Of a DNA stretch of 64,000 bases, positions 1 through 64,000 are shown piece after piece. The DNA is from Leeuwenhoekiella blandensis MED217 (GTDB taxonomy: Bacteria; Bacteroidota; Bacteroidia; Flavobacteriales; Flavobacteriaceae). Below the pieces are notes generated by a model. The model was not told the origin of the DNA and made no database searches. It was given only the letters and a program-made list of their open reading frames with translations. Position 1 is the stretch's first letter; each line of letters starts with the position of its first letter. Location: the NCBI RefSeq assembly GCF_000152985.1, contig NZ_CH672395.1, positions 3,383,823 through 3,447,822 of the forward strand, in the 5' to 3' direction. A program made the position numbers and the translations under genes.

Positions 1-950
1 GCACTTTCTAGGTGAAAGCAAATATCTAAAGGCTTTCCGGTCGTTGGTTTCTGATACTGACCGCCATTTAAAAAGCGAACAGAATTTATTTTTACCATAC
101 CGGTTCCGCTTCGTTCATAATCACTTATTGAGATGCGGTCTGATGTATTCCTTTGGACTCCCAAACTCAAATAATGTCCAACAGTATCATCCACACTTCC
201 ATCAAAAATAGAAGTTCCATGCTCCAGTAAAAGTCCGCGTGTACACAGATTGCGAACACTTTCCATATTATGACTAACAAACAATACAGTTCTCCCTTCT
301 CCCTGAGATATATCCTGCATCTTTCCAATAGCTTTCTTTTGAAATTCAGCATCTCCCACCGCAAGCACCTCATCCACAACAAGGATCTCAGGTTCCAAAT
401 GCGCAGCCACCGCAAAGGCCAGACGTACGGTCATCCCACTGCTATAGCGCTTGGTGGGCGTATCGATATAACGTTCACACCCGGAGAAAGCAATGATCTC
501 ATCGAGCTTTCGGGTGATCTCCGCTTTTTGCATCCCAAGTATGGCCCCATTTAAATAGATATTTTCACGCCCGGTCAATTCATGATGAAAACCCGTACCT
601 ACTTCAAGTAAAGAGGCAATCCGGCCCCGGCTTTTAATAACTCCGGTACTTGGTGCAGTAACACGGGAAAGAATTTTAAGTAAAGTAGATTTTCCTGCTC
701 CATTTTTCCCTATAATTCCTAAAACCTCCCCTTGTTTAACCTCAAAGTTGATGTCTTGCAATGCCCATACATAGTCCTCGGTCGATTGCTGACTGCGATC
801 ATTTACCGCACCTACTTTCAAAAAAGGATCTTCCTTACCTAGTAAACGTGCCCAATTCCGCTTAAGATCATCCCGCAACGTACCCGTCCCTACCGTTCCC
901 AGTCGGTATTGTTTAGAAATATTTTCGGCTTTGAGGATAATATCTGACAT
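1..950 (-). CDS. ABC transporter ATP-binding protein for polysaccharide export (Wzt-like), partial at the window edge
   Basis: Nucleotide-binding subunit that would power export of a capsular or O-antigen-like glycan through the permease encoded at 1549-2412. Read on the minus strand from ATG at 950, the frame stays open to base 1, so the C-terminus is missing. Visible motifs are Walker A GKNGAGKST (about residues 81-89), signature YSSGM (about 169-173), Walker B ILVVDE (about 189-194) and the H-loop SHN. The YSSGM signature and the segment FHHELTGREN are typical of Wzt/TagH-type ATPases. After the ATPase core the protein continues for about 80 residues, the start of the C-terminal region that in Wzt proteins recognises the glycan end. 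It is separated from its permease by a broken four-helix-bundle gene. Function is firm at family level; the substrate cannot be read. Confidence 0.93.
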   Translation of the reverse strand, partial: MSDIILKAENISKQYRLGTVGTGTLRDDLKRNWARLLGKEDPFLKVGAVNDRSQQSTEDYVWALQDINFEVKQGEVLGIIGKNGAGKSTLLKILSRVTAPSTGVIKSRGRIASLLEVGTGFHHELTGRENIYLNGAILGMQKAEITRKLDEIIAFSGCERYIDTPTKRYSSGMTVRLAFAVAAHLEPEILVVDEVLAVGDAEFQKKAIGKMQDISQGEGRTVLFVSHNMESVRNLCTRGLLLEHGTSIFDGSVDDTVGHYLSLGVQRNTSDRISISDYERSGTGMVKINSVRFLNGGQYQKPTTGKPLDICFHLES

Positions 951-974
951 ATTTTATATTGGGAATTAGGCTGT

Positions 975-1047
975 AGCTAATAGGTTATAGTCGATAGTCA
1001 GTTGGTAATATTAAAAGCTAAGAGCTATCGCCTATTACCTAACAGCT
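975..1047. repeat. Imperfect inverted repeat next to the broken S23-type gene
   Basis: Two 23-nt arms, 975-997 and 1025-1047, are reverse complements with about 4 mismatches and enclose a 27-nt loop. The right arm ends a few bases from the stop codon (1053-1055) of the neighbouring pseudogene. The arms are built from the same AGCTAT/CGACTA words that recur on the other side of the pseudogene. Confidence 0.7.
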
Positions 1048-1052
1048 AAAAG

Positions 1053-1418
1053 CTATCCTTCTTTTAAAAACCGTTGCAGCCCAGCAATCATTTTCAATAA
1101 CTCCGCTAGCTGCTGGCGATTGTCCAAATCCTTTGACTTTTTAATATAACCCTGCCTAAAAGCAATTGTGGAACACACCACACATTCTTTCGCCGAATTC
1201 TTAGCAATATTTAAAAACCTGTTGAATTGCGCATTACTATCGCCTTTACCTTCCGCAATGTTCAACGATATGGAACAGGCTGCTCTGATAAATTGAGAGC
1301 TGAGTCCGTAAAGCTCCTACTTCGGAAATGATTCTGTTTGTTTATATACTTCATCAATAAAATCCAGCGCTTTCTGATAAACGCTCAATCCCTCAAAATC
1401 AAAACTAACCTCCTTCAT
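1053..1418 (-). pseudogene. Four-helix-bundle protein (S23 / 23S rRNA-intervening-sequence family) broken by a nonsense codon
   Basis: An ATG at 1418 opens a reading frame for the family's usual N-terminus (MKEVSFDFEGLSVYQKALDF...), which stops at an in-frame TAG at 1317-1319. Directly after the stop the same frame continues with ELYGLSSQFIRAACSISLN and then NIAEGKGD, the family's most recognisable motif, and runs to TAG at 1053. Total length would be about 121 residues, normal for the family. The stop lies just before ELYGL, where intact relatives usually have an acidic residue, so a single GAG-to-TAG change would explain it. Reinitiation at TTG 1265 would give only a C-terminal half. The family is known from rRNA intervening sequences and as free-standing genes of unknown role. 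The gene interrupts the permease-ATPase pair of the export locus and is flanked by degenerate repeats. Confidence 0.85.
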
Positions 1419-1430
1419 AATGCACTCCTT

Positions 1431-1545
1431 ATTTTAAAAAAACCTACGGACTAAGACCTAAAAGCTATAGACTATAAGCTACCGACTAACCACTATCTCC
1501 TTCAAGCTACCAACTACCAGCTATCGACTAAAACCTATCGACTTT
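1431..1545. repeat. Degenerate AGCTATCGACTA-like direct repeats upstream of the S23-type pseudogene
   Basis: The stretch between the pseudogene start and the permease stop is made of four to five imperfect copies of a 12-14-nt word close to AGCTATCGACTA, for example at 1462-1475, 1476-1488 and 1519-1530. Related words occur on the other side of the pseudogene (957-1056). Nothing coding is visible here. Confidence 0.65.
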
Positions 1546-1548
1546 CAG

Positions 1549-2412
1549 TTATATCGTATCAATAAAATTCCTCCCGGTTCGGTTAAAAACGATCAAGCCA
1601 ATAAAAAATACCGCTAGGCTAAGCACCCCGCAATATCCCAAAAGTCCCCAATCAAAAAGCCCTTCTTGAAGACTCATAGACCGAAAGGCCTCAATAAGGA
1701 TCGCAATAGGATTCAGTTCGATCAACCAGGCATATGCACTTAAACTGTTACTATTTTTCACTTCAGCAATAGGATACATCACCGCAGAGACATACATCAA
1801 CAAGGTCGTCGCAAACCCGATCAGGATTCTAAAATCCCGGTACTTCGTGGTCAACGAACTGATCAACATCCCTAAACCTAAGCCTAAAACGGCCAGGATT
1901 CCCAACACCACCGGAAACAACCACAGCGTAACATCAGGTTGTAATGCGTAGCCCTTCAACACAAAATACACATAAAAACAAGCAAAGATGAGCAACTGTA
2001 TACTCAACTTAAACAAGGCAGAAATCGCCTGAGACAGTGGGGTGATGATCCGTGGAAAATATACTTTAGAGAACAAACCCGCATTACTAGCAAAAGTATT
2101 GGAGGTTGTATTTAAACACTGTGAAAAATAGCTCCACATAGTGATCCCTGCCAAATTAAAAAGAAAAGGTGGTGCCCCTCCGGTTTGAATACTTGCGATA
2201 TTGTTAAATACCAACGTAAAGATCACTCCGGTAAACAACGGCTGAATTAAGTACCATAACGGCCCTAAGATCGTCTGCTTATAGGCGGAAACAATATCCC
2301 GCCGCACAAAGAGCAACAACAGATCTTTGTATCGCCAGATCTCTTTAAAATCAATAGCAAGCAACGATTGCTTCGCATTGATCTCATACAACCAATCCTC
2401 CTCTTCTGCCAT
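1549..2412 (-). CDS. ABC-2 type polysaccharide export permease (Wzm-like)
   Basis: Inner-membrane channel subunit for ABC-dependent export of a surface polysaccharide. The 287-residue protein opens with a cytoplasmic segment containing the family hallmark KDLLLLFVRRDIVSAYKQT followed by LGPLWYLIQP. About six hydrophobic segments follow, among them GVIFTLVFN, LIFACFYVYFVL, VVLGILAVLGLGLGMLI, LIGFATTLLMYVSAVMYPI and VLSLAVFFIGLIVF. Length and topology match Wzm/TagG/KpsM-type permeases. It starts 3 bases after the tyrosine-kinase gene ends, so it is probably co-transcribed with it. The partner ATPase (1-950) is normally adjacent but here lies beyond the broken S23-type gene. The substrate is unknown. 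Confidence 0.93.
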   Translation of the reverse strand: MAEEEDWLYEINAKQSLLAIDFKEIWRYKDLLLLFVRRDIVSAYKQTILGPLWYLIQPLFTGVIFTLVFNNIASIQTGGAPPFLFNLAGITMWSYFSQCLNTTSNTFASNAGLFSKVYFPRIITPLSQAISALFKLSIQLLIFACFYVYFVLKGYALQPDVTLWLFPVVLGILAVLGLGLGMLISSLTTKYRDFRILIGFATTLLMYVSAVMYPIAEVKNSNSLSAYAWLIELNPIAILIEAFRSMSLQEGLFDWGLLGYCGVLSLAVFFIGLIVFNRTGRNFIDTI

Positions 2413-2415
2413 TAC

Positions 2416-4899
2416 TTAATGCTCCAATTGTTCATTGATCCAGCGAGCTGCTCGTTTCATTTTGCGCTTGACACGACTAGCTATACCTCCGGACTTCTTT
2501 TGGCGATAGGCTTCGCCGTATTTTCCATAGCCATAGCCGTATTCATACCCATAACCATAACCGTATCCCAACTTGCTTTTGGCACTGAAATAGTTCAACA
2601 CAAAACTGATGTTAGTGATCTCCTTTTTCTTGTACTTATCATTGATCAACCGCAACATACCTTTTTTCGTATAATGCTGTCGAATTACATATAAAGTAGC
2701 ATCCACATAGGTGTCAAGCTCTAAAGCATCAGACACCAATCCTACAGGTGGTGTATCTAAAATGATATAGTCGTATTCTTTCTTGAGCGCTTCCATCAGC
2801 ACATCCATTTGACTACTCATCAATAACTCAGACGGGTTTGGCGGAACAGCCCCTGCGAGTATCACATCTAGATGTGGAATTTTAGTTGGCTGAATGATTT
2901 CTTCTAAAGTGCTATCACCAATAAGATAATTCACAACCCCGTTGACATTGGGCAAATCAAAATCCCCGAAGATCTTTGGCTTTCTAAGATCTAAACCAAC
3001 CAATACGGTTTTACGCTGACTTAAGGCAAATACACTGGCAAGATTGATACTGCAAAAGGTCTTTCCTTCTCCACTTACTGAAGAAGTAACACGCACCGTT
3101 TTTGCGCCTTCAAGCTGTTGCTTTCTATAGATAAATTGAAGACTCGATCGCAAGCCTCTAAAGGCCTCAGCTATTGCCGAACGCGGATCTTCAATAACCA
3201 CCAGATTGTTTTTTGAAGCGCTCTTGCCTATCGCACCCAGCACCGGAATGCTTGATAAGCGTTTGATCTCGTTAGGGTTTCCAATTTTAGTATCAAAGAA
3301 AAACACTAAAAATACGATGATCAAAGGTACCACCGTACCACCTACGATCGCCATTACATAGCTCACCTCTGTATTAGGACCAATAGCCCCTCCCCCCGTA
3401 TCTTTAGCCTCATCAATGATGACGATATCCGAGACATTGGCTGCTTTTACAATCCCGGCTTGGCTGCGTTTATCTAAAAACACCCCATAAGCTCCTTCGG
3501 TTAGGTTATAGCGCCGTTGTATACCAAACAACTGCTGCTGTTCTTGCGGCAGCTTACGCATTTGCCCTTCAGTTGCTGCAATTTCATTACGCACTTCCTG
3601 CAATTGTCCGCGCAAGATTTGCTGACTCGAAGCCATGTTTTCAAAAAGCACAGCTTTAATTGCATCAATACGACGGTCTAAGTCTCTAAAAGCCGGATTA
3701 TTGGGTTTTGCGGTGTAGGCCAAACGCCGACGTTCTTCGGCTAATTCGATAATACTGGAAACGCTACTCGTCACGCTTCCTTCCCCGATTCCGGTTATGG
3801 AAGGCGCCGGAATATCGGTACCATAATCTTCTCGCGTACGCAAATAGGTTTCTAAGTCTCGATAATACTGCAAGCGTTGCTCCAGATTCTGCTTTTGCGC
3901 ATCCAACTCAGTGATCTTCGCGATCAGGCTTTCTTCACTACTTCCTATACCGATGCTGCTGTTTTCATCTCTGAATTTATCCAGCTCTTCCTGCACATTC
4001 TTCATCTCTACCGATTTTACAGCAAGGCTGCTATCGATAAACTGAATGGTTTTGGTCGCAAATAAATTCTTACGCTCCAGCTGGGTTTCGGCCAAAATCC
4101 GTACGGACGCATTTAGATAATCTACCAAACGTGCTTTGTTATTTCCGGTTAAGCTTAAGGTAAGAATACTGGATCCTGATGGCGTTTGACTAATGCCTAT
4201 ATCACGGTAACGACTTACAACACCATTAAAACTATTGAAGCGAATTATATACTCCTTCCCCAGTTCCGGCGGTAATCCGGAAGGGTTCAATTTAAAATTG
4301 AGATAAGGAAGATCTACAGGGTCTCCAAGCGCAAAAGATCCCGAAATGGGTGCAGCAGGCAAAGGTAAGTTGAGTACTTCTTTTGTGTCATAATTTTGAG
4401 CAGAACCCGAGCCCCCGTTAAAATCGATCGATAACTCATATTCGGTAGCACTTGTAAAAACAACTTTTACTTGTTTCCCTAAAAGCTGAGGCCGTGCGGT
4501 ATTAACATCTACAACAAAAGGTGTTGCCCCGTAAATATCTTCCAAATGATATTCCCCCTGCTGTAAATAGTCTACATAATACTGCAATTGCTCAACCACC
4601 GTCTCATTATGACTTCTGGAACGTAGCAAAATGATGGCTGTTTGAACCTTATCTGTGGTTCCTCCCCAGTTGAAGGTCAAACTGGTATTTGAAGTAAAAA
4701 AGGGATTCTGATCATCTTTTACCGTGATCATATTACTCATACGATACACCGTTTGACGGCGTACATTCTTGTAATGTGCGATATAATAGGCAATACCTAT
4801 ACACACCACAAAAAGCGGCCACCACGCAAGGATCTTCAGCAGAAAACCTCTGAAGTCAAAGAAGTTTTGTAAATCTTTTATTTCAAATTCATCTTCCAT
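2416..4899 (-). CDS. Polysaccharide chain-length regulator with fused bacterial tyrosine kinase (Wzc-like)
   Basis: Inner-membrane co-polymerase that controls polysaccharide length and autophosphorylates on tyrosine. An N-terminal transmembrane segment (about residues 22-42) is followed by a long periplasmic Wzz/GNVR region with coiled-coil stretches, then a second membrane segment (MAIVGGTVVPLIIVFLVFFF). The C-terminal BY-kinase has Walker A VSGEGKT (about 608-614), Walker A' VGLDLRKP (about 634-641) and Walker B IILDTPPVG (about 712-720). A tail rich in tyrosine (GYGYGYGYEYGYGYG, then two more Tyr; about 778-797) is the phosphorylation cluster. At 827 residues it has the usual size for the Bacteroidota fused form. 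Its start abuts the export lipoprotein gene. The tyrosine tail is encoded by six-base near-repeats (about 2508-2568), so its length could drift by slippage. Confidence 0.95.
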   Translation of the reverse strand: MEDEFEIKDLQNFFDFRGFLLKILAWWPLFVVCIGIAYYIAHYKNVRRQTVYRMSNMITVKDDQNPFFTSNTSLTFNWGGTTDKVQTAIILLRSRSHNETVVEQLQYYVDYLQQGEYHLEDIYGATPFVVDVNTARPQLLGKQVKVVFTSATEYELSIDFNGGSGSAQNYDTKEVLNLPLPAAPISGSFALGDPVDLPYLNFKLNPSGLPPELGKEYIIRFNSFNGVVSRYRDIGISQTPSGSSILTLSLTGNNKARLVDYLNASVRILAETQLERKNLFATKTIQFIDSSLAVKSVEMKNVQEELDKFRDENSSIGIGSSEESLIAKITELDAQKQNLEQRLQYYRDLETYLRTREDYGTDIPAPSITGIGEGSVTSSVSSIIELAEERRRLAYTAKPNNPAFRDLDRRIDAIKAVLFENMASSQQILRGQLQEVRNEIAATEGQMRKLPQEQQQLFGIQRRYNLTEGAYGVFLDKRSQAGIVKAANVSDIVIIDEAKDTGGGAIGPNTEVSYVMAIVGGTVVPLIIVFLVFFFDTKIGNPNEIKRLSSIPVLGAIGKSASKNNLVVIEDPRSAIAEAFRGLRSSLQFIYRKQQLEGAKTVRVTSSVSGEGKTFCSINLASVFALSQRKTVLVGLDLRKPKIFGDFDLPNVNGVVNYLIGDSTLEEIIQPTKIPHLDVILAGAVPPNPSELLMSSQMDVLMEALKKEYDYIILDTPPVGLVSDALELDTYVDATLYVIRQHYTKKGMLRLINDKYKKKEITNISFVLNYFSAKSKLGYGYGYGYEYGYGYGKYGEAYRQKKSGGIASRVKRKMKRAARWINEQLEH

Positions 4900-5832
4900 C
4901 TAAAGGCGTGCAAATAAAAGAATGGTTGTGGTTGCTAGAGTTAATATAGAAGCAATAGTGGTTAAAGACTGTAACCCGGTGGTTCCTACTCCAAAGGATT
5001 TTTGTGGTAACGGGTTAACCAAGATCACGTCATTGGGCTGAATAAAATAATACGGCGAATTGAGTGCATCGATCTTGGTCATATCGATATGATGAATCTT
5101 CTTCCCTCCCGGATATTGACGAATGATCAACACATCGGTTCGATCACCATATTCTGAAATATCACCGCTATTTACAATGGCATCTAATAAAGACAGCTGC
5201 TCTACCAATTCTACTTTCACTCCGGGACTTCCCACTTCTCCTCCAATGGTATATTTGATCCCCGCTAACTTAACGGTTACGAATATATTGGCTTCTTCGG
5301 TAAAGTAATCGTCTAGGAGTTTTTTCTCTATAATTTCGCGAATCTCTTCGGTTGTATATCCTAAAACCTGAACTTCTCCCAGCGTTGGCAAGCGAATTGC
5401 CCCGTGGCGATCTACAGCAAAACCGTCATAATAATAACCTTCTCCTAAATTACCTCCTTCTTCAGAGGCCGCCTGCGGATTGAAAAGAGCTACCAATTCT
5501 TGATCTAATGCTTTAACACGAATGCTTAAAACATCATTAACTTGAACTCGATAAGGTTGTTGCTGAAGGTTAACCTGAATAATGCTGTCTTGCGCAGCTT
5601 GAGTCTCTTGAAGGTAGGTTAACTTTTTGGTTGGAATGCACGACCCGAGTGTCGCGAAGAGCGCCAAAAAAAATAATTTGACGATGAAAGGAAAGATCTT
5701 TTGCCCGTAAATACGTGACTTTAAGGCAAAGCTCCGCTGACTTAAGTCCCATTTTTTAGGGAAAAGCAACGAATCTGTAAGTATATTCATACAAGTCGGG
5801 ATTGCATCTCCGACAAATATAACTTTTAACAT
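4900..5832 (-). CDS. Polysaccharide export outer-membrane lipoprotein (Wza/BexD-like, SLBB domain)
   Basis: Outer-membrane or periplasmic exit component for surface polysaccharide. After a hydrophobic stretch IVKLFFLALFATLGSC, whose Cys fits a lipobox, comes the Poly_export domain (YRVQVNDVLSIRVKALD) and a soluble-ligand-binding beta-grasp (SLBB) domain beginning IKYTIGGEVGSPGV. The C-terminus ends in a hydrophobic stretch (SLTTIASILTLATTTILLFA). At 310 residues it is typical of the short Bacteroidota version. The annotated ATG leaves about 48 residues before the signal core, which is long; an internal ATG at residue 15 (MNILTD) is an alternative. It is the first gene of the locus, followed without a gap by the tyrosine-kinase gene. 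Confidence 0.92.
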   Translation of the reverse strand: MLKVIFVGDAIPTCMNILTDSLLFPKKWDLSQRSFALKSRIYGQKIFPFIVKLFFLALFATLGSCIPTKKLTYLQETQAAQDSIIQVNLQQQPYRVQVNDVLSIRVKALDQELVALFNPQAASEEGGNLGEGYYYDGFAVDRHGAIRLPTLGEVQVLGYTTEEIREIIEKKLLDDYFTEEANIFVTVKLAGIKYTIGGEVGSPGVKVELVEQLSLLDAIVNSGDISEYGDRTDVLIIRQYPGGKKIHHIDMTKIDALNSPYYFIQPNDVILVNPLPQKSFGVGTTGLQSLTTIASILTLATTTILLFARL

Positions 5833-5914
5833 TTAATTATGAAACTGTAGTACAGAGTAACTTTGTTAAAAGTTGTCAACAAATGAATAGAATAGAATAA
5901 CTGAGTAAGTGCTT

Positions 5915-8116
5915 TTAATTCGCGACTTCACTAATAAATTTGATACGATACAGACGCAGTTCATCTTCATCGTAATCGCCGTCAAATTCATCAAGAGCAG
6001 CTTCGATCTTATCGGTTTCAGCTTCAAGGAAGTATTCGTGAAGCTCCTCCTGCTGATCTTCATCCAGAATGTCTTCGATCCAGTAATTGATATTGAGCTT
6101 GGTTCCGCTATAGACAATAGCTTCCATCTCTTTAACAAATTCAGGCATTTCTAACCCTTTAGCTGATGCTATATCATCAAGCGGAAGTTTACGATCAACG
6201 TTTTGAATGATGTATAATTTTAGTCCGCTATTAGATCCAGTAGATTTTACTACTAGATCATCAGGTTTGAGAATATCATGTTCTTCAACATAAGCAGCGA
6301 TCAATTCTACAAACTCGCGCCCGTATTTTTTAGCCTTACCTTCACCAACACCAAATACATTGGCCATTTCTGCGATCGAGGTTGGATATTTAATCGCCAT
6401 ATCCTCTAAAGAAGGATCTTGAAATACAATATACGGCGGCACTCCTTTGCGTTTCCCAACTTTCTTGCGTAAATCCTTCAGCATCGCGACCAGTTTAGGA
6501 TCGGTTCCTCCACCAGCTTTAGCACCGCTGGCAACAGCGACCGAATCAGCGCTTTCATCATAAGCGTGATCTTCGGTCATCATAAAAGATTCAGGATTTT
6601 TAATAAAGTCTTTACCTTTTGGAGTAAGCTTGATCACACCATAAGTCTCGATATCTTTACGCAAATAACCCGCCACTAAAACCTGACGCAACAAGGCTTT
6701 CCAATACGACGACTCTTTATCTTTTCCGCAGCCAAAATAAGAATCGGCATCCGTTTTATGTGAAGAGATGATGGCATTTGATTTACCTACCAAGGTAAAA
6801 ACCAACTCTTTGCCTTTGTAAATCGCTCCGGTTTTGTCTACCACCTCTAAGAGCTTGACCACATCATCTTGAGCCTCGTGCTTTTTCTTAGGATTACGCA
6901 CATTATCATCCAGATCACCACCTTCGCCGGTCTCATTATCAAATTCTTCCCCAAAATAATGCAGTATGAATTTTCTTCGCGACATCGACGTTTCGGCATA
7001 AGCCACCACTTCTTGAAGCAAAGCATGACCGATTTCCTGCTCAGCTACAGGCTTACCGCTCATGAACTTCTCGAGTTTCTCGATGTCTTTATAGCTGTAA
7101 TATGCCAAACAATGTCCTTCGCCACCGTCTCTTCCGGCACGGCCGGTTTCCTGATAATAACTTTCTATACTTTTGGGGATATCGTGATGAATCACAAAAC
7201 GCACATCAGGCTTATCGATTCCCATCCCAAAAGCGATGGTTGCCACCACCACGTCTACATCTTCCATCAAGAACATATCTTGATGTTTGACGCGACTCTT
7301 TGCGTCGAGCCCTGCGTGATAGGGCACAGCAGAAATTCCGTTTACTTGTAAAACTTGCGCGAGCTCTTCTACGCGTTTTCGACTAAGGCAATAAATGATT
7401 CCGCTTTTGCCTTGATTTTGTTTTACAAAGCGAATGATATCTGCATCAACATTTTTGGTTTTTGGTCGTATTTCGTAGTATAAATTCGGTCTATTGAAAG
7501 AAGCTTTAAACGCATTTGCGCCAGACATCCCGAGGTTCTTCATAATATCTTCCTGCACCTTAGGCGTTGCAGTAGCAGTAACCGCGATGATAGGAATATC
7601 ATCACCTATACGCTTGATGATCTGTCTTAGATTTCGATATTCTGGTCTAAAATCGTGTCCCCATTCGCTGATACAATGCGCCTCATCGATCGCTACAAAA
7701 CTTATTTTTTGCGACCTTAAAAACTCAACATTCTCTTCTTTAGTAAGAGATTCAGGAGCAACGTATAGCAGTTTGGTAATTCCGTTAGCGATATCTTCCT
7801 TCACCTGTTTGATCTCCCCTTTGTTCAAAGACGAATTCAGCACGTGTGCTATACCATTTTCTTTTGAAATGCCTCTTAGCGCATCGACCTGATTTTTCAT
7901 CAATGCAATTAAAGGGCTCACAACAATTGCTGTTCCTTCTTTAATTAGAGCAGGTAATTGATAACATAGTGATTTTCCGCCTCCGGTGGGCATAATCACA
8001 AAAGTATGTTTCCCTTCAATAATGCTTTTTATAACATCTTCCTGTAAGCCCTTAAACTGGCTGAAACCAAAATATTTTTTAAGGGACGCGTGTAAGTCTA
8101 TTTCTTCTGAACTCAT
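5915..8116 (-). CDS. recQ: ATP-dependent DNA helicase RecQ
   Basis: 3'-to-5' DNA helicase of recombination and replication-fork repair. Walker A MPTGGGKSLCYQLPA lies near residues 42-56 and the DEAH box AIDEAHCISEWGHDFRPEY near 142-160. Helicase motifs V/VI are visible as VVATIAFGMGIDKPDVRFV and SYYQETGRAGRDG. A winged-helix (RQC) region and a C-terminal HRDC-like segment (DLRKKVGKRKGVPPYIVF) follow. At 733 residues it has the long form common in Bacteroidota, with an acidic C-terminal extension. The zinc-binding cysteines of the RQC domain seen in E. coli RecQ are not evident: only an isolated Cys is seen near FGCGKDKE. It is transcribed divergently from kpsF. Confidence 0.97.
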   Translation of the reverse strand: MSSEEIDLHASLKKYFGFSQFKGLQEDVIKSIIEGKHTFVIMPTGGGKSLCYQLPALIKEGTAIVVSPLIALMKNQVDALRGISKENGIAHVLNSSLNKGEIKQVKEDIANGITKLLYVAPESLTKEENVEFLRSQKISFVAIDEAHCISEWGHDFRPEYRNLRQIIKRIGDDIPIIAVTATATPKVQEDIMKNLGMSGANAFKASFNRPNLYYEIRPKTKNVDADIIRFVKQNQGKSGIIYCLSRKRVEELAQVLQVNGISAVPYHAGLDAKSRVKHQDMFLMEDVDVVVATIAFGMGIDKPDVRFVIHHDIPKSIESYYQETGRAGRDGGEGHCLAYYSYKDIEKLEKFMSGKPVAEQEIGHALLQEVVAYAETSMSRRKFILHYFGEEFDNETGEGGDLDDNVRNPKKKHEAQDDVVKLLEVVDKTGAIYKGKELVFTLVGKSNAIISSHKTDADSYFGCGKDKESSYWKALLRQVLVAGYLRKDIETYGVIKLTPKGKDFIKNPESFMMTEDHAYDESADSVAVASGAKAGGGTDPKLVAMLKDLRKKVGKRKGVPPYIVFQDPSLEDMAIKYPTSIAEMANVFGVGEGKAKKYGREFVELIAAYVEEHDILKPDDLVVKSTGSNSGLKLYIIQNVDRKLPLDDIASAKGLEMPEFVKEMEAIVYSGTKLNINYWIEDILDEDQQEELHEYFLEAETDKIEAALDEFDGDYDEDELRLYRIKFISEVAN

Positions 8117-8200
8117 TAAAGCTTATTCAAATTTGCATACATTTGTATTCTAAATATAGTAATTTCTACAGCACTAACAAACGGCTTAATCTTATATCTT

Positions 8201-9169
8201 TTGAACACCTACGAGCAGATTCTAGACAGCGCCAAGCGAACCATCGCGATGGAACTCGAAGCTGTCGCTAATCTCCACACCCTTATTGACCAAGACTTTG
8301 CTAAAGCTGTTTCTTGTATTTACAACGCCAAAGGCCGGGTAATTATTTCGGGCGTTGGTAAAAGTGCAATTATAGCGCAAAAAATAGTAGCGACCTTAAA
8401 CTCTACAGGAACACCTGCGGTTTTTATGCACGCGGCTGATGCTATACACGGAGATTTGGGCACTATTCAGAAAGAGGATGTAGTGATCTGTCTTTCAAAC
8501 AGCGGAAACACTGCCGAAATAAAAGTGTTGATTCCCCTGATCAAAAATCAAGAGAATACGGTGATCGCAATGACTTCAAATAAAGATTCGTTTCTTGCTA
8601 AAAATGCAGATGGGCTTATTTTGGCTTACGCCGAAAAAGAAGCATGCCCGCATAATTTAGCACCCACCACCAGCACCACGGTGCAGTTGGTTATGGGCGA
8701 TGCGCTGGCCTTAGCACTTTTAGACCTTCGCGGATTCTCAAAAGAAGATTTTGCCAAGTATCATCCCGGCGGTGCTTTAGGAAAGAAAATGTATTTACGC
8801 GTTAGTGACCTTACTGCACTAAACGACAAACCAGAAGTAGCACCCGACACTCCCATAAAAGCGGTAATTATCGAAATTTCACAAAAAAGACTGGGAGTGA
8901 CTGCCGTAACCAAAGACGATAAAATCGTAGGCATTATCACAGACGGTGATATACGACGCATGCTTGAAAAGAATGAAGTGCTCACAGGCCTTACCGCAGA
9001 AAGTATTATGAGCAAAAACCCCAAGCAAATTACTACAGATGCAATGGCCACCGAAGCCCTTGATATTCTAGAAACAAACAGTATTACACAACTCTTGGCT
9101 GTAGATCACGATAATAATTATGCAGGTGTGGTACATTTGCACGATTTAATTAAAGAAGGAATTCTATAA
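8201..9169 (+). CDS. kpsF: Arabinose-5-phosphate isomerase, KpsF/GutQ family (SIS + two CBS domains)
   Basis: Interconverts ribulose 5-phosphate and arabinose 5-phosphate, the first step of Kdo synthesis for lipopolysaccharide. The N-terminal half is a sugar isomerase (SIS) domain with GRVIISGVGKSAIIAQKI and the loop VICLSNSGNTAEI. The segment KYHPGGALGKKMYLRVSDL is diagnostic for KpsF/KdsD. Two CBS domains fill the C-terminal third (VIIEISQKRLGVTAV; IVGIITDGDIRRMLE). The start is TTG at 8201; it gives the normal N-terminus and 322 residues, the usual size. Its stop overlaps the tatC start by one base (TAATG), indicating translational coupling. With lptB downstream it links this operon to LPS assembly. 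Confidence 0.96.
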   Translation: MNTYEQILDSAKRTIAMELEAVANLHTLIDQDFAKAVSCIYNAKGRVIISGVGKSAIIAQKIVATLNSTGTPAVFMHAADAIHGDLGTIQKEDVVICLSNSGNTAEIKVLIPLIKNQENTVIAMTSNKDSFLAKNADGLILAYAEKEACPHNLAPTTSTTVQLVMGDALALALLDLRGFSKEDFAKYHPGGALGKKMYLRVSDLTALNDKPEVAPDTPIKAVIIEISQKRLGVTAVTKDDKIVGIITDGDIRRMLEKNEVLTGLTAESIMSKNPKQITTDAMATEALDILETNSITQLLAVDHDNNYAGVVHLHDLIKEGIL

Positions 9170-10017
9170 TGGCGAAAAACACGCAAGCAAATCCGGACGA
9201 AATGTCCTTTTTAGATCATCTTGAAGAACTGAGATGGCACCTTATACGAGCAACTTTGGCTATTGTCATTGTAGGTACGGTTGCTTTTATTTTTAAGGAC
9301 TTTATTTTTGACTCGATCATATTTGCTCCGGCTAATCCAGATTTTATTTCATACGAGTTACTGTGTAAAGTAGCACAAATGGTAGGCTCAGACAAAGGCT
9401 GTGTTAATGAGATGGACTTTACCATTCAGAACCGTACGATGGGCGGGCAGTTCAATGCTGCAATTTGGACCTCGATTATTGTAGGTATCGTAGTAGCATT
9501 CCCCTATGTGATCTATGAATTCTGGAAGTTTATTTCTCCCGGACTTTATGAAAAGGAACGTAAAAACTCGAGAGGCTTTATCATGATCTCATCGCTGCTG
9601 TTTTTTATGGGAGTGCTTTTTGGCTACTACATCATTGCGCCGCTTTCAATCAATTTCTTAGCCGGCTTCACTGTAGGTGATATGGTTAAAAACGAATTTG
9701 ACATTGGCTCCTACATCGGCTTAGTACGTGCCAGCGCACTAGCCGCAGGACTTATTTTTGAATTGCCAATCATCATTTATTTCTTTACCAAAATAGGTTT
9801 AGTCACTCCGCAATTCCTTAAAAAGTATCGCAAATACGCCTTGATCATCGTGCTTGTCGTTTCGGCAGTAATCACTCCGCCAGACATTTCAACTCAGGTC
9901 ATTGTTTCAATACCTATCTTGATTTTATATGAAGTAAGTATTTTTATTTCAGCATTTGTAACACGACAAGAAGCACGCGAACTGAAACGCGCTCAAAAAC
10001 GCAACAAACAACAATAA
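9169..10017 (+). CDS. tatC: Twin-arginine translocase subunit TatC
   Basis: Core receptor of the Tat pathway, which exports folded proteins across the inner membrane. The N-terminus contains the family hallmark MSFLDHLEELRWHLIRA, followed by about six membrane segments. FPYVIYEFWKFISPGLYEKE is the conserved cytoplasmic loop with its functional Glu. The first periplasmic loop is enlarged (around residues 45-85, with two Cys), common in Bacteroidota TatC. At 282 residues it has the expected length. It is coupled to kpsF by a one-base overlap. The TatA-type partner is not here but at 57238-57516. Confidence 0.97.
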   Translation: MAKNTQANPDEMSFLDHLEELRWHLIRATLAIVIVGTVAFIFKDFIFDSIIFAPANPDFISYELLCKVAQMVGSDKGCVNEMDFTIQNRTMGGQFNAAIWTSIIVGIVVAFPYVIYEFWKFISPGLYEKERKNSRGFIMISSLLFFMGVLFGYYIIAPLSINFLAGFTVGDMVKNEFDIGSYIGLVRASALAAGLIFELPIIIYFFTKIGLVTPQFLKKYRKYALIIVLVVSAVITPPDISTQVIVSIPILILYEVSIFISAFVTRQEARELKRAQKRNKQQ

Positions 10018-10028
10018 AACCCCTATAT

Positions 10029-10394
10029 ATGTCAGAAAAGACCTTAAATCAAGTTGAAGAATTTAATGCATACCGTTCAGAAATGAACGAGAAAATTCTA
10101 GGTGATAAAAACAAGATCATCAACCGCATTTTTAATTTAGACACCAACGCGTTTGCTCCCGGAGCTCTAGACGTAAAAACCAAAGAACTCTTAGGTCTTG
10201 TTGCCTCTACCGTTTTGCGCTGTGACGATTGTGTGCGCTACCATTTAGAAAGCTGCCACAAAGAAGGGGTTACCAAAGCTCAAATTATGGAAACGCTTAG
10301 CATCGGCACATTAATTGGTGGTACGATCGTGATCCCACATTTGCGTCGTGCGTATGAATACTGGGAGGTTCTTGAAGAAAACGCTTCAAAATAA
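10029..10394 (+). CDS. Carboxymuconolactone decarboxylase / AhpD-like family protein
   Basis: Small all-helical protein of the AhpD-like fold. The 121-residue sequence contains the redox motif CDDC (Cys65 and Cys68) followed by a histidine in CDDCVRYHLESCHKEG, the pattern of AhpD-type peroxidase partners and other CMD members. The downstream helix LSIGTLIGGTIVIPHLRRAYEYW is also characteristic. A thiol-disulfide role is plausible from the CxxC and nearby His, but the actual partner or substrate is unknown. It lies 11 bases after tatC and before lptB, in the same orientation, and is probably in the same operon. Confidence 0.85.
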   Translation: MSEKTLNQVEEFNAYRSEMNEKILGDKNKIINRIFNLDTNAFAPGALDVKTKELLGLVASTVLRCDDCVRYHLESCHKEGVTKAQIMETLSIGTLIGGTIVIPHLRRAYEYWEVLEENASK

Positions 10395-10448
10395 TACTTG
10401 AGTCTTAAAAGCTGCGTTGTGTAAACGTGGTATTTTAAATTAAAACAC

Positions 10449-11189
10449 ATGAAACTACGAGCAGAAAATTTAATGAAGTCTTACAAAGGCCGAAAAGTGG
10501 TAAAAAGCATTTCGGTTGAAGTTGAGCAAGGCGAAATCGTAGGACTTTTAGGTCCCAATGGTGCAGGAAAAACCACTTCATTTTATATGATCGTAGGACT
10601 TGTTAAGCCTAACGGCGGAACGATCTACCTCGACAATAAAGACATTACTAAATACCCGATGTACAAACGCGCACAAAACGGTATTGGGTATTTGGCTCAG
10701 GAGGCTTCGGTTTTTAGAAAGCTGAGCATTGAAGAGAATATCTTGAGCGTTCTGCAAATGACCAAATTGAGCAAGAAAGAACAACTTGCCAAAATGGAAG
10801 AACTCATCGATGAATTCAGCTTGGGGCACATTCGCAAAAACCGCGGAGATTTACTTTCTGGTGGTGAACGCCGCCGTACCGAAATCGCGCGCGCGCTCGC
10901 AACCAATCCCAATTTTATTTTGCTTGACGAACCTTTTGCCGGAGTTGACCCGGTAGCGGTTGAAGACATCCAACGCATTGTCGCGCAACTGAAACAAAAG
11001 AATATCGGAATCTTAATTACCGACCATAACGTTCAGGAAACGCTTGCCATTACAGATCACACCTATCTTATGTTTGAAGGAAGCATCCTAAAACACGGTG
11101 TTCCTGAAGAGTTGGCTGCAGATGAAATGGTGCGAAAAGTGTATTTAGGTCAAAACTTTGAACTGCGTAAAAAGAAATTGTTTCAATAA
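10449..11189 (+). CDS. lptB: LPS export ABC transporter ATP-binding protein LptB
   Basis: ATPase that drives extraction of lipopolysaccharide from the inner membrane and its transport to the cell surface with LptF/G/C. Walker [10 protein letters not shown] (about residues 35-43), Q-loop in [16 protein letters not shown], signature [16 protein letters not shown], Walker [14 protein letters not shown] and H-loop ITDHNVQET are all present. The segment [19 protein letters not shown] is diagnostic for LptB rather than other ABC ATPases. At 246 residues it has the usual length. LptF/G/C partners are not in this window. The kpsF gene in the same stretch fits an envelope-biogenesis operon. Confidence 0.96.
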
Positions 11190-11201
11190 AAAAACCTGTT
11201 T

Positions 11202-12455
11202 TTATTTTTTGATATAGGCTCGGGTTTGCTCGATCCAATCTGCCGAATATTCTAAAAACACATCTGGCGTTACTCCAATTCCTTCATAAGGCAAATACTT
11301 TTTATGTGCTTTTGAAGAAAGACTCAATTTAAAATAACCACTGGGTAATTTATGCGATTTACCCTCAAGCTCGTAGGTCAATATTCCTTTAGAATAATCT
11401 CCTAACACCATCACATTGTCTAAAGCGCGCATTTTTAACGCAAACTGTTCTGCATTGCTTGCCGTATTTTGATTGATCAAAATATAGAGATGATGCCTTT
11501 TAGCATAGCGCCTGAGTATTTTGTACAACAGTTTAGAATTACGATCTCCTCCTCCATAATTATTTCTTAGATCAACGATAAGATGATCACCCAGCTGTTT
11601 GTTTTTTAAAGTCTCGTAGAATGCTTCGGCCTTTGAAAGCGTAGGATTAAAACCGCTAAAACTCCCCACTTTGATATAAGAAACTTCGCTGTCCAAACCT
11701 TCAAACTGATAGTTTTCTTCAGTATTTTTTGGGAGCCAAAAGTCTTTTTGATCAACATGCTTTTTCAAGCTCAGACTGAAAAATGTCCCGTTGTTCAGTC
11801 CAGTTCTGATCATCATCGGGGTTTTGGTCTGATAATTCCCCATTACCGCAATGAACTTCCCCTGAGACTGCGGCAGTAAGATTCCTAACTGTTCTCCTGC
11901 GCTCCATAAAGGCAATTGAGATTCTAGAATGCGCATCTCATACCCCTCTTCACCTTTACGTTTTACAACGCCTACTTTTAATTTAGAACCTGCCGAATAG
12001 ACTCCTTCAACCGCGCTTTCTGGAACTGTTTTAAGCCTTTGCTGAAGCTCTGAAACAGCATCAAAATGCGGATACATAGCATAAAAATCAGTTTCTTGAT
12101 AAGCTGTAATTTTCTCGGCTTCCGTTAATTCTTCAGCAACTTCTTGCTGTATTCCATATAAACTGTTGTGGCCGTCATTTAAAAGACTAACCGCTTTGGC
12201 CAGTAAAACATAGCAATCAAAAATCGAAGTTGTGCTTTCAGCTTTTGCTAAAAGAACTTCCGCAGCCTTATCAAACCCGGAAGTGTTCTTGCCGTAATCG
12301 ATCTTATAAGCAGGACTTTGTTTTAAAACATTTACCAAAAACTCCAGATCCTTTGAACAATCACAAGCAGCTTCCTGCGCCATTAAAGAGCAGGTTGAAA
12401 GCATAATTAAACAAAGAAAATAGAGCGAAATCTTAATTTTAAGAGCAGTCTTCAT
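11202..12455 (-). CDS. Secreted S41-family (tail-specific protease-like) peptidase
   Basis: Probably a periplasmic or surface protein of the C-terminal processing peptidase fold. A signal peptide (FLCLIMLSTCSLMAQEAACDC, cut around AQEA; a Cys follows) is followed by a helical N-terminal region. The core motif HLIVDLRNNYGGGDRN and ILINQNTASNAEQFALKMRA match the S41 catalytic core, with the Ser in TASNAE in the position of the nucleophile. PGTRFS-type strands and a clear PDZ domain are not obvious. The 417-residue length is normal for non-PDZ S41 members. It is convergent with lptB. Substrate unknown. Confidence 0.85.
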   Translation of the reverse strand: MKTALKIKISLYFLCLIMLSTCSLMAQEAACDCSKDLEFLVNVLKQSPAYKIDYGKNTSGFDKAAEVLLAKAESTTSIFDCYVLLAKAVSLLNDGHNSLYGIQQEVAEELTEAEKITAYQETDFYAMYPHFDAVSELQQRLKTVPESAVEGVYSAGSKLKVGVVKRKGEEGYEMRILESQLPLWSAGEQLGILLPQSQGKFIAVMGNYQTKTPMMIRTGLNNGTFFSLSLKKHVDQKDFWLPKNTEENYQFEGLDSEVSYIKVGSFSGFNPTLSKAEAFYETLKNKQLGDHLIVDLRNNYGGGDRNSKLLYKILRRYAKRHHLYILINQNTASNAEQFALKMRALDNVMVLGDYSKGILTYELEGKSHKLPSGYFKLSLSSKAHKKYLPYEGIGVTPDVFLEYSADWIEQTRAYIKK

Positions 12456-12544
12456 CGGTTCGATTTTTAAAAGTTTGATGAGACAAATCTAAAAAGCGAC
12501 TTTAAGCCAAGCCTCTATTCATGGGTGTTTGGGATGAAACACCG

Positions 12545-13336
12545 CTAGTTTGTGGTGAAATCAAGTACGTCTTTAACCTTAGGGAGATAGGTTTTTGAAA
12601 CCGAACATTGCAAATCGTGAATCATCGTGATCTTGAACTTGCCATTTTCAGAATTTATATACTTATAATGATCGGGGTTGATCAAATACGAACGATGCAC
12701 CCGAAGCAATTGTGGTAAATCTGAAGCAACAGCGCTTAGTGTATTTCGTATGAGATGTTTTTTAACGCGATTGTCTTCGGTATAACTAACCTCAACATAA
12801 TTATCTGCACTGCTTATCATAATGAGTTGGTTCCACGCCAATCTAAACCCCTCATAATTGCCCGATCCGGAAATAGTGATTTTTTGTTCTTCTTCCCTTT
12901 TCTCCAGATAACGACCAAGACCATACCTCCCCGCCTCAACAATAGGCAAAACCACCAAAAGCGCCGGGATGTAAATAGATTTAATAAAATACAATAAGGA
13001 ATATGGGTTGGGCTCATAAGGAACTACAACAAATAAATATACCAGACGCACCATTACGAGCCCCAAAAGAGAAAAGGCAAACAGCATCAAAAACTCAGAA
13101 CTTAACTTCCAAACTCTGGCATTATAAACATAAAGCCAAGACTGCAAAGGCAAAAGCAAGAGATAACCGAAAGAGGCCACAAGGCTATAAACCGGTAAAT
13201 AAAGTAACTTCTCATCAAAATAAAGCTCTTTGATATCAAGAGGCTCTGTAAAGAACAAAAAGACAAAAACCCATAGAAATAAGCCTACAGCGATAAATAG
13301 ATGATGTCTTAAGGAAGGATCAAATGGAAATCGCAT
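12545..13336 (-). CDS. Membrane-bound LytTR-family transcriptional regulator
   Basis: Putative DNA-binding regulator with a membrane sensor part. The N-terminal half carries about four hydrophobic segments (HHLFIAVGLFLWVFVFLFF; LPVYSLVASFGYLLLLPL; LLMF-like LMLFAFSLLGLVMVRLVYLF; LLYFIKSIYIPALLVVLP). The C-terminal about 100 residues form a LytTR domain, with ISSADNYVEVSY, KHLIRNTLSAVASDLPQLLRVHRSYLIN and the final VSKTYLPKVKDVL. No REC domain is present. ATG at 13336 was chosen over the GTG at 13342 that overlaps the upstream NUDIX stop. No linked histidine kinase was found; this membrane-LytTR architecture is known in Bacteroidota but its signals are mostly unknown. Confidence 0.88.
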   Translation of the reverse strand: MRFPFDPSLRHHLFIAVGLFLWVFVFLFFTEPLDIKELYFDEKLLYLPVYSLVASFGYLLLLPLQSWLYVYNARVWKLSSEFLMLFAFSLLGLVMVRLVYLFVVVPYEPNPYSLLYFIKSIYIPALLVVLPIVEAGRYGLGRYLEKREEEQKITISGSGNYEGFRLAWNQLIMISSADNYVEVSYTEDNRVKKHLIRNTLSAVASDLPQLLRVHRSYLINPDHYKYINSENGKFKITMIHDLQCSVSKTYLPKVKDVLDFTTN

Positions 13337-13341
13337 AACCA

Positions 13342-13965
13342 CTAATCTGAAAACACAGCTTCATTCCCTTTTGCGATCGCTACAAGTTTGCTCAATTGCT
13401 CCTCAAGAATACGATCTTCTGACAACTCAGGCAACGCATCGAGCGCAAACCAATTCACTTCACCAATATCAAAATTGGGCGCAAAATCACCTGCTGTAAT
13501 TTCGCATAAATAGCATAATTTATACACGTAATGCGGTTGCAGCGGGTGCGCATAATTTCGTTTATCGAGCACTGCCAGCAAGCGTTTTACTTCTGCTTTA
13601 AAACCGGTTTCCTCTTCGATTTCTTTCAATACGTTTTCTGTAGGCGTGAGTCCTACATCTGCCCAACCTCCCGGAAGCGTCCATTTACCGTCAACGGTTT
13701 CTTTAACTAATAAAACTTCTCCTTCAGCATTTAAAATCAGTCCGCGTACATCTACTTTAGCCGTGGGATAATCTGTTTCCGGTAGAAAAAAACCAGTGAG
13801 CTGTTCTACCGGCAAATCGCTCAAAATACTCATCATTTCTAAAGCCAATGCACGCAACTCTTCGTAACGTTCGGCATCATAATTCTCTTTGTTATAAACA
13901 AGGCCCGCTTCTGCTAAGGATTTTATTTGCTTTACTTGATTGAGTAGGTTTTCTGAAATGCTCAT
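13342..13965 (-). CDS. NUDIX hydrolase with N-terminal helical domain
   Basis: Hydrolase of a nucleoside-diphosphate-linked substrate. The Nudix box is complete: GGWADVG followed by the REXXEE-type helix KEIEEETGF (around residues 98-120). An N-terminal helical region (LLNQVKQIKSLAEAGLVYNKE) matches the NUDIX_N domain found in ADP-ribose or related pyrophosphatases of Gram-positives and Bacteroidota. At 207 residues the two-domain length is normal. It lies 2 bases downstream of the secreted DinB-like gene and directly upstream of the LytTR regulator, so the three are probably one transcript. The substrate cannot be read from sequence. Confidence 0.9.
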   Translation of the reverse strand: MSISENLLNQVKQIKSLAEAGLVYNKENYDAERYEELRALALEMMSILSDLPVEQLTGFFLPETDYPTAKVDVRGLILNAEGEVLLVKETVDGKWTLPGGWADVGLTPTENVLKEIEEETGFKAEVKRLLAVLDKRNYAHPLQPHYVYKLCYLCEITAGDFAPNFDIGEVNWFALDALPELSEDRILEEQLSKLVAIAKGNEAVFSD

Positions 13966-13967
13966 AA

Positions 13968-15113
13968 TTAATTTTTAAGCTGCGCTGCCGGAAGAATTTC
14001 TTCTTCTTTTTCTTCTGGCTTAATACGTTTCTGAAGCAACAAGATTTGACCTAAATGACTCGATTGATGTTCCATTACGTGAAACCATCCATAAAAATTG
14101 GTCATTCCTGCACCGGGAATCTCCTCTTGCAACCACGCATCATCACGCTTAGCAAGCTCTTTTTTAGTCTCGGCTCTAACGTCATTATACAAATCTAAAT
14201 AATATTGAGCTGTTTTCCCTTTGATCTGCTCGCGTCCTAGATCTCCCAAATCTAGTGCAGCTCCCCATTTGGCTTCCTCTTCTTCATTAAAAAATCGCCC
14301 TTCAAAGGTCAGGACCTGATATAATTTTTCGGCTGCAGCAAGATGATAAATAAGTGCGCCAATACTGTTAGCCTTATCATCCATTAAATAATCTAATTCA
14401 TAAACCGAATGCCCGCTCACTGCTCCTTCAACACGTTCCTTCATCGCATCAAGCATACTTACGAGCACTCCCATTTGAGGAGTAAAACCTTCCTCGGCAA
14501 TAATTTCCATTGGTCTTGCAGGTGTTGCTCCCACTCCCTTTATCAAAAGTGCCTGAGTTCCTGAGGCAGCATCTTCTGTAACATCAACACTATATTCTTT
14601 GACCTTTACCTGTTGACCTTCAGCAATACCGCTGCTCCAGTTTTGCAAGGGGTGTGCTGAAGTACTTTTTTCAAAAGAGGCATTGGCAATAGGCGCCTCA
14701 ACCAGTTGCCCAGTCTCATCTTCTAAAAACAATTTGAAATCGTCAAAGTAGAAGGCACCGTTTTGCATACACAAACCGCCAATATTCAAGGTTTTTGCCT
14801 GCGCATCAAAAGTACCGTTAATACTATATTCTTGATACGAAGATGAAGTGGCGGGACGATCCATCATATTGTCAAAAAAACCGGTTTCTTTGTTTTTATT
14901 ATCCACGCGCACCCACAGCCCGGCAACACCGTTGGGGTCCTCTGAAATCACTTTTATTTTTCCGGTAAGTTTGAATTTTACAGTATGTTCTGTTTTCACT
15001 TCAATAGACTGAGCAAAGGAGGTCCAGCCTCTTGAAATGGTTTTTTGAGCATTTACAGAAAAGCAAAGTGCAAAAATGAAGAGAACAGTAAGTTTAAAGG
15101 ATTGTGCTTGCAT
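13968..15113 (-). CDS. Secreted protein with N-terminal beta domain fused to a C-terminal DinB-like domain
   Basis: Unusual two-part protein. A signal peptide (FKLTVLFIFALCFSVNAQ) is followed by about 180 residues predicted beta-rich, resembling a carbohydrate-binding or jelly-roll module (VKFKLTGKIKVI; GAFYFDDFKLFLEDETG). The C-terminal about 160 residues are a DinB/DUF664-type four-helix bundle. Histidines that could form the metal triad are seen in ALIYHLAAAEKLY and in WFHVMEHQSSHLGQILLL. DinB-like proteins are normally cytoplasmic thiol transferases, so secretion and fusion are notable. ATG at 15113 was chosen because it places the signal peptide at the N-terminus; an upstream ATG at 15146 adds 11 polar residues. 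Downstream genes (NUDIX, LytTR) follow closely. Function unknown. Confidence 0.8.
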   Translation of the reverse strand: MQAQSFKLTVLFIFALCFSVNAQKTISRGWTSFAQSIEVKTEHTVKFKLTGKIKVISEDPNGVAGLWVRVDNKNKETGFFDNMMDRPATSSSYQEYSINGTFDAQAKTLNIGGLCMQNGAFYFDDFKLFLEDETGQLVEAPIANASFEKSTSAHPLQNWSSGIAEGQQVKVKEYSVDVTEDAASGTQALLIKGVGATPARPMEIIAEEGFTPQMGVLVSMLDAMKERVEGAVSGHSVYELDYLMDDKANSIGALIYHLAAAEKLYQVLTFEGRFFNEEEEAKWGAALDLGDLGREQIKGKTAQYYLDLYNDVRAETKKELAKRDDAWLQEEIPGAGMTNFYGWFHVMEHQSSHLGQILLLQKRIKPEEKEEEILPAAQLKN

Positions 15114-15179
15114 TGGTTCAGTTTTTTTGATTCTTTTAAAAGACACGCATTATACCCGAACGTTGCAAGAGGCAAGTCA

Positions 15180-15914
15180 TCAAGCTCTTGAGATCAATGA
15201 AAGCAATACATAAAGCACAATGATCACAGGTATAGCCGCAAAAGTCAACCAAAACAAAAGAATGATCGCCAAAAGTAAAAAGCCATATCTGATCTTATTT
15301 TCTGCTAGGCCCCAACTTTTAAATTTTAAGGCAAAGAGCGGAATTTCTGCATTGAGCATATAACAGCTTAGTGCAGTAAGCGCCAGTAAAAACCAGGTGT
15401 TTGTAATCAGGGTTTCGGCGATCGCGTAATCCTGAAACTGTACAATAAGCGGAAGACTTAAAATTAGAAGTGCATTCGCCGGAGTGGGCAATCCTATAAA
15501 TGATGTAGTTTGGCGGGTATCAATATTAAACTTAGCCAGCCTGAATGCCGAAGCCAATGTGATCGCAAAACCTAAAAATGGAAGCAGCGAGACACTGTCC
15601 CAGGACATTCCGGCTTCTACCCAGCGCTCTCCGGTGTTCCAGTTCTCTAATTTATGCAGCATCTGAAACATCACCATCCCCGGCACTACCCCACTGGTAA
15701 CTACATCTGCCAGAGAATCTAACTGCAACCCGAGTTCGCCTTCCACCTTAAACATACGCGCAAAAAAACCATCAAAAAAATCAAAGAAAACACCGGCAAC
15801 TACGGCATATGCTGCATAATCTAAATGCCCGGTAGCTGCAAAAAACACACCCAACATTCCACAGAATAAATTGGCCATTGTAAATGCATTGGGAATATAA
15901 CTCTTGATGTTCAT
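15180..15914 (-). CDS. pssA: CDP-diacylglycerol--serine O-phosphatidyltransferase
   Basis: Makes phosphatidylserine, the precursor of phosphatidylethanolamine, from CDP-diacylglycerol and serine in the inner membrane. The CDP-alcohol phosphotransferase signature is split as DFFDGFFAR, a Gly eight residues on (EGELG), then DSLADVV (around residues 45-75). Several membrane segments follow, ending in LLLAIILLFWLTFAAIPVII. The N-terminus IPNAFTMANLFCGMLGVFFA is typical of the subclass II bacterial enzyme. At 244 residues it has the expected length. The region upstream holds a copy of the interspersed repeat (16029-16130) in the same orientation. Confidence 0.95.
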   Translation of the reverse strand: MNIKSYIPNAFTMANLFCGMLGVFFAATGHLDYAAYAVVAGVFFDFFDGFFARMFKVEGELGLQLDSLADVVTSGVVPGMVMFQMLHKLENWNTGERWVEAGMSWDSVSLLPFLGFAITLASAFRLAKFNIDTRQTTSFIGLPTPANALLILSLPLIVQFQDYAIAETLITNTWFLLALTALSCYMLNAEIPLFALKFKSWGLAENKIRYGFLLLAIILLFWLTFAAIPVIIVLYVLLSLISRA

Positions 15915-16028
15915 AGGTTTGTTATTAGCGTAATCTCACAATTCTTTTCGCTGCTAAAAATAGCGAAAAACTACGGTCAAAAAGAAGACTTATGAAACTC
16001 CTAACGTTTTCAAGCGAAGCTTTCAGCT

Positions 16029-16130
16029 TAAACAACCTCAGATAAGACTGTGAGACATTTATAAGTAACGTATTGTCAATTTTGATGTAAATAAAGGAGC
16101 ATTAAACCCTTTAGCTTCGCCAAAAATAAA
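16029..16130 (-). repeat. Interspersed structured repeat, copy F (divergent)
   Basis: Read on the minus strand this 102-nt stretch follows the plan of the other copies: TTTTTGGCG, then CTAAAGGGTTTAATGCTCC, then AAAATTGACAATACGTT, AATGTCTC and finally TCTGAGGTTGTTTA. It lies between pssA and the PorV-like gene, in pssA orientation. No terminator hairpin adjoins this copy. Confidence 0.65.
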
Positions 16131-16181
16131 ATTTAAATTCTCAGCAGATTTGACCACCTTTACACCAAAACGGCGTTTGGC

Positions 16182-17252
16182 TTGAAAAGCACTCTACTCT
16201 CTTTTATGCTCCTATGCACAGCTCTTTCTTTGAAAGCGCAAGCCGTACGCTCGTATTCTAATGAATTTTTGAACATTGGGGTAGATGCCGCCTCTCTAGC
16301 GATGGCTAATGCCGTTACTGCCAGCACTTCTGATGTGAACAGTGGGTATTGGAATCCCGCCGGATTGGTAAATCTCGAGGACAATCAACTCGCGCTGATG
16401 CACGCCAGTTATTTTGCCAATATTGCCCTTTACGATTATGCCGGCTTTGCAAAACCCTTAGACGACCGTACAGCCCTGGGTGTTTCTTTGATTCGCTTTG
16501 GTGTGGACGACATTCTCAACACGACCCAACTTATTGACGCAGACGGGAACATCGACTACAACCGGATCAGTTTATTTTCTACCGCAGATTATGCACTGAC
16601 TGTCTCTTTTGCCCGCGAGATGCCGGTACAGGGTCTTAACATTGGAGCAAATGCAAAAGTGATACGGCGTATTATAGGAGATTTTGCATCGAGCTGGGGT
16701 TTTGGGATTGACTTAGGCGTGCAGTACAGCGTGGGGGAATGGCATTTTGGAGCTATGGCGCGTGACATTACCACATCGGTAAATACATGGGCTATAGATG
16801 AAGAACAATTTGCTACGATTAGCGATGCGGTTGAAGGTCAAAATCAGGAATTACCAGAAACACTGGAAGTTACCATCCCAAAATTACAATTGGGCGTCGC
16901 ACGTAATTGGCTTATTAATTACGATTATTCGATTAAAGCTGAAGTTGATTTGATGATGCGCTTTACACAAACCAATGATATTCTCTCAAGCGCTGCTGTA
17001 AGTGCTACGCCGGCGGCAGGAATAGAATTTGGTTATACCGGTCTTGTTTTCATTAGAGCCGGTGTTGGCAACTTTCAAGAAATCACCCAGCTCGACGGAA
17101 GCAACCGTATAGGTTTTCAACCTAACATTGGCGTAGGTTTTCAATACAAAGGGATTCATATTGATTATGCACTAACCGATATTGGAGATCAAAGCGCTGC
17201 GATCTATTCTAATATTTTCTCTTTGAAATTAGACTGGGAATTGTTCCGCTAG
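16182..17252 (+). CDS. PorV/PorQ-family outer-membrane beta-barrel protein
   Basis: Predicted outer-membrane protein related to PorV/PorQ, which serve the type IX secretion system. A signal peptide (LLSFMLLCTALSLKAQA) precedes the family hallmark FLNIGVDAASLAMANAVTA and SGYWNPAGLV, followed by alternating beta strands to the end (HIDYALTDIG; IFSLKLDWELF). At 356 residues it is in the family range. The start is TTG at 16182; no better start gives a signal peptide. It is not linked here to other type IX genes, so it could be a PorV-like paralogue rather than the main PorV. Fold assignment is firm, exact role inferred. Confidence 0.85.
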   Translation: MKSTLLSFMLLCTALSLKAQAVRSYSNEFLNIGVDAASLAMANAVTASTSDVNSGYWNPAGLVNLEDNQLALMHASYFANIALYDYAGFAKPLDDRTALGVSLIRFGVDDILNTTQLIDADGNIDYNRISLFSTADYALTVSFAREMPVQGLNIGANAKVIRRIIGDFASSWGFGIDLGVQYSVGEWHFGAMARDITTSVNTWAIDEEQFATISDAVEGQNQELPETLEVTIPKLQLGVARNWLINYDYSIKAEVDLMMRFTQTNDILSSAAVSATPAAGIEFGYTGLVFIRAGVGNFQEITQLDGSNRIGFQPNIGVGFQYKGIHIDYALTDIGDQSAAIYSNIFSLKLDWELFR

Positions 17253-17259
17253 GGAAGGC

Positions 17260-17943
17260 TTATGCTCCAACTTTCACCGCCCGAAGCATTTCGCGTTTTC
17301 CCGGAGGTCCCGGCAAGCGCTCTACTTTGAAGCCCACAGCTTGCATCGCACGACGCACACTTCCTTTAGCTGCATACGTTACAAGTACTCCGCGTGCCTT
17401 TAAAGCATGGTACATTTTTTCAAAAATAGGCTCCTCCCAAAGTTCGGGTTGCACGCGCGCACCAAAAGCATCAAAATAGATCAAGTCGTGTTGATCTTGA
17501 TCTTCTAGTGTTTCAAAGGTTTGCTTACGCTTTTTAAGCTGAAAAGCTTCCGTAATTATTTCGGTTTGCTCCCAAGGTAATTGGTGCATCTTTTCAAAAA
17601 CTGCTTCAAATGCCTGCGCATCTGCAGCTTCCAGATAATTAAGCTGCGCTAGTTCTTCAGAAGAAACAGGATAGGCTTCGACTCCTTCATATAAAAGGTT
17701 TACCGAAGATTTTTCTGCATGCATCAAGGTTAGCAGCGCATTTAAACCGGTACCAAAACCTATTTCTAAAATATGAAGGCTGTTTTGATCAGGGTTTTCA
17801 TTCATCCAGAAATCCAATCCCATTTTTAAGAATACGTGCCTCGCTTCTTGTACAGCCCCGTGCATCGAGTGGTACTGCTCGTTCCAGTCTGTAATTTGAA
17901 TGGTCGTAGAGCCGTCACCGGTGGTTACGATTTTACGTTTCAA
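17260..17943 (-). CDS. mnmD: tRNA (5-methylaminomethyl-2-thiouridine)(34)-methyltransferase MnmD
   Basis: SAM-dependent enzyme that completes the mnm5s2U34 modification in tRNA anticodons, equivalent to the methyltransferase half of E. coli MnmC. Visible features are the N-terminal YHSMHGAVQEARHVFL, the SAM-binding motif LHILEIGFGTGLNALLTL (around residues 55-72), and the acidic catalytic-site segment DLIYFDAFGARVQPELWE. The C-terminus GFKVERLPGPPGKREMLRA is characteristic of the family. Length 227 is right for the stand-alone MnmD form; no FAD domain is attached. It lies 1 base after the lipoprotein gene at 17945-18457, in the same direction. Confidence 0.92.
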   Translation of the reverse strand: MKRKIVTTGDGSTTIQITDWNEQYHSMHGAVQEARHVFLKMGLDFWMNENPDQNSLHILEIGFGTGLNALLTLMHAEKSSVNLLYEGVEAYPVSSEELAQLNYLEAADAQAFEAVFEKMHQLPWEQTEIITEAFQLKKRKQTFETLEDQDQHDLIYFDAFGARVQPELWEEPIFEKMYHALKARGVLVTYAAKGSVRRAMQAVGFKVERLPGPPGKREMLRAVKVGA

Positions 17944-17944
17944 C

Positions 17945-18457
17945 CTACTCTGCGATTTTAACTCCGCTCGCAGTAAAGCCTAAGGTCTTTTTAGGCATCG
18001 TGATCGCAGCGATTTCTTCTTCAGATTTACCACCGTCTTTAGCATAATGTTGCTGCTCTTCTACCGATGTCTCGCTGATAAAAGCCTCACCGTGAACAAC
18101 CACTTTTTTGTCTTTTATGTCCTTAGGTACAAAAAAACCATAATCTTTAAACTTGATCATCACCGGGTCTGCCGCCCCAACATCAACTTGCATCCAGCAC
18201 CCTTTTGCCTGACACACTTCTTGAACTGGGCCTTCAAAGGTTACATTGATGGTGTCCCCCACTTTAAGGTTGCTATAAATATCACCTAATTCAAAAGCTG
18301 TGAGCGTCGCTTCGTTCTTGAATTCTTCTCCAAAAACCCCTGGTTCTTCGCTGGTAAGCTCTTCTGAAACTGTCGCTACATCTTCTTGATTTGAAGCGCC
18401 TTCCTTACAAGCGATTAAACCAATACCTAAAAATGCTAATACTAAATACTTTTTCAT
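17945..18457 (-). CDS. DUF4920-family lipoprotein
   Basis: Small predicted lipoprotein of unknown function. ATG at 18457 gives a standard lipoprotein signal (MKKYLVLAFLGIGLIACKEG); a longer frame from 18574 adds a hydrophobic but implausible leader and would overlap the divergent ilvE start. The mature domain has the DUF4920 features VQEVCQAKGCWMQV and KDYGFFVPKD, with two Cys that might bind metal or form a disulfide. Length is 170 residues. It is followed 1 base later by mnmD, though a functional link is not evident. Confidence 0.85.
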   Translation of the reverse strand: MKKYLVLAFLGIGLIACKEGASNQEDVATVSEELTSEEPGVFGEEFKNEATLTAFELGDIYSNLKVGDTINVTFEGPVQEVCQAKGCWMQVDVGAADPVMIKFKDYGFFVPKDIKDKKVVVHGEAFISETSVEEQQHYAKDGGKSEEEIAAITMPKKTLGFTASGVKIAE

Positions 18458-18533
18458 CGTGTATAATTTATTTAAAAATAGGGGAGCCTGTAAATTTAAT
18501 GAAATCTTGCACACACGGACTTTGAGAAAATGA

Positions 18534-18541
18534 TAAATTTG
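18534..18541 (+). promoter_or_regulatory. Possible -7 box of ilvE
   Basis: TAAATTTG matches the Bacteroidota -7 consensus TAnnTTTG and lies 20 bases before the ilvE ATG. No TTTG is found at the right distance upstream, so this is a half-site match. Confidence 0.5.
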
Positions 18542-18561
18542 CAAGATAAAATTCAATAATA

Positions 18562-19632
18562 ATGACAGATACATTAAAAGTAACCAAGATCGCCGAGACT
18601 AAAATCAATCAGGTTGATTTTAGTAATCTCGCTTTTGGTACCGTCTTTACAGACCATATGTTTGTTTGTGAGTACAAAAACGGAAAATGGCAAACGCCGG
18701 AAATTCTTCCTTATGGTCCACTGCAAATGGATCCTTCAGCAAAGGTTTTTCATTATGGTCAAGCCGTCTTTGAGGGTATGAAAGCTTACAAAGATGACAA
18801 TGGCGACATTTTTATGTTTCGCCCTGAAGAGAACTTCAACCGTATCAACAAATCGGGAGAGCGCCTAGCGATGCCTGCTTTTGACAAAGAGTATTTCTTT
18901 GACGGTCTTAATACACTTTTAAATCTAGATAAAGATTGGATTAAATCTGGAGAAGGCAATTCGCTTTACATTCGTCCTTTTGTAATCGCTACTGAAAATG
19001 GTGTTTCGGCATCGCCTTCTAGCGAGTATAAATTTGTGATCATTTGTGCACCGGCTCAAGCTTATTACAGCGGTCAGGTAAAAGTATTATTTGCAGATCA
19101 CTATAGCCGCTCTGCAGACGGCGGTGTAGGTTATGCAAAAGCTGCCGGTAACTATGCAGCACAGTTTTATCCTACTGAATTAGCAAAAGAAAAAGGCTAT
19201 AATCAAGTAGTATGGACAGATGCTAACACGCACGAATACCTAGAAGAAGCAGGTACCATGAACGTTTTCTTCAGAGTGAACGACACGCTTATTACGGCAC
19301 CTACCAGCGATCGCATTCTTGATGGGATCACCCGTAAAAGTTTGATCGAATTGGCAAAAAGCCAAGGCATCAATGTTGAAGTGCGTCCGGTAAAAGTTGC
19401 AGAAATTGTTGAGGCTGCAGAAAATGGCTCACTTAAAGAGATGTTTGGTGCAGGTACCGCAGCAGTGATCTCTCCTATCTCGGGCTTCACACACAAAGAG
19501 AAAGCTTTTGATCTTCCTCTAGTTGAAGATGCTTACGCCACTAAACTGAAAAAACAATTGACCGAATTACAAGCGAATCGCGCTGAAGATCCTTTTGGAT
19601 GGCGTTATGAAGTACCTGCGATTGAAGTATAA
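18562..19632 (+). CDS. ilvE: Branched-chain amino acid aminotransferase
   Basis: PLP-dependent aminotransferase for the last step of Leu, Ile and Val synthesis and first step of their breakdown. The fold type IV features are VFHYGQAVFEGMKAYKDD (substrate-side loop), SLYIRPFVIATE, and the lysine region GYNQVVWTDANTHEYLEEAG with EAGTMNVFF. The Schiff-base lysine is probably in GYAKAAGNYAAQ. A phosphate-binding turn is seen in GAGTAAVISPISG. At 356 residues it matches the long class II BCAT common in Bacteroidota and eukaryotes. It is divergent from the lipoprotein gene and followed by a strong terminator. Confidence 0.96.
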   Translation: MTDTLKVTKIAETKINQVDFSNLAFGTVFTDHMFVCEYKNGKWQTPEILPYGPLQMDPSAKVFHYGQAVFEGMKAYKDDNGDIFMFRPEENFNRINKSGERLAMPAFDKEYFFDGLNTLLNLDKDWIKSGEGNSLYIRPFVIATENGVSASPSSEYKFVIICAPAQAYYSGQVKVLFADHYSRSADGGVGYAKAAGNYAAQFYPTELAKEKGYNQVVWTDANTHEYLEEAGTMNVFFRVNDTLITAPTSDRILDGITRKSLIELAKSQGINVEVRPVKVAEIVEAAENGSLKEMFGAGTAAVISPISGFTHKEKAFDLPLVEDAYATKLKKQLTELQANRAEDPFGWRYEVPAIEV

Positions 19633-19670
19633 TAAGTTTTTGATTTCGCTTTTGCGAAAATGACACTAAA

Positions 19671-19704
19671 AAGCTCCTTACTAACTACAGTAAGGAGCTT
19701 TTTT
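19671..19704 (+). terminator. Rho-independent terminator after ilvE
   Basis: A perfect 10-bp stem AAGCTCCTTA / TAAGGAGCTT with a 10-nt loop is followed by six T residues. Confidence 0.9.
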
Positions 19705-19730
19705 ATAGCCGCTAAGAAATTGATTAGGGT

Positions 19731-19761
19731 TTTGTGTTTGCCCAGTTTAGACGTATTTTTG
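19731..19761 (+). promoter_or_regulatory. Bacteroidota-type promoter of the dual immunophilin gene
   Basis: TTTG at 19731-19734 and TATTTTTG at 19754-19761 are separated by 19 bases, a full match to the primary sigma-factor consensus of this phylum. The ATG follows 23 bases later. Confidence 0.8.
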
Positions 19762-19784
19762 CACCTCATTTTTAAATTGATACG

Positions 19785-20717
19785 ATGCAAGACGGAATAT
19801 ATGCCAAGTTTCACACGCCAAAAGGCGAAATTCTAGTGAAATTAGAACATGAAAAAACACCGGGAACGGTAGGAAACTTTGTCGCTTTAGCCGAAGGAAA
19901 CCTTGAAAATTCAGCTAAAAAACAAGGAAACCCGTATTACGACGGACTGAAATTTCACCGTGTAATTCCAGATTTTATGATTCAAGGTGGGTGTCCTCAA
20001 GGAACCGGAACCGGGAACCCAGGTTACCAGTTTGACGATGAGTTTGACTCAAGCTTAAAGCACGATGCTCCCGGTAAGCTTTCTATGGCAAATGCAGGCC
20101 CGGGAACAAACGGAAGCCAGTTTTTTATCACGCATACCGCTACTCCTTGGTTAGATGGGAAGCACACCGTTTTTGGTAGCGTTGTAGAAGGTCAAGATGT
20201 GGTAGATGCAATCGCTCAGGACGATACTATGGATAAAGTAGAAATCATTCGCCAAGGTGCAGATGCCGAAAACTTTAATGCTGTTGAGGCTTTTAGAACT
20301 TTTGAAGGAGCACGTGAAAAACGTATCGCTGAAGAACGCGCAAAAAAAGCTGAAGCACTTAATAAATTGAGCGAAGGCTTTAAAGAAACTGAAAGCGGTC
20401 TGCGTTACCAGATCATCCAAAAAGGTGATGGTAAAAAGGCTGAAAAAGGTAAAATGGTTTCTGTACACTACAAAGGTCAGTTGGCTGACGGTACGGTATT
20501 TGACTCTTCGTATAAAAGAAATCAGCCTCTAGACTTTCAAGTGGGTGTAGGTCAGGTAATTTCTGGCTGGGATGAAGGTATTGGCTTACTTCAGGTAGGT
20601 GACAAAGCACGTTTTGTGATTCCTTCAGATTTAGGATATGGTAGTCGCGGTGCCGGTGGTGTGATTCCACCAGATGCGATTTTGGTTTTTGACGTAGAAT
20701 TGATGGACGTTAAATAA
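19785..20717 (+). CDS. Fused cyclophilin-FKBP peptidyl-prolyl isomerase (dual-family immunophilin)
   Basis: Protein-folding enzyme joining two unrelated prolyl isomerase families in one chain. Residues about 1-165 are a cyclophilin domain ([39 protein letters not shown]). A charged helical linker follows (about 170-205). Residues about 215-310 are a complete FKBP domain ([43 protein letters not shown]...[14 protein letters not shown]). No signal peptide is seen, so it should be cytoplasmic. The order cyclophilin then FKBP is the one known from Flavobacterium-type FCBP proteins. Its own promoter and terminator bracket it as a single-gene unit. Confidence 0.95.
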
Positions 20718-20740
20718 GCATTTTCCACATAAAAATACAG

Positions 20741-20770
20741 AAGGCTATCTTTAATCAGATAGCCTTTTTT
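20741..20770 (+). terminator. Rho-independent terminator after the dual immunophilin gene
   Basis: Stem AAGGCTATCT / AGATAGCCTT (10 bp, perfect) with loop TTAATC, followed by a T run. Confidence 0.9.
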
Positions 20771-20870
20771 AATTGCTGAAATTGAAATTTAAGCTACTGA
20801 AAATATGCGGTTTGGTCTTCCGGTTCTGATTTCTTATATTAAGTAGAACAACTAAAAAATCAAATAAGAA

Positions 20871-21056
20871 ATGGGAAAAGGAGATCAAAAAACAAAACGA
20901 GGAAAAATACATCGCGGAACTTACGGTAAACTAAGACCGCGGAAGAAAAAAAGCAGTGCGACAACTGCAGATGTCCCCACAAAACAAACGGCTACCAAAA
21001 CAAAAGAGGCCGACAAAGCGACCTCTGATAAAAGTTTAGCAGATAAAAAGCCGTAA
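20871..21056 (+). CDS. 30S ribosomal protein THX
   Basis: Very basic 61-residue protein. The N-terminus [20 protein letters not shown], followed by LRPRKKK, is the signature of the THX family, a small peptide inserted in the head of the 30S subunit first found in Thermus. The Bacteroidota form is longer, and here the remaining 30 residues are a Lys/Thr/Ala-rich tail with low complexity. It stands alone between the immunophilin and yaaA. Confidence 0.9.
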
Positions 21057-21068
21057 AAAACAGACCAA

Positions 21069-21833
21069 CTATCTAACGAATACCAATTCGTTTTTGTCTA
21101 AATCGGAGTATTGCTCACTGAAGCCGTACCCGTCGTAATCAAAGCCCTTGAGTTGATCTATGGTTTGCACATCCTTATCTATAATGTAGCGTACCATAGA
21201 ACCCCGGGCTTTTTTTGCATAAAAGGAGATGATCTTGAGTTTTCCGTTTTTGTAATCCTTGAATACAGGAGTAATTACAGGAACTTTCAATTTTTCAGGC
21301 TTTACCGATTTGAAATATTCATTACTCGCAAGATTTAAAAACAGTTCGTCTTCTTTCAATTCAGCATTCAAAGCTTCAGTAATTTTATCGTCCCAAAATT
21401 GGTACAAGTCCTCATTATGACCTGATTTCAATTTGGTTCCCATCTCCAGGCGATAGGCTTGCATGAGATCAAAAGGTTTTAAAACTCCATAAAGACCAGA
21501 AAGGATACGCAGTGTATCTTCTAATTTATCTAGCTTTTCAGTCGGTATCGTATACGCATCAAGCCACGTATACACGTCACCGGCAAAGGCATACACCGCA
21601 GGACGCGCATTTTCTTTAGTAAAAGGTGTCGAGAATTCTTTGTAGCGCTGGTAGTTAAGATCTGCAAGCTTATCGCTGATACCCATCAAATCTGAAATTT
21701 CAGCTTTGGTCTTGCGCTCTAGTTTTTTATTTAACGTTTCGGCTTCCTCTAAAAACTGAGGCTGCGAGCTTCTAGTAGTTGGCAATTTTGATTCAAAATC
21801 CAGCGATTTAGCCGGAGAAACAACTGCTTTCAT
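21069..21833 (-). CDS. yaaA: Peroxide stress protein YaaA (UPF0246)
   Basis: DNA-binding protein that in E. coli limits intracellular iron and DNA damage under peroxide stress. The start [15 protein letters not shown] and the segments [25 protein letters not shown] (read in two parts), [24 protein letters not shown] and [13 protein letters not shown] are diagnostic. Its helix-hairpin-helix-like core ends with [10 protein letters not shown]-type [18 protein letters not shown]. At 254 residues it has the family length. A TATTTTTG box lies at 21850-21857 on its strand, 16 bases before the ATG, without a clear upstream TTTG. It is convergent with the THX gene. Confidence 0.95.
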
Positions 21834-21995
21834 ATCGTTTAATTTTTATCAAAAATACGCATTCGCGAAAACGTTCTAAGTCTGTTTTGATAAGTTTTAG
21901 CAATTATACCATAAACGTGATTTTTCAAAAATAAACTGAAGAACAAGTCGACTAGAAGCTTAAAGCATTAACCTAACAAAGGTTTTTAGTGAAAT

Positions 21996-22280
21996 CTAAT
22001 GGAAAAAGTAATAGCATAAAGCGACTGCTATAATAATGGAAACAATAAGCATATACCAATCCCTACGTAATAATTTTTGCGCTTTTTTTCTAACTTCAGA
22101 TTTTACCTTGGCAGTGGTGTCTGGATCTAACTCTTTAAAATTTGCCCGTTTATCTTTGTCAGGATTTTTTAAAGTATTACGAAATAATTTTTCTTCCCGG
22201 CGTTTCAGTTTTTTACGTCGAAGCTCATTAAATCTTTGATTATGTGCACTAAACCTTCCATTTGTTCCATCAACAGCCAT
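21996..22280 (-). CDS. Small basic protein with C-terminal membrane anchor, unknown
   Basis: A 94-residue protein not recognised as a named family. Residues 1-70 are very basic and predicted helical (RFNELRRKKLKRREEKLFRN; RKKAQKLLRRDW). Residues about 75-93 form one membrane segment (MLIVSIIIAVALCYYFF), so it looks tail-anchored. It lies alone between yaaA and the LolD-like ATPase gene, same strand as both. No RNA- or DNA-binding motif beyond the charge can be named. Confidence 0.65.
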   Translation of the reverse strand: MAVDGTNGRFSAHNQRFNELRRKKLKRREEKLFRNTLKNPDKDKRANFKELDPDTTAKVKSEVRKKAQKLLRRDWYMLIVSIIIAVALCYYFFH

Positions 22281-22343
22281 AATTAAACATCAAAAATTCA
22301 AGCATATTCCTTTTTTACTATAAATAAGCCGCAGAATGGTAAT

Positions 22344-23039
22344 CTATACCTCAACAGTCCTTCGCACATCACTCTCGATCAGTCCGTCTCGTAAACGAAT
22401 TACACGATGCGCATGCTCTGCAATATCTTCTTCGTGCGTAACTAAGATCACGGTATTTCCGGCAGCGTGAATCGCATCAAAAAGGCTCATAATTTCTACG
22501 GAAGTTTTAGAGTCTAAGTTTCCGGTAGGCTCATCGGCAAGAATGATTGAAGGCTTATTGACCAAAGCGCGACCTACAGCAACCCGCTGCCGCTGCCCTC
22601 CTGAGAGTTGGTTAGGTTTATGATCCATACGATCTGCAAGACCTACATCTTGCAGCACTTCTTCAGCACGTTTGTGGCGCTCCGGTTTTGAATATCCCGC
22701 GTACACCATGGGCAAAGCAACATTATCTAAAGCAGTCGTTCTAGGCAGTAAATTAAACGTCTGAAAAACAAAGCCGATCTCCTTATTACGCACCTCAGCG
22801 AGCTCATCATCGGTCATCGCGCTCACATCCCGATTATTTAAAATATACGTCCCGGAAGTCGGTGTGTCAAGGCACCCCAAAAGGTTCATCAAGGTAGATT
22901 TTCCGGAACCGGAAGGCCCCATAATCGCAACGTACTCACCTTTATCAATTTGTAAATCGATGCCTTTTAAAACGTGAACGATTTCATTTCCCAATGGAAA
23001 ATCACGACGAATATCTGTAATATCAATTAAGCTGCTCAT
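22344..23039 (-). CDS. LolD/MacB-type ABC transporter ATP-binding protein
   Basis: ATPase of the lipoprotein-release or macrolide/peptide exporter class. Motifs are Walker [10 protein letters not shown] (about residues 41-49), Q-loop [19 protein letters not shown], signature [16 protein letters not shown], Walker [16 protein letters not shown] and H-loop LVTHEEDIA. The [13 protein letters not shown] block is diagnostic for the MacB/LolD group. At 231 residues it is normal. The FtsX-like permease partner is not adjacent, so which complex it serves is unknown. It may be the orphan ATPase often seen in Bacteroidota with scattered MacB-type permeases. Confidence 0.9.
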
Positions 23040-23098
23040 AGGATGATTACTCTATATTTTGAATATAAGTAGATAAATCGAGAAAGGAGTTACAAATT

Positions 23099-23869
23099 TT
23101 AAACCCTAATTTTAAAATGCTCCTCAACCTGCTCGGTTCTAAAGAACACAAAACCCAGCCAAAAGCAATCTACAGTAACGCTCACCCGAGGATGTTGCTT
23201 GATCAACTCCCAGGCTTCCGTCATTTCTGGCGACCAATAGATGTCATCAAAGATCCATACACTGTCGTTATGTACAGTAGGCAATAATTGCTCAAAGTAG
23301 TTTAAGGTTGCTTCCTTACTGTGGTTTCCGTCGAAATAAATAAGATCAAACTTTTCTGAAATCACCTGAGGAAGCGTTTGCTTAAAATCACCTACAATAA
23401 CCTCAACATTTGAAAGTTCTGCGCTTTTTAAATGCTTCTGAGCCACGACAGCGGTTTGCGGGCAACCTTCTAGCGAAGTCATTTTTGCTGTTTCAGGCAA
23501 AGCCAAAGAAACTGAAGCTAAACCTACAGAGGTACCTAATTCTAAAATAGCCTTTGGTTTAAAATAGGACACTACACGATAAAGCAGTTTCATTCTGGAA
23601 AAACGCGCTCCGGCGTGTTTGGCTATATCTTTAACCGCGCGTCTATTGCTTTTAAAAACACGCGATCCCGCACCAAAGTCAGTTACTTCAATAACCTCAT
23701 TCGACTGAAGAAGATCCTCTCGATACGCTTTAAGTTGGTTTTTAGCTTCTTTCGAAGTTTTTCGGTAAAGACATTTAGTGACAAAGGTGTACACAAAAGG
23801 AGAATGCACCCCGTGCTGATTGGTTGCTTTCCGCAGAAATTGTGAATAAGCTTTAATGATGTACCACAT
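23099..23869 (-). CDS. Class I SAM-dependent methyltransferase, unknown substrate
   Basis: A 256-residue predicted methyltransferase. The Rossmann SAM motif is KAILELGTSVGLASVSLAL (around residues 110-128) with the next acidic strand in TSLEGCPQ. A later acidic strand FDLIYFDGNHSKEATLNYFE resembles O-methyltransferases that act on small molecules or sugars. The N-terminus (YSQFLRKATNQHGVHSPFVY) is a conserved Bacteroidota feature of this group. It is close to the LolD-like gene (59 bases) and the ABC-F gene (34 bases) on the same strand, but no pathway is implied. Confidence 0.8.
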   Translation of the reverse strand: MWYIIKAYSQFLRKATNQHGVHSPFVYTFVTKCLYRKTSKEAKNQLKAYREDLLQSNEVIEVTDFGAGSRVFKSNRRAVKDIAKHAGARFSRMKLLYRVVSYFKPKAILELGTSVGLASVSLALPETAKMTSLEGCPQTAVVAQKHLKSAELSNVEVIVGDFKQTLPQVISEKFDLIYFDGNHSKEATLNYFEQLLPTVHNDSVWIFDDIYWSPEMTEAWELIKQHPRVSVTVDCFWLGFVFFRTEQVEEHFKIRV

Positions 23870-23903
23870 TCTCAGGTTTCGGTTTTCAAAATTCTAATTT
23901 AGC

Positions 23904-25787
23904 CTAACCTTCCATCTTGGCGCTTAGATCAAACCAACGCTCGGTAAATTCGTCTATTTTATCTTGAATCTGCTGCAACTCCACAGAAGCTTGATTGATC
24001 TCATCTCCTGACAAATCAGGATTTAGAAATTCGGCTTCCTTCTTTTCCTTTTCCTTTTCAAGCTTGGCGATATCGCGTTCCAGTCGGTTGTATTCCTTTT
24101 GCTCGTTATAAGAAAGTGCACTTCCGGCTGTTTTCCAATTGTCTTTATTGGTTTCCTTTTCCACTTTAGGCTGCGGATCTTCCTCCTGTATAACTGCCGG
24201 ACCAGCATCATAAGCTCTAAAATCAGAGTAATTCCCCGGAAAATCTTCAACCACACCTTGTCCTCTAAATACAAAAAGATGGTCAACGATCTTATCCATA
24301 AAATAACGATCGTGCGAAACCACGATCAAACATCCCGGATAATCCAGCAAGAAACTCTCAAGCACATTGAGCGTCACAATATCCAGATCGTTAGTAGGTT
24401 CATCCAGAATTAAAAAGTTAGGATTCTGAATAAGCACCGTACATAAATATAAACGCTTACGCTCGCCTCCACTCAATTTTTCAACGAAGTCATATTGCTT
24501 TTTTCGGTCAAAAAGAAAACGCTCTAAAAGCTGACCTGCAGAAATCTGGCGCCCCTTTTTCAGCGGAATATAATCACCGAATTCTTTGATAACATCAATC
24601 ACCTTTTGACCGTGCTTGATCTCAATTCCCTTTTGTGTATAATAGCCAAATTGAATAGTCTCCCCGATCACGATCTTTCCGCCATCGGGTGGCATTTTTC
24701 CTGTAAGGATATTGAGAAATGTAGATTTCCCGGTTCCATTTTTACCGATGATCCCAATACGATCTGCCCGCTGAAAATTATAGTCAAACTTATCGAGGAT
24801 CACGCGGTCTTTAAACGACTTAGAAACTTTGTGTAGCTCTACGATCTTACTTCCCAAACGCTCCATATTCAGCTCGAGTTGTACCTCGTGATCGTTACGG
24901 CGTTTGTGTGCGCGTTCTTTTATTTCGGCAAAGTCATCGATACGCGATTTAGACTTTGTAGTACGCGCCTTGGGCTGGCGACGCATCCACTCCAATTCCT
25001 TTTTAAAAAGCTGTTTTGCTTTCCCGGTCTCTACCTCTTCGTTGGTAATTCGCGCATCGCGCTTCTCTAGGTAATAGGCATAATTTCCTTTGTAACTATA
25101 CAACTTACCTTCATCCAACTCGATGATCTCGTTACACACGCGCTCTAGAAAGTAGCGGTCGTGCGTTACCATAAAGAGGGTGAAATTCTCTTTGGTAAAA
25201 AACTGCTCTAACCATTCGATCATCTCAAGATCTAAGTGGTTTGTGGGCTCATCAAGAATCAGTAAATCGGGTTTGCTGAGCAGCATATTGGCGAGTGCCA
25301 AACGCTTTTTTTGTCCACCGCTTAACTTTTCAACTTTACGGTCAAGATCATCCAGTTTAAGCTGAAATAATATCTGTTTATATTGGGTTTCAAAATCCCA
25401 AGCCTGATGGGCTTCCATCTGATCAAAAGCTTTCTGATACGCTTCAGTATCTTCCATATTTTGAAGGGCGTGCTCATAGGCCGAAATCACGTTTAAGATC
25501 TCATTATCGCTATCAAAAATAGTTTGCTCTACAGTGAGGTTAGGATCAAGATCGGGTTCCTGCGGAAGGAAAGAAATCTTGATACCTTTGCGATATACCA
25601 CCTGCCCACTGTCTGGATTTTCGGCTCCTGCCAAAATATCAAGCATCGACGTTTTACCGGTACCGTTTTTGGCAACTAAGCCAATTTTTTGTCCTTCGTT
25701 AATACCAAAAGACAAATCTTTAAACAATACCCGCTCGCCAAACGCTTTAGCGATAGACTCTACCGAAACATAATTGATTGCGCTCAT
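23904..25787 (-). CDS. ABC-F family ATPase (Uup-like)
   Basis: Cytoplasmic soluble ATPase with two fused nucleotide-binding domains, a class that acts on the ribosome during translation or in antibiotic protection. First site: Walker A AKNGTGKTS (about residue 37) and signature KLSGGQKKRLALANML with LLILDEPTNHLDLE. Second site: GKNGTGKST and KLSGGERKRLYLC with FLILDEPTNDLD. The interdomain linker is long and highly charged (LEWMRRQPKARTTKSKSRID). A C-terminal coiled coil (about 565-620; KLEKEKEKKEAEF) resembles Uup rather than EttA. No membrane domain. At 627 residues it fits Uup. Confidence 0.93.
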   Translation of the reverse strand: MSAINYVSVESIAKAFGERVLFKDLSFGINEGQKIGLVAKNGTGKTSMLDILAGAENPDSGQVVYRKGIKISFLPQEPDLDPNLTVEQTIFDSDNEILNVISAYEHALQNMEDTEAYQKAFDQMEAHQAWDFETQYKQILFQLKLDDLDRKVEKLSGGQKKRLALANMLLSKPDLLILDEPTNHLDLEMIEWLEQFFTKENFTLFMVTHDRYFLERVCNEIIELDEGKLYSYKGNYAYYLEKRDARITNEEVETGKAKQLFKKELEWMRRQPKARTTKSKSRIDDFAEIKERAHKRRNDHEVQLELNMERLGSKIVELHKVSKSFKDRVILDKFDYNFQRADRIGIIGKNGTGKSTFLNILTGKMPPDGGKIVIGETIQFGYYTQKGIEIKHGQKVIDVIKEFGDYIPLKKGRQISAGQLLERFLFDRKKQYDFVEKLSGGERKRLYLCTVLIQNPNFLILDEPTNDLDIVTLNVLESFLLDYPGCLIVVSHDRYFMDKIVDHLFVFRGQGVVEDFPGNYSDFRAYDAGPAVIQEEDPQPKVEKETNKDNWKTAGSALSYNEQKEYNRLERDIAKLEKEKEKKEAEFLNPDLSGDEINQASVELQQIQDKIDEFTERWFDLSAKMEG

Positions 25788-25829
25788 AGGCTGCGAATTT
25801 AGCCTTAATAAGTGGAGAAAAAAACTAGA

Positions 25830-26216
25830 TTAGTTATTCAGGATCTTTTTAATGTTTGGCTTAAAATAATCTGGCCCTTTCAGCACTTTGCCGTCCTCGC
25901 GGTACACCGGTTTCCCATCGGCTCCTAACTTACTCATATTACTGCGCTGAATTTCGTCAAAAACTTCTTCGATCTTATGCTGCATCCCGTGTTCTAAAAT
26001 GGTTCCGCATAAGATGTAGAGCATATCGCCCAACGCATCGGCAACTTCTGCAAGGTCATTATTGTTGGCTGCTTCTAGATATTCTTCATTCTCTTCTTTC
26101 ATCAAATTGAAACGCAACAAATTTTTAGCCTCGCCTAAGTCGGCCTTTGGAGCTTCTTCAATTCCTAATCCAAAAGTGCTATGAAATTTATGTACCGCAG
26201 CTAATCGTTTTTTCAT
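25830..26216 (-). CDS. MazG-like nucleoside triphosphate pyrophosphohydrolase
   Basis: Probably a house-cleaning enzyme that hydrolyses a nucleoside triphosphate or related compound to the monophosphate. The all-alpha MazG/HisE-type core shows the metal-binding pattern KEENEEYLEA followed by LAEVADALGDMLYILCGT (Glu/Glu then Asp/Asp). A C-terminal DGKPVYREDGKVLKGPDYF is typical of the Bacteroidota version. ATG at 26216 gives 128 residues starting MKKRLAAVHKFHSTFG; the frame is open further upstream to 26360 but that extension overlaps the divergent small membrane gene and lacks homology. Substrate unknown. Confidence 0.85.
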   Translation of the reverse strand: MKKRLAAVHKFHSTFGLGIEEAPKADLGEAKNLLRFNLMKEENEEYLEAANNNDLAEVADALGDMLYILCGTILEHGMQHKIEEVFDEIQRSNMSKLGADGKPVYREDGKVLKGPDYFKPNIKKILNN

Positions 26217-26264
26217 CGTAATATTCTGTTTTAAAGACTTAATTTTGACTAAAAATACATTAAA

Positions 26265-26453
26265 ATGTTTAGTACGGGACAGTTGGTTTTTGCAGGGCTT
26301 TTCTTCATCGCCTTCGTTTTTTTCATTTGGATGAGTTATCGCAAAGACCGAAAACTTCACAAAAAAGAGTACAAAGGATCCTTATGGATTTTGGTAGGTT
26401 TTATCGCATTTGTTGCGATTCTGTTTTTAATAAAAATCACCTTAAATAAATAA
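26265..26453 (+). CDS. Small membrane protein, unknown
   Basis: A 62-residue protein with two membrane segments (LVFAGLFFIAFVFFIWMSY and LWILVGFIAFVAILFLI) joined by a basic loop RKDRKLHKKEYKGS. Both ends would face the same side. Similar small hydrophobic proteins are common next to MazG-like genes in this family, but no function is known. It is divergent from the pyrophosphohydrolase gene. Confidence 0.75.
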   Translation: MFSTGQLVFAGLFFIAFVFFIWMSYRKDRKLHKKEYKGSLWILVGFIAFVAILFLIKITLNK

Positions 26454-26536
26454 TTGATTTTTATAGCTGCAAGTTTCCTGAGAATCGCTTAGAATATGGA
26501 GTAAATTGTTAAATTAGCAGTTAAACCTCTTCCTCC

Positions 26537-27592
26537 ATGAAAATTTTAAAATACCTGTTTTTTCTTCTGCTTATCGTCTTTATTGCCGGAGCTATTTATT
26601 TTGCCACTAAAGATGGTAGTTATGAGATCGAAGAAACACAGGTCATTGAAGCACCTTTAAGTCTGGTTTTCAAAAAAGTAAACGACTATAAAACTTGGGA
26701 AGAATGGGGACCTTGGAAACAAGAAGACCCTACAATGGTTTTTAACTATCCTGAAAACACCAGTGGTGAAGGTGCCAGCTATTCTTGGAATGGAAAAGAG
26801 GTTGACGGCTCGATGCGCACGACCTCTGTTATAGAGAACCAGCGTATAGAACAAGACATAACTTTTATCACTCCCGGGGGCGAGCGCACAGCTAACGTAT
26901 ATTGGCAATTTGAAAAGGTCGAAAATGGCACTAAGGTAACTTGGGGGATGCGTGGGGAACACACCTTGATGGACAAAGCTTATTTCACTATCGGCGGTTA
27001 TGATTTTGATGGAGAAATGCATAAAATGTACAAAAAGGGACTTTCAGCGCTGGACGAAAACGTGCGTGCCGCAATGAAAGTGTACAATATTGATGTAAAT
27101 GGCATCACGCAATACAGCGGCGGCTTTTATATGTATGCTACCACTTCGACAACATTGAGCAATGTGAGCAAGGAAGTGCAGGAGATGATTCCTTCGGTAA
27201 AGCGTTTTATGGAAGGCAACAACATTACCATTTTAGGAAAACCACTTACTATTTATAACTCAAAAGACGAGATAAATAATACAGCCATAATTTCTAGCGG
27301 AATCCCAACAACTTCTCGTATTGTGGTTCCTGAAGACAGCAATATTCTTTGTGGCTTCTTACCGGCATATACGGTTATCAAAACCAAACTCACCGGAGAT
27401 TTGAGCAATCTTGATGAAGCGTGGCAGCAAACCTATGAGTATATGGCTGAAAACGAATACGCCCTTGCGCCAGATAGTAATCCTTTTGAATTTTATGTTG
27501 TAGGACCTGACGATACCGAAAACCCAGCAGAATGGGTCACTGAATTATATTTACCCGTAGCTGCTCAGGAATTGACAACCGAAAGTCTCTAA
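26537..27592 (+). CDS. Membrane-anchored SRPBCC-family protein with GyrI-like C-terminus
   Basis: A 351-residue protein with an N-terminal hydrophobic segment (YLFFLLLIVFIAGAIYFAT). Residues about 30-170 look like a START/SRPBCC (polyketide cyclase-type) ligand-binding domain: VIEAPLSLVFKKVNDYKTW and TPGGERTANVYWQFE are typical. The rest (about 185-350) resembles the GyrI-like effector-binding fold, with EYALAPDSNPFEFYV near the end. No catalytic residues can be named; a lipid- or ligand-binding role at the membrane is inferred. A hairpin terminator lies downstream at 27762. Confidence 0.75.
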   Translation: MKILKYLFFLLLIVFIAGAIYFATKDGSYEIEETQVIEAPLSLVFKKVNDYKTWEEWGPWKQEDPTMVFNYPENTSGEGASYSWNGKEVDGSMRTTSVIENQRIEQDITFITPGGERTANVYWQFEKVENGTKVTWGMRGEHTLMDKAYFTIGGYDFDGEMHKMYKKGLSALDENVRAAMKVYNIDVNGITQYSGGFYMYATTSTTLSNVSKEVQEMIPSVKRFMEGNNITILGKPLTIYNSKDEINNTAIISSGIPTTSRIVVPEDSNILCGFLPAYTVIKTKLTGDLSNLDEAWQQTYEYMAENEYALAPDSNPFEFYVVGPDDTENPAEWVTELYLPVAAQELTTESL

Positions 27593-27761
27593 ATCAAAAA
27601 AAGTTAAAAAACACAGACTACGCTTTAAAAAGTTTTAGTAGTTTTAAAACAACTTTAGAATTCATGAAAACTCTATTTACATCATATCGTTATGTGAAGG
27701 TACAGGTTACCTTGCCAGACGCGTTGTGTAGATAGTTTATTATTTTATATCACAACATTAA
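27593..27761. other. Non-coding stretch before the terminator of the SRPBCC gene
   Basis: This 169-base stretch is AT-rich. It contains one possible 23-codon frame from ATG 27663, ending in TAG, with no similarity that I recognise. Together with the terminator and repeat copy A it forms a gap of about 305 bases between two co-directional genes. Confidence 0.4.
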
Positions 27762-27790
27762 AAGTCTGGCCTTTCGGTCAGACTTTTTTT
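27762..27790 (+). terminator. Rho-independent terminator abutting repeat copy A
   Basis: Stem AAGTCTGGCC / GGTCAGACTT (one G-T pair), loop TTTC, then a run of T residues that is also the first part of repeat copy A. Confidence 0.88.
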
Positions 27791-27887
27791 ATTGGCGCCA
27801 TCAAAGGGTTTAATACTCCGAGTTGCCTAAAAATTGAAAATTCGTTTCCAACCAATGACTCATATACTTGCCCTAAGGCAGTTTACT
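27784..27887 (+). repeat. Interspersed structured repeat, copy A, leader of an MFS gene
   Basis: This 104-nt copy begins in the terminator T run and reads TTTTATTGGCGCC, TCAAAGGGTTTAATACTCC, AAATTGAAAATTCGTTT, and ends AGGCAGTTTACT. It aligns over its full length with copy B at 49976-50078. The MFS start codon lies 10 bases after its end. Confidence 0.85.
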
Positions 27888-27897
27888 TAATAACACT

Positions 27898-29106
27898 GTG
27901 AAAAAACTATTTACCTCTTACTTAGACACGTTCAAAGGCCTATCAAAAGAAATTTGGTGGCTGGCTCTTATTACTTTGGTCAACCGTGCCGGAGCAATGG
28001 TCATTCCTTTTCTGTCGCTTTATTTGCGCGATGATCTGGGATTTAGTTTGAGCAGCGTAGGATGGGTCATGACGTGCTTTGGTTTTGGCTCCTTATTCGG
28101 TTCGTGGCTTGGTGGCATTTTATCAGATAAACTAGGCTATTATAAGACGATACTTTTAAGTTTAATAGCAACAGGAATTGGTTTTTTAGGGCTTCAATTC
28201 ATTACCAGTTTTTGGGCTGTATGCTTGGGCTTTTTTGCATTGATCACCGTTGCAGATATGTCTCGACCTGCCTTTTTTGTAGCTTTAAGTGCTTATAGTA
28301 AACCTGAAAATAAAACGCGCTCCTTAACCCTTATACGCCTTGCGATTAATTTAGGCTTTTCTGCCGGACCGGCTTTGGGCGGAATTATTATCGCCAGTAT
28401 TGGTTATTACGGACTCTTTCTAGCAGACGGAATTACCTGTATTCTTGCAGGGTTTCTTTTAATTCAAACCTTAAACCCGAAAAAGGCCAAAGAAGTTGAT
28501 CAAGAACAACTTGTGGAAAATCCGCTGGCACCTCACAAAGATGGCTTGTATGTAATCTTCCTGATTGCACTTGCTTTATTTGGTGTTGTCTTTGTTCAAT
28601 ATTTTTCAACCGTGCCTGTCTATTATAAAGAAGTACGCTTGCTCACCGAGTCTCAAATAGGTCTTCTGCTAGGCATGAACGGCCTGATGATTTTTGTGTT
28701 TGAAATGCCACTCATTGCATACATGGAGCGACGCGGCTGGAATTTGATTGGCAATGTTATTGGAGGTTTATTGCTTACCGGCTTAAGTTTTCTTTTCTTT
28801 TATATTGAAGGCTGGCCCGGCGTTCTCGTTTTAGGTATGGCTACCGCTACATTAGGTGAAATGGTTGCATTCCCTTTTGGAAATGCTTTTGCGCTTCGTC
28901 GTGCCAAATTGGGGAGGCAAGGCGCATACATGGGACTGTACAGCATGTCTTTTTCACTAGCGCATATATTTGGCCACAACAGCGGAATGCAATTGGTAAA
29001 TTCGTTAGGTTACAATCTAACCTGGGCAATCATGGGCCTTATAACCTTACTCGCTTTAGCGCTATTGTTTTATGTAAAGCGTCGCGCGAATACTCTTAAA
29101 ATTTAG
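27898..29106 (+). CDS. MFS transporter
   Basis: Twelve-helix major facilitator of 402 residues. The motif A region between helices 2 and 3 is seen as FGSWLGGILSDKLGYYKTI. The N-terminal half has LALITLVNRAGAMVIPFLSLYL and the C-terminal half FGNAFALRRAKLGRQGAYMG, a sequence typical of the YdeE/MdtH-like group. Substrate cannot be read; drug or metabolite efflux is possible. The start is GTG at 27898, directly after repeat copy A. Its last bases overlap the end of the convergent esterase-like gene (29096-29106). Confidence 0.88.
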   Translation: MKKLFTSYLDTFKGLSKEIWWLALITLVNRAGAMVIPFLSLYLRDDLGFSLSSVGWVMTCFGFGSLFGSWLGGILSDKLGYYKTILLSLIATGIGFLGLQFITSFWAVCLGFFALITVADMSRPAFFVALSAYSKPENKTRSLTLIRLAINLGFSAGPALGGIIIASIGYYGLFLADGITCILAGFLLIQTLNPKKAKEVDQEQLVENPLAPHKDGLYVIFLIALALFGVVFVQYFSTVPVYYKEVRLLTESQIGLLLGMNGLMIFVFEMPLIAYMERRGWNLIGNVIGGLLLTGLSFLFFYIEGWPGVLVLGMATATLGEMVAFPFGNAFALRRAKLGRQGAYMGLYSMSFSLAHIFGHNSGMQLVNSLGYNLTWAIMGLITLLALALLFYVKRRANTLKI

Positions 29107-30496
29107 ATTTACCCAGGTAGCTTTCAATAAGTTGATTATAAACAGGCTTTATTTTTACAAACTCCGTATCCGGAATGTCGTAGAGTTTATCATAGTCTGT
29201 GTAGCCTTGTTTCAGCAATTCTTCGAGGTAGAAAAAAGCAGTATTTTCATCCTCATCTTGAGCCGCAAGACTAATAATATCTAAATAAGCATAGTAATCG
29301 TCAGGATCTAGAATAGTTTTAAGAACATTAGCAAAAATGCGTTGGTCGTAAAGCGCTACTCTATTGAGCGCCAAAAAATCTTTTACCGTATAATCGATGT
29401 AGCCTAACATGCGCCGCGCCACTTTTTGCTCGATGGGCTTTGCCGGATTTTGTGCAGCTGTTTTAAATTGTAGAATTCGGTCATCCCAATAGCCAAGATT
29501 TTTAAAATTACCCAGCGCAAGGTCTTCTTCTAAAAAATAGCTGATATCATCAAGGAGTAATCCTTCCTGAACCTCATCTTTTCTACTTAGGCGCTTCGCC
29601 TGTTTATAGGCATCAGACCTGCGCAAAGAACGTTGAACTTCACGTATAGGATCAAGATCTACTTCACCCCGATAATCGCCTTTAAGATCTCTCACAAGAT
29701 CATAAGCCACTACCAATTGACCGTCGTTGATTAAACCCTGTACCGTATTGAGATCTACTGATGCCTGACGTTGCCAAACGGAATCCTCGACCTTTAAATT
29801 ATAATGCTCTACATTAAGGTGATCGAGTCGTTTAACTAAAGTTCCTAAAAAAGCTGCAGACGGCCATTCACTCGTATCATCATAGGTATACAACTCGTTG
29901 TTCTTGCCGTAAGCTTTCAGCATATAGAAATAATCTTCCATGGGATAAAAGTTAGGTGAGGCTTTACCTATAACACCTATCGCCAGATTGCGCTGCGCTT
30001 GATTAGCAAAGCGATTTGCAAAATACATATCATCAATAAGGAGCAAATTAGCCGAACTCTTAAATAAATAGGATAACGCACTCGCCGTTTTAGCTCCGCC
30101 TTTAAGTCCACTAAAATAAACTCGGTATTTATCTACAGCTATTTTTCTAAAAACATCACGCACAATGAGAAGGGCATTATCTGCATTGGCATCAAGGCTG
30201 TCAATTGTTGAGGACATCGGATGATTATTAGAAACAATGACAAAATCCTCTCCCTGCAGCCCCGAAGCAAACAGACGAGCTGCCTTAGTACCTTCCCCTT
30301 CAGGATCAAATACAAAAAGTGCTTTGGCCAGCTTCTCAGGATCGTAATTTTGAGGAAGATAAATGGAGTACGAAATATCAAGAGAGTCATTGGTTACAGT
30401 AGTTTCGGTAACTGCGCCTCGAAGTAAAGTTTGTTCTTGAGCATTTGCAAAGTGTATCGCAAACAAGCAAAGGGTGATTAGTAAGCTATTTCGCAT
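29096..30496 (-). CDS. Secreted alpha/beta-hydrolase-like protein apparently lacking its nucleophile
   Basis: Predicted exported protein: signal peptide MRNSLLITLCLFAIHFANAQ. The next about 200 residues resemble an esterase or PHB-depolymerase-like alpha/beta hydrolase (ISYSIYLPQNYDPEKLAKALFVFDPEG in two parts; IVSNNH). At the position of the nucleophile elbow the sequence is YRVYFSGLKGGAKTASAL, with Lys where Gly-X-Ser-X-Gly requires Ser, so it is probably not a hydrolase. The C-terminal half is helical and without a recognised domain. ATG at 30496 was chosen for the clean signal peptide; 30520 is possible. It overlaps the 3' end of the MFS gene by 11 bases. Confidence 0.7.
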   Translation of the reverse strand: MRNSLLITLCLFAIHFANAQEQTLLRGAVTETTVTNDSLDISYSIYLPQNYDPEKLAKALFVFDPEGEGTKAARLFASGLQGEDFVIVSNNHPMSSTIDSLDANADNALLIVRDVFRKIAVDKYRVYFSGLKGGAKTASALSYLFKSSANLLLIDDMYFANRFANQAQRNLAIGVIGKASPNFYPMEDYFYMLKAYGKNNELYTYDDTSEWPSAAFLGTLVKRLDHLNVEHYNLKVEDSVWQRQASVDLNTVQGLINDGQLVVAYDLVRDLKGDYRGEVDLDPIREVQRSLRRSDAYKQAKRLSRKDEVQEGLLLDDISYFLEEDLALGNFKNLGYWDDRILQFKTAAQNPAKPIEQKVARRMLGYIDYTVKDFLALNRVALYDQRIFANVLKTILDPDDYYAYLDIISLAAQDEDENTAFFYLEELLKQGYTDYDKLYDIPDTEFVKIKPVYNQLIESYLGKSKF

Positions 30497-30543
30497 AAAA
30501 GTTTTTAAAAAGTGTATCAATAACTGTGCTACAATTTAGGCAT

Positions 30544-30574
30544 AAAAAAAACTGCTAAGTAAAAAAGCAGTTTT
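30544..30574 (-). terminator. Terminator after the DUF1328-like gene
   Basis: On the minus strand AAAACTGC and GCAGTTTT flank an 11-nt loop and are followed by eight T in total, directly downstream of the gene at 30601-30798. Confidence 0.75.
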
Positions 30575-30600
30575 AAATATATGGGTGAAAGGGTCGTAAA

Positions 30601-30798
30601 TTATGATTTTACCTGTTGCGCAACGCGCTTAGGACTCTTTTTAAATAAAAACTTAGCAAAAAGTGAAACCACAAATAAATCTGCTGAAATTAAAAACAGA
30701 ATTCGTGCAGCTTCGGTAGCCCAAAGATCAAAACCTCCAAAACCATATATTCCCGTTATAACTGCAATAATCAAAAAAGGAAGTGTAAATCGTTTCAT
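30601..30798 (-). CDS. DUF1328-like small membrane protein
   Basis: A 65-residue protein with two hydrophobic segments: FLIIAVITGIYGFGG and ARILFLISADLFVVSLFAKFL. The GFGG turn followed by an ARILF helix is the DUF1328 (YtjA-like) pattern. A basic tail follows (KKSPKRVAQQVKS). Function unknown; relatives are often linked to envelope stress. It has its own terminator and stands alone between the hydrolase-like gene and lipA. Confidence 0.75.
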   Translation of the reverse strand: MKRFTLPFLIIAVITGIYGFGGFDLWATEAARILFLISADLFVVSLFAKFLFKKSPKRVAQQVKS

Positions 30799-30981
30799 AA
30801 TAGAGTGTTTTTGTGTTTAATACTGATGTAAAAGTAGCCTGATAATCAAGGTGTTTATCACAAGGATTTCCTAATTACCTAAATTTTAACGCAAGTGCTA
30901 AGGCCTTGTTAACAGCTTAATTTTCAATAAACACTGTTAGCTTAAGACTACAAACGAGACTATTGAGACATCATTAATAAC

Positions 30982-31014
30982 AAACTGTTATTTAAAACAC
31001 AGTTTGTATCTTTG
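30982..31014 (+). promoter_or_regulatory. lipA promoter box with overlapping palindrome
   Basis: TATCTTTG at 31007-31014 matches the -7 consensus. Immediately upstream, AAACTGT (30982-30988) and ACAGTTT (30999-31005) form a perfect 7-bp inverted repeat with a 10-base spacer, as expected of a repressor or activator site. The ATG is 20 bases downstream of the -7 box. Confidence 0.6.
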
Positions 31015-31033
31015 TATCCCTAAAAAAATTGTA

Positions 31034-31906
31034 ATGAATACTGAAACCATAGCTGCACCTGTACATAAACCAAAACCAAAATGGTTGCGCGTTAAATTGC
31101 CTACCGGCAAGAAGTACACCGAACTCAGAAGCCTTGTAGACAAGTACGATTTACATACTATTTGTACTTCAGGAAGCTGTCCTAATATGGGAGAATGCTG
31201 GAGCGAAGGCACCGCTACCTTTATGATATTGGGTAATGTATGCACACGCTCTTGTGGTTTTTGTGGAGTAAAAACAGGGAGACCAGACACACTTGATTGG
31301 GAAGAGCCAGAAAAAGTAGCGCGATCTATAAAGTTGATGAAAATCAAGCATGCGGTGATAACTTCGGTAGATCGTGATGATTTGAAGGATATGGGATCAA
31401 TTATGTGGGCTGAAACGGTAAAAGCCATTAGACGTATGAATCCTGACACCACTTTAGAAACTCTTATCCCTGACTTTCAAGGAAACGAGCGTAACATCGA
31501 CCGGATTGTAGAAGTCTCACCAGAAGTGGTTTCTCATAATATGGAAACGGTAAAACGCTTAACGCGTGAAGTGCGTATACAAGCACAATACGAGCGTAGT
31601 CTTGGTGTGCTTAAATATTTGAAAGAACAAGGTATTAGACGCACCAAGTCTGGTATTATGCTAGGGCTAGGAGAAACTGAAGAAGAAGTCGTACAAACGC
31701 TTAGAGATCTTAGAGCGGCAGATGTAGATGTTGTAACCATAGGTCAATACCTTCAGCCTTCAAAAAAGCATCTTTCTGTAAAGCAATTCATCACTCCAGA
31801 TCAATTCAAAAAATACGAGACGATCGGTTTAGAAATGGGCTTCCGCCATGTAGAAAGTAGCGCGCTCGTTCGTTCTTCATACAAAGCACAAAAGCACATC
31901 AACTAG
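31034..31906 (+). CDS. lipA: Lipoyl synthase
   Basis: Radical-SAM enzyme that inserts two sulfurs into protein-bound octanoate to make lipoate for pyruvate and 2-oxoglutarate dehydrogenases. The N-terminal cluster motif is [13 protein letters not shown] (CX4CX5C) and the radical-SAM motif is [10 protein letters not shown] (CX3CX2C). Other blocks are [12 protein letters not shown] and [13 protein letters not shown], with [10 protein letters not shown] near the end. ATG at 31034 gives 290 residues; an upstream in-frame ATG at 31004 lies across the promoter box and is rejected. gap follows 11 bases later, so the two may be co-transcribed. Confidence 0.97.
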
Positions 31907-31917
31907 AGGTATTTTTT

Positions 31918-32913
31918 ATGGCTAAAATCAAAATCGGAATAAACGGTTTTGGACGCATAGGAAGAAGACTCTTTCGCCTTCTACATAAGCATCCCACTAT
32001 TGAAGTTGTCGCTATAAATGATAAAGCAGAAGGAGCAACTTTAGCACATTTGCTTAAATACGACAGTATTCACGGTATATTCAATGCCGAGGTTACTCAC
32101 ACTGAGAAAGGTTTAAAAGTTGATGATTCTCTTATTGCTTTATATCAAGAAAGTAGTCCGGGAGCAATCCCCTGGCATCGTCACAAATTGGACCTTGTCA
32201 TAGAAGCAACGGGAAAGTTTAAAACTTATAATCTTTTAAAACCGCATCTAGATGCAGGCGCGCCAAAAGTTATTTTAAGCGTTCCTCCGACAGATGACAG
32301 TATCAAAACAATTGTCTTAGGCGTTAACGATTTTCAAATTGATGGCACCGAGCGTATTCTTTCTAACGCGAGTTGCACGACCAATAATGCGGCACCTATG
32401 ATAAAAGTCGTTAATGACCTCTGTGGAATAAAGCAGGCATATATAACCACCGTGCATTCCTACACCACAGACCAAAGTTTACACGACCAACCACATCCTG
32501 ATTTGCGACGGGCTCGCGCTGCAGGACAGTCTATCGTGCCCACCACTACCGGAGCTGCCAAGGCTTTAACAAAAATATTCCCAGATCTAAGTGAAGTCAT
32601 AGGAGGTTGTGGCATACGGGTCCCCGTACCTAATGGCTCCCTAACCGATCTTACCTTAAATGTTTCTCGCGACACAACTATAGAAGAGATCAATGAAGCC
32701 TTTCAAAAAGCAGCCGCCGGTTCTTTAAAAAATATCCTTCAGTATACCGAAGTCCCTCTGGTTTCTATTGATATTGTAGGCAATCCTCATTCTTGTATAG
32801 TTGACTCCCAAATGACTTCTGTTATTGGCAACTTGGTGAAACTCATTGGCTGGTATGATAACGAAACCGGATATTCCTCACGCTTGATCGACTTAATCCT
32901 CAAAATCTCATAA
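31918..32913 (+). CDS. gap: Type I glyceraldehyde-3-phosphate dehydrogenase
   Basis: Glycolytic enzyme oxidising glyceraldehyde 3-phosphate with NAD(P). The nucleotide-binding start is IKIGINGFGRIGRRLFR. The catalytic cysteine lies in NASCTTNNAAPM, with the usual downstream block HSYTTDQSLHDQPH and RVPVPNGSLTDL. The C-terminal WYDNETGYSSR is conserved. At 331 residues it is full length. It is divergent in detail from the most common bacterial form (for example KLIGWYDNE), so it may be a secondary paralogue; whether another gap gene exists cannot be seen here. It is probably co-transcribed with lipA. Confidence 0.95.
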   Translation: MAKIKIGINGFGRIGRRLFRLLHKHPTIEVVAINDKAEGATLAHLLKYDSIHGIFNAEVTHTEKGLKVDDSLIALYQESSPGAIPWHRHKLDLVIEATGKFKTYNLLKPHLDAGAPKVILSVPPTDDSIKTIVLGVNDFQIDGTERILSNASCTTNNAAPMIKVVNDLCGIKQAYITTVHSYTTDQSLHDQPHPDLRRARAAGQSIVPTTTGAAKALTKIFPDLSEVIGGCGIRVPVPNGSLTDLTLNVSRDTTIEEINEAFQKAAAGSLKNILQYTEVPLVSIDIVGNPHSCIVDSQMTSVIGNLVKLIGWYDNETGYSSRLIDLILKIS

Positions 32914-32967
32914 ATTATTTAGAGATTTCTACTGATATTTCAACAAAGTGTCTATATTAGTATCTTA

Positions 32968-35190
32968 ATGTGTCTAAAAATGTTGATCGACAGAAAGCTA
33001 CTTGTCGTCTTATTACTTCTCCTTTCGTTTGTGGGATTTGGTCAAAAACCAAGTCGGGCTGAAAATGCACAAAACATTCAGATCGATTCGCTTCTCTTAA
33101 AAGGGGTTATAGCAATGGATCGTGCAAATTTTGACGAGGCAATTGCAAACATTAAAAAGGCTGAAGCACTTTCTCTAGAATCCAAGAACAGTAGTAATGA
33201 AGCGATCAGCAATCAATTGTTGACAAAAATCTACTACGAGTTAGGTCAATACGAACTTGCTGGACCTTACATCCTCAATGCTATTAAGCTGCATCAGGAA
33301 TTGCAAGAGCTCAATAATTTAGGACAAGATTACATTATATACAGCCAAATCTTAATCAAGACAGGCAACAGTGAAAAAGCCTTACCTTTTCTTGAAAATG
33401 CTGAAATCATCTATCAAAATCAGCGTGATGAAAATTCCAGAGTTCAATTAGCGACCACCTATCTCTACGAAGGAAACATCTATCAAGAACTCAAACAAGA
33501 TGAAGAAGCCCTAACACGATTCCAGGAAGCAGAAGCGCTTCTTAAGAAAACTCAGTCAAAAAATAATTATTTATTGTGTCGTGTTTACCTGCAGGAAGGA
33601 AAAACCAATTTGCAACTGGGTCAACTAGATCCTGCCCTAGAGTACGCTACCAGCGCACACGAGATCAGTCTTAATAACAACTATCCGCAGCTTGAAGTTG
33701 ATGCGCTTAATCTTTTAAGTAAGGTACATTCTGAGCGCAAGGAATATGAAGAAGCGTTTTCGTTCTTGTCCTTATACAATCAAAAAAGGCTCACCTATTT
33801 TGGCGATGCCAACAATAATGTGAGAAATACCGCCATTCGCAATGCATTACTCGCCAATATAAACGCAGACGATTATGACCCGGGCAAACGCGTGCAAGCC
33901 AATAAGATAACAACGGTTTTAATCATTGCCTTATTTACCATCTTATGTCTATTGGCTCTATCGCTTTATAAAAACAACAACCTTCGCGCAAAAGCAAACG
34001 AATTATTACAGGCTAAAAATGCCGAATTGATGATCGCAAAAGAGAACGCAGAAAAGGCTTCTGTTGTAAAAGCACAATTTCTCTCGACCATTACACACGA
34101 ATTGCGAACACCGATGTATGCAGTTACCGGTCTTACGCACCTTTTATTGAGCGAAAACCCAACCGAAGAACAAAAGAAGCACTTAGACTCCTTAAAATTT
34201 TCGGGAGAATATTTACTGTCTCTCATCAATAACATTCTGGATCTCAACAAGCTTGAAGCCGATAAAGTTGAAGTAGAACAAGCAACTTTCAACCTGCGCA
34301 AGCGCGTAGATGATGTACTTTTTGCTCTAGAGCGCTCTGCTCAGGAAAAAGGCAACAAGCTTACACTGGAATATGATGAGGAAATACCCGATCAAATTAT
34401 AGGAGACCCACTTATGATCTCGCAAATTTTGATCAACCTTATTGGTAACGGAAACAAGTTTACGCGTGACGGTGATATTTTTATTAGGATCAAACAACTT
34501 AGCCGCAACGATACACAAACGTATTTGCATTTTGAAGTTGAAGATACCGGTGAAGGAATCAGTAAGAAAAAACAAAAAGATATTTTCCAGAATTTCACGC
34601 AGGGCTCTGTACAGATCAACAGAAAATTTGGTGGAACCGGTCTTGGCCTCTCTATTGTAAAACGACTGCTTTCCCTTCAAAAGAGTAAAATCGAACTGGA
34701 AAGTACCTTAGGTAAAGGATCTAAATTTTTCTTCGATATCAAATATGGCCTTGCCAAAAGTAAAGCAAACGAACCTGAAGAACGCGTGTACAATATAGAT
34801 TATGAAGCCTTAAAAGGCAGAAAGTTATTGGTTGTTGAAGACAACAAGATCAACCAAATGATCACCAGAAAAATTCTTGAGAAAAACGAAATGGAATGCG
34901 AAGTAGCTGATAATGGCGAAATCGCGATCGAGAAAGTTCGTTTTGAACCTTTTGACCTTGTCTTGATGGATATTCATATGCCGGGAATAAGCGGTATTGA
35001 AGCCACTCAAAAGATCAGAGAATTCAATAAAGACTTACCTATACTCGCATTAACCGCGGTTACTATTGATGAAAATATAGATGATTTTTATCTGGCCGGC
35101 TTTAACGACATCATCCCAAAACCCTATAAGGTTGAAGAGTTTTTCTTTAAAATCCACAATGCCTTAAAACGTAAAAATGTAATTCTGTAG
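32968..35190 (+). CDS. Hybrid sensor histidine kinase/response regulator with TPR sensor domain
   Basis: Membrane signalling protein of 740 residues. A signal-like segment (LLVVLLLLLSFVGFGQ) is followed by about six tetratricopeptide-type repeats in the periplasm (residues about 40-290). A membrane helix (TTVLIIALFTILCLLALSLY) and a coiled coil lead to the kinase: H-box FLSTITHELRTPMYAV, N-box ILINLIGNGNKFT, G1 EDTGEGIS and G2 GGTGLGLSIV. A C-terminal receiver has the phospho-acceptor Asp in DLVLMDIHMPG and Lys in IPKPYK. No DNA-binding output is attached, so a separate partner is needed. The stop is 3 bases from the convergent lpxK stop. Confidence 0.93.
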   Translation: MCLKMLIDRKLLVVLLLLLSFVGFGQKPSRAENAQNIQIDSLLLKGVIAMDRANFDEAIANIKKAEALSLESKNSSNEAISNQLLTKIYYELGQYELAGPYILNAIKLHQELQELNNLGQDYIIYSQILIKTGNSEKALPFLENAEIIYQNQRDENSRVQLATTYLYEGNIYQELKQDEEALTRFQEAEALLKKTQSKNNYLLCRVYLQEGKTNLQLGQLDPALEYATSAHEISLNNNYPQLEVDALNLLSKVHSERKEYEEAFSFLSLYNQKRLTYFGDANNNVRNTAIRNALLANINADDYDPGKRVQANKITTVLIIALFTILCLLALSLYKNNNLRAKANELLQAKNAELMIAKENAEKASVVKAQFLSTITHELRTPMYAVTGLTHLLLSENPTEEQKKHLDSLKFSGEYLLSLINNILDLNKLEADKVEVEQATFNLRKRVDDVLFALERSAQEKGNKLTLEYDEEIPDQIIGDPLMISQILINLIGNGNKFTRDGDIFIRIKQLSRNDTQTYLHFEVEDTGEGISKKKQKDIFQNFTQGSVQINRKFGGTGLGLSIVKRLLSLQKSKIELESTLGKGSKFFFDIKYGLAKSKANEPEERVYNIDYEALKGRKLLVVEDNKINQMITRKILEKNEMECEVADNGEIAIEKVRFEPFDLVLMDIHMPGISGIEATQKIREFNKDLPILALTAVTIDENIDDFYLAGFNDIIPKPYKVEEFFFKIHNALKRKNVIL

Positions 35191-35193
35191 GCA

Positions 35194-36198
35194 TTAGCTT
35201 TCTACGAACTCTAGTATCGATTCATTGAAAACTTCAGCATCTTTTAAAAACTGAAAGGCTATCGGTAAATAGTATAAGTGTGCTTTTTTAAGCTTTCCTT
35301 TTAAACGCATGTAATCCTTTTCGGTAGTAATGATGCATTCTTTTTTATCTAATGCTGCCAATTCCCTTTCAGAAAAGTTATGGTGATCACCATAAGCAAT
35401 ATGGTCATAATGCAATCCTTTCGCTGTCAAATATGCTAAAAAAGGTTCAGGCTTCGCAATACCGGTAACCACACTTATTTTTTGATCTGTCAATTGTAAC
35501 CAATCAATCTTCTGTGTGTCATCGTACAATTCCCCATAAGCTATGGTGCTAAAGAACACTTTAGCTTCAGCATATGCACTTATTTTCTCAGCGATTCTTT
35601 TTTGCGCTTCCAAACTCAAATCAGCAGGACACTTGGTCACAATGATCGCATGAGCCCTTTCGGCACCTGATCTTGATTCCCTAAGGTTTCCGGCAGGAAG
35701 TACCAGATCTTCATAAAAAAGATCATTAAACGCCGTGAGCATAATTAAAAAGCCAGGCTTCACTTTTCTATGCTGAAAAACATCATCTAAAATAACAACT
35801 TCTGGCTCTGGTTTTTTGAGACGTAATTTATCAATACCTGCTACACGACGCTCACAAACCGCAACGTGTACCTCAGGAAATTTCATTGCAAACTGAAGCG
35901 GCTCATCTCCCACCTCAACCGCTTTAGAATCTGAAGTTACATCACGGTATCCACTAGTCGTTCTGCCATAACCTCTGCTCAACGTAGCAAGGGTGTGTTT
36001 GTTCCTGAGTAAATTCAAAACATACTCGGTCATAGGAGTTTTTCCCGTACCGCCTACAGATAAATTCCCAATTCCTATTACAGGGAAATCATACGAGCGT
36101 GATTCAAAAATCTGCTTATCAAAAAGATAATTGCGCACACGAGTTACTCCATCATAAGGGACAGCAAAAGGCCAAAGTATTTTTCGCAATGTTCTCAC
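35194..36198 (-). CDS. lpxK: Tetraacyldisaccharide 4'-kinase
   Basis: Phosphorylates the lipid A precursor at the 4' position on the inner face of the inner membrane. The P-loop is IGNLSVGGTGKTPMTEY (around residues 42-58). Further family blocks are SRGYGRTTSGYRDV, DEPLQFAMKFPEVHVAVCERR and VILDDVFQHRKVKPG, with GNLRESRSG downstream. At 334 residues it has normal length. It complements kpsF and lptB elsewhere in the window in lipid A/LPS formation. Confidence 0.95.
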   Translation of the reverse strand: MRTLRKILWPFAVPYDGVTRVRNYLFDKQIFESRSYDFPVIGIGNLSVGGTGKTPMTEYVLNLLRNKHTLATLSRGYGRTTSGYRDVTSDSKAVEVGDEPLQFAMKFPEVHVAVCERRVAGIDKLRLKKPEPEVVILDDVFQHRKVKPGFLIMLTAFNDLFYEDLVLPAGNLRESRSGAERAHAIIVTKCPADLSLEAQKRIAEKISAYAEAKVFFSTIAYGELYDDTQKIDWLQLTDQKISVVTGIAKPEPFLAYLTAKGLHYDHIAYGDHHNFSERELAALDKKECIITTEKDYMRLKGKLKKAHLYYLPIAFQFLKDAEVFNESILEFVES

Positions 36199-36328
36199 AG
36201 CCCGAAGGTATTACTTTTCTTTAATAACGGTACCTTAATAAAAACTCGAAGTAGACTTTTATTTAATTTCCATAGTCATCCACACCTGCAATTTTTATCT
36301 TTAACGCTTTCTGAAAGACACAAAATCC

Positions 36329-37423
36329 ATGACTATAAAAGAGGTTACTCAGGCGATTGAAGAATTTGCACCACTGGCATACGCCGAAGATTTTGACAAT
36401 GTAGGACTACTACTAGGCGATCAAAACACCAAGCTTACCGGAGTGCTCGTCACACTCGATACACTGGAAAAAACCGTAGATGAGGCCATCTCAAAAAATT
36501 GCAATCTTATTGTGAGTTTTCATCCTATAATCTTTGGCGGACTTAAAAAAATAACCGGTAAAAATTATGTGGAACGTGTGGTACTCAAAGCCATTAAAAA
36601 CGAAATTGCCATTTATGCCATTCATACCGCGCTAGACAATATGCCACACGGTGTAAGCAAAGGCATGTGTGATGCTTTAGGTCTTAAAAACCGCAGTGTA
36701 TTAATTCCTAAATCTGGAGTCATCAAAAAACTCACCACGTATGTTCCTAAAAACGAAGTGATCTCGGTTCGCGAGGCCCTCTTTGCCGCCGGCGCAGGCA
36801 ACATAGGCAATTATGAGCAATGCAGTTTCAGTACAAAAGGCAAAGGTACTTTTAAAGGAAATGAGCAAAGCAATCCTACGGTAGGCAAAGCCGGAGAATT
36901 ACAAATAGAAAAAGAAGTTCAACTGAATGTAACCTTTGAAGCGCGGCTGCAATCAAGCATCCTCAAAACATTGTTTAACGCGCATTCTTATGAGGAAGTA
37001 GCCTACGAGATCACTACCTTAGACAACACCAATCAAAACATTGGTATGGGAATGCTTGGCGAACTAGAAACACCACAAGATGAACGTAGCTTTTTAGAAA
37101 ATGTAAAAAAAGTCTTTGATGCACAAGGCATTCGCCATTCGGCTTTAAGAGACAAACCTGTACAAAAAGTAGCCGTTTTAGGTGGAAGCGGAAGCTTTGC
37201 CATAGGAGCCGCAATGGCTTCGGGAGCAGATGCATTGATCACTGCAGATTTGAAATATCATCAGTTTTATCAAGCTGAAGGTCAACTTATTTTAGCAGAT
37301 ATAGGACATTATGAGAGTGAGCAATTCACAAAAAATATTCTGACTGACTATCTTACGAAAAAATTTACTAATTTTGCAGTCGTTTTATCAGACGAAAACA
37401 CCAATCCTATTAAGTATTTATAA
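36329..37423 (+). CDS. Nif3-like dinuclear metal-centre protein
   Basis: Conserved hexameric or toroidal protein of the NIF3/YbgI family that binds two metal ions. The N-terminal half has FDNVGLLLGD and VSFHPIIFGGLKKITG (metal-site His), and AIHTALDNMPHGVS. A central inserted PII-like domain (about residues 130-235) is present, as in the long bacterial form. The C-terminal half has VAVLGGSGSFAIG and DALITADLKYHQFYQA with DIGHYESEQ, which supply the other metal ligands. At 364 residues it is the three-part form. GTP cyclohydrolase type 1 activity has been claimed for some relatives; unproven here. The next gene follows after 1 base. Confidence 0.92.
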   Translation: MTIKEVTQAIEEFAPLAYAEDFDNVGLLLGDQNTKLTGVLVTLDTLEKTVDEAISKNCNLIVSFHPIIFGGLKKITGKNYVERVVLKAIKNEIAIYAIHTALDNMPHGVSKGMCDALGLKNRSVLIPKSGVIKKLTTYVPKNEVISVREALFAAGAGNIGNYEQCSFSTKGKGTFKGNEQSNPTVGKAGELQIEKEVQLNVTFEARLQSSILKTLFNAHSYEEVAYEITTLDNTNQNIGMGMLGELETPQDERSFLENVKKVFDAQGIRHSALRDKPVQKVAVLGGSGSFAIGAAMASGADALITADLKYHQFYQAEGQLILADIGHYESEQFTKNILTDYLTKKFTNFAVVLSDENTNPIKYL

Positions 37424-37424
37424 T

Positions 37425-38204
37425 ATGGCAAAAAAGACCGAAGCAACTGTTGAAGAAAAACTCAGAGCATTATATGATCTGCAGTTGATACACGCTCGCG
37501 TTGACACCATTCGCAATGTGCGTGGTGAGCTTCCTTTAGAAGTAGAAGACCTTGAAGATGAAGTTGCAGGATTAAATACCCGACTTGACAAATTAGGTGG
37601 TGAGTTAAGCTTGATCGATGATCAGATTAAAGCGAAAAAAATCCTTATTGAAGACGCTAAAGCAGCTATCAAGAAATATTCTGAGCAGCAAAAAAATGTG
37701 CGTAACAATAGAGAGTACAACTCACTTAGCAAAGAGATTGAATTTCAAGAATTAGAAATTCAACTTGCTGAAAAGAATATTAGAGAATTTCGTGCTCAAA
37801 TCGAGCAGAAAAACGAAGTGATCAACACTACAAAAGAACGTCTTGAGGAGCGCCAAAAGCACCTTAAACACAAGAAAGACGAGCTTGATGAAATCTTAGC
37901 AGAAACTGAAAAAGAGGAGCAAGCGCTTCTTGAAAAAGGAGAAGCTTATGAGGAGCAAATCGATGAGCGTCTGGTAAAAGCTTACAAGCGTATTCGCTCT
38001 AATGTGCGTAATGGTCTTGCAGTAGTAGCAATCGAGCGTGGAGCTTCAGGAGGATCCTTCTTTACGATACCACCGCAGGTACAAGTAGAGATCGCCGGTC
38101 GCAAAAAAATCATTACCGATGAGCACAGTGGTCGTATTCTTGTTGACGAAGAACTAGCTAAAGAAGAAGCAGAAAAAATGGAAGCAATTTTCGCAAAATT
38201 GTAA
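37425..38204 (+). CDS. Coiled-coil protein of the zf-RING_7/COG1579 family without the zinc cysteines
   Basis: A 259-residue mostly coiled-coil protein (residues about 35-185; repeated E/K/L-rich heptads). The C-terminal block (GGSFFTIPPQVQVEIAGRKK; EHSGRILVDEE) corresponds to the zinc-ribbon region of COG1579 proteins, but no CxxC pairs are present in the whole chain. Relatives are predicted nucleic-acid-binding proteins, often next to Nif3-like genes as here (1 base apart). ATG at 37425 was chosen; an in-frame upstream start at 37374 would overlap the Nif3 gene. Terminator follows. Confidence 0.85.
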   Translation: MAKKTEATVEEKLRALYDLQLIHARVDTIRNVRGELPLEVEDLEDEVAGLNTRLDKLGGELSLIDDQIKAKKILIEDAKAAIKKYSEQQKNVRNNREYNSLSKEIEFQELEIQLAEKNIREFRAQIEQKNEVINTTKERLEERQKHLKHKKDELDEILAETEKEEQALLEKGEAYEEQIDERLVKAYKRIRSNVRNGLAVVAIERGASGGSFFTIPPQVQVEIAGRKKIITDEHSGRILVDEELAKEEAEKMEAIFAKL

Positions 38205-38225
38205 TCTTTTTCTAAGATATATTTG

Positions 38226-38255
38226 AAAAGCTCCGTTTTTACGGGGCTTTTTTTT
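38226..38255 (+). terminator. Rho-independent terminator abutting repeat copy D
   Basis: Stem AAAAGCTCCGT / ACGGGGCTTTT with one wobble pair and a 4-nt loop, followed by a long T run in which the repeat begins. Confidence 0.85.
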
Positions 38256-38347
38256 ATTGCTCCCATCAAAAGGGTATAATACCTGAAGACAGGGCTCCAG
38301 ATACAAAGTTGTTATCAACAAATGCCTTCTAAGCCCGCTACTGTCAG
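38248..38347 (+). repeat. Interspersed structured repeat, copy D (divergent)
   Basis: Starts in the terminator T run with TTTTTATTGCTCCC, then ATCAAAAGGGTATAATACC, and continues with AAAGTTGTTATCAACAAATG, which aligns to the AAATTCGTTTCCAACCAATG block of copy A. The last third is poorly conserved. It lies between the coiled-coil gene and msrA. Confidence 0.55.
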
Positions 38348-38406
38348 CCGGAAAGACTCGTTTCAATATAGCTTACAGACCAGTTTAACAGCCTCTTAGG
38401 AGAGTC

Positions 38407-38445
38407 GCGTGGTTCTTCTCCTTAACTTTAAAAGAAAAACCACGC
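38407..38445 (+). promoter_or_regulatory. Strong hairpin ending one base before the msrA start codon
   Basis: GCGTGGTTCTTCT (38407-38419) pairs with AGAAAAACCACGC (38433-38445) with a single mismatch, enclosing a 13-nt loop. The msrA ATG is at 38447. There is no T run after the stem, so it is not a terminator; it would lie over the ribosome-binding region of the mRNA or mark a protein-binding palindrome. Confidence 0.6.
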
Positions 38446-38446
38446 T

Positions 38447-39112
38447 ATGCGATTCATTACCGGGCTATTATTGCTATTACTTTTCTTCTCGAATTGTAAA
38501 AATTCTGAGCCCTCTGACTATGAGCAAAAAATGGCGCAACTTGATCCTGTACAAACGAAACCCATAGATGGTTACCAACGCGCCTACTTTGCCAGCGGTT
38601 GTTTCTGGTGTGTAGAAGCTATTTTTGAAAGTATAAAAGGAGTCCAAGAAGCTGTAAGCGGTTACAGCGGTGGGTTTAAAGAAAATCCTACATACAAGCA
38701 AGTGAGTTATGGTAAAACCCAACACGCAGAAGCTGTTGAGGTGTTTTACAATCCAGAAATGGTAAGCTTCCGCAATTTAGTTCTTGCTTTTTTTGGTTCG
38801 CACGATCCTACCAGCCTCAACCGGCAAGGCCCTGACAAGGGCAAACAATACCGCTCTATTGTATTCTACCAAAATGAAAAAGAAAAGAAAATCATTGACA
38901 GTATCATAAAAGAACTTGATGAAACCGTTTATGACGGAGCTATTGTAACCCAGGTTTTACCCTTTCAAAAATTCTGGGAAGCCGAAGCCTACCATCAGGA
39001 TTATGAGCGCAAGAATCCGAATGACCCTTACATTAGAGGCGTTTCTCTCCCACGACTTAATCGTTTCAAAAAGCAATTCCCTGAACTTTTAAAAGACAAT
39101 GAACATCTATGA
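38447..39112 (+). CDS. msrA: Peptide-methionine (S)-S-oxide reductase, lipoprotein form
   Basis: Repairs methionine-S-sulfoxide in proteins. The catalytic motif is YFASGCFWCVEAIFES, with the nucleophilic Cys in GCFWC (around residue 51). Further blocks are VSGYSGG, YGKTQHAEAVEV, FFGSHDPTSLNRQGPDKGKQ and HQDYERKNP. The N-terminus is a lipoprotein signal (FITGLLLLLLFFSNCKN), so the enzyme should act in the periplasm on envelope proteins. No MsrB domain is fused. The DUF4174 gene overlaps its stop by four bases (ATGA), indicating co-translation. Confidence 0.95.
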   Translation: MRFITGLLLLLLFFSNCKNSEPSDYEQKMAQLDPVQTKPIDGYQRAYFASGCFWCVEAIFESIKGVQEAVSGYSGGFKENPTYKQVSYGKTQHAEAVEVFYNPEMVSFRNLVLAFFGSHDPTSLNRQGPDKGKQYRSIVFYQNEKEKKIIDSIIKELDETVYDGAIVTQVLPFQKFWEAEAYHQDYERKNPNDPYIRGVSLPRLNRFKKQFPELLKDNEHL

Positions 39113-39543
39113 AAAGAATAGCCAACCTCGCTCTGATTCTATTTTCAATTTCAGCTTCGGCACAAGAAGATTTCGCAAAATATAAATGGCGTAATCGTAT
39201 CGTTGTCCTCTCAACTCAAGATCTTACTTCAGAAAAATTCATTTCGCAATGGGAGCGCGTTAAAAGTTCGCCTAAAAAACTCGACGACCGAAACATTCTC
39301 TTATTTGCACTCGCAAAAGGACGCATCTATGATAAAGATCTCAAAGCACTTTCAGGATTTCACGTAAGCCCACTTAGAAAACGCTATGACATTCCTACCA
39401 ATTTTGAAGGCTTTACCCTAATCGGAAAAGATGGTGGCGTCAAGATGCAGAAAAATGTTCCATTTGATGTTGTTGCCATTTTTGAAACCATAGACAACAT
39501 GCCTATGCGCCAGAGAGAAATGCGTGAAAATCTAGATGATTGA
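39109..39543 (+). CDS. DUF4174-family exported protein
   Basis: A 144-residue protein with a signal peptide (IANLALILFSISASAQED). The mature part begins YKWRNRIVVLSTQDL and contains FTLIGKDGGVKMQKN, both typical of DUF4174, a thioredoxin-like fold without the CxxC. A redox-partner or stress role is guessed from the fold and the coupling to msrA; no activity is known. Confidence 0.85.
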   Translation: MKRIANLALILFSISASAQEDFAKYKWRNRIVVLSTQDLTSEKFISQWERVKSSPKKLDDRNILLFALAKGRIYDKDLKALSGFHVSPLRKRYDIPTNFEGFTLIGKDGGVKMQKNVPFDVVAIFETIDNMPMRQREMRENLDD

Positions 39544-39680
39544 TTCACTAGTCGCGCTTTCAATTCCTATTTTATAAAACGTTTAACAAGCTTATTTGTT
39601 AGGCTTTACGAATCTTTAGGACAAAAATCTAGTATATAGCACGATTGACTTATCAATCGCTAAATTGAAAAAGAAAAATT

Positions 39681-40793
39681 ATGAAAACTGATCAACCTTT
39701 ATTACAATCATTTAAACTTGGAGCAACAACACTGAAGAATCGTGTGGTTATGGCTCCTATGACACGTAGTCGTGCAGACAATCCCGGCAATGTTCCTACA
39801 GAGATGCACGTCGAATATTATACCCAAAGAGCCAGTGCCGGATTGATCATTACTGAAGGATCACAAGTGTCTGAGCAAGCTGTAGGCTACATTCACACTC
39901 CCGGAATTCATACCGCTGAGCAAGTTGCAGGATGGAAAAAAGTTGTAGATGCAGTACATTCCGAAGGCGGTAAAATATTCATCCAGTTGTGGCACGTGGG
40001 CCGAATGTCACATCCTGATTTTCACAACGGAGAAAAACCATTGGCACCAAGTGCAGTAAACCCAAATGCAAAAGCATACACTCCAGAAGGCTTTAAAGAA
40101 ACTGAAGAGCCCAGAGCAATGACGCTGGAGGAAATCAAACAAACTCAGGAAGATTTTGTAAACGCTGCAAAAAATGCTATAGAAGCAGGCTTTGACGGGG
40201 TCGAAATACACAGCTCTAATGGCTATTTATTTCATCAATTTTTTAATAAGAACGCAAATGTACGAACTGATGACTATGGCGGAAGCATAGAAAACAGAGT
40301 TCGTTTTTTCTTTGAAACTCTAGACAAGGTAAAAGAAGTACTTCCTGAAAATAAAATTGGAGTGCGCTTAAATCCATCGCTAAATGGAGTATTTGGAATC
40401 GAAGCTACCGAAGAAACCATCCCAACGTTTGATCATATCGTAGAACGTTTGAACAACTACGATTTAGCCTATTTACACTTATCTGAACCCTTTACAGATG
40501 TTAGCGATATTGACTATCTAGAAACTGAGATCGCAAAGCATTATCGTCCTAAATATCACGGTAACCTGATGATCAATGCAAACTTTGATCAAGAAAGCGG
40601 AAATAAAGTAATAGAAGAAGGAAATGCAGACTTGGTCGCTTTTGGAAAATTATTTATCTCGAATCCAGATCTGGTAGAACGTTTTGCAATGAATGCTCCT
40701 ATGGCAGACTGGGATGAAGATACGTTCTACACCCAGGGAGAAAAAGGATATACCGATTATCCCACGTATAAAGCAGAACAGCAGGAAGCATAG
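39681..40793 (+). CDS. Alkene reductase, old yellow enzyme family
   Basis: FMN-dependent NAD(P)H:enone oxidoreductase of the NemA/OYE class. FMN-site and active-site features are VVMAPMTRSRADNPGNVPTE, SQLWH-type IFIQLWHVGRMSHPDF, GFDGVEIHSSNGYLFHQFF and RTDDYGGSIENRVRF. The H-S-S-N pair supplies the usual H/N substrate ligands. At 370 residues it is full length. Physiological substrate unknown; relatives reduce nitro-esters, enones and quinones. A 92-base region separates it from the flavin-reductase gene, which has its own regulatory features. Confidence 0.93.
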   Translation: MKTDQPLLQSFKLGATTLKNRVVMAPMTRSRADNPGNVPTEMHVEYYTQRASAGLIITEGSQVSEQAVGYIHTPGIHTAEQVAGWKKVVDAVHSEGGKIFIQLWHVGRMSHPDFHNGEKPLAPSAVNPNAKAYTPEGFKETEEPRAMTLEEIKQTQEDFVNAAKNAIEAGFDGVEIHSSNGYLFHQFFNKNANVRTDDYGGSIENRVRFFFETLDKVKEVLPENKIGVRLNPSLNGVFGIEATEETIPTFDHIVERLNNYDLAYLHLSEPFTDVSDIDYLETEIAKHYRPKYHGNLMINANFDQESGNKVIEEGNADLVAFGKLFISNPDLVERFAMNAPMADWDEDTFYTQGEKGYTDYPTYKAEQQEA

Positions 40794-40813
40794 ACTTTTA
40801 AAATTTTGTTATT

Positions 40814-40846
40814 TTGTTTAATGTTAACAGCATTAAGATTAAACAA
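40814..40846 (+). promoter_or_regulatory. Overlapping palindromes before the flavin reductase-photolyase operon (candidate operator)
   Basis: TTGTTTAAT (40814-40822) and ATTAAACAA (40838-40846) form a perfect 9-bp inverted repeat with a 15-base spacer. Inside it TTAATG (40818-40823) and CATTAA (40831-40836) form a second perfect inverted repeat with a shifted centre. The arrangement fits a dimeric regulator site; light-responsive MerR-type regulators are one possibility, inferred only from the genes downstream. Confidence 0.55.
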
Positions 40847-40857
40847 ATCATATTTTT

Positions 40858-40885
40858 AGGGTGAGTTAATTCTTACCCTTTTTTT
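40858..40885 (+). promoter_or_regulatory. Terminator-like hairpin directly before the flavin reductase ATG
   Basis: AGGGTGAG and CTTACCCT pair (one wobble) around TTAATT and are followed by seven T and the ATG at 40886. It may be the terminator of the upstream reductase gene, but because the candidate operator lies upstream of it, it could also act as an attenuator. Confidence 0.5.
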
Positions 40886-41533
40886 ATGAGACATTATACA
40901 GCAGAGCAAATAGCAGAATTGCCTTCAAAATACCGTGCGCACTTTATAAACAGTTGTACGGGATTCAAGTCTGCTAATCTTTTAGGGAGTATTTCAGAAG
41001 ACGGAATCACGAATGTTGCCATCTTTAGTTCGGTTACCCATTTGGGCAGCAACCCGCCCCTACTTGGCTTTATTTTACGCCCAACTACTGTAGATCGCAA
41101 CACCTATGAAAATCTCAAAAAGACAGGAGTTTTTACGGTAAACCACGTAAATCAAAATTTCATAAAAGAAGCGCATAAAACTTCAGCAAAATATGATGGT
41201 ACAGTTTCAGAGTTTGACAAAACCTTATTAAACGAAGAATACCTCGATGACTTTAAAGCGCCTTATGTGCAACAGAGCAGAATCAAATTAGGATGCACTT
41301 TTGAGAATGAATATTTTATCAAAGAAAATGATTGTCATTTTATAATTGGCAGAATCCAGCATATTTATGTAGATCGTGAAATTCAGGCAGAAGATGGCTG
41401 GCTCAATCTAGAACGTGCTCAAACGGTTTGTATCGACGGGCTAGACGGGTATGCACTTCCTCAAATCCTGAACCGTTTTACCTACGCACAACCTGACCAA
41501 CCTGTAAATTCAATTAAGGACCTTGGCTCATAA
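40886..41533 (+). CDS. Flavin reductase-like FMN-binding protein
   Basis: A 215-residue split-barrel flavoprotein related to FMN-dependent flavin reductases (DIM6/NTAB). Characteristic segments are [37 protein letters not shown] (read in parts), [18 protein letters not shown] and [15 protein letters not shown]. It probably binds FMN and uses NAD(P)H, and its place directly before two photolyase-type genes suggests it may supply or reduce their flavin. That is inference from position. The DUF2256 gene starts inside its last 11 bases. Confidence 0.85.
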
Positions 41534-41663
41534 AAAAGCAAACCTTCCGGAAAAAATTTGTGCCGTTTGTAAAAAGCCATTCACATGGCGCAAAAAGTGG
41601 GAGAAGAATTGGGATGATGTTAAATACTGCAGTGAACGCTGCAGAAGAACTAAAAACGTATGA
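41523..41663 (+). CDS. DUF2256-family small zinc-finger-like protein
   Basis: A 46-residue protein starting at TTG 41523 ([11 protein letters not shown]...) that overlaps the flavin reductase stop by 11 bases and the cryptochrome start by four (ATGA). It has two cysteine pairs, [14 protein letters not shown] and YCSERCRR, the hallmark of DUF2256. The family is regularly found beside DASH cryptochrome and photolyase genes; its function is unknown. Zn binding by the four Cys is likely. It is short enough to be missed in routine annotation. Confidence 0.88.
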
Positions 41664-42958
41664 ATAATCTGGTTTGGTTTAGAAATGATTTACGCGTAAA
41701 AGACAACACGAGCCTATTCAAGGCTAGTAAAAATGCCAATCTACTTGCAGCTGTTTACTGTTTTGACCCCAGACAATTTCAAGAAGATCAATTCGGTTTT
41801 AAAAAGACCGAACGTTTTCGCGCACAATTTTTAATTGAAACGGTTACCGAGTTACGAGAACATCTCGCCGAGTTGAATATCCCCATATTTGTTTACAACG
41901 AGCAACCGGAAGACATTCTTCCGCAGTTGATAGAACGCTTACAAATAGATCAGCTCTTCTTTCAAGAAGAATGGACCTCTGAAGAACAGGAAGTCACTAG
42001 AAAGGTGAAAGAATCGTGTTCCGCATCGGTTAAATTTACCGAAAGTTATGATCAATTTCTCATTCATCCTGAAGACCTTCCATATAAATCCATTGAAGCA
42101 ATTCCTAACGTATTTACGCAATGGCGCAAAAAATGCGAGAAAAACTTAAATATCAGAAAGGAAGTTTCGATTACTGAATTTCCGCAAACGAACTTTGAAG
42201 AAAATTCAACTTCGATTCCTACACTTCAGGATTTAAATCTAGAAAGTTTTACGCCAGATCATAGATCCGCATTTCCTTTTAAAGGTGGAGAACAACAAGC
42301 ATTAAACCGAATTGAAGACTATTTCTGGCAGACCAGAAAACTCGCGGTTTATAAGAAAACACGTAACGGACTTACCGGAAAAAACTACAGCTCAAAACTT
42401 TCGGCCTGGCTGGCAAACGGAGGCATTTCAGCACGTACCATTTACTGGAAAATAAAAGCTTTTGAACAAGAGGAAACCAAAAATGAAAGTACTTATTGGC
42501 TCTTTTTTGAATTGATGTGGCGCGATTTCTTCAAATACATTTCCTTAAAATACGGTGATCAAATTTTTAAGATCGGTGGAATTCTGGAGAAAGACTACGA
42601 TTGGAAAACCAACAAAGCCGCAAAAAAAGAATGGATCAATGGCCAGACAAAATATGATTTTGTAAATGCCAATATGAAAGAAATTGCTGCTACCGGCTGG
42701 ATGAGCAACCGGGGCCGCCAGAATGTTGCGAGTTACTGGGCAAAAGAATTACAACAGGATTGGCGTATAGGCGCAGCCTATTTTGAGAGTATGTTGATCG
42801 ATTATGATGTGCACAGCAATTACGGCAATTGGATGTACAACAGCGGCGTTGGCAATGATCCTCGAGATAGAAAATTCAATATTAAAAGTCAGGCAGAGCG
42901 CTATGATGGTGATGGGAAATTCCGCAGACTTTGGCTTCAGGAGTCGCTTTTTGATTAA
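41660..42958 (+). CDS. DASH-type cryptochrome
   Basis: Blue-light flavoprotein of the photolyase superfamily; DASH members repair cyclobutane dimers, best in single-stranded DNA. The N-terminal alpha/beta antenna domain begins [17 protein letters not shown]. The FAD domain has [56 protein letters not shown] and [20 protein letters not shown], all DASH-typical. At 432 residues it is the expected size without a C-terminal extension. It is coupled to the DUF2256 gene by an ATGA overlap and followed 6 bases later by a second photolyase-family gene. Confidence 0.94.
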
Positions 42959-42964
42959 AAAAAT

Positions 42965-44503
42965 ATGGCAAAAACACTACGATTACTTTTAGGAGATCAA
43001 TTAAATCATAAGCACTCTTGGTTTGACCAGACCGATGAAGAGGTGCTTTATTTTATGGCAGAGATGCGGCAGGAAACCGACTATGTTACGCATCATATTC
43101 AAAAAGTGGTTGCCTTTTTTAGCGCAATGCGCAATTTTAGCCAGTGGCTTCAGGAACGCGGACACAGCGTGATCTATTATCAATTAGATCATCCTGACAA
43201 CGAGCAAGATCTTACCCAAAACTTAGAAAAGCTTTTTAAAGCGCATCACATCGAACGCTTTGAATACCAACTTCCTGACGAATATCGACTCGACCAGCAA
43301 CTCAAAGAATTCAGCGATTCCCTTGAGCTTGATTCTGATGCAGTAGACACAGAACACTTCCTCACTTCACGCACCGATCTGGAAACTTTTTTTAAAGGAA
43401 AGAAAACCTATACGATGGAATATTTCTACCGCGACATGCGCAAGAAATACGACATTATGATGGCAAATGCTAAAGATCCTGAAGGCGGAAAATGGAATTT
43501 TGATCAAAGCAATCGTAAGAAATGGAAAGGAGCGCCTGAAATTCCGCATGAGCGTGGTTTTAGAAAAGATGTTTCGGCACTATGTAAGATGATAGAAGAA
43601 GCCGGCGTCAAGACGATGGGGAGTATTGATGAGCAACAATTCAACTGGCCTACGAGTCGTGAAGACGGTTTAAGCGTGCTCAATTATTTCTGCTCCAACC
43701 TACTGAAACATTTTGGAGATTATCAAGATGCGATGGATCCTGATCAAATTTATCTTTTTCATAGCCGACTCAGCTTTGCGATGAATAGCAAACTCTTGCA
43801 TCCACTTGAGGTGATAGAAAAAGTGATCGATCACTGGAGAGCAAACAAAGATGACATAGACATCAGCCAGGTTGAAGGTTTTGTACGACAGATTTTAGGT
43901 TGGCGTGAATATATGCGCGGAATTTACTGGATGAAAATGCCCGGTTACCGTCGCAGCAACAAACTAGACAATCAAAATGAGCTTCCTGATTTTTATTGGA
44001 CGGCAGAAACAAAAATGAATTGCATGCACCATGCCATCAAGCAAAGCTTAGACCACGCATATGCACATCACATTCAGCGCCTGATGATCACAGGAAATTA
44101 TGCGCTGCTCACCCAAACACACCCCGATGAAGTTGACGCTTGGTATCTGGGCATTTATATTGATGCCCTCGAGTGGGTAGAAATCACAAATACTCGGGGT
44201 ATGAGTCAGTTTGCTGATGGCGGCATCGTCGCGACAAAACCCTATGTTTCCAGCGGAAGCTACATCAATAAAATGAGCAATTATTGCAGTTCATGTAAAT
44301 ACAGTGTAAGTAAAAAAACAGGTGATGACGCCTGCCCTTTTAATAGTTTATACTGGAATTTTCTTTTTGAAAAACGAGAACATTTCAAGAACAACCAACG
44401 CATGAACATGATGATGAGCATGCTCGACAAAAAAGATCCGGACGAATTAGAACAACTTGTTAAACGGGCGCAGGAAATCATAAAGAATCCACAAAAATTC
44501 TAG
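42965..44503 (+). CDS. Iron-sulfur bacterial cryptochrome/photolyase (FeS-BCP, PhrB-like)
   Basis: Member of the prokaryotic (6-4) photolyase/cryptochrome clade with a 4Fe-4S cluster. The N-terminus LRLLLGDQLNHKHSWF and the FAD-domain block VEGFVRQILGWREYMRGIYW are diagnostic. Near the C-terminus GMSQFADGGIVATKPYVSSG precedes the cluster ligands in YCSSCKYSVSKK and DDACPFN, which together with the Cys of MNCMHHAI give four candidate cysteines. At 512 residues it is full length. It is probably in the same operon as the DASH gene. Role: repair of (6-4) photoproducts or light sensing. Confidence 0.94.
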   Translation: MAKTLRLLLGDQLNHKHSWFDQTDEEVLYFMAEMRQETDYVTHHIQKVVAFFSAMRNFSQWLQERGHSVIYYQLDHPDNEQDLTQNLEKLFKAHHIERFEYQLPDEYRLDQQLKEFSDSLELDSDAVDTEHFLTSRTDLETFFKGKKTYTMEYFYRDMRKKYDIMMANAKDPEGGKWNFDQSNRKKWKGAPEIPHERGFRKDVSALCKMIEEAGVKTMGSIDEQQFNWPTSREDGLSVLNYFCSNLLKHFGDYQDAMDPDQIYLFHSRLSFAMNSKLLHPLEVIEKVIDHWRANKDDIDISQVEGFVRQILGWREYMRGIYWMKMPGYRRSNKLDNQNELPDFYWTAETKMNCMHHAIKQSLDHAYAHHIQRLMITGNYALLTQTHPDEVDAWYLGIYIDALEWVEITNTRGMSQFADGGIVATKPYVSSGSYINKMSNYCSSCKYSVSKKTGDDACPFNSLYWNFLFEKREHFKNNQRMNMMMSMLDKKDPDELEQLVKRAQEIIKNPQKF

Positions 44504-44587
44504 AACTGCCGTTAATTCACTGTTAACCAAAGACTCACTTCTGCAACAATCAATTAATTTCATATCACTAACCAATAAAAATTAGTT

Positions 44588-44746
44588 ATGAGAGACATAA
44601 TTTGGCTTATTGTAGTGATTTTAATTATAGGATGGCTTGTAGGCTATTTTGGCTTCGCCGAATCGGTAGGTAGTTTAATACATATTCTACTGGTACTCGC
44701 TGTAATTGCGATTCTTTACAAACTAGCAACAGGCAGACGCTTGTAA
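44588..44746 (+). CDS. Lmo0937-family small membrane protein
   Basis: A 52-residue hydrophobic protein starting MRDIIWLIVVILIIGWLVGY. Two membrane stretches are separated by FGFAESVGS, and it ends in a basic tail (KLATGRRL). This matches the lmo0937/DUF5670 family of small stress-associated membrane proteins. The next small lipoprotein gene follows after 34 bases. Function unknown. Confidence 0.8.
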   Translation: MRDIIWLIVVILIIGWLVGYFGFAESVGSLIHILLVLAVIAILYKLATGRRL

Positions 44747-44780
44747 AACAACCAAAATTCTAACCTTTAAATTTTTAATT

Positions 44781-44921
44781 ATGAAACGTATTTTTTTATT
44801 TCTATTTCTAGCCGGAGTTATGGGCACAACACTACAAAGTTGTCGTGAAGAATCTACCGGAGATAAAATTGAAGATGCAGCAGATGACATTGGTGACGCT
44901 GCAGAAGATGCTGTAGATTAA
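44781..44921 (+). CDS. Small acidic lipoprotein
   Basis: A 46-residue protein with a lipoprotein signal (FLFLAGVMGTTLQSCREE; Cys20 as the lipidation site). The mature part is an acidic, Ala/Asp-rich helix (DKIEDAADDIGDAAEDAVD) like small envelope-stress lipoproteins. It is short and easily missed; the clean start, the lipobox and a terminator 22 bases downstream support it. Function unknown. Confidence 0.75.
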   Translation: MKRIFLFLFLAGVMGTTLQSCREESTGDKIEDAADDIGDAAEDAVD

Positions 44922-44942
44922 ATCTATCGCATTTATAAGTTG

Positions 44943-44973
44943 AAAGCCGTACTAACTAGTACGGCTTTTTTTA
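44943..44973 (+). terminator. Rho-independent terminator after the small lipoprotein gene
   Basis: Stem AAAGCCGTAC / GTACGGCTTT with a short loop TAACTA, followed by T residues. Confidence 0.85.
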
Positions 44974-45067
44974 TGCATAAATCGAAGAGCGATTTAAAAT
45001 TTATGCTCCATCCCTGCAGATAGCCTTAAATCTCTTTGTAGTTTTGCCGGCAAATTGAGATTAACCT

Positions 45068-45826
45068 ATGTGGAATTTAGAAGGAAAAACAGCATTAATA
45101 ACCGGAGGAACTAAAGGGATTGGCAGAGCTACCGTTCTTGCATTTGCACAACTTGGTGCTAAAGTCATCTTTACCGCACGCGATGGTGAAGCCGTTACCG
45201 CATTTCAGCAAGAATTGGGAGAACAAGGCTTTATCGCTTCGGGTATGCAAGCCGATGTAACTTCTGAAGATGATCAAGATCAATTAACAGATTTTGTTTT
45301 TCAGCGTAGCGGTTCTCTTGATATTTTAGTCAATAATGCAGGAATGAATATTCGCAAAGAAGCCATTCTTTTTGAACCTGAAGAATATCAGCAAATTATA
45401 GACACCAATCTTTTGGCTCCCTTTGAATTGACTCGAAAGTTTTTTGCACTTCTTAAACGCTCAGGAAAAGCTTCAGTCATTAATGTAGCTTCGGTTGCAG
45501 CTTCTCAGGATATTAAAAGCGGTGCACCTTATGCGATGGCCAAAGCCGGTCTTTTACAACAAACCCGAAGCCTTGCTTCAGAATGGGCCGATAAAAATAT
45601 TCGTGTGAACGCCGTTTCTCCATGGTATACAGAAACTCCGTTAGTTAAACCGGTAATGGATCAAAAAGAGCGTTACGATAAAATTATTGAGCGCACTCCA
45701 CTGAAGCGTTTTGCACAGCCTGAAGAAATGGCAAATACGATTGCCTTTCTTGCGATGGACCAATCTTCATACATCACTGGTCAAAATCTGGTGGTTGATG
45801 GCGGACTTAGCGCAAACGGACTTTAA
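45068..45826 (+). CDS. Short-chain dehydrogenase/reductase
   Basis: A 252-residue classical SDR. The NAD(P) motif is [18 protein letters not shown], followed by NNAGMN. The catalytic Ser is in INVASVAAS region and the Tyr-Lys pair in YAMAKAGL. The C-terminus [14 protein letters not shown] is typical of tropinone-reductase-like SDRs. A TAGTTTTG box lies at 45039-45046, 21 bases before the ATG, without a matched upstream element. Substrate cannot be read. Its stop is 3 bases from the convergent ABC gene. Confidence 0.9.
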
Positions 45827-45829
45827 ACA

Positions 45830-47662
45830 TCATTTATAGCCTTGGGCTTGTAGCTCAAACAGTTCGGCATAGAGTTTTGGGGTTTTCATCAGTTCGTCGT
45901 GCGTTCCTAACTCCAGGATTTTTCCATGTTTAAGAACCAGAATACGATCTGCCATACGCACTGTACTGAAACGATGGGATATGATTATGCTGGTTTTTCC
46001 TTTAGTCAGATCAATAAACCGTTCAAAAACCTCGTACTCTGCTTTAGCATCTAAAGCCGCAGTTGGTTCGTCTAGAATCATCACTTTAGCATCTGTCATA
46101 TAAGCACGTGCCAAAGCTACTTTTTGCCATTGTCCGCCTGAAAGTTCCTGCCCTTTTTTAAAGCGTTTACCTAATTGGGTTTCTACACCTTCTTCAAGCG
46201 CATCGATCACTTCACTCGCCAAACTCAATTCTGCGGCCTGCCCAATGCGATGATTATCTGTAACTGCATCAATGGCCCCTACGGCTATATTTTCGCGCAG
46301 CGTAAACTCATACCTGAAAAAATCCTGAAAAATCACACCAAACATCTTCTGATAGTGTGCCTTATCGTATCGATTGATATTTACGCCATCCAGCAAGATC
46401 TCTCCTTGTGTAGGTTCATAAAAACGAAGCATCAACTTGATCAATGTGGTTTTACCCGCTCCATTCTCTCCTACAAAAGCCATTTTCTCTCCCGCTTTCA
46501 ATTTGAAACTTACCCCTTTTAAAACCTCGTATTCACTTTCAGGATAACCAAAATGCACATTTACCAATTCAAAACCTTGGGTGATCGCTTGTGGTAACTC
46601 TAGAAATGATTTTTGAGCATCAGGAATTTCCAAATCGATAAAATCAAAGTAATCTTTAAGATATAACGCACGTTGAGTGATCTGGGTAAAATTGGTAAAA
46701 AAGGATTGCAAGCTGTTGCGCAAGCGATTAAAGGAGGCTGATAAAAAGGTCAATTCTCCTACGGTTATCTGCCCATCCAAAACACTTTTGATGATCACCA
46801 GATATGCAGCATAATAGCACACCACTCCCAGAATATTAAAAACGGCACTGTAAGCACTGCGCTTGATCGTAAGTTTCTTATTTATTTGATAATATTCCTC
46901 GCTGAGTTTTTTAAATCTACTTGCAATAAAATCGGTCAACCCAAAGAGTTTAATCTCTTTAGCTGTTTTATCATTAGCCCCAATATATCTCAGATAATCA
47001 AGCTCTCGCCGCTCGGCAGTCCAGCTGCGTGATAACGAATATTGCTGCCCGCTAAAACGAATTTCATTAATAAATAACGGAATGATACTAAGTGCCAGTA
47101 AGACGATCAACATCGGCTGAAAATAGACCAGCCCGGCGATAAGTGTACTTATAGAAATAAGGCTTTGTAACTGACTGAGTGATGTACTCATAAGTCCTAC
47201 CCTGCCCTGAGTTTGCTGGCGTGCACGTTCAAGCTTATCGTAAAATTCAGAATCTTCAAGCTGCGCCATGTCGATCTTACTGGTTTTACGTATCATTTTT
47301 TCTGAAGAAATGATATTGTATTTATCACCCAGCAAACCATCTGAAATCGCGATTCCTCGATTGATGATGTCGGCAATAATGATGATGACAAATTCCAGCA
47401 GCACATAGTTCCAAAGCTGCTCATAATTTGCAGGTGATGCGTTAATTTGGGTAATGATCTCATCAATGATCAATTTTCCTACCCATAGAATCACCACCGG
47501 TGAGAATGCATTGATTATACGCCCCAGAAGATTAAGACCAAAGAGCAATTTACTTACCCGACTGATCTCTTTAAAAAATCGCGGAATGTAGCGCAGTGCC
47601 TGAAAGGAAGCACGCACGTTTGTTTTTTTGGTATCGGTAATGCTATCTAGTCTTCTCGCCAT
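45830..47662 (-). CDS. ABC exporter with fused membrane and ATPase domains
   Basis: Half-transporter of 610 residues with about six membrane helices (residues about 30-320) and a C-terminal ATPase. Motifs are Walker A GENGAGKTT, Q-loop FGVIFQDFFRYEFTLREN, signature ELSGGQWQKVALARAYM, Walker B VMILDEPTAALDAKAE and the H-loop ISHRFSTVRMADRI. The LSGGQWQK signature is typical of lipid- or peptide-exporting ABCB-like half transporters in Bacteroidota. No peptidase C39 domain is present. It probably acts as a homodimer; substrate unknown. Confidence 0.9.
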   Translation of the reverse strand: MARRLDSITDTKKTNVRASFQALRYIPRFFKEISRVSKLLFGLNLLGRIINAFSPVVILWVGKLIIDEIITQINASPANYEQLWNYVLLEFVIIIIADIINRGIAISDGLLGDKYNIISSEKMIRKTSKIDMAQLEDSEFYDKLERARQQTQGRVGLMSTSLSQLQSLISISTLIAGLVYFQPMLIVLLALSIIPLFINEIRFSGQQYSLSRSWTAERRELDYLRYIGANDKTAKEIKLFGLTDFIASRFKKLSEEYYQINKKLTIKRSAYSAVFNILGVVCYYAAYLVIIKSVLDGQITVGELTFLSASFNRLRNSLQSFFTNFTQITQRALYLKDYFDFIDLEIPDAQKSFLELPQAITQGFELVNVHFGYPESEYEVLKGVSFKLKAGEKMAFVGENGAGKTTLIKLMLRFYEPTQGEILLDGVNINRYDKAHYQKMFGVIFQDFFRYEFTLRENIAVGAIDAVTDNHRIGQAAELSLASEVIDALEEGVETQLGKRFKKGQELSGGQWQKVALARAYMTDAKVMILDEPTAALDAKAEYEVFERFIDLTKGKTSIIISHRFSTVRMADRILVLKHGKILELGTHDELMKTPKLYAELFELQAQGYK

Positions 47663-47710
47663 AGGACAAAGATAAAACGAAGTACGTATTACCGAAGAAA
47701 ACAGTGGTGA

Positions 47711-48448
47711 TTAAAGCGTGCAGTAGCAAGCATTACGTCCACCTTTGCCAATGCGGTACGTCAAGGTCAAACCTATATACGTGTACCAATCATTATTTAT
47801 GAAGTTAGGCAGTTGATTTGGCTCCAATTGTTCCTCATCCGGATGGCTTCCATCTAAATTATCACTGAAATTGTATCGTGGAGCCAACTCTATACCGAGC
47901 ATAAATTGGCTTCCAATGAAGGTTTTAAGCCCGGCACCAAAAGGAATAATCATACGGGTACGCGTGCCATATTTTACCGCTTGTACATCTTCAAACCCTG
48001 CAGACAACGGGTAATACAATTCGTCGCCGTAAATCGCGCCTATTCCGCCATAGACATAAAAATCAATTGGATTGTATGAGGATTTAAAAAATGAAAATGG
48101 CACATACTCTAATGCTGCGGTGAGTTCCAGATGGCTGTTATCAAAAGAATAGTAAAGCGAGTTATTTCTTCCGGTTCCTCGGTATCCGTCGTCTGCATCC
48201 CGATCATCATCGTACAAAGTCATGTAGGTTACACTTGCTCTGGCGCTTAAATTTTCATTAAAATTCATCTTGCCAATAATGCCTAAAAAAGCGCGGTTGG
48301 GTGCCACAAAGTTCTTTTTACCAATTTCGCCATAATAATTCACACCTCCGAGATACAAGCCAATGTCATAGCTTTTATCTTGGGCAAAAGTGGTAATTGA
48401 TGTAATACACAGCGCAATACTAAGAGGAAGTAGGGATTTTAATCTCAT
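47711..48448 (-). CDS. DUF6089-like outer-membrane beta-barrel protein
   Basis: A 245-residue exported protein: signal peptide LLPLSIALCITSITTFAQ, then YDIGLYLGGVNYYGEIG, the opening typical of DUF6089. Alternating strands continue to the end, with FYVYGGIGAIYGDE, IPFGAGLKTFIGSQFMLGIE and WYTYIGLTLTYRIG. It should be a small outer-membrane barrel. Unusually it ends in CYCTL. It stands alone, downstream of nothing it obviously works with. Function unknown. Confidence 0.8.
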   Translation of the reverse strand: MRLKSLLPLSIALCITSITTFAQDKSYDIGLYLGGVNYYGEIGKKNFVAPNRAFLGIIGKMNFNENLSARASVTYMTLYDDDRDADDGYRGTGRNNSLYYSFDNSHLELTAALEYVPFSFFKSSYNPIDFYVYGGIGAIYGDELYYPLSAGFEDVQAVKYGTRTRMIIPFGAGLKTFIGSQFMLGIELAPRYNFSDNLDGSHPDEEQLEPNQLPNFINNDWYTYIGLTLTYRIGKGGRNACYCTL

Positions 48449-48593
48449 AATAGGCTTTTAAAATGTTAGTAAGAACTCCTCATCGCGAGGACTTCATCTT
48501 AAAAAATCGCCTAAAATACTAATTATTAATTAGTTACAATAAAACCATTTGAATTATAGCTAATAAACCCAAAAATCGGGATAAAAGACACTA

Positions 48594-49808
48594 CTATGTG
48601 GTCTGAAATTTATAAGCCTTACGTTTATTAAGGTAGAATAAAACAAGGATCAAGCTACAGACCGCACTACCAAATAAGATAAAAAGTAGCGGCTTTACAC
48701 TTTCGGTAACGAGCTCTGCGACCAAAATACTGGCAACCGAGCCAAAGATCATCCCAATACTTCCTATAAGTGCAGAAGCACTTCCTGCTTGCTTGGTAAA
48801 AGGATCAAGAGATAATGCGGTAACATTAGGGTTTTGAAAACCTATTAAAAACAACATTGTAAATAGAAATGGATATACGATCCAGAAATTGATTTCGACG
48901 AAACTAATCCCTAGTCCGAGCGCTGTTAAAATAGTAAGCGCTACACAGGTGGTTACTGTAATTTGCAACAGCGAAAAACGCTTCAGCGCCAAGCGATTGA
49001 TTTGACTTCCCAGAATTAAACCAAGAGCATTACTCCCGAAAACCCAACCAAATTGTTGTTCCGTTAAGCCAAAAAATTCAATAAAAATAAAAGGAGCACT
49101 ACTTACATAACTTAGCAAGCATCCCATTGTAAAACCGCGAGCAATTGCAAAAATGAAAAACTCCCTGTTTTTTAGGATTGAAACATACTCTAGCAAAATA
49201 TTCTTTGGCCTTAGGCTGGTGGTATGATTGGGTTCTGCACTTTCCGGTAAAACATAGGTGATCAAAACCAACATTATAATTGCAAATGCAGCAAGAATAT
49301 AAAAAACCGCCTCCCAGTCAAAAGCACCAATTACAAGTCCGCCTACAGTAGGAGCGATTATGGGAGCAACCCCCATAATGAGCATTAATGTTGAAAGTAC
49401 ATCTGCAACTTGTTTCTTTTCAAAAAGATCTCTTACGATCGCCTTTGAAGCCACCATACCGGCGCAACCACCCAATGCCATAAAAAAGCGGGCGGCGATT
49501 AAAATATTAAGATTCCAGCTGGCTGCACAAATAAGTGAAGTGACCGTAAAAAGGATAAGGCCGCCTATTAGTGGGCGACGTCTCCCAAACCGATCCATCA
49601 AAGGTCCGTAAGCGAGTTGTCCCAGTGCTATCCCAATAAGGTAACTGGTTAAGGTTAAACCTACTCTGCTGATATCTACTCCAAAATCGTCTGCAACATT
49701 ACCAAAACCCGGCAGGTACATATCAATCGAAAACGGACCAATTGCAATAAGGGTTCCCAGAATTAAAATGATCGTCGTGCGCGAAGAAGTGGTGAAGCGT
49801 TTTGTCAT
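48594..49808 (-). CDS. Multidrug-type MFS transporter, Bcr/CflA family
   Basis: Drug/H+ antiporter of 404 residues with about 12 membrane segments. The N-terminus LILGTLIAIGPFSIDMYLPGF is diagnostic for Bcr/CflA, and the loop 2-3 motif is AYGPLMDRFGRRRPLIG. VASKAIVRDLF follows with helix 5. Relatives export bicyclomycin, chloramphenicol or sulfonamides; the actual substrate is unknown. Upstream, in the same orientation, lies repeat copy B (49976-50078), which ends 168 bases before the start codon. Confidence 0.92.
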   Translation of the reverse strand: MTKRFTTSSRTTIILILGTLIAIGPFSIDMYLPGFGNVADDFGVDISRVGLTLTSYLIGIALGQLAYGPLMDRFGRRRPLIGGLILFTVTSLICAASWNLNILIAARFFMALGGCAGMVASKAIVRDLFEKKQVADVLSTLMLIMGVAPIIAPTVGGLVIGAFDWEAVFYILAAFAIIMLVLITYVLPESAEPNHTTSLRPKNILLEYVSILKNREFFIFAIARGFTMGCLLSYVSSAPFIFIEFFGLTEQQFGWVFGSNALGLILGSQINRLALKRFSLLQITVTTCVALTILTALGLGISFVEINFWIVYPFLFTMLFLIGFQNPNVTALSLDPFTKQAGSASALIGSIGMIFGSVASILVAELVTESVKPLLFILFGSAVCSLILVLFYLNKRKAYKFQTT

Positions 49809-49975
49809 AACCTGATTCTAAAATGCAAAATTAATCTATGTTATTACAAATCGCGGGCAGCCGGATGTTATTAAAATCGTAAAGTAAGCGCTGATTTTCT
49901 TAAGGCAACGATGTAGTAGACTACAGTAAACCAATTCGAGAAAGGCTTTGAAGTGACAAAGTATTAGATATTGCC
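49809..49975. other. Non-coding stretch between the Bcr/CflA gene and repeat copy B
   Basis: No gene is supported here. A 63-codon frame on the minus strand spans this region and part of repeat copy B, with an unusual composition (many Cys, aromatic and basic residues), and is judged spurious. With copy B and the next terminator it makes a gap of about 300 bases. Confidence 0.4.
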
Positions 49976-50078
49976 AGTAAACTATTTTAGGGCAAACCCG
50001 AGACATTGCTTGAAAACGAATTTTCAATTGCGAGGCAAGCCTTGGAGTATCAAACCCTTTGACGGTGCCAATAAAAAA
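49976..50078 (-). repeat. Interspersed structured repeat, copy B (best-preserved)
   Basis: Minus-strand reading starts in a terminator T run, TTTTTTATTGGCACC, then GTCAAAGGGTTTGATACTCC, and ends TAGTTTACT after 103 nt. It contains the hairpin TTGAAAA-TTCG-TTTTCAA (50010-50027 on the plus strand), a perfect 7-bp stem, and the near-palindrome AGGCTTGCCT (50033-50042). It aligns throughout with copy A. It points toward the Bcr/CflA-type MFS gene. Confidence 0.85.
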
Positions 50079-50105
50079 GGCGACCCTAATGCGTCGCCTT
50101 TTTTA
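50073..50105 (-). terminator. Rho-independent terminator abutting repeat copy B
   Basis: AAAAAAGGCGAC / GTCGCCTTTTTT form a perfect 12-bp stem around CCTAATGC. It serves the small gene at 50111-50326; the repeat starts in its T run. Confidence 0.88.
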
Positions 50106-50110
50106 GTATT

Positions 50111-50326
50111 TTAAGCTCGTATTTGATTTTTGGTTTCCGAAGAACTCCAAGATTGTTCTGAATATTCAGCGGTTGATAAATTTTCAACCACAATATACTC
50201 ATCACTCGCCTTAAATTTTTCTAACAGTTCGTCATTAACGTGAATAGGAATTTGCAATCCCGGATATTTTAAGGCAAACAGTTCTCCTTTTTGTCCTACT
50301 AACTCTAACTTAATTGGTGTTTCCAT
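50111..50326 (-). CDS. Small conserved-looking protein, unknown
   Basis: A 71-residue acidic soluble protein beginning METPIKLELVGQKGELF. The segments FALKYPGLQIPIHVNDELLE and EYIVVENLSTAEYSEQSW look like a compact domain with beta strands and one helix. No named family was recognised. A perfect terminator 6 bases downstream supports it as a real single gene. Confidence 0.65.
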   Translation of the reverse strand: METPIKLELVGQKGELFALKYPGLQIPIHVNDELLEKFKASDEYIVVENLSTAEYSEQSWSSSETKNQIRA

Positions 50327-50432
50327 AAATCGAAGGTTTAATTAATAGTTTCTCGTCAACTCAAAGCAAAAAAAGTACCATCAGATTTCACGAGAAAAAA
50401 ACTGTCAATTTTTCAGAAAGCCCATCAAGGTT

Positions 50433-51146
50433 TTACAGCTGCAGCGGCACTTCCATCAACAAAACAGAAGCATCTGCTGTCGCTTTTAAGGTAATAGCAT
50501 CAGTATCAAAAACACCCAAACCGTCTCTTCGTTCCAGAGCTTGCCCGCCTGCTTCTATGCTTCCTTCTAAAACAAAAATGTAGAGTCCGTTTGTTTTTAA
50601 ATTGAAATCGTAAACCACTTCTTTTTCGGCATCCAAATCTACCATATTGAACCAGGCATCCTGATAGATCCATACACCGGCGTCTTCTTTATTAGGAGAA
50701 AGCACTTGCTGCAGTTTATTCTTACGATCGGCACGATCAAGAGTGATTTGATCATAACGCGGTTCTACATTTTGCGTATTGGGAATCACCCAAATTTGTA
50801 GAAAACGCACCTCCTCGTCTTTATTCTTGTTATACTCAGAATGCTGCACTCCGGTTCCGGCACTCATCACTTGAATATCTCCTTCCTTGATGACGGTGGT
50901 ATTTCCCATACTGTCTTTATGCTCCAGATCACCGGATAAAGGAATGGAAATAATTTCCATATTCTGATGCGGATGCGTACCAAATCCCATTCCCCCACTC
51001 ACTTTATCGTCATTAAGCACGCGTAAAACACCAAAGTTCATACGCTGCGGATCGTAATAATTTGCAAAACTAAACGTATGTCTGCTGTGTAACCAGCCGT
51101 GATTTGCATCTCCGCGCGTTTCTGCTTTGTGAAGTAGTGTTTTCAT
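50433..51146 (-). CDS. Pirin family protein
   Basis: Bicupin metalloprotein of 237 residues. The N-terminal cupin has NHGWLHSRHTFSFANYYDP and GFGTHPHQNMEIISIPL, whose histidines bind iron, and ends VMSAGTGVQHSEYN. The second cupin is shorter. Members include quercetinase YhhW; others are regulators of metabolic enzymes. Which applies cannot be told. It stands divergently from the lipoprotein gene at 51302. Confidence 0.92.
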   Translation of the reverse strand: MKTLLHKAETRGDANHGWLHSRHTFSFANYYDPQRMNFGVLRVLNDDKVSGGMGFGTHPHQNMEIISIPLSGDLEHKDSMGNTTVIKEGDIQVMSAGTGVQHSEYNKNKDEEVRFLQIWVIPNTQNVEPRYDQITLDRADRKNKLQQVLSPNKEDAGVWIYQDAWFNMVDLDAEKEVVYDFNLKTNGLYIFVLEGSIEAGGQALERRDGLGVFDTDAITLKATADASVLLMEVPLQL

Positions 51147-51301
51147 TGAATGTATTTTAAATAAGTTGATTATAAATCTAGATTTTATAGTCGACTTTTA
51201 GCCGAAAACTTACGGTAAGCTGCTATGCTGATGTAATAAATAAACCTTAAAATGCTATTGGTCAAAATCTACTTTGTATTTTTAATAGCTAAAACAAAAC
51301 G

Positions 51302-52018
51302 ATGAAAAAAATAATACTCAGTACCGCCATACTTCTGGCGCTCTTTTCTTGTAAAACCGAAACCAAGGAAACTCCTGAAACAACTCCCGTAGTCTCTACT
51401 GAAGAAGTCGCAGAAGAAGAACGCACACCAGAACAGGAAGTTGCCTATAAGATCGCTGAAGCCAATGGCTTAGACCAATGGGATCAGGTTTCTGAAGTAC
51501 AATTCACTTTTAATGTAGACCGCGGAGAAGAACACTACGAGAAATCCTGGATCTGGAAACCCAAAACACAGGACATCACCCAGATGACAGCTCAGGACAC
51601 CATCACGTATAACCGATCTAGCGTAGACAACACCAGCACCGCTACAGATAAAGGCTTTATCAATGACTCCTTCTGGCTTCTAGCTCCTATGCATTTGGTT
51701 TGGGATAAAGAAAGTTCAAATCTTACCGTACAAGACACAGCAACAGCGCCTATAAGCAAGAAGCAATTTCATAAGATCACCCTTACCTATGGTGACGAAG
51801 GAGGCTATACTCCGGGAGATGCCTATGACTTTTTCTATGATGACGAGTTTATGGTACGCGAATGGATTTTTAGAAGAGGAAATGTTTCAGAATTCTCTAT
51901 GGTGACCACCTGGGACGATTATGAGGATTACAATGGAATTAAAATCGCCTCAGATCACAAAACTGAAGATAAAAATTTTAGACTTTATTTCACAGACATC
52001 GCAGTAAAAACAGAATAA
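51302..52018 (+). CDS. Lipoprotein of unknown function
   Basis: A 238-residue protein with a clear lipoprotein signal (KIILSTAILLALFSCKTE; Cys17). A Glu/Thr/Pro-rich linker (about 20-50) precedes a domain rich in Trp and acidic residues (SWIWKPKTQDI; NDSFWLLAPMHLVWDKE; GDAYDFFYDDEFMVREWIF) with predicted beta structure, which resembles LolA-like half-barrel lipoproteins in outline only. No catalytic motif seen. A bidirectional terminator follows. Confidence 0.75.
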   Translation: MKKIILSTAILLALFSCKTETKETPETTPVVSTEEVAEEERTPEQEVAYKIAEANGLDQWDQVSEVQFTFNVDRGEEHYEKSWIWKPKTQDITQMTAQDTITYNRSSVDNTSTATDKGFINDSFWLLAPMHLVWDKESSNLTVQDTATAPISKKQFHKITLTYGDEGGYTPGDAYDFFYDDEFMVREWIFRRGNVSEFSMVTTWDDYEDYNGIKIASDHKTEDKNFRLYFTDIAVKTE

Positions 52019-52040
52019 AGCTTAGGCTTATAAAATTTTA

Positions 52041-52066
52041 AAAGCACGCCCTTAGGCGTGCTTTTT
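52041..52066. terminator. Bidirectional terminator between convergent lipoprotein and MFS genes
   Basis: AAAGCACGCC / GGCGTGCTTT stem with CTTA loop. The T run overlaps the stop codon of the minus-strand MFS gene at 52065. Confidence 0.88.
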
Positions 52067-53213
52067 AGTTTCGCCTAAGGCTGAGCGCAACAATTCCGGC
52101 GATTGCGGTAAAGCATAGAAGTGCAATAAAGCTTCCTTTAAGATCAAAGGTTTGTGCCAAAAAGCCCAAAAATACCGGACCAAGAAGTAGGCCTACAAAT
52201 CCGGTTCCGGCAATAAAGCTAATGCCCTCTTCGGCACGTATTCCTTTCAAATTACCGCTATATCTGAACAATTCAGGAACTACAATAGACAAGCCCATCC
52301 CCACGACTGCAAAACCTATAAGCGCAGTGGTTGTATCGGCAACTAAGGTGAGACCAAAACCAGCGGCCGCAAGAAAAGAACCGATGATCATAATCAAACG
52401 CGAACCAAATCGTGTAGAAACGGCATCGCCAAAGAATCTGCCCAATGCCATCGTCCCGTTAAAAATAGTATACCCCAAGCCTGATAAGGCTGCGGTAGCC
52501 AAAGTTACTTGCTCTAGATACAACGCACTCCAATCTACAATAGCGCCTTCGGCAGCCATTACCAGAAAACCAATCAATGCCAAACCGATCAAAGGCTTCA
52601 GATTTTTCAGCTTAAAACTAGATTCTTCAGCTTCCTGAGTGCTCGTTATTCGGTAATAGTTTTTAGATAAAATAAGATTGATCACAATCAAGATAAGACT
52701 TACTCCGGCAACATGACATTCCGCAAAAGCGATATACGGCATTAATAAACTTCCCAAACCTGCTCCCAGCATCCCGCCTAAACTGAAAAACCCGTGAGAA
52801 ACCGACATAAAATGCACCTTGTCTTTACGCTCAACTTCTGTGACCAAGGTATTGATCGCTACATCAAGTAATCCTGAAAAGACACCTACTCCATACAAAG
52901 ACGCACAAAGCAAAACATAGGACTTAGCCAAAAACGGACCAAGGATAAACAAACAAAAGCCAATCACAGCAAATAAAACCGCTTTTCCCAAACCAAGATT
53001 CTTGATAAGCTTTGGCACAAAAGGAATGGTACAAAGCGTCCCTAACGCCATAAAAAACACGGCAAAGCCCAATTCTCCTTCATTGAGCTGCAGTTTTGCA
53101 GTGATCTGTGGGATATAAATAGCCCAGGTACCGTAAAGAATATTTAAGGTTGCAAATAAAAAAACCGGCGTAAAATACCGTAAACGGCTAAATACTAAAC
53201 CAAGTGATTGCAT
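52065..53213 (-). CDS. MFS transporter
   Basis: A 382-residue transporter with about 12 membrane segments. The sequence AIYIPQITAKLQLNEGELGFAVFFMALG (read in parts) and DVAINTLVTEVERKDKVHFMSVSHGFFSLGGM belong to the YbjJ/FucP-like group of MFS proteins; C-terminal PELFRYSGNLKGI resembles the same group. Substrate unknown. ATG at 53213 was preferred to the TTG one codon upstream. Repeat copy C (53223-53349) ends 9 bases before this start, so it forms the leader. Confidence 0.88.
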   Translation of the reverse strand: MQSLGLVFSRLRYFTPVFLFATLNILYGTWAIYIPQITAKLQLNEGELGFAVFFMALGTLCTIPFVPKLIKNLGLGKAVLFAVIGFCLFILGPFLAKSYVLLCASLYGVGVFSGLLDVAINTLVTEVERKDKVHFMSVSHGFFSLGGMLGAGLGSLLMPYIAFAECHVAGVSLILIVINLILSKNYYRITSTQEAEESSFKLKNLKPLIGLALIGFLVMAAEGAIVDWSALYLEQVTLATAALSGLGYTIFNGTMALGRFFGDAVSTRFGSRLIMIIGSFLAAAGFGLTLVADTTTALIGFAVVGMGLSIVVPELFRYSGNLKGIRAEEGISFIAGTGFVGLLLGPVFLGFLAQTFDLKGSFIALLCFTAIAGIVALSLRRN

Positions 53214-53222
53214 CAATTTTAA

Positions 53223-53349
53223 AGTGAACTACCTCAGGACAAACCTGTCTGTCGACAAAGGAAAGCCCTAAAGAAAGTTATTAAAGTTAAATTTTCAATT
53301 TAAAAACAAGCCTAAGAGTATTAAACCCTTTGGCGGCACCAATAAAAAA
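53223..53349 (-). repeat. Interspersed structured repeat, copy C, leader of an MFS gene
   Basis: Minus-strand reading is TTTTTTATTGGTGCC, then GCCAAAGGGTTTAATACTC, then AAATTGAAAATTTAACTTT, and it ends GTCCTGAGGTAGTTCACT. The central part is longer than in copies A and B (127 nt overall). It abuts the start region of the MFS gene and faces kynU on the other side. No terminator hairpin adjoins it. Confidence 0.8.
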
Positions 53350-53469
53350 CAGCTTAGCAAATTACTACAAATACCCTAGGCTTAAAAGGATTTAGTGAGT
53401 CTCTTTAGGCTTAAGGTTTATGCCTGCTAAGTTTGCCGCACGTTTGCCGATGTGTTATTTTTACCGTCT

Positions 53470-54759
53470 ATGCCAGAAATTGAAAAAACCACGTATCAAG
53501 ACACTTTAGCCTACGCAAAACAGGCTGATGCAGCAGACCCTTTAGCCCGCTTTCGGGATATGTTTAATATTCCTAAAGACGCGCAAGGAAACAACCTCAT
53601 TTACCTTTGCGGAAACTCTTTAGGACTTCAGCCTAAAAAAGCAAAAGAATATGTTGCTCAAGAATTAAGCAATTGGGCAGATATCGCGGTTGAAGGTCAC
53701 TTTAAAGCAGCTATCCCATGGACGACGTATCACGAGGTTATGCGCGAACCTATGGCAGCAATCGTAGGTGCAAAACCTGAAGAGGTAGTACTTATGAACA
53801 CGCTGTCTACCAATTTGCACTTGATGATGGTCTCGTTTTACAGACCGACAGCTAAACGCTATAAAATCCTTATAGAAAGTGACGCTTTTCCTTCTGACAG
53901 TTACGCGGTCAAATCGCAAATCAAAGAGAAAGGTTATGATCCTCAAGAAGGGCTTATACTTTGGCAACCGCGTGAGGGCGAGCACCTCAACCGCTTTGAA
54001 GATCTCGAAGCGCTAATGGCTGAACATGGAGAAGAAATCGCCTTGGTAATGGTGGGGAATTCTAATTATTATACCGGTCAAAAATACCCTATAAAAGAAA
54101 TCACACAGTTAGGTCACCGTTACGGCTGTAAGGTAGGTTTTGATCTGGCACACGGCGTGGGCAATATAGATGCAGACTTGCACTATAACGGCCCTGATTT
54201 TGCCGTGTGGTGTACGTATAAATATTTAAACAGCGGCCCCGGTGCTATTGGCGGATGCTTTGTACACGAGCGACACGCAAATGACAAAGATATCCCGCGT
54301 TTTACGGGATGGTGGGGACATAAAATGGAAAGCCGCTTTAATATGCGTGTGGACTTTGACCCTATTCCTGGAGCAGAAGGCTGGCAATTGAGCAATCCGC
54401 CTATTTTATCGATGGCGCCTATACGCGCCTCTCTGGAGATTTTTGCTGAAGCCGGTTTTAAAAACATACGCGCTAAATCTAAAAAGATCACAGGGTATTT
54501 AGAATACCTCATCAACCAACTGAATGATGAGCGCATTTCTATCCTAACTCCTGAAAATCCGGAAGAACGCGGGTGCCAACTTTCTATTCAAGTTAAAAAT
54601 GCAGACCGAAGCATGCACGATGGTTTTATGCAAGCCGGTATTATTTGCGACTGGCGAGAGCCGGATGTAATACGTGTAGCTCCTGCTCCGCTTTATAACA
54701 GCTATGAGGATGTTTACGAGATGACCCAACGCCTTAAACAACTTTTAGCCAACATATAA
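53470..54759 (+). CDS. kynU: Kynureninase
   Basis: PLP enzyme that cleaves kynurenine or 3-hydroxykynurenine to anthranilate or 3-hydroxyanthranilate and alanine. Key blocks are NLIYLCGNSLGLQPKKA, VLMNTLSTNLHLMMVSFYRP, GFDLAHGVGNIDADLHY and the PLP-lysine region AVWCTYKYLNSGPGAIGGCFVHE. FTGWWGHK and MAPIRASLEIF follow. ATG at 53470 gives 429 residues, the usual size; a GTG at 53452 would add six. kmo starts on the base after its stop, so the two are one operon. Confidence 0.96.
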   Translation: MPEIEKTTYQDTLAYAKQADAADPLARFRDMFNIPKDAQGNNLIYLCGNSLGLQPKKAKEYVAQELSNWADIAVEGHFKAAIPWTTYHEVMREPMAAIVGAKPEEVVLMNTLSTNLHLMMVSFYRPTAKRYKILIESDAFPSDSYAVKSQIKEKGYDPQEGLILWQPREGEHLNRFEDLEALMAEHGEEIALVMVGNSNYYTGQKYPIKEITQLGHRYGCKVGFDLAHGVGNIDADLHYNGPDFAVWCTYKYLNSGPGAIGGCFVHERHANDKDIPRFTGWWGHKMESRFNMRVDFDPIPGAEGWQLSNPPILSMAPIRASLEIFAEAGFKNIRAKSKKITGYLEYLINQLNDERISILTPENPEERGCQLSIQVKNADRSMHDGFMQAGIICDWREPDVIRVAPAPLYNSYEDVYEMTQRLKQLLANI

Positions 54760-56205
54760 TTGTACGCTAGCGTACCAACTAACAAACCTCTTTTGAAAAC
54801 TCCAAACCAAGAACATATTTTAGTCATAGGCGCCGGGCTTTGCGGTTCACTGCTCGCCTTGCGTATGGCCCAACGCGGGTATAAAGTCACCCTGATGGAA
54901 AAACGTCCCGATCTGCGCAAAGAAGTTGTAGATAGCGGCCGCTCGATCAATTTGGCTTTTTCAGACCGCGGAATGAAAGGCTTACGCCTTGCCGGTCTTG
55001 AAGATAAAGTGCTTCCGCTTTGTATTCCTATGCACGGTCGCATGATTCACAACACCGAAGGAGAACAATTTATGAGTCCGTACAGCGGAAGACATGAATA
55101 TATCAATTCGATCTCTCGCGAAGACCTCAACATAATGCTGCTTGATGAATGTGAGCTTATGCCGCAAATCACAATGCGTTTCAATCAAAAATGTACTGGG
55201 GTAAACCTCGAGACGGCTGAAGCTACTTTTGAAGATTATAAAACCGGAGAAACCACCACCTATCAAACCGATATTGTGATGGGCGCCGACGGTGTAGGTT
55301 CTGCCCTGCGCAAGAGTATGTTGGATCATCGTAAATTCTTATTCAGCTACGGTCAAGACTTTTTAACCCACGGGTATAAAGAATTGTCTTTTCCTCCTAA
55401 AGCAGATGGCGGCTTTCTTGTAGAGAAACACGCTTTGCATATCTGGCCGAGAGGGAAAGATATGATGATCGCCTTGCCTAACCTTGACGGCAGTTTCACT
55501 GTTACGCTTTTCCTTTCTTGGGATGAGGGCAAAGACAGCTTTGAAAGTCTCAATACCGATGAGGCTGTCGTAGATTACTTTAAACGTGAATATCCTGATG
55601 CGCTAGCGCTAATGCCAGACCTGCTTGAAGAGTTTCACGCTAATCCTACATCACCGCTGGGTACTATCAAATGTTCACCCTGGCACGCGTACGGTAAAGT
55701 ATTATTGCTAGGCGATGCCGCACACGGCATTGTTCCGTTTTATGGGCAAGGAATGAATTCTGCTTTTGAAGATATTTATGTGCTTGATCAATATCTTGAT
55801 CAGCATGCCGGAGACTGGAAAGCGGTTTTTAAAGCTTATCAAGAAGAGCGCAAAGAAGATACTGATGCGATTGCAGATCTCGCTGTAGATAATTTTCACG
55901 AGATGAAAGCGCATACGGCGAGGCCTATTTTTCAAGAGAAGCGGAAACTTGAAATTGCTTTTGAAGAAGCCTTCCCTACCGAATATTTTTCAAAATACTC
56001 CCTAGTTACCTTTAGAGAAGACTTGCGCTATTCTGAAGCGATGCGCCGCGGCAGGGTTCAGGATAAAGCCATCTTAAATTTGATCTACGACGGCAAGTTC
56101 ACCACTGATATGAGTTTACGCGATAAACTTGACTTGATGAAGCAGGAAACCCGCAAAATGTTACACGATGAGGAGGTCCTAGAAGGCCTTGAAGAAGAAG
56201 ATTAA
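54760..56205 (+). CDS. kmo: Kynurenine 3-monooxygenase
   Basis: FAD-dependent hydroxylase that converts kynurenine to 3-hydroxykynurenine. The FAD GxGxxG motif is ILVIGAGLCGSLLALRMA, then SINLAFSDRGMKGLRLAG, the DG motif DIVMGADGVGSALRKSM and the GD motif VLLLGDAAHGIVPFYGQGMN, all KMO-typical. At 481 residues it is longer than minimal flavin hydroxylases, with an extended C-terminal helical region. The start used is TTG 54760, immediately after the kynU stop; TTG 54793 is an alternative. Confidence 0.95.
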   Translation: MYASVPTNKPLLKTPNQEHILVIGAGLCGSLLALRMAQRGYKVTLMEKRPDLRKEVVDSGRSINLAFSDRGMKGLRLAGLEDKVLPLCIPMHGRMIHNTEGEQFMSPYSGRHEYINSISREDLNIMLLDECELMPQITMRFNQKCTGVNLETAEATFEDYKTGETTTYQTDIVMGADGVGSALRKSMLDHRKFLFSYGQDFLTHGYKELSFPPKADGGFLVEKHALHIWPRGKDMMIALPNLDGSFTVTLFLSWDEGKDSFESLNTDEAVVDYFKREYPDALALMPDLLEEFHANPTSPLGTIKCSPWHAYGKVLLLGDAAHGIVPFYGQGMNSAFEDIYVLDQYLDQHAGDWKAVFKAYQEERKEDTDAIADLAVDNFHEMKAHTARPIFQEKRKLEIAFEEAFPTEYFSKYSLVTFREDLRYSEAMRRGRVQDKAILNLIYDGKFTTDMSLRDKLDLMKQETRKMLHDEEVLEGLEEED

Positions 56206-56208
56206 ACT

Positions 56209-56853
56209 ATGCATTTTATCTCAGAAGATCTTGACGATTATGCAGTAGCGCACTCTGAAAAGGAGCCCGAGTTACTGCGCCAGCTTACCCGGGAGACTTA
56301 TCAAAAAGTGGTTCAACCGCGTATGCTAAGCGGGCATTACCAAGGCCGTATCTTGAGTATGATCGCTAAACTGGTAAATCCTAAGGTCATTCTAGAAATA
56401 GGCACCTATACCGGCTATTCGGCCTTATGCTTAGCTGAAGGTTTACAACCTGACGGCATCTTGCACACCATAGATGTAAATGAAGAACTTGTTGATCTGC
56501 AAAAAAAGTACTTTGATGCTTCGGCCTATGCAGCTAACATCAAACAACACTTGGGTCCGGCGCTAGAGATCATTCCGCAGCTGGATGAAGACTTTGACCT
56601 CGTTTTTATGGATGCAGATAAGCCCAATTACCCCGCTTATTTTGATATGATCGTTGACCGTATCAGACCGGGCGGACTCTTACTTTCTGACAATGTATTG
56701 TGGAGTGGTAAAGTGGTAGAGCCGCTAAATCCTAAAGACAGCTCTACAAAAGCGCTTTTAGAATACAATCGCCTACTGGCGGATGACGAACGTCTGGAGA
56801 CCGTATTGCTCACCATTCGCGACGGACTCACCATAAGCAGGAAACGCGGGTAG
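56209..56853 (+). CDS. O-methyltransferase (catechol/caffeoyl-CoA type)
   Basis: A 214-residue SAM-dependent O-methyltransferase. SAM motif VILEIGTYTGYSALCLAEGL, acidic strand ILHTIDVNEELVDLQKKYF, metal site FDLVFMDADKPNYPAYFDM and SDNVLWSGKVV match the cation-dependent class that methylates catechol-like hydroxyls. It follows kmo by 3 bases, so the natural guess is an ortho-hydroxylated kynurenine-pathway product, but this is inference. No 3-hydroxyanthranilate dioxygenase gene is adjacent. Confidence 0.9.
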   Translation: MHFISEDLDDYAVAHSEKEPELLRQLTRETYQKVVQPRMLSGHYQGRILSMIAKLVNPKVILEIGTYTGYSALCLAEGLQPDGILHTIDVNEELVDLQKKYFDASAYAANIKQHLGPALEIIPQLDEDFDLVFMDADKPNYPAYFDMIVDRIRPGGLLLSDNVLWSGKVVEPLNPKDSSTKALLEYNRLLADDERLETVLLTIRDGLTISRKRG

Positions 56854-56896
56854 TTGAATTTCCTCAGAGCATTATTCCTTTTGATTCCAATAAAAA
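56853..56896 (-). repeat. Interspersed structured repeat, copy E (truncated)
   Basis: Minus-strand reading is TTTTTATTGGAATC, then AAAAGGAATAATGCTC, then TGAGGAAATTCAACTA. It looks like the start and end of the element joined with the middle deleted. It begins at a terminator hairpin and runs to the O-methyltransferase stop. Confidence 0.5.
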
Positions 56897-56921
56897 TCCC
56901 GACTTGAAACAAGTCGGGATT
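56895..56921. terminator. Terminator hairpin after the O-methyltransferase gene
   Basis: AATCCCGACTTG / CAAGTCGGGATT is a perfect 12-bp stem with a 3-nt loop. The A/T runs on each side are short, so termination would be stronger on the minus strand. Confidence 0.75.
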
Positions 56922-57237
56922 CATAATTAACACTTAGAATAAATACAATTATTGTTCTAAAATACTCTGCTTATAAACAATCACCCAGAGTATTTATAGG
57001 ATAGAAATCATAGGTAATCGATTTCTTGTTTAAGATATTACTAAATTCTCGGTTTAGCCGTGTAAATTTTTACAAAGTGTCAAAATTTAACATTAAGCAG
57101 CTGTGGCTATCTTAGAACTGATCAAAAAAACAGGAAAGCTGACCAATACAATCTCCTGACAACCTTAACCTTACAGCGACCATAAACGCAACTAACCTGA
57201 GCATTTACAAACCGCTTAGAATCCTTCAAAAAGTACT
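56922..57237. other. Long gap between convergent genes with one palindrome
   Basis: No gene is supported in this stretch, although both neighbours end here and such gaps are usually short. It holds a perfect 10-bp inverted repeat AAATACTCTG (56960-56969) / CAGAGTATTT (56986-56995) with a 16-nt loop. The rest is AT-rich with no promoter-terminator pair that would suggest an RNA gene. Confidence 0.45.
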
Positions 57238-57516
57238 TTAGAATTTACGCTTTACCGATCCGGTAATCTCTTCGATATTCTTTTTAGCATCGTCAATTTC
57301 CTTTTTCATATCCTTGGCGATATCGGTATTGATGCCTTGCTTATCTGCGCTCTTGGTAATTTCAGATTTAATATCTTCTGTAGCGTTCTTCAGGGTGCGC
57401 ATACCTTTACCGAGACCTCTGGCGATATCCGGAACTTTATCGGCACCAAAAACCATAATCACAATAAAAATCACAAAGGCAATCTCTCCTCCGCTAATAA
57501 AAAGTGGTATACTCAT
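57238..57516 (-). CDS. tatA: Sec-independent translocase protein TatA/TatB type
   Basis: Small Tat-pathway pore component. One N-terminal membrane helix (SGGEIAFVIFIVIMVFG) with the family Glu, then ADKVPDIARGLGKGMRTLK, the TatA-type amphipathic helix, and a charged tail. ATG at 57516 gives 92 residues; a longer frame from 57561 crosses the terminator of the upstream gene. TatA and TatB are hard to tell apart in Bacteroidota. TatC is at 9169. Confidence 0.93.
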   Translation of the reverse strand: MSIPLFISGGEIAFVIFIVIMVFGADKVPDIARGLGKGMRTLKNATEDIKSEITKSADKQGINTDIAKDMKKEIDDAKKNIEEITGSVKRKF

Positions 57517-57541
57517 AACACTGCAAATATATAGGAAAAAT

Positions 57542-57570
57542 AAAAGCCGATGTAAGAACATCGGCTTTTT
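57542..57570 (-). terminator. Terminator between the M1 peptidase and tatA
   Basis: AAAAGCCGATGT / ACATCGGCTTTT, a perfect 12-bp stem with a 4-nt loop, sits 28 bases after the peptidase stop on the minus strand. Confidence 0.88.
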
Positions 57571-57597
57571 AATATAATAAATCTGTCTTAATACGTA

Positions 57598-59898
57598 CTA
57601 GTCTTCGGTACCTTCTTTAAAGCTGTCAAACTCGCTCTCTTGCTCTTGTTTTGGCCAGCTGTTGTTGCTAACGTCAACATCGGCAGTTTCAAGATCCGGA
57701 TCAAGTAATACTCCGGTAAGTTCTTTATCGGTAGCCAATACTTTAGTCACCTGAGCGTCGTTTTTACGCCATACTTGTACAGGATAGGTAACCTTCTCTT
57801 TAGTTCCGTCTGCATAGCTATACTCAACGATAATAGGCATTGGGATCCCTCCCGGCTTATTGAATTTGATCGCATAGAAATGCTTAGGTGTTTTTAAGTT
57901 TGCTCGTTCTGCAGGAGAAAGGTTATCCATCAAGAACTCTTGAAGGTTTGGTGCGTTCTCTAAGCTCGACTTGTTCTTCATTGCCGGATCATAGTCTTCA
58001 CCACCTTCTTCAACAACATAAACAAGATCTCTTCCGCTAGGATCAACCCCATAACGTTGCATCAATTCCTTTCCTGCTTGTGTAGGCTTATCAGTCAAGT
58101 AATATGATTTTACTTCTTCAACACCCATATCTACGTTTTCAGTAGTATAGAACCATCCTCTCCAGTACCAGTCTAGATCAACTGCAGAAGCGTCTTCCAT
58201 AGTACGGAAGAAATCTTCAGGAGTTGGGTGTTTAAACATCCAGCGCTGTGCGTAAGTTTTAAATGAATAGTCAAACAACTCACGTCCCATCACGGTCTCT
58301 CTTAAAATATTAAGCGCAGTTGCCGGTTTTCCGTAGGCGTTGTTCCCTAGTTGATAAACGTTCTCTGGGTTTGACATAATTGGCGAAATAAAGTCTTGAT
58401 TACCACCCATATAACCGGTGATCTTAGAAGCTTCTCCACGACGTGAAGGATACTTTGCATTAGGAGCAATCGCCTCTGGATACTTCTCACCAAAATCTTG
58501 CTCGGCTACATACTGTACAAAGGTGTTGATTCCTTCATCCATCCAACCCCATTGGCGCTCATCAGAGTTTACGATCATCGGGAAGAAGTTGTGTCCCACC
58601 TCGTGAATAATTACACTGATCATTCCAAATTTAGTACGATCGCTATAGCTTCCATCTTCATTAGGACGTCCGTAGTTCCAGCAGATCATTGGGTATTCCA
58701 TCCCTTGGTTCTTTCCGTGAACAGAGATCGCTTTAGGATAAGGATAATCAAAAGTCATTCTAGAGTACGATTCTAAAGTCTGTACAACAGCTTTTGTAGA
58801 GTACTCTTCCCAAAGTGGATTTCCTTCTTTAGGATAGATCGAGATCGCCATTACGTCTCCTTTAGGAAACTTAACCGCTTGTGCGTCCATAATATATTTA
58901 CGAGAAGAGGTAAATGCAAAGTCACGCACATTCTCTGCCTGAAGTTTCCAGGTTTTAGTTTTGGTGCTGCGTCCTTGTTCGATTTGCTCTGCTTCAGCCT
59001 GTGTTCTGATGAGCACCGGCTTGTCATAGCTCTTGGTCGCTTGTTCCCAACGCTTGTATTCTTCTTTACTATATACTTCTTTACGGTTTACCAAGTTACC
59101 GGTTCCGTCTAACAAGTGATCTGCAGGTACTGTGATCTCTACGTCGTAATCTCCAAAAGGAAGCGCAAATTCACCGCTTCCCCAGAGCTGGTAGTTTTGC
59201 CAGCCTTCTACGTCATTGTACACACACATTCTTGGGAAGAACTGTGCGATCACATAGTTTTTGTTTCCGTCAGGAAAACTCTCATATCCAGAACGTGCAC
59301 GATCTACAGTATGCTCAGGAATATTATAATTCCAACGTATGCTGAATTCAAAAGAATCACCCGGTGCCAATGGCTCAGGCATTTCTACACGCATCATTGT
59401 GTAATTGATCATATGCTCTAAAGGCGTACCGTCTTGAGACACTTCTGTGATATTGAAACCACCGTCAAAAGCTTCGGTCATATATTGTGAAACGATGCCC
59501 GCAGGCTGTGCTACAGGAGACATCCCGCTCCCGTTACGCTCTAAGGCAGGAGAATCTTTTGTACGTACATTTTGATCTAATTGTACCCAAAGATATTCTA
59601 ACTGATCAGGACTGTTATTGTGATAGGTGATGGTTTCAAAACCGCTTATGGTTTGCTTCTCATCATCAAGTTCAATCTTAATTTCATAATCGGCCTCATT
59701 TTGATAATAGGCAGGTCCCGGTGCTCCCGAAGCCGTACGAAATTGATTAGGCGTTGCAAACTCGTTATAAAGTTGTCTAAACTTATTCGTGTTTACATGC
59801 CCTGCTTGTTTTTCTTGCGGTGCTTGCTCTTCCTGCGCAACTGCTGTTGCTCCAACCAGAAGTAACACTGCAAAAAGCGTGTGCTTGAGTGTTCTCAT
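57598..59898 (-). CDS. M1-family zinc metallopeptidase, secreted
   Basis: Exported aminopeptidase-like enzyme of 766 residues. Signal peptide TLFAVLLLVGATAVAQ. The gluzincin motif HEVGHNFFPMIVNSDERQWG continues to the second Glu in MDEGINTF (HEXXH-18-E). The substrate-side GAMEN equivalent appears as GMEYPMICW. The N-terminal region has the usual beta-saddle. C-terminal part ends in a charged tail with no type IX sorting domain seen. DUF6702 and CarboxypepD-like genes upstream on the same strand are frequent companions of this peptidase in the group. Confidence 0.93.
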   Translation of the reverse strand: MRTLKHTLFAVLLLVGATAVAQEEQAPQEKQAGHVNTNKFRQLYNEFATPNQFRTASGAPGPAYYQNEADYEIKIELDDEKQTISGFETITYHNNSPDQLEYLWVQLDQNVRTKDSPALERNGSGMSPVAQPAGIVSQYMTEAFDGGFNITEVSQDGTPLEHMINYTMMRVEMPEPLAPGDSFEFSIRWNYNIPEHTVDRARSGYESFPDGNKNYVIAQFFPRMCVYNDVEGWQNYQLWGSGEFALPFGDYDVEITVPADHLLDGTGNLVNRKEVYSKEEYKRWEQATKSYDKPVLIRTQAEAEQIEQGRSTKTKTWKLQAENVRDFAFTSSRKYIMDAQAVKFPKGDVMAISIYPKEGNPLWEEYSTKAVVQTLESYSRMTFDYPYPKAISVHGKNQGMEYPMICWNYGRPNEDGSYSDRTKFGMISVIIHEVGHNFFPMIVNSDERQWGWMDEGINTFVQYVAEQDFGEKYPEAIAPNAKYPSRRGEASKITGYMGGNQDFISPIMSNPENVYQLGNNAYGKPATALNILRETVMGRELFDYSFKTYAQRWMFKHPTPEDFFRTMEDASAVDLDWYWRGWFYTTENVDMGVEEVKSYYLTDKPTQAGKELMQRYGVDPSGRDLVYVVEEGGEDYDPAMKNKSSLENAPNLQEFLMDNLSPAERANLKTPKHFYAIKFNKPGGIPMPIIVEYSYADGTKEKVTYPVQVWRKNDAQVTKVLATDKELTGVLLDPDLETADVDVSNNSWPKQEQESEFDSFKEGTED

Positions 59899-59965
59899 AA
59901 AAATTAAATCTATTTTAAGTGCTTGTGAATTTTATAAAAGTAAAGATTAACCGAATCTTAGTAAA

Positions 59966-60466
59966 TTATTCAGAAAAATTTAACATCGCTTTATCATTTC
60001 CCTCGGTAAGTAAAAAGCTCTTTTTCTTCCCTTTTGCGTTAAGATGAATCACGTTTTTTTGATCGGGGAATACATCCATCAATAAGGTATTTTCTATAGC
60101 TATCGAGCGCAAATCTTGTATCCCGGTGACTTCGATAAAGCACACGACGTAGTCTACCTCATCCTTATGCCCAATGTAGTTAAGTTGTTGTGGTTTTCCG
60201 TTTATCGAAATGATCAACTTCTGATCAAAATAGCGCTGAATATATGCATCCAATTTATCCTGATCGTAGGTAGCATCTACTTTTATCGAAGCATCATAAC
60301 GCTCTTGAAAGGCTTTTTCCAGATCATCATAAAACACACGAGTCACCATTTTTAAGGAGTGCTCCTGCGCATCATAATCTGCCTGTGTTACGCTGAAATA
60401 ATATTTATGCGCTGCCGCTGCCATCAAGGGCAAAGCAACTAAAAGTAGAATGCTTAATTTTTTCAT
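59966..60466 (-). CDS. DUF6702-family exported protein
   Basis: A 166-residue protein with signal peptide LSILLLVALPLMAAAAHKYY. The mature N-terminus AHKYYFSVTQADYDAQEHSL is typical of DUF6702 and begins with a His right after the cleavage site. One domain, predicted beta-rich. It lies between the M1 peptidase and a CarboxypepD-like gene on the same strand. Role unknown; in relatives it is often near HupE/UreJ-type genes, none of which is seen here. Confidence 0.82.
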   Translation of the reverse strand: MKKLSILLLVALPLMAAAAHKYYFSVTQADYDAQEHSLKMVTRVFYDDLEKAFQERYDASIKVDATYDQDKLDAYIQRYFDQKLIISINGKPQQLNYIGHKDEVDYVVCFIEVTGIQDLRSIAIENTLLMDVFPDQKNVIHLNAKGKKKSFLLTEGNDKAMLNFSE

Positions 60467-60538
60467 AAGTGCCGTAAAATTACGCTTTTTATAAAGCCTG
60501 ACCGCCTAGCTTGTATCAAAAGACATTCCATAAACGCA

Positions 60539-61357
60539 TTAGTTTTTTTCTGAAGGAAAATCTACAGACACTCCTTCTTCTTCTTTAGAACGTAAATAAG
60601 CAGGCGCCTCCTCCATCAAAAGCTCCATCAAGGAGAGCTGATTGTCACGCGAGGCGATCTCTAAGTTTTCAGAACGATCCATATACACATAATGTGCAAA
60701 ATCATCGATATAGCGTGCGGGAATCTTCAACTGAAACATATACGTTGAATCGGCAACGAGGTTACGCGCTTTTTGAACGCGGATTTCCATATTTGATATT
60801 TTGACGATTTTCTTAAGATAGGCCGTACGACCAGAAATCGCGTTGATCACAGCATCTACAGGAATGATACCGCCTCCGGTATGTGTTGCGGTGTACAGCT
60901 TGCGCTCTTCTGAAGTAAGCACCGGCCCCGTGTACACCGGCAAACCGGCCGCCCCGGGATCAAAAGGTTTTTCTACTTTAGGCACATTCATATCGTCTCC
61001 CAACCTGCCGCTCAATTCGATATCGCTAATATTGACATCCTCAAGTTCGGTCACTTCGGTTTCCAGTTTGATCTCCACATAATTCCGTCCAAAGAGCTCG
61101 GGCGTGATGACCACTTCCTGATGCTTGAATTGAAGTGCCGAGACATACAAGGTGTCGTTCTCCCGCACCGGAATGGTAAAATTACCGCTACGGGTAGTGA
61201 TCGTTCCTTTTTGCAGCGTAAGGTTTAATATATGTAGGTATTCGTGATCAATAGAATCATTGATCACGCGACCTTCAAGCATCTTCGTTTCCTGAGCGCT
61301 CAAACTAAAGCCACAACAGCCTATAAACCATAAGAAAAAAGCAATACGCTTTGCCAT
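60539..61357 (-). CDS. Carboxypeptidase-regulatory-like domain protein
   Basis: Exported 272-residue protein: signal peptide FFLWFIGCCGFSLSAQ, then a beta-sandwich CarboxypepD_reg-like domain (GRVINDSIDHEYLHILNLTL; GTITTRSGNFTIPVRENDTL; LYVSALQFKHQEVVI). A short TonB-plug-like piece follows (VTELEDVNISDIELSG) but no barrel. C-terminal half is helical. It resembles, at lower identity, the protein at 62039-62812, in the same order of domains. It probably belongs to the periplasm or outer-membrane surface; function unknown. Confidence 0.78.
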   Translation of the reverse strand: MAKRIAFFLWFIGCCGFSLSAQETKMLEGRVINDSIDHEYLHILNLTLQKGTITTRSGNFTIPVRENDTLYVSALQFKHQEVVITPELFGRNYVEIKLETEVTELEDVNISDIELSGRLGDDMNVPKVEKPFDPGAAGLPVYTGPVLTSEERKLYTATHTGGGIIPVDAVINAISGRTAYLKKIVKISNMEIRVQKARNLVADSTYMFQLKIPARYIDDFAHYVYMDRSENLEIASRDNQLSLMELLMEEAPAYLRSKEEEGVSVDFPSEKN

Positions 61358-61652
61358 ATATCAAATATTCCTTCGCTTTAAATACGTCTCTGGTATCCTT
61401 GCGTTGCAAAAGTAACGGGTTAGTATACTGATAAAGCTTCTTGTTACACTAAAATTATGGGTATTTGAACGTAGTTGAGGCTAAGTTTCCCTCAAAAATG
61501 ACTCTTTAAAGAAGTTTGGCTTTTCAGCAAAATCAAGCCTTTGAACGCCTTTATAATCTCATTAACCGATAGTTAAGAAAACTTTATGAAGAAAATATTG
61601 CATTAATAGGTTCTTACTAGTAGTTTTGCCTCATTAAATCGTTTTAGTAATT

Positions 61653-61961
61653 ATGAAGAAATTTTCACCCCTACTGTTTCTTCTTCTATGCTCTGCATTT
61701 TGTGTTGCACAAAAGGCACCTATTCAAGAAGAAACCCCTAATCAAAGTGCAGTTCAGATGCCTTCTGAAACTCCTGCAAGTACCAACCTCAAAAAAGATG
61801 CGCAAGCCACTGAAGCTAAAGCTTCAGTAACTACCGACTCCAAAGTCTTGACCGGCACTTTTTTACATCCGGGCACTATAGTCCTTGATGAAAGACAACA
61901 AAAACTGCGTGACTCGTTGCGTCGCAAAACGTACCCAGTACGTGTACCACGCGCATTTTAG
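61653..61961 (+). CDS. Small secreted protein, unknown
   Basis: A 102-residue protein with a signal peptide (FSPLLFLLLCSAFCVAQ) and a low-complexity mature part rich in Thr, Ala, Glu and Ser (VQMPSETPASTNLKKDAQ). It ends with a basic LRDSLRRKTYPVRVPRAF. A TAGTTTTG box at 61621-61628 with TTG 20 bases upstream, and a perfect terminator 46 bases downstream, support a real single gene. No family recognised. Confidence 0.65.
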   Translation: MKKFSPLLFLLLCSAFCVAQKAPIQEETPNQSAVQMPSETPASTNLKKDAQATEAKASVTTDSKVLTGTFLHPGTIVLDERQQKLRDSLRRKTYPVRVPRAF

Positions 61962-62006
61962 CACGCACGTAGATTTAGAAATGTGATTTATCACAAAGAG
62001 ATAATC

Positions 62007-62034
62007 AAAAGCAGCCCTATCGGCTGCTTTTTTT
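62007..62034 (+). terminator. Rho-independent terminator
   Basis: AAAAGCAGCC / GGCTGCTTTT stem with CTATC loop, followed by T residues; ends the transcript of the small secreted protein and faces the convergent gene at 62039. Confidence 0.88.
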
Positions 62035-62038
62035 ATGC

Positions 62039-62812
62039 CTACTCGTTGTCTGACAAGGTCTTTTTAAATGCATCGCGCTGCTCTAGCAAGAACTGGATCA
62101 GCGCCAACTCGTTCCCTTGCTCCATCATTTCTTTCGTCAGTCCGTTTTCTGCGACGTATTGAATGTATTGGCCTACACGCTCCTGTTCTATATTCAGATT
62201 ATTCTGAAAAAAGGTGTTTGAATACATCTGCGCCAACTCTTCTTCGGTATTCTCTGGAGTGGCTCCATCATCAGATTTTTTGAATATCGCTTTAAATATG
62301 TTTACAAAATTGAGTCCATACCTCCAGCGTTGATCATCTATCGCCACATTCTCGGCAGCAGAATACCGGTCGTACTGCGTGTCTTCCATACGGATGTCGC
62401 TTCCATCAAAAGGGACCGGATCTATAGTTCGTACACGATTTACATCTGCCACGATATCTCCAGTAAGATCATAAGGACGTACGACAATTTCATCCAATTC
62501 ATTTACCGTCTCTCTTAGGGTCACGTTCATTTGCTTGCTGCTTACGATCCCTTGATCAATGATCGCGGTAATGGGTGCAAACTGTACCGATTGGATTACC
62601 ACCTCATCGTTGCGGGCTACGGCAATATCAAAGGTACCTTCTTCTGAAGTGATCGTCCCGCGCTGTGCTGTTTTATTATAGATCACAATACCGGCCGCAT
62701 CATCTCCTGCAGGAACGATTATCTGACCATCGATCATTACCCGCGCGATCTTTTGGGAAACCGCATCGGCCTGAGTTAAAAACAGTGCAACAAAAAGCAT
62801 AAAAAGTCTCAT
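62039..62812 (-). CDS. Carboxypeptidase-regulatory-like domain protein, distant paralogue
   Basis: A 257-residue exported protein: MRLFMLFVALFLTQADAVSQ signal, then a CarboxypepD_reg-like domain (GIVIYNKTAQRGTITSEEGT; FDIAVARNDEVVIQSVQFAP) and a plug-like piece VNELDEIVVRPYDLTGD. C-terminal half helical, with many acidic residues. The order of domains and motifs such as RGTIT..GTF and VELEDV/NELDEI match the gene at 60539, suggesting an old duplication. Divergent from pepE. Function unknown. Confidence 0.76.
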   Translation of the reverse strand: MRLFMLFVALFLTQADAVSQKIARVMIDGQIIVPAGDDAAGIVIYNKTAQRGTITSEEGTFDIAVARNDEVVIQSVQFAPITAIIDQGIVSSKQMNVTLRETVNELDEIVVRPYDLTGDIVADVNRVRTIDPVPFDGSDIRMEDTQYDRYSAAENVAIDDQRWRYGLNFVNIFKAIFKKSDDGATPENTEEELAQMYSNTFFQNNLNIEQERVGQYIQYVAENGLTKEMMEQGNELALIQFLLEQRDAFKKTLSDNE

Positions 62813-62886
62813 AAGGAAGGTTTTTTGAAATCTACAATGAAGTTAATAACTAGTAGTTCAAAATTCCCGATAAATGCGCGTAATTT

Positions 62887-62917
62887 TTTGTTAAATCCCT
62901 ACAGTCCCCTACCTTTG
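62887..62917 (+). promoter_or_regulatory. Bacteroidota-type promoter of pepE
   Basis: TTTG (62887-62890) and TACCTTTG (62910-62917) with a 19-base spacer match the consensus fully. It lies inside the longest open frame, so it also decides that translation starts downstream, at TTG 62939. Confidence 0.8.
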
Positions 62918-62938
62918 ACAGTCCTAAACCGAAACCTT

Positions 62939-63643
62939 TTGAAAAACTTAATTCTCGCCAGTACCTCTACCGTTCACGGTGGCGCTTACCTTGACTATTT
63001 AAAACCGCAATTAGCACAGCATTTTAAAGATGCGAGCCGTATTATTTTTATTCCGTATGCACGGCCGGGTGGGATATCGCACGAATTATACACCGCCAAG
63101 GCGCAAGAGTTTTTCAAGCAATTGAATATTGAAGTCGTAGGCATTCACCAATTTAAGAATCCTGCTGAAGCCATCAGCAAAGCACAAGGCGTGTTTACCG
63201 GTGGCGGCAACACCTTTCTACTGGTAAAACAACTCTATGAGCAAAAAGTGCTTGAAGCGCTGCGCAATCGGTTGTATGAGAATATGCCGTATCTGGGTAC
63301 CAGCGCAGGCACCAATATTGCCGGAGTGAGTATGCAAACCACAAATGATATGCCTATTGTTTATCCGCCTAGTTTTAAAACTTTAGGTGCGGTTCCTTTC
63401 AATATCAATCCGCATTATTTAGATCCTGTAGAAGGCAGCACGCATATGGGTGAAACCCGGGAAACCCGAATTAAAGAATTTCACCATTTCAATGCGCTTC
63501 CTGTAGTCGGGCTGCGTGAAGGCAGCTGGATCGAAGTCAAAAAGCGGGTATACACCTTACGCGGCCCACACAGTGCGCGTATTTTTGAAGCCGATAAGGC
63601 GCCGTATGAATTGCCTACAGACAGCGTAATTACCGTTAGCTAG
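62939..63643 (+). CDS. pepE: Dipeptidase E (peptidase S51)
   Basis: Cytoplasmic serine peptidase that cleaves dipeptides with N-terminal Asp. LILASTSTVHGG opens the domain, ARIIFIPYARPG-like RIIFIPYARPGG follows, and GVFTGGGNTFLLVKQLYE plus YLGTSAGTNIAGV (nucleophilic Ser in TSAGT) are diagnostic, with the later HHFNALPVVGLREGSW. TTG at 62939 gives 234 residues, the family length, and lies just after a consensus promoter; a start at 62825 would add 38 unrelated residues. Its stop overlaps the convergent GNAT gene by 4 bases. Confidence 0.95.
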   Translation: MKNLILASTSTVHGGAYLDYLKPQLAQHFKDASRIIFIPYARPGGISHELYTAKAQEFFKQLNIEVVGIHQFKNPAEAISKAQGVFTGGGNTFLLVKQLYEQKVLEALRNRLYENMPYLGTSAGTNIAGVSMQTTNDMPIVYPPSFKTLGAVPFNINPHYLDPVEGSTHMGETRETRIKEFHHFNALPVVGLREGSWIEVKKRVYTLRGPHSARIFEADKAPYELPTDSVITVS

Positions 63644-64000
63644 AGTTTCTTCAAAAAGTGATAGCCTTTGATCACGTAGTTTTCATTCATATAAAACTTG
63701 TGACTGGGAAAGTTATGCACATACGCATTCAGTTCTGAAGTCTCACAACCTTGCTCCCGTGCATAATCGTAAATCCATTGAAAGGCTTGTTTGCCTAAAC
63801 CTTGATTGCGGTATTCGGGTTTAATATAGACGTGATCTACCTCACAGGTTTTACCGGCATAATGCCGCACCGCAAACCATAAGCCAAATACGCCGGCAAG
63901 TTCTCCTTCTACATAGATTCCCCGACATTGATACCGGTGTTCAAACATTTCGGCAAAACGCGCTTTCAGCAGGTCTTCTGCTACGCTATGCTCCATCAAC
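63640..64000 (-). CDS. GNAT-family N-acetyltransferase, partial at the window edge
   Basis: Runs off the right edge, so the N-terminus is missing. Acetyl-CoA-binding block RNQGLGKQAFQWIYDYA follows VDHVYIKPEY, giving the V/I-x-x-x-R-x-x-G-x-G/A motif. The C-terminus AYVHNFPSHKFYMNENYVIKG is typical of GNAT proteins. An apparent start at 63999 (TTG) is probably internal. Substrate unknown. Convergent with pepE. Confidence 0.88.
   Translation of the reverse strand, partial: LMEHSVAEDLLKARFAEMFEHRYQCRGIYVEGELAGVFGLWFAVRHYAGKTCEVDHVYIKPEYRNQGLGKQAFQWIYDYAREQGCETSELNAYVHNFPSHKFYMNENYVIKGYHFLKKL

Follow-up and report, generated by a model that had tools for sequence, protein, structure and literature searches.

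The 64,000-nt stretch of the Leeuwenhoekiella blandensis MED217 genome analysed here (the window) contains several copies of a short, palindrome-rich intergenic repeat. The two clearest are copy A, whose element proper of 94 nt lies at 27794-27887 on the plus strand between the tips GGCGCC (left) and TTTACT (right), and copy B, also 94 nt, at 49976-50069 on the minus strand. The left end of copy A adjoins a target-like hexamer, TTTATT (27788-27793, plus strand), within a terminator T-tract; the terminator hairpin, AAAAGTCTGGCC-TTTC-GGTCAGACTTTT, is directly upstream of the hexamer. Copy B has a target-like TTTATT at 50070-50075 and a same-strand terminator hairpin just upstream. Copy E (53223-53340, minus strand) is a long form of about 118 nt with a hairpin insert in the right-end stem, copy D (16027-16121, minus strand) is decayed and has approximate ends, and copy C (38259-38377, plus strand) is strongly decayed, its left end clear and its right end uncertain.

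The first-pass annotation of this DNA had claimed six copies. Scoring of the window with covariance model R1, filters off, places five of these above chance: A (27787-27888, E=5.6e-26), B (49975-50076, E=2.7e-29), E (53222-53347, E=4.7e-20), D (16026-16128, E=6e-12), and C (38252-38378, E=1.9e-6). The scores of A and B are high partly by construction, because both (as L022 and L001) are among the 28 copies used to build the model; D, E, and C are outside that set. The sixth stretch (56852-56895, minus strand) fell away, with E=2, like about ten other chance-level matches. Since it follows a terminator and starts with TTTATTGG, it may be an internally deleted remnant. A scan with the 32-nt left end ranks the same five stretches first, with scores of 28, 27, 26, 19, and 15 against at most 14 in three shuffled windows. 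Two weak left-end-like matches in the window (46931-46957 and 13561-13591) score 14, the shuffled-window level.

The 28 aligned copies are 102-127 nt long including flank letters, which is too short for a transposase, and yield the consensus TTTTATTGGCACCGCCAAAGGGTTTAATACTCCGAGGCTTGCCTCGAAATTGAAAATTCGTTTCCAAGCAATGCCTCATGGGCTTGCCCTGAGGTAGTTTACTT. The unit of about 96 nt holds only a left end, a linker, and a right end. The left end comprises the tip hairpin TTGGC-ACC-GCCAA, a spacer AAGGGTTTAATACTC, and the hairpin CGAGG-CTTG-CCTCG; after a 26-nt linker with a AATTGAAAATTCGTT-like core, the right end consists of the hairpin CCTCR-TGGGC-TT-GCCC-YGAGG, followed by TAGTTTACT. Two hairpins had originally been drawn in copy B. 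The second, AGGCTTGCCT, is real and conserved, while TTGAAAA-TTCG-TTTTCAA is not general: the consensus has TTTCCAA at that place, and the block is conserved as sequence and not as a helix.

The length of the unit varies. Of 79 copies scoring at least 60 bits, 50 measure 99-108 nt, 15 measure 120-130 nt, and 7 measure 109-119 nt, with 4 longer and 3 shorter. In the 120-130-nt forms that were inspected, a hairpin of 22 nt and CCTGCCTTTGTCGGCAGACAGG type is inserted into the stem of the right end. Core-deleted forms of about 58 nt occur at L088, L090, L096, and L097, and nested palindromes at L086, L092, and L100, for example ATCCCGATAGCTATCGGGAT, which replaces or fills the left hairpin. L100 and L003 represent one insertion site in two species, with differing hairpins. 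There is also a sister family whose left tip reads TTTACTCGATAATCGAGATTTAAATGCTCC and which continues with a CGAGGCTTGCCTCG hairpin and a right end of the same kind (L271:1656, L275:1821, L279, L285:560 on the minus strand, L127, L130, L137, L140, and L087:3846); its tip pattern gives 13 matches in the fetched loci, which are not all distinct (L079 is the same place as L269, and L129 is chance-like). Distinct from these is a dispersed repeat of CTCGGGTAAAGTACGGGTGAACTATGGGTGAA type, about 40-45 nt long, found at several places each in genomes G003, G006, and G010, for example in the upstream flank of L151.

Has the unit moved? Clean filled and empty pairs were found at six of the 11 sites compared between sister species (L148, L166, L146, L149, L167, and L071); the sites are orthologous or paralogous, and the flank matches used are 84-97% identical. 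The empty site has a single T-rich hexamer, TTTATT or a near match (TTGATT at L148, TTTTAA at L071). The filled site has the T-rich hexamer, then the unit, with a TTTACT-like hexamer at the right tip of the unit. In the six clean pairs no target sequence is duplicated beyond the shared hexamer. L148 and L146 were judged by eye, outside the boundary-fit computation, and the pair at L148 may represent a loss, because G003 lacks the element while both G010 and the more distant G006 have it. The sites left out were L145 (where G006 has a sister-type element), L165 and L170 (imprecise), L168 (G003 diverged, G006 partly deleted), and L171 (internal deletion in G006). One copy in G006 (L061 / L080, G006:C36:74227-74330) interrupts a RAYT-type transposase gene, and its flanks align with the homologue L184.

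At the orthologous places in G011, G010, G003, and G006, window copies C and E have no counterpart and copy B no full one; G011 has a left-end-like remnant, TTTATTGGCACTGTTAGAGCC, at the place of copy B. Divergence of the intergenic DNA prevents mapping of the ends at these sites; the matched pieces of G011 show 71-87% identity. Between G003 (190 kb) and G010 (200 kb), a syntenic stretch whose longest blocks are 98.3-98.7% identical has four element matches in each genome at corresponding places and no empty site.

Where does the element begin and end? The boundary fit is exact at L167, is best 1-2 nt to the right of TTTA at L166 (against both G006 and G003) and L071, and does not discriminate between boundaries at L149. 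The left boundary letters of 78 copies are T 0.92, T 0.96, T 1.00, A 0.85, T 0.99, and T 0.97, frequencies that are partly conditioned because the copies were placed by left-end alignment. At the right boundary of 70 copies, TTTA is followed by C (0.66), T (0.83), and then T (0.44), with no clear signal beyond. From these fits and frequencies, the most likely extent of the element is GGCACC to TTTACT, which leaves the TTTATT target outside. What speaks against this extent is that the tip hairpin begins at the TT of TTTATT and that the tip palindrome of the sister family lies directly behind TTTA; the boundary is thus fixed only to within about 2 nt.

The boundaries bear on two other modes of insertion. 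A site-specific tyrosine recombinase, or an integron-like cassette system acting at a short TTTA core, could explain why TTTA occurs at both ends, why the single strand is foldable, and why tandem copies share a junction; such tandems, joined through the same kind of hexamer, occur in the source genome (1889400-1889692), in G010 (G010:C18:72062-72479), and in G003. However, in the best-fitting placement TTTATT lies outside the element and TTTACT within it, and the ends resemble those of Y1 transposons, so that this mode of insertion is very unlikely. To our knowledge the repeat has no attC-type core letters, as judged by eye. The chance that the repeat is a classical miniature inverted-repeat element (MITE) of a DDE transposase is close to negligible: size, copy number, and want of a gene of its own would fit, but the aligned copies lack terminal inverted repeats and show no duplication other than the shared T-rich hexamer.

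It had also been proposed that the repeat is a structured RNA, and a cis-regulatory RNA dispersed in 3' regions would account for the conserved hairpins and for the 33 of 78 copies found just behind a terminator. Subterminal palindromes are indeed present at both ends, and in 43 copies from many genera 91.9% of 816 cells are paired. A covariation check on these 43 copies pointed in both directions, as the score of 0.132 is above that of all 500 shuffles, whereas the number of doubly changed pairs (5, against 3.4 in shuffles) is reached by 93 of the 500. In the right-end helix double changes affect four of nine pairs, chiefly through a G-C/A-T switch between subfamilies (13 of 20 doubly changed cells). 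As far as the alignment goes, this pattern suits a DNA hairpin that would have been maintained while the family was active and has been decaying since. The 33 copies sit beyond a terminator on their own strand and would require read-through to be transcribed. Rfam gives no match at gathering score in the window; at four repeat-bearing loci it yields four matches, all below threshold (E 0.33 to 3.3). The RNAalifold covariation term is -0.02. Finally, presence and absence vary at orthologous sites. The repeat is mobile DNA and not an RNA motif, and a function as RNA is a highly improbable explanation of its dispersal.

The possibility that the genome holds few further copies did not materialise. 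Model R1 finds at least 128 copies at E<=0.01 in the 4.24-Mb genome (150 of 2260 candidates scored), and BLAST with copy B gives at least 41 genomic matches (40 of 107 candidates scored). A search of other Flavobacteriaceae, which the first-pass annotation had suggested, also gave matches: with ten candidates scored per genome, the model matches at E<=1e-8 in at least 41 of 397 genomes and at least 32 of 237 genera. Within the genus Leeuwenhoekiella, BLAST at E<=0.001 detects the repeat in the source genome and in eight of 12 relatives, and not in G001, G007, G009, or G012. An exact 28-mer pattern occurs in Leeuwenhoekiella, Maribacter, Zunongwangia, Dokdonia, Salegentibacter, and one uncultured Flavobacteriales bin. 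This patchy distribution is consistent with horizontal spread. The mean likeness is 84.5% among 11 copies of the source genome and 97.5% among five of the nine copies found in Maribacter, the latter pointing to recent spread there; to judge from these divergences, the repeat is old in the source genome and young in Maribacter.

The copies favour one strand with respect to replication. With the genome split at 0 and 1.96 Mb, 101 of the 128 copies are co-oriented with the leading strand, and their reading strand is the lagging-strand template; the 1.96-Mb split was picked for the strongest bias and stands in for a mapped origin and terminus. The GC skew of 34 loci agrees with this split (mean +0.042 below, -0.048 above). 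Flanks were obtained for 81 of the 128 copies, mostly better-scoring ones, and a poor left end led to the exclusion of three of these; control sites came from the same fetched stretches. The bias is seen in 37 of 45 copies without a terminator, the intergenic TTTATT controls giving 31 of 63 (p=5e-4), and in 24 of 33 copies with a terminator, where the controls give 4 of 17 (p=0.002). Because it persists in terminator-free copies, the strand bias is not a by-product of terminators.

Terminators themselves are a second feature of the insertion sites. A terminator-like hairpin and T-run adjoin 33 of 78 copies; the corresponding figures are 93 of 769 for intergenic TTTA sites (p=4e-10) and 17 of 80 for intergenic sites of the form TTTATT (p=0.006). 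Terminator T-tracts are over-represented as landing sites, which may reflect either targeting or the survival of harmless insertions. Group IIC introns likewise insert behind terminators; what we take to be their 5' letters are absent from the repeat.

Which transposase could have moved the repeat? At E<=0.001 there is no match to Y1_Tnp (PF01797) in the source genome, nor in G003 or G006. One PF01797 match in G010 is P0001 (G010:C21:76554-77006), a protein of 151 aa in an open frame of 156 codons (Y1_Tnp, E=2.4e-34). It matches the solved Y1 transposases 2xm3 (E=5.1e-18), presumably the TnpA of ISDra2, and 2a6m (E=5.2e-12), the ISHp608 transposase. The flanks of the P0001 gene share their layout and many letters with the ends of the repeat, having AGGGTTTAATTCCCCG and a CTTG-loop hairpin on the left and CCTCGTATGCTTGCATCGAGGTAGTTCATT on the right, and relatives of P0001 in other genera likewise carry such ends. 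As ssDNA, the repeat and the P0001 element have similarly folded right ends; the tips of the latter, TTAATC on the left and TTCATT on the right, differ from those of the repeat. When compared with 300 dinucleotide shuffles per flank, the left end matches in nine of 15 P0001-like genes, the right end in seven, and both in five (L205, L211, L215, L217, and L220) at p<=0.01; some of the 15 have internal stop codons, and a sixteenth gene was dropped because its flank was too short. The 12 control Y1 genes of two other groups give one left, one right, and no double match.

Some other Y1 genes have partly similar flanks. In another IS200 group (SHTVSRL...HIVWSTKYRYKVL; L172, L173, L188, L190, L225, L227, L231, and L233), the left end starts with TTTATTGG, as in the repeat, and the right end mostly finishes in GTTTA. 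A Salegentibacter genome contains five copies of this group with the same 162-aa protein. Overall its ends match the repeat less, with one of seven left ends and none of seven right ends at p<=0.01. At 19 further Y1 loci from other genera, raw left-end scores, without shuffle comparison, reach 20-22 at L295, L298, and L299; the right ends of these three score 7-8, which is no match.

The distribution of Y1 genes gives a mixed picture of the donor. Maribacter sp. 4G9, which has the youngest-looking copies, contains two Y1 genes, L177 and L185, with flanks unlike the repeat. Among the 397 genomes, the closest relatives of P0001 (E<=1e-25) are not enriched in carriers of the repeat (3 of 19 genomes, p=0.43), whereas enrichment is seen for Y1 proteins at a greater distance (9 of 20, p=4e-5), the division into near and distant having been chosen after the data were seen. 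Of the 39 genomes with any such Y1 protein, 12 carry the repeat; the corresponding shares are 12 of 41 among carriers and 27 of 356 among the other genomes (p=1.5e-4). None of these p-values is corrected for kinship. No autonomous element with near-identical ends was found. Since the nearest relatives of P0001 do not track the repeat and the source genome has no Y1 match, we can only infer a donor, which, from the likeness of the ends, would be related to P0001 of G010.

Y1-like proteins also include the domesticated RAYTs (TnpA_REP), and the first-pass annotation had considered a REP/REPIN-type element mobilised by a RAYT-type transposase; a RAYT would both maintain and move such an element. 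The copies are numerous, intergenic, and palindromic, and RAYT-type genes (Y[IV]HNNP motif, 186-204 codons open) are present in G004, G009, G010, G011, and Maribacter 4G9. However, none of these five loci has the repeat within about 1.5 kb, and the RAYT genes at L179 and L186 lie among a different repeat, GCGCGAT...ATCGCG (GCGCGATTGCATCGCGTGGTAA type), which is probably their own REP. G009 has a RAYT gene and no BLAST match to the repeat; conversely, PF01797 finds nothing at E<=0.001 in G000, G003, and G006, all of which are rich in copies. In G006, a RAYT gene is itself interrupted by a copy. Moreover, the left end is unlike the right end, and both travel as one unit. Maintenance and movement by a RAYT are thus very unlikely.

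Taken with its sequence features, the repeat is very probably a non-autonomous, palindrome-associated transposable element of the IS200/IS605 kind. The PATEs of Haloquadratum walsbyi are described as non-coding in length, with near-terminal palindromes related to IS605-type transposons, no terminal inverted repeats, and no target duplication; their transposases are missing or broken, repeat-mediated core deletion gives a terminal-only form of about 52 bp, and small repeats are inserted in the palindromes (PMC3119063). As these sequence features are found one by one in the present repeat, along with its core-deleted forms of about 58 nt and hairpin inserts, it is filed as a new family of the PATE kind. 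Unlike the elements described from Haloquadratum, it is bacterial (Flavobacteriaceae) and has other sequences, and an excess of terminator tails and a replication-strand bias have been measured for it.

Similar to the P0001 group of IS200/IS605 elements, the repeat has CTTG-loop hairpins, a T-rich motif 5' of the left end, and ends of the same layout with many of the same letters, the right ends comparing as GTAGTTCATT against GTAGTTTACT. It differs from that group in lacking a transposase gene, in having one more hairpin at the tip, and in the letters of its outermost tip. The P0001 protein has DHVH, as in subclass 1.1, and YVRAQ where the subclass table has Y[IV]ENQ (PMC6006769). In IS608 and ISDra2, as reviewed there, the target lies outside the left end, an equivalent motif lies inside the right end, and the lagging-strand template is preferred (PMC6006769). 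The repeat shares this placing and this preference, and P0001 is homologous to the ISHp608 transposase (2a6m); the target letters differ, and the repeat is non-autonomous. With REP/REPIN sequences it has in common a small size, palindromes, an intergenic location, a high copy number, and a link to the Y1 superfamily; it departs from them in its lack of RAYT linkage, its dissimilar ends, and a larger unit with defined ends. Free-standing IS605 stem-loops, dispersed without a transposase, have been described from Borrelia plasmids as single stem-loops (PMC2775950). The end hairpins of the repeat are dispersed in the same manner, but here two ends travel together in more than 100 copies. An ends-only PATE-like sequence from Halanaerobium hydrogeniformans, reported as one copy of about 271 nt with no working transposase (PMC7290912), is likewise bacterial and IS605-derived and has both ends, whereas the present repeat is an amplified family.

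How could such elements be mobilised? The first-pass proposal of a MITE-like element moved by an IS200-type transposase is supported by the filled and empty sites, the absence of terminal inverted repeats, the subterminal hairpins, and the Y1-like ends. Next to what was observed directly (copy number, ends to about 2 nt, the target hexamer without further duplication, strand bias, and Y1-like ends), we infer trans-mobilisation and an ssDNA circle. A Y1 (HUH) transposase would bind the end hairpins in trans and cut the exposed single strand, on the left 3' of TTTATT and on the right 3' of TTTACT. The excised single-strand circle would then be joined 3' of another TTTATT in the lagging-strand template. 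It is tempting to speculate, though doubtful, that the elements home to Rho-independent terminators, where the T-tract would supply both TTTATT and exposed ssDNA and Y1 enzymes would place their passengers harmlessly; the elements might thereby outlive their transposase and be re-mobilised by passing Y1 elements, hit and run, across dozens of genera.

A literature search of open-licence full texts found no published description of this family. An apparently unnamed, abundant family of non-autonomous ssDNA elements is thus added to the Flavobacteriaceae, and it accounts for a class of intergenic repeats that is open to misreading as RNA. With more than 100 insertions in one genome, it also provides a natural data set on the replication-strand bias and the terminator association of Y1-type elements.
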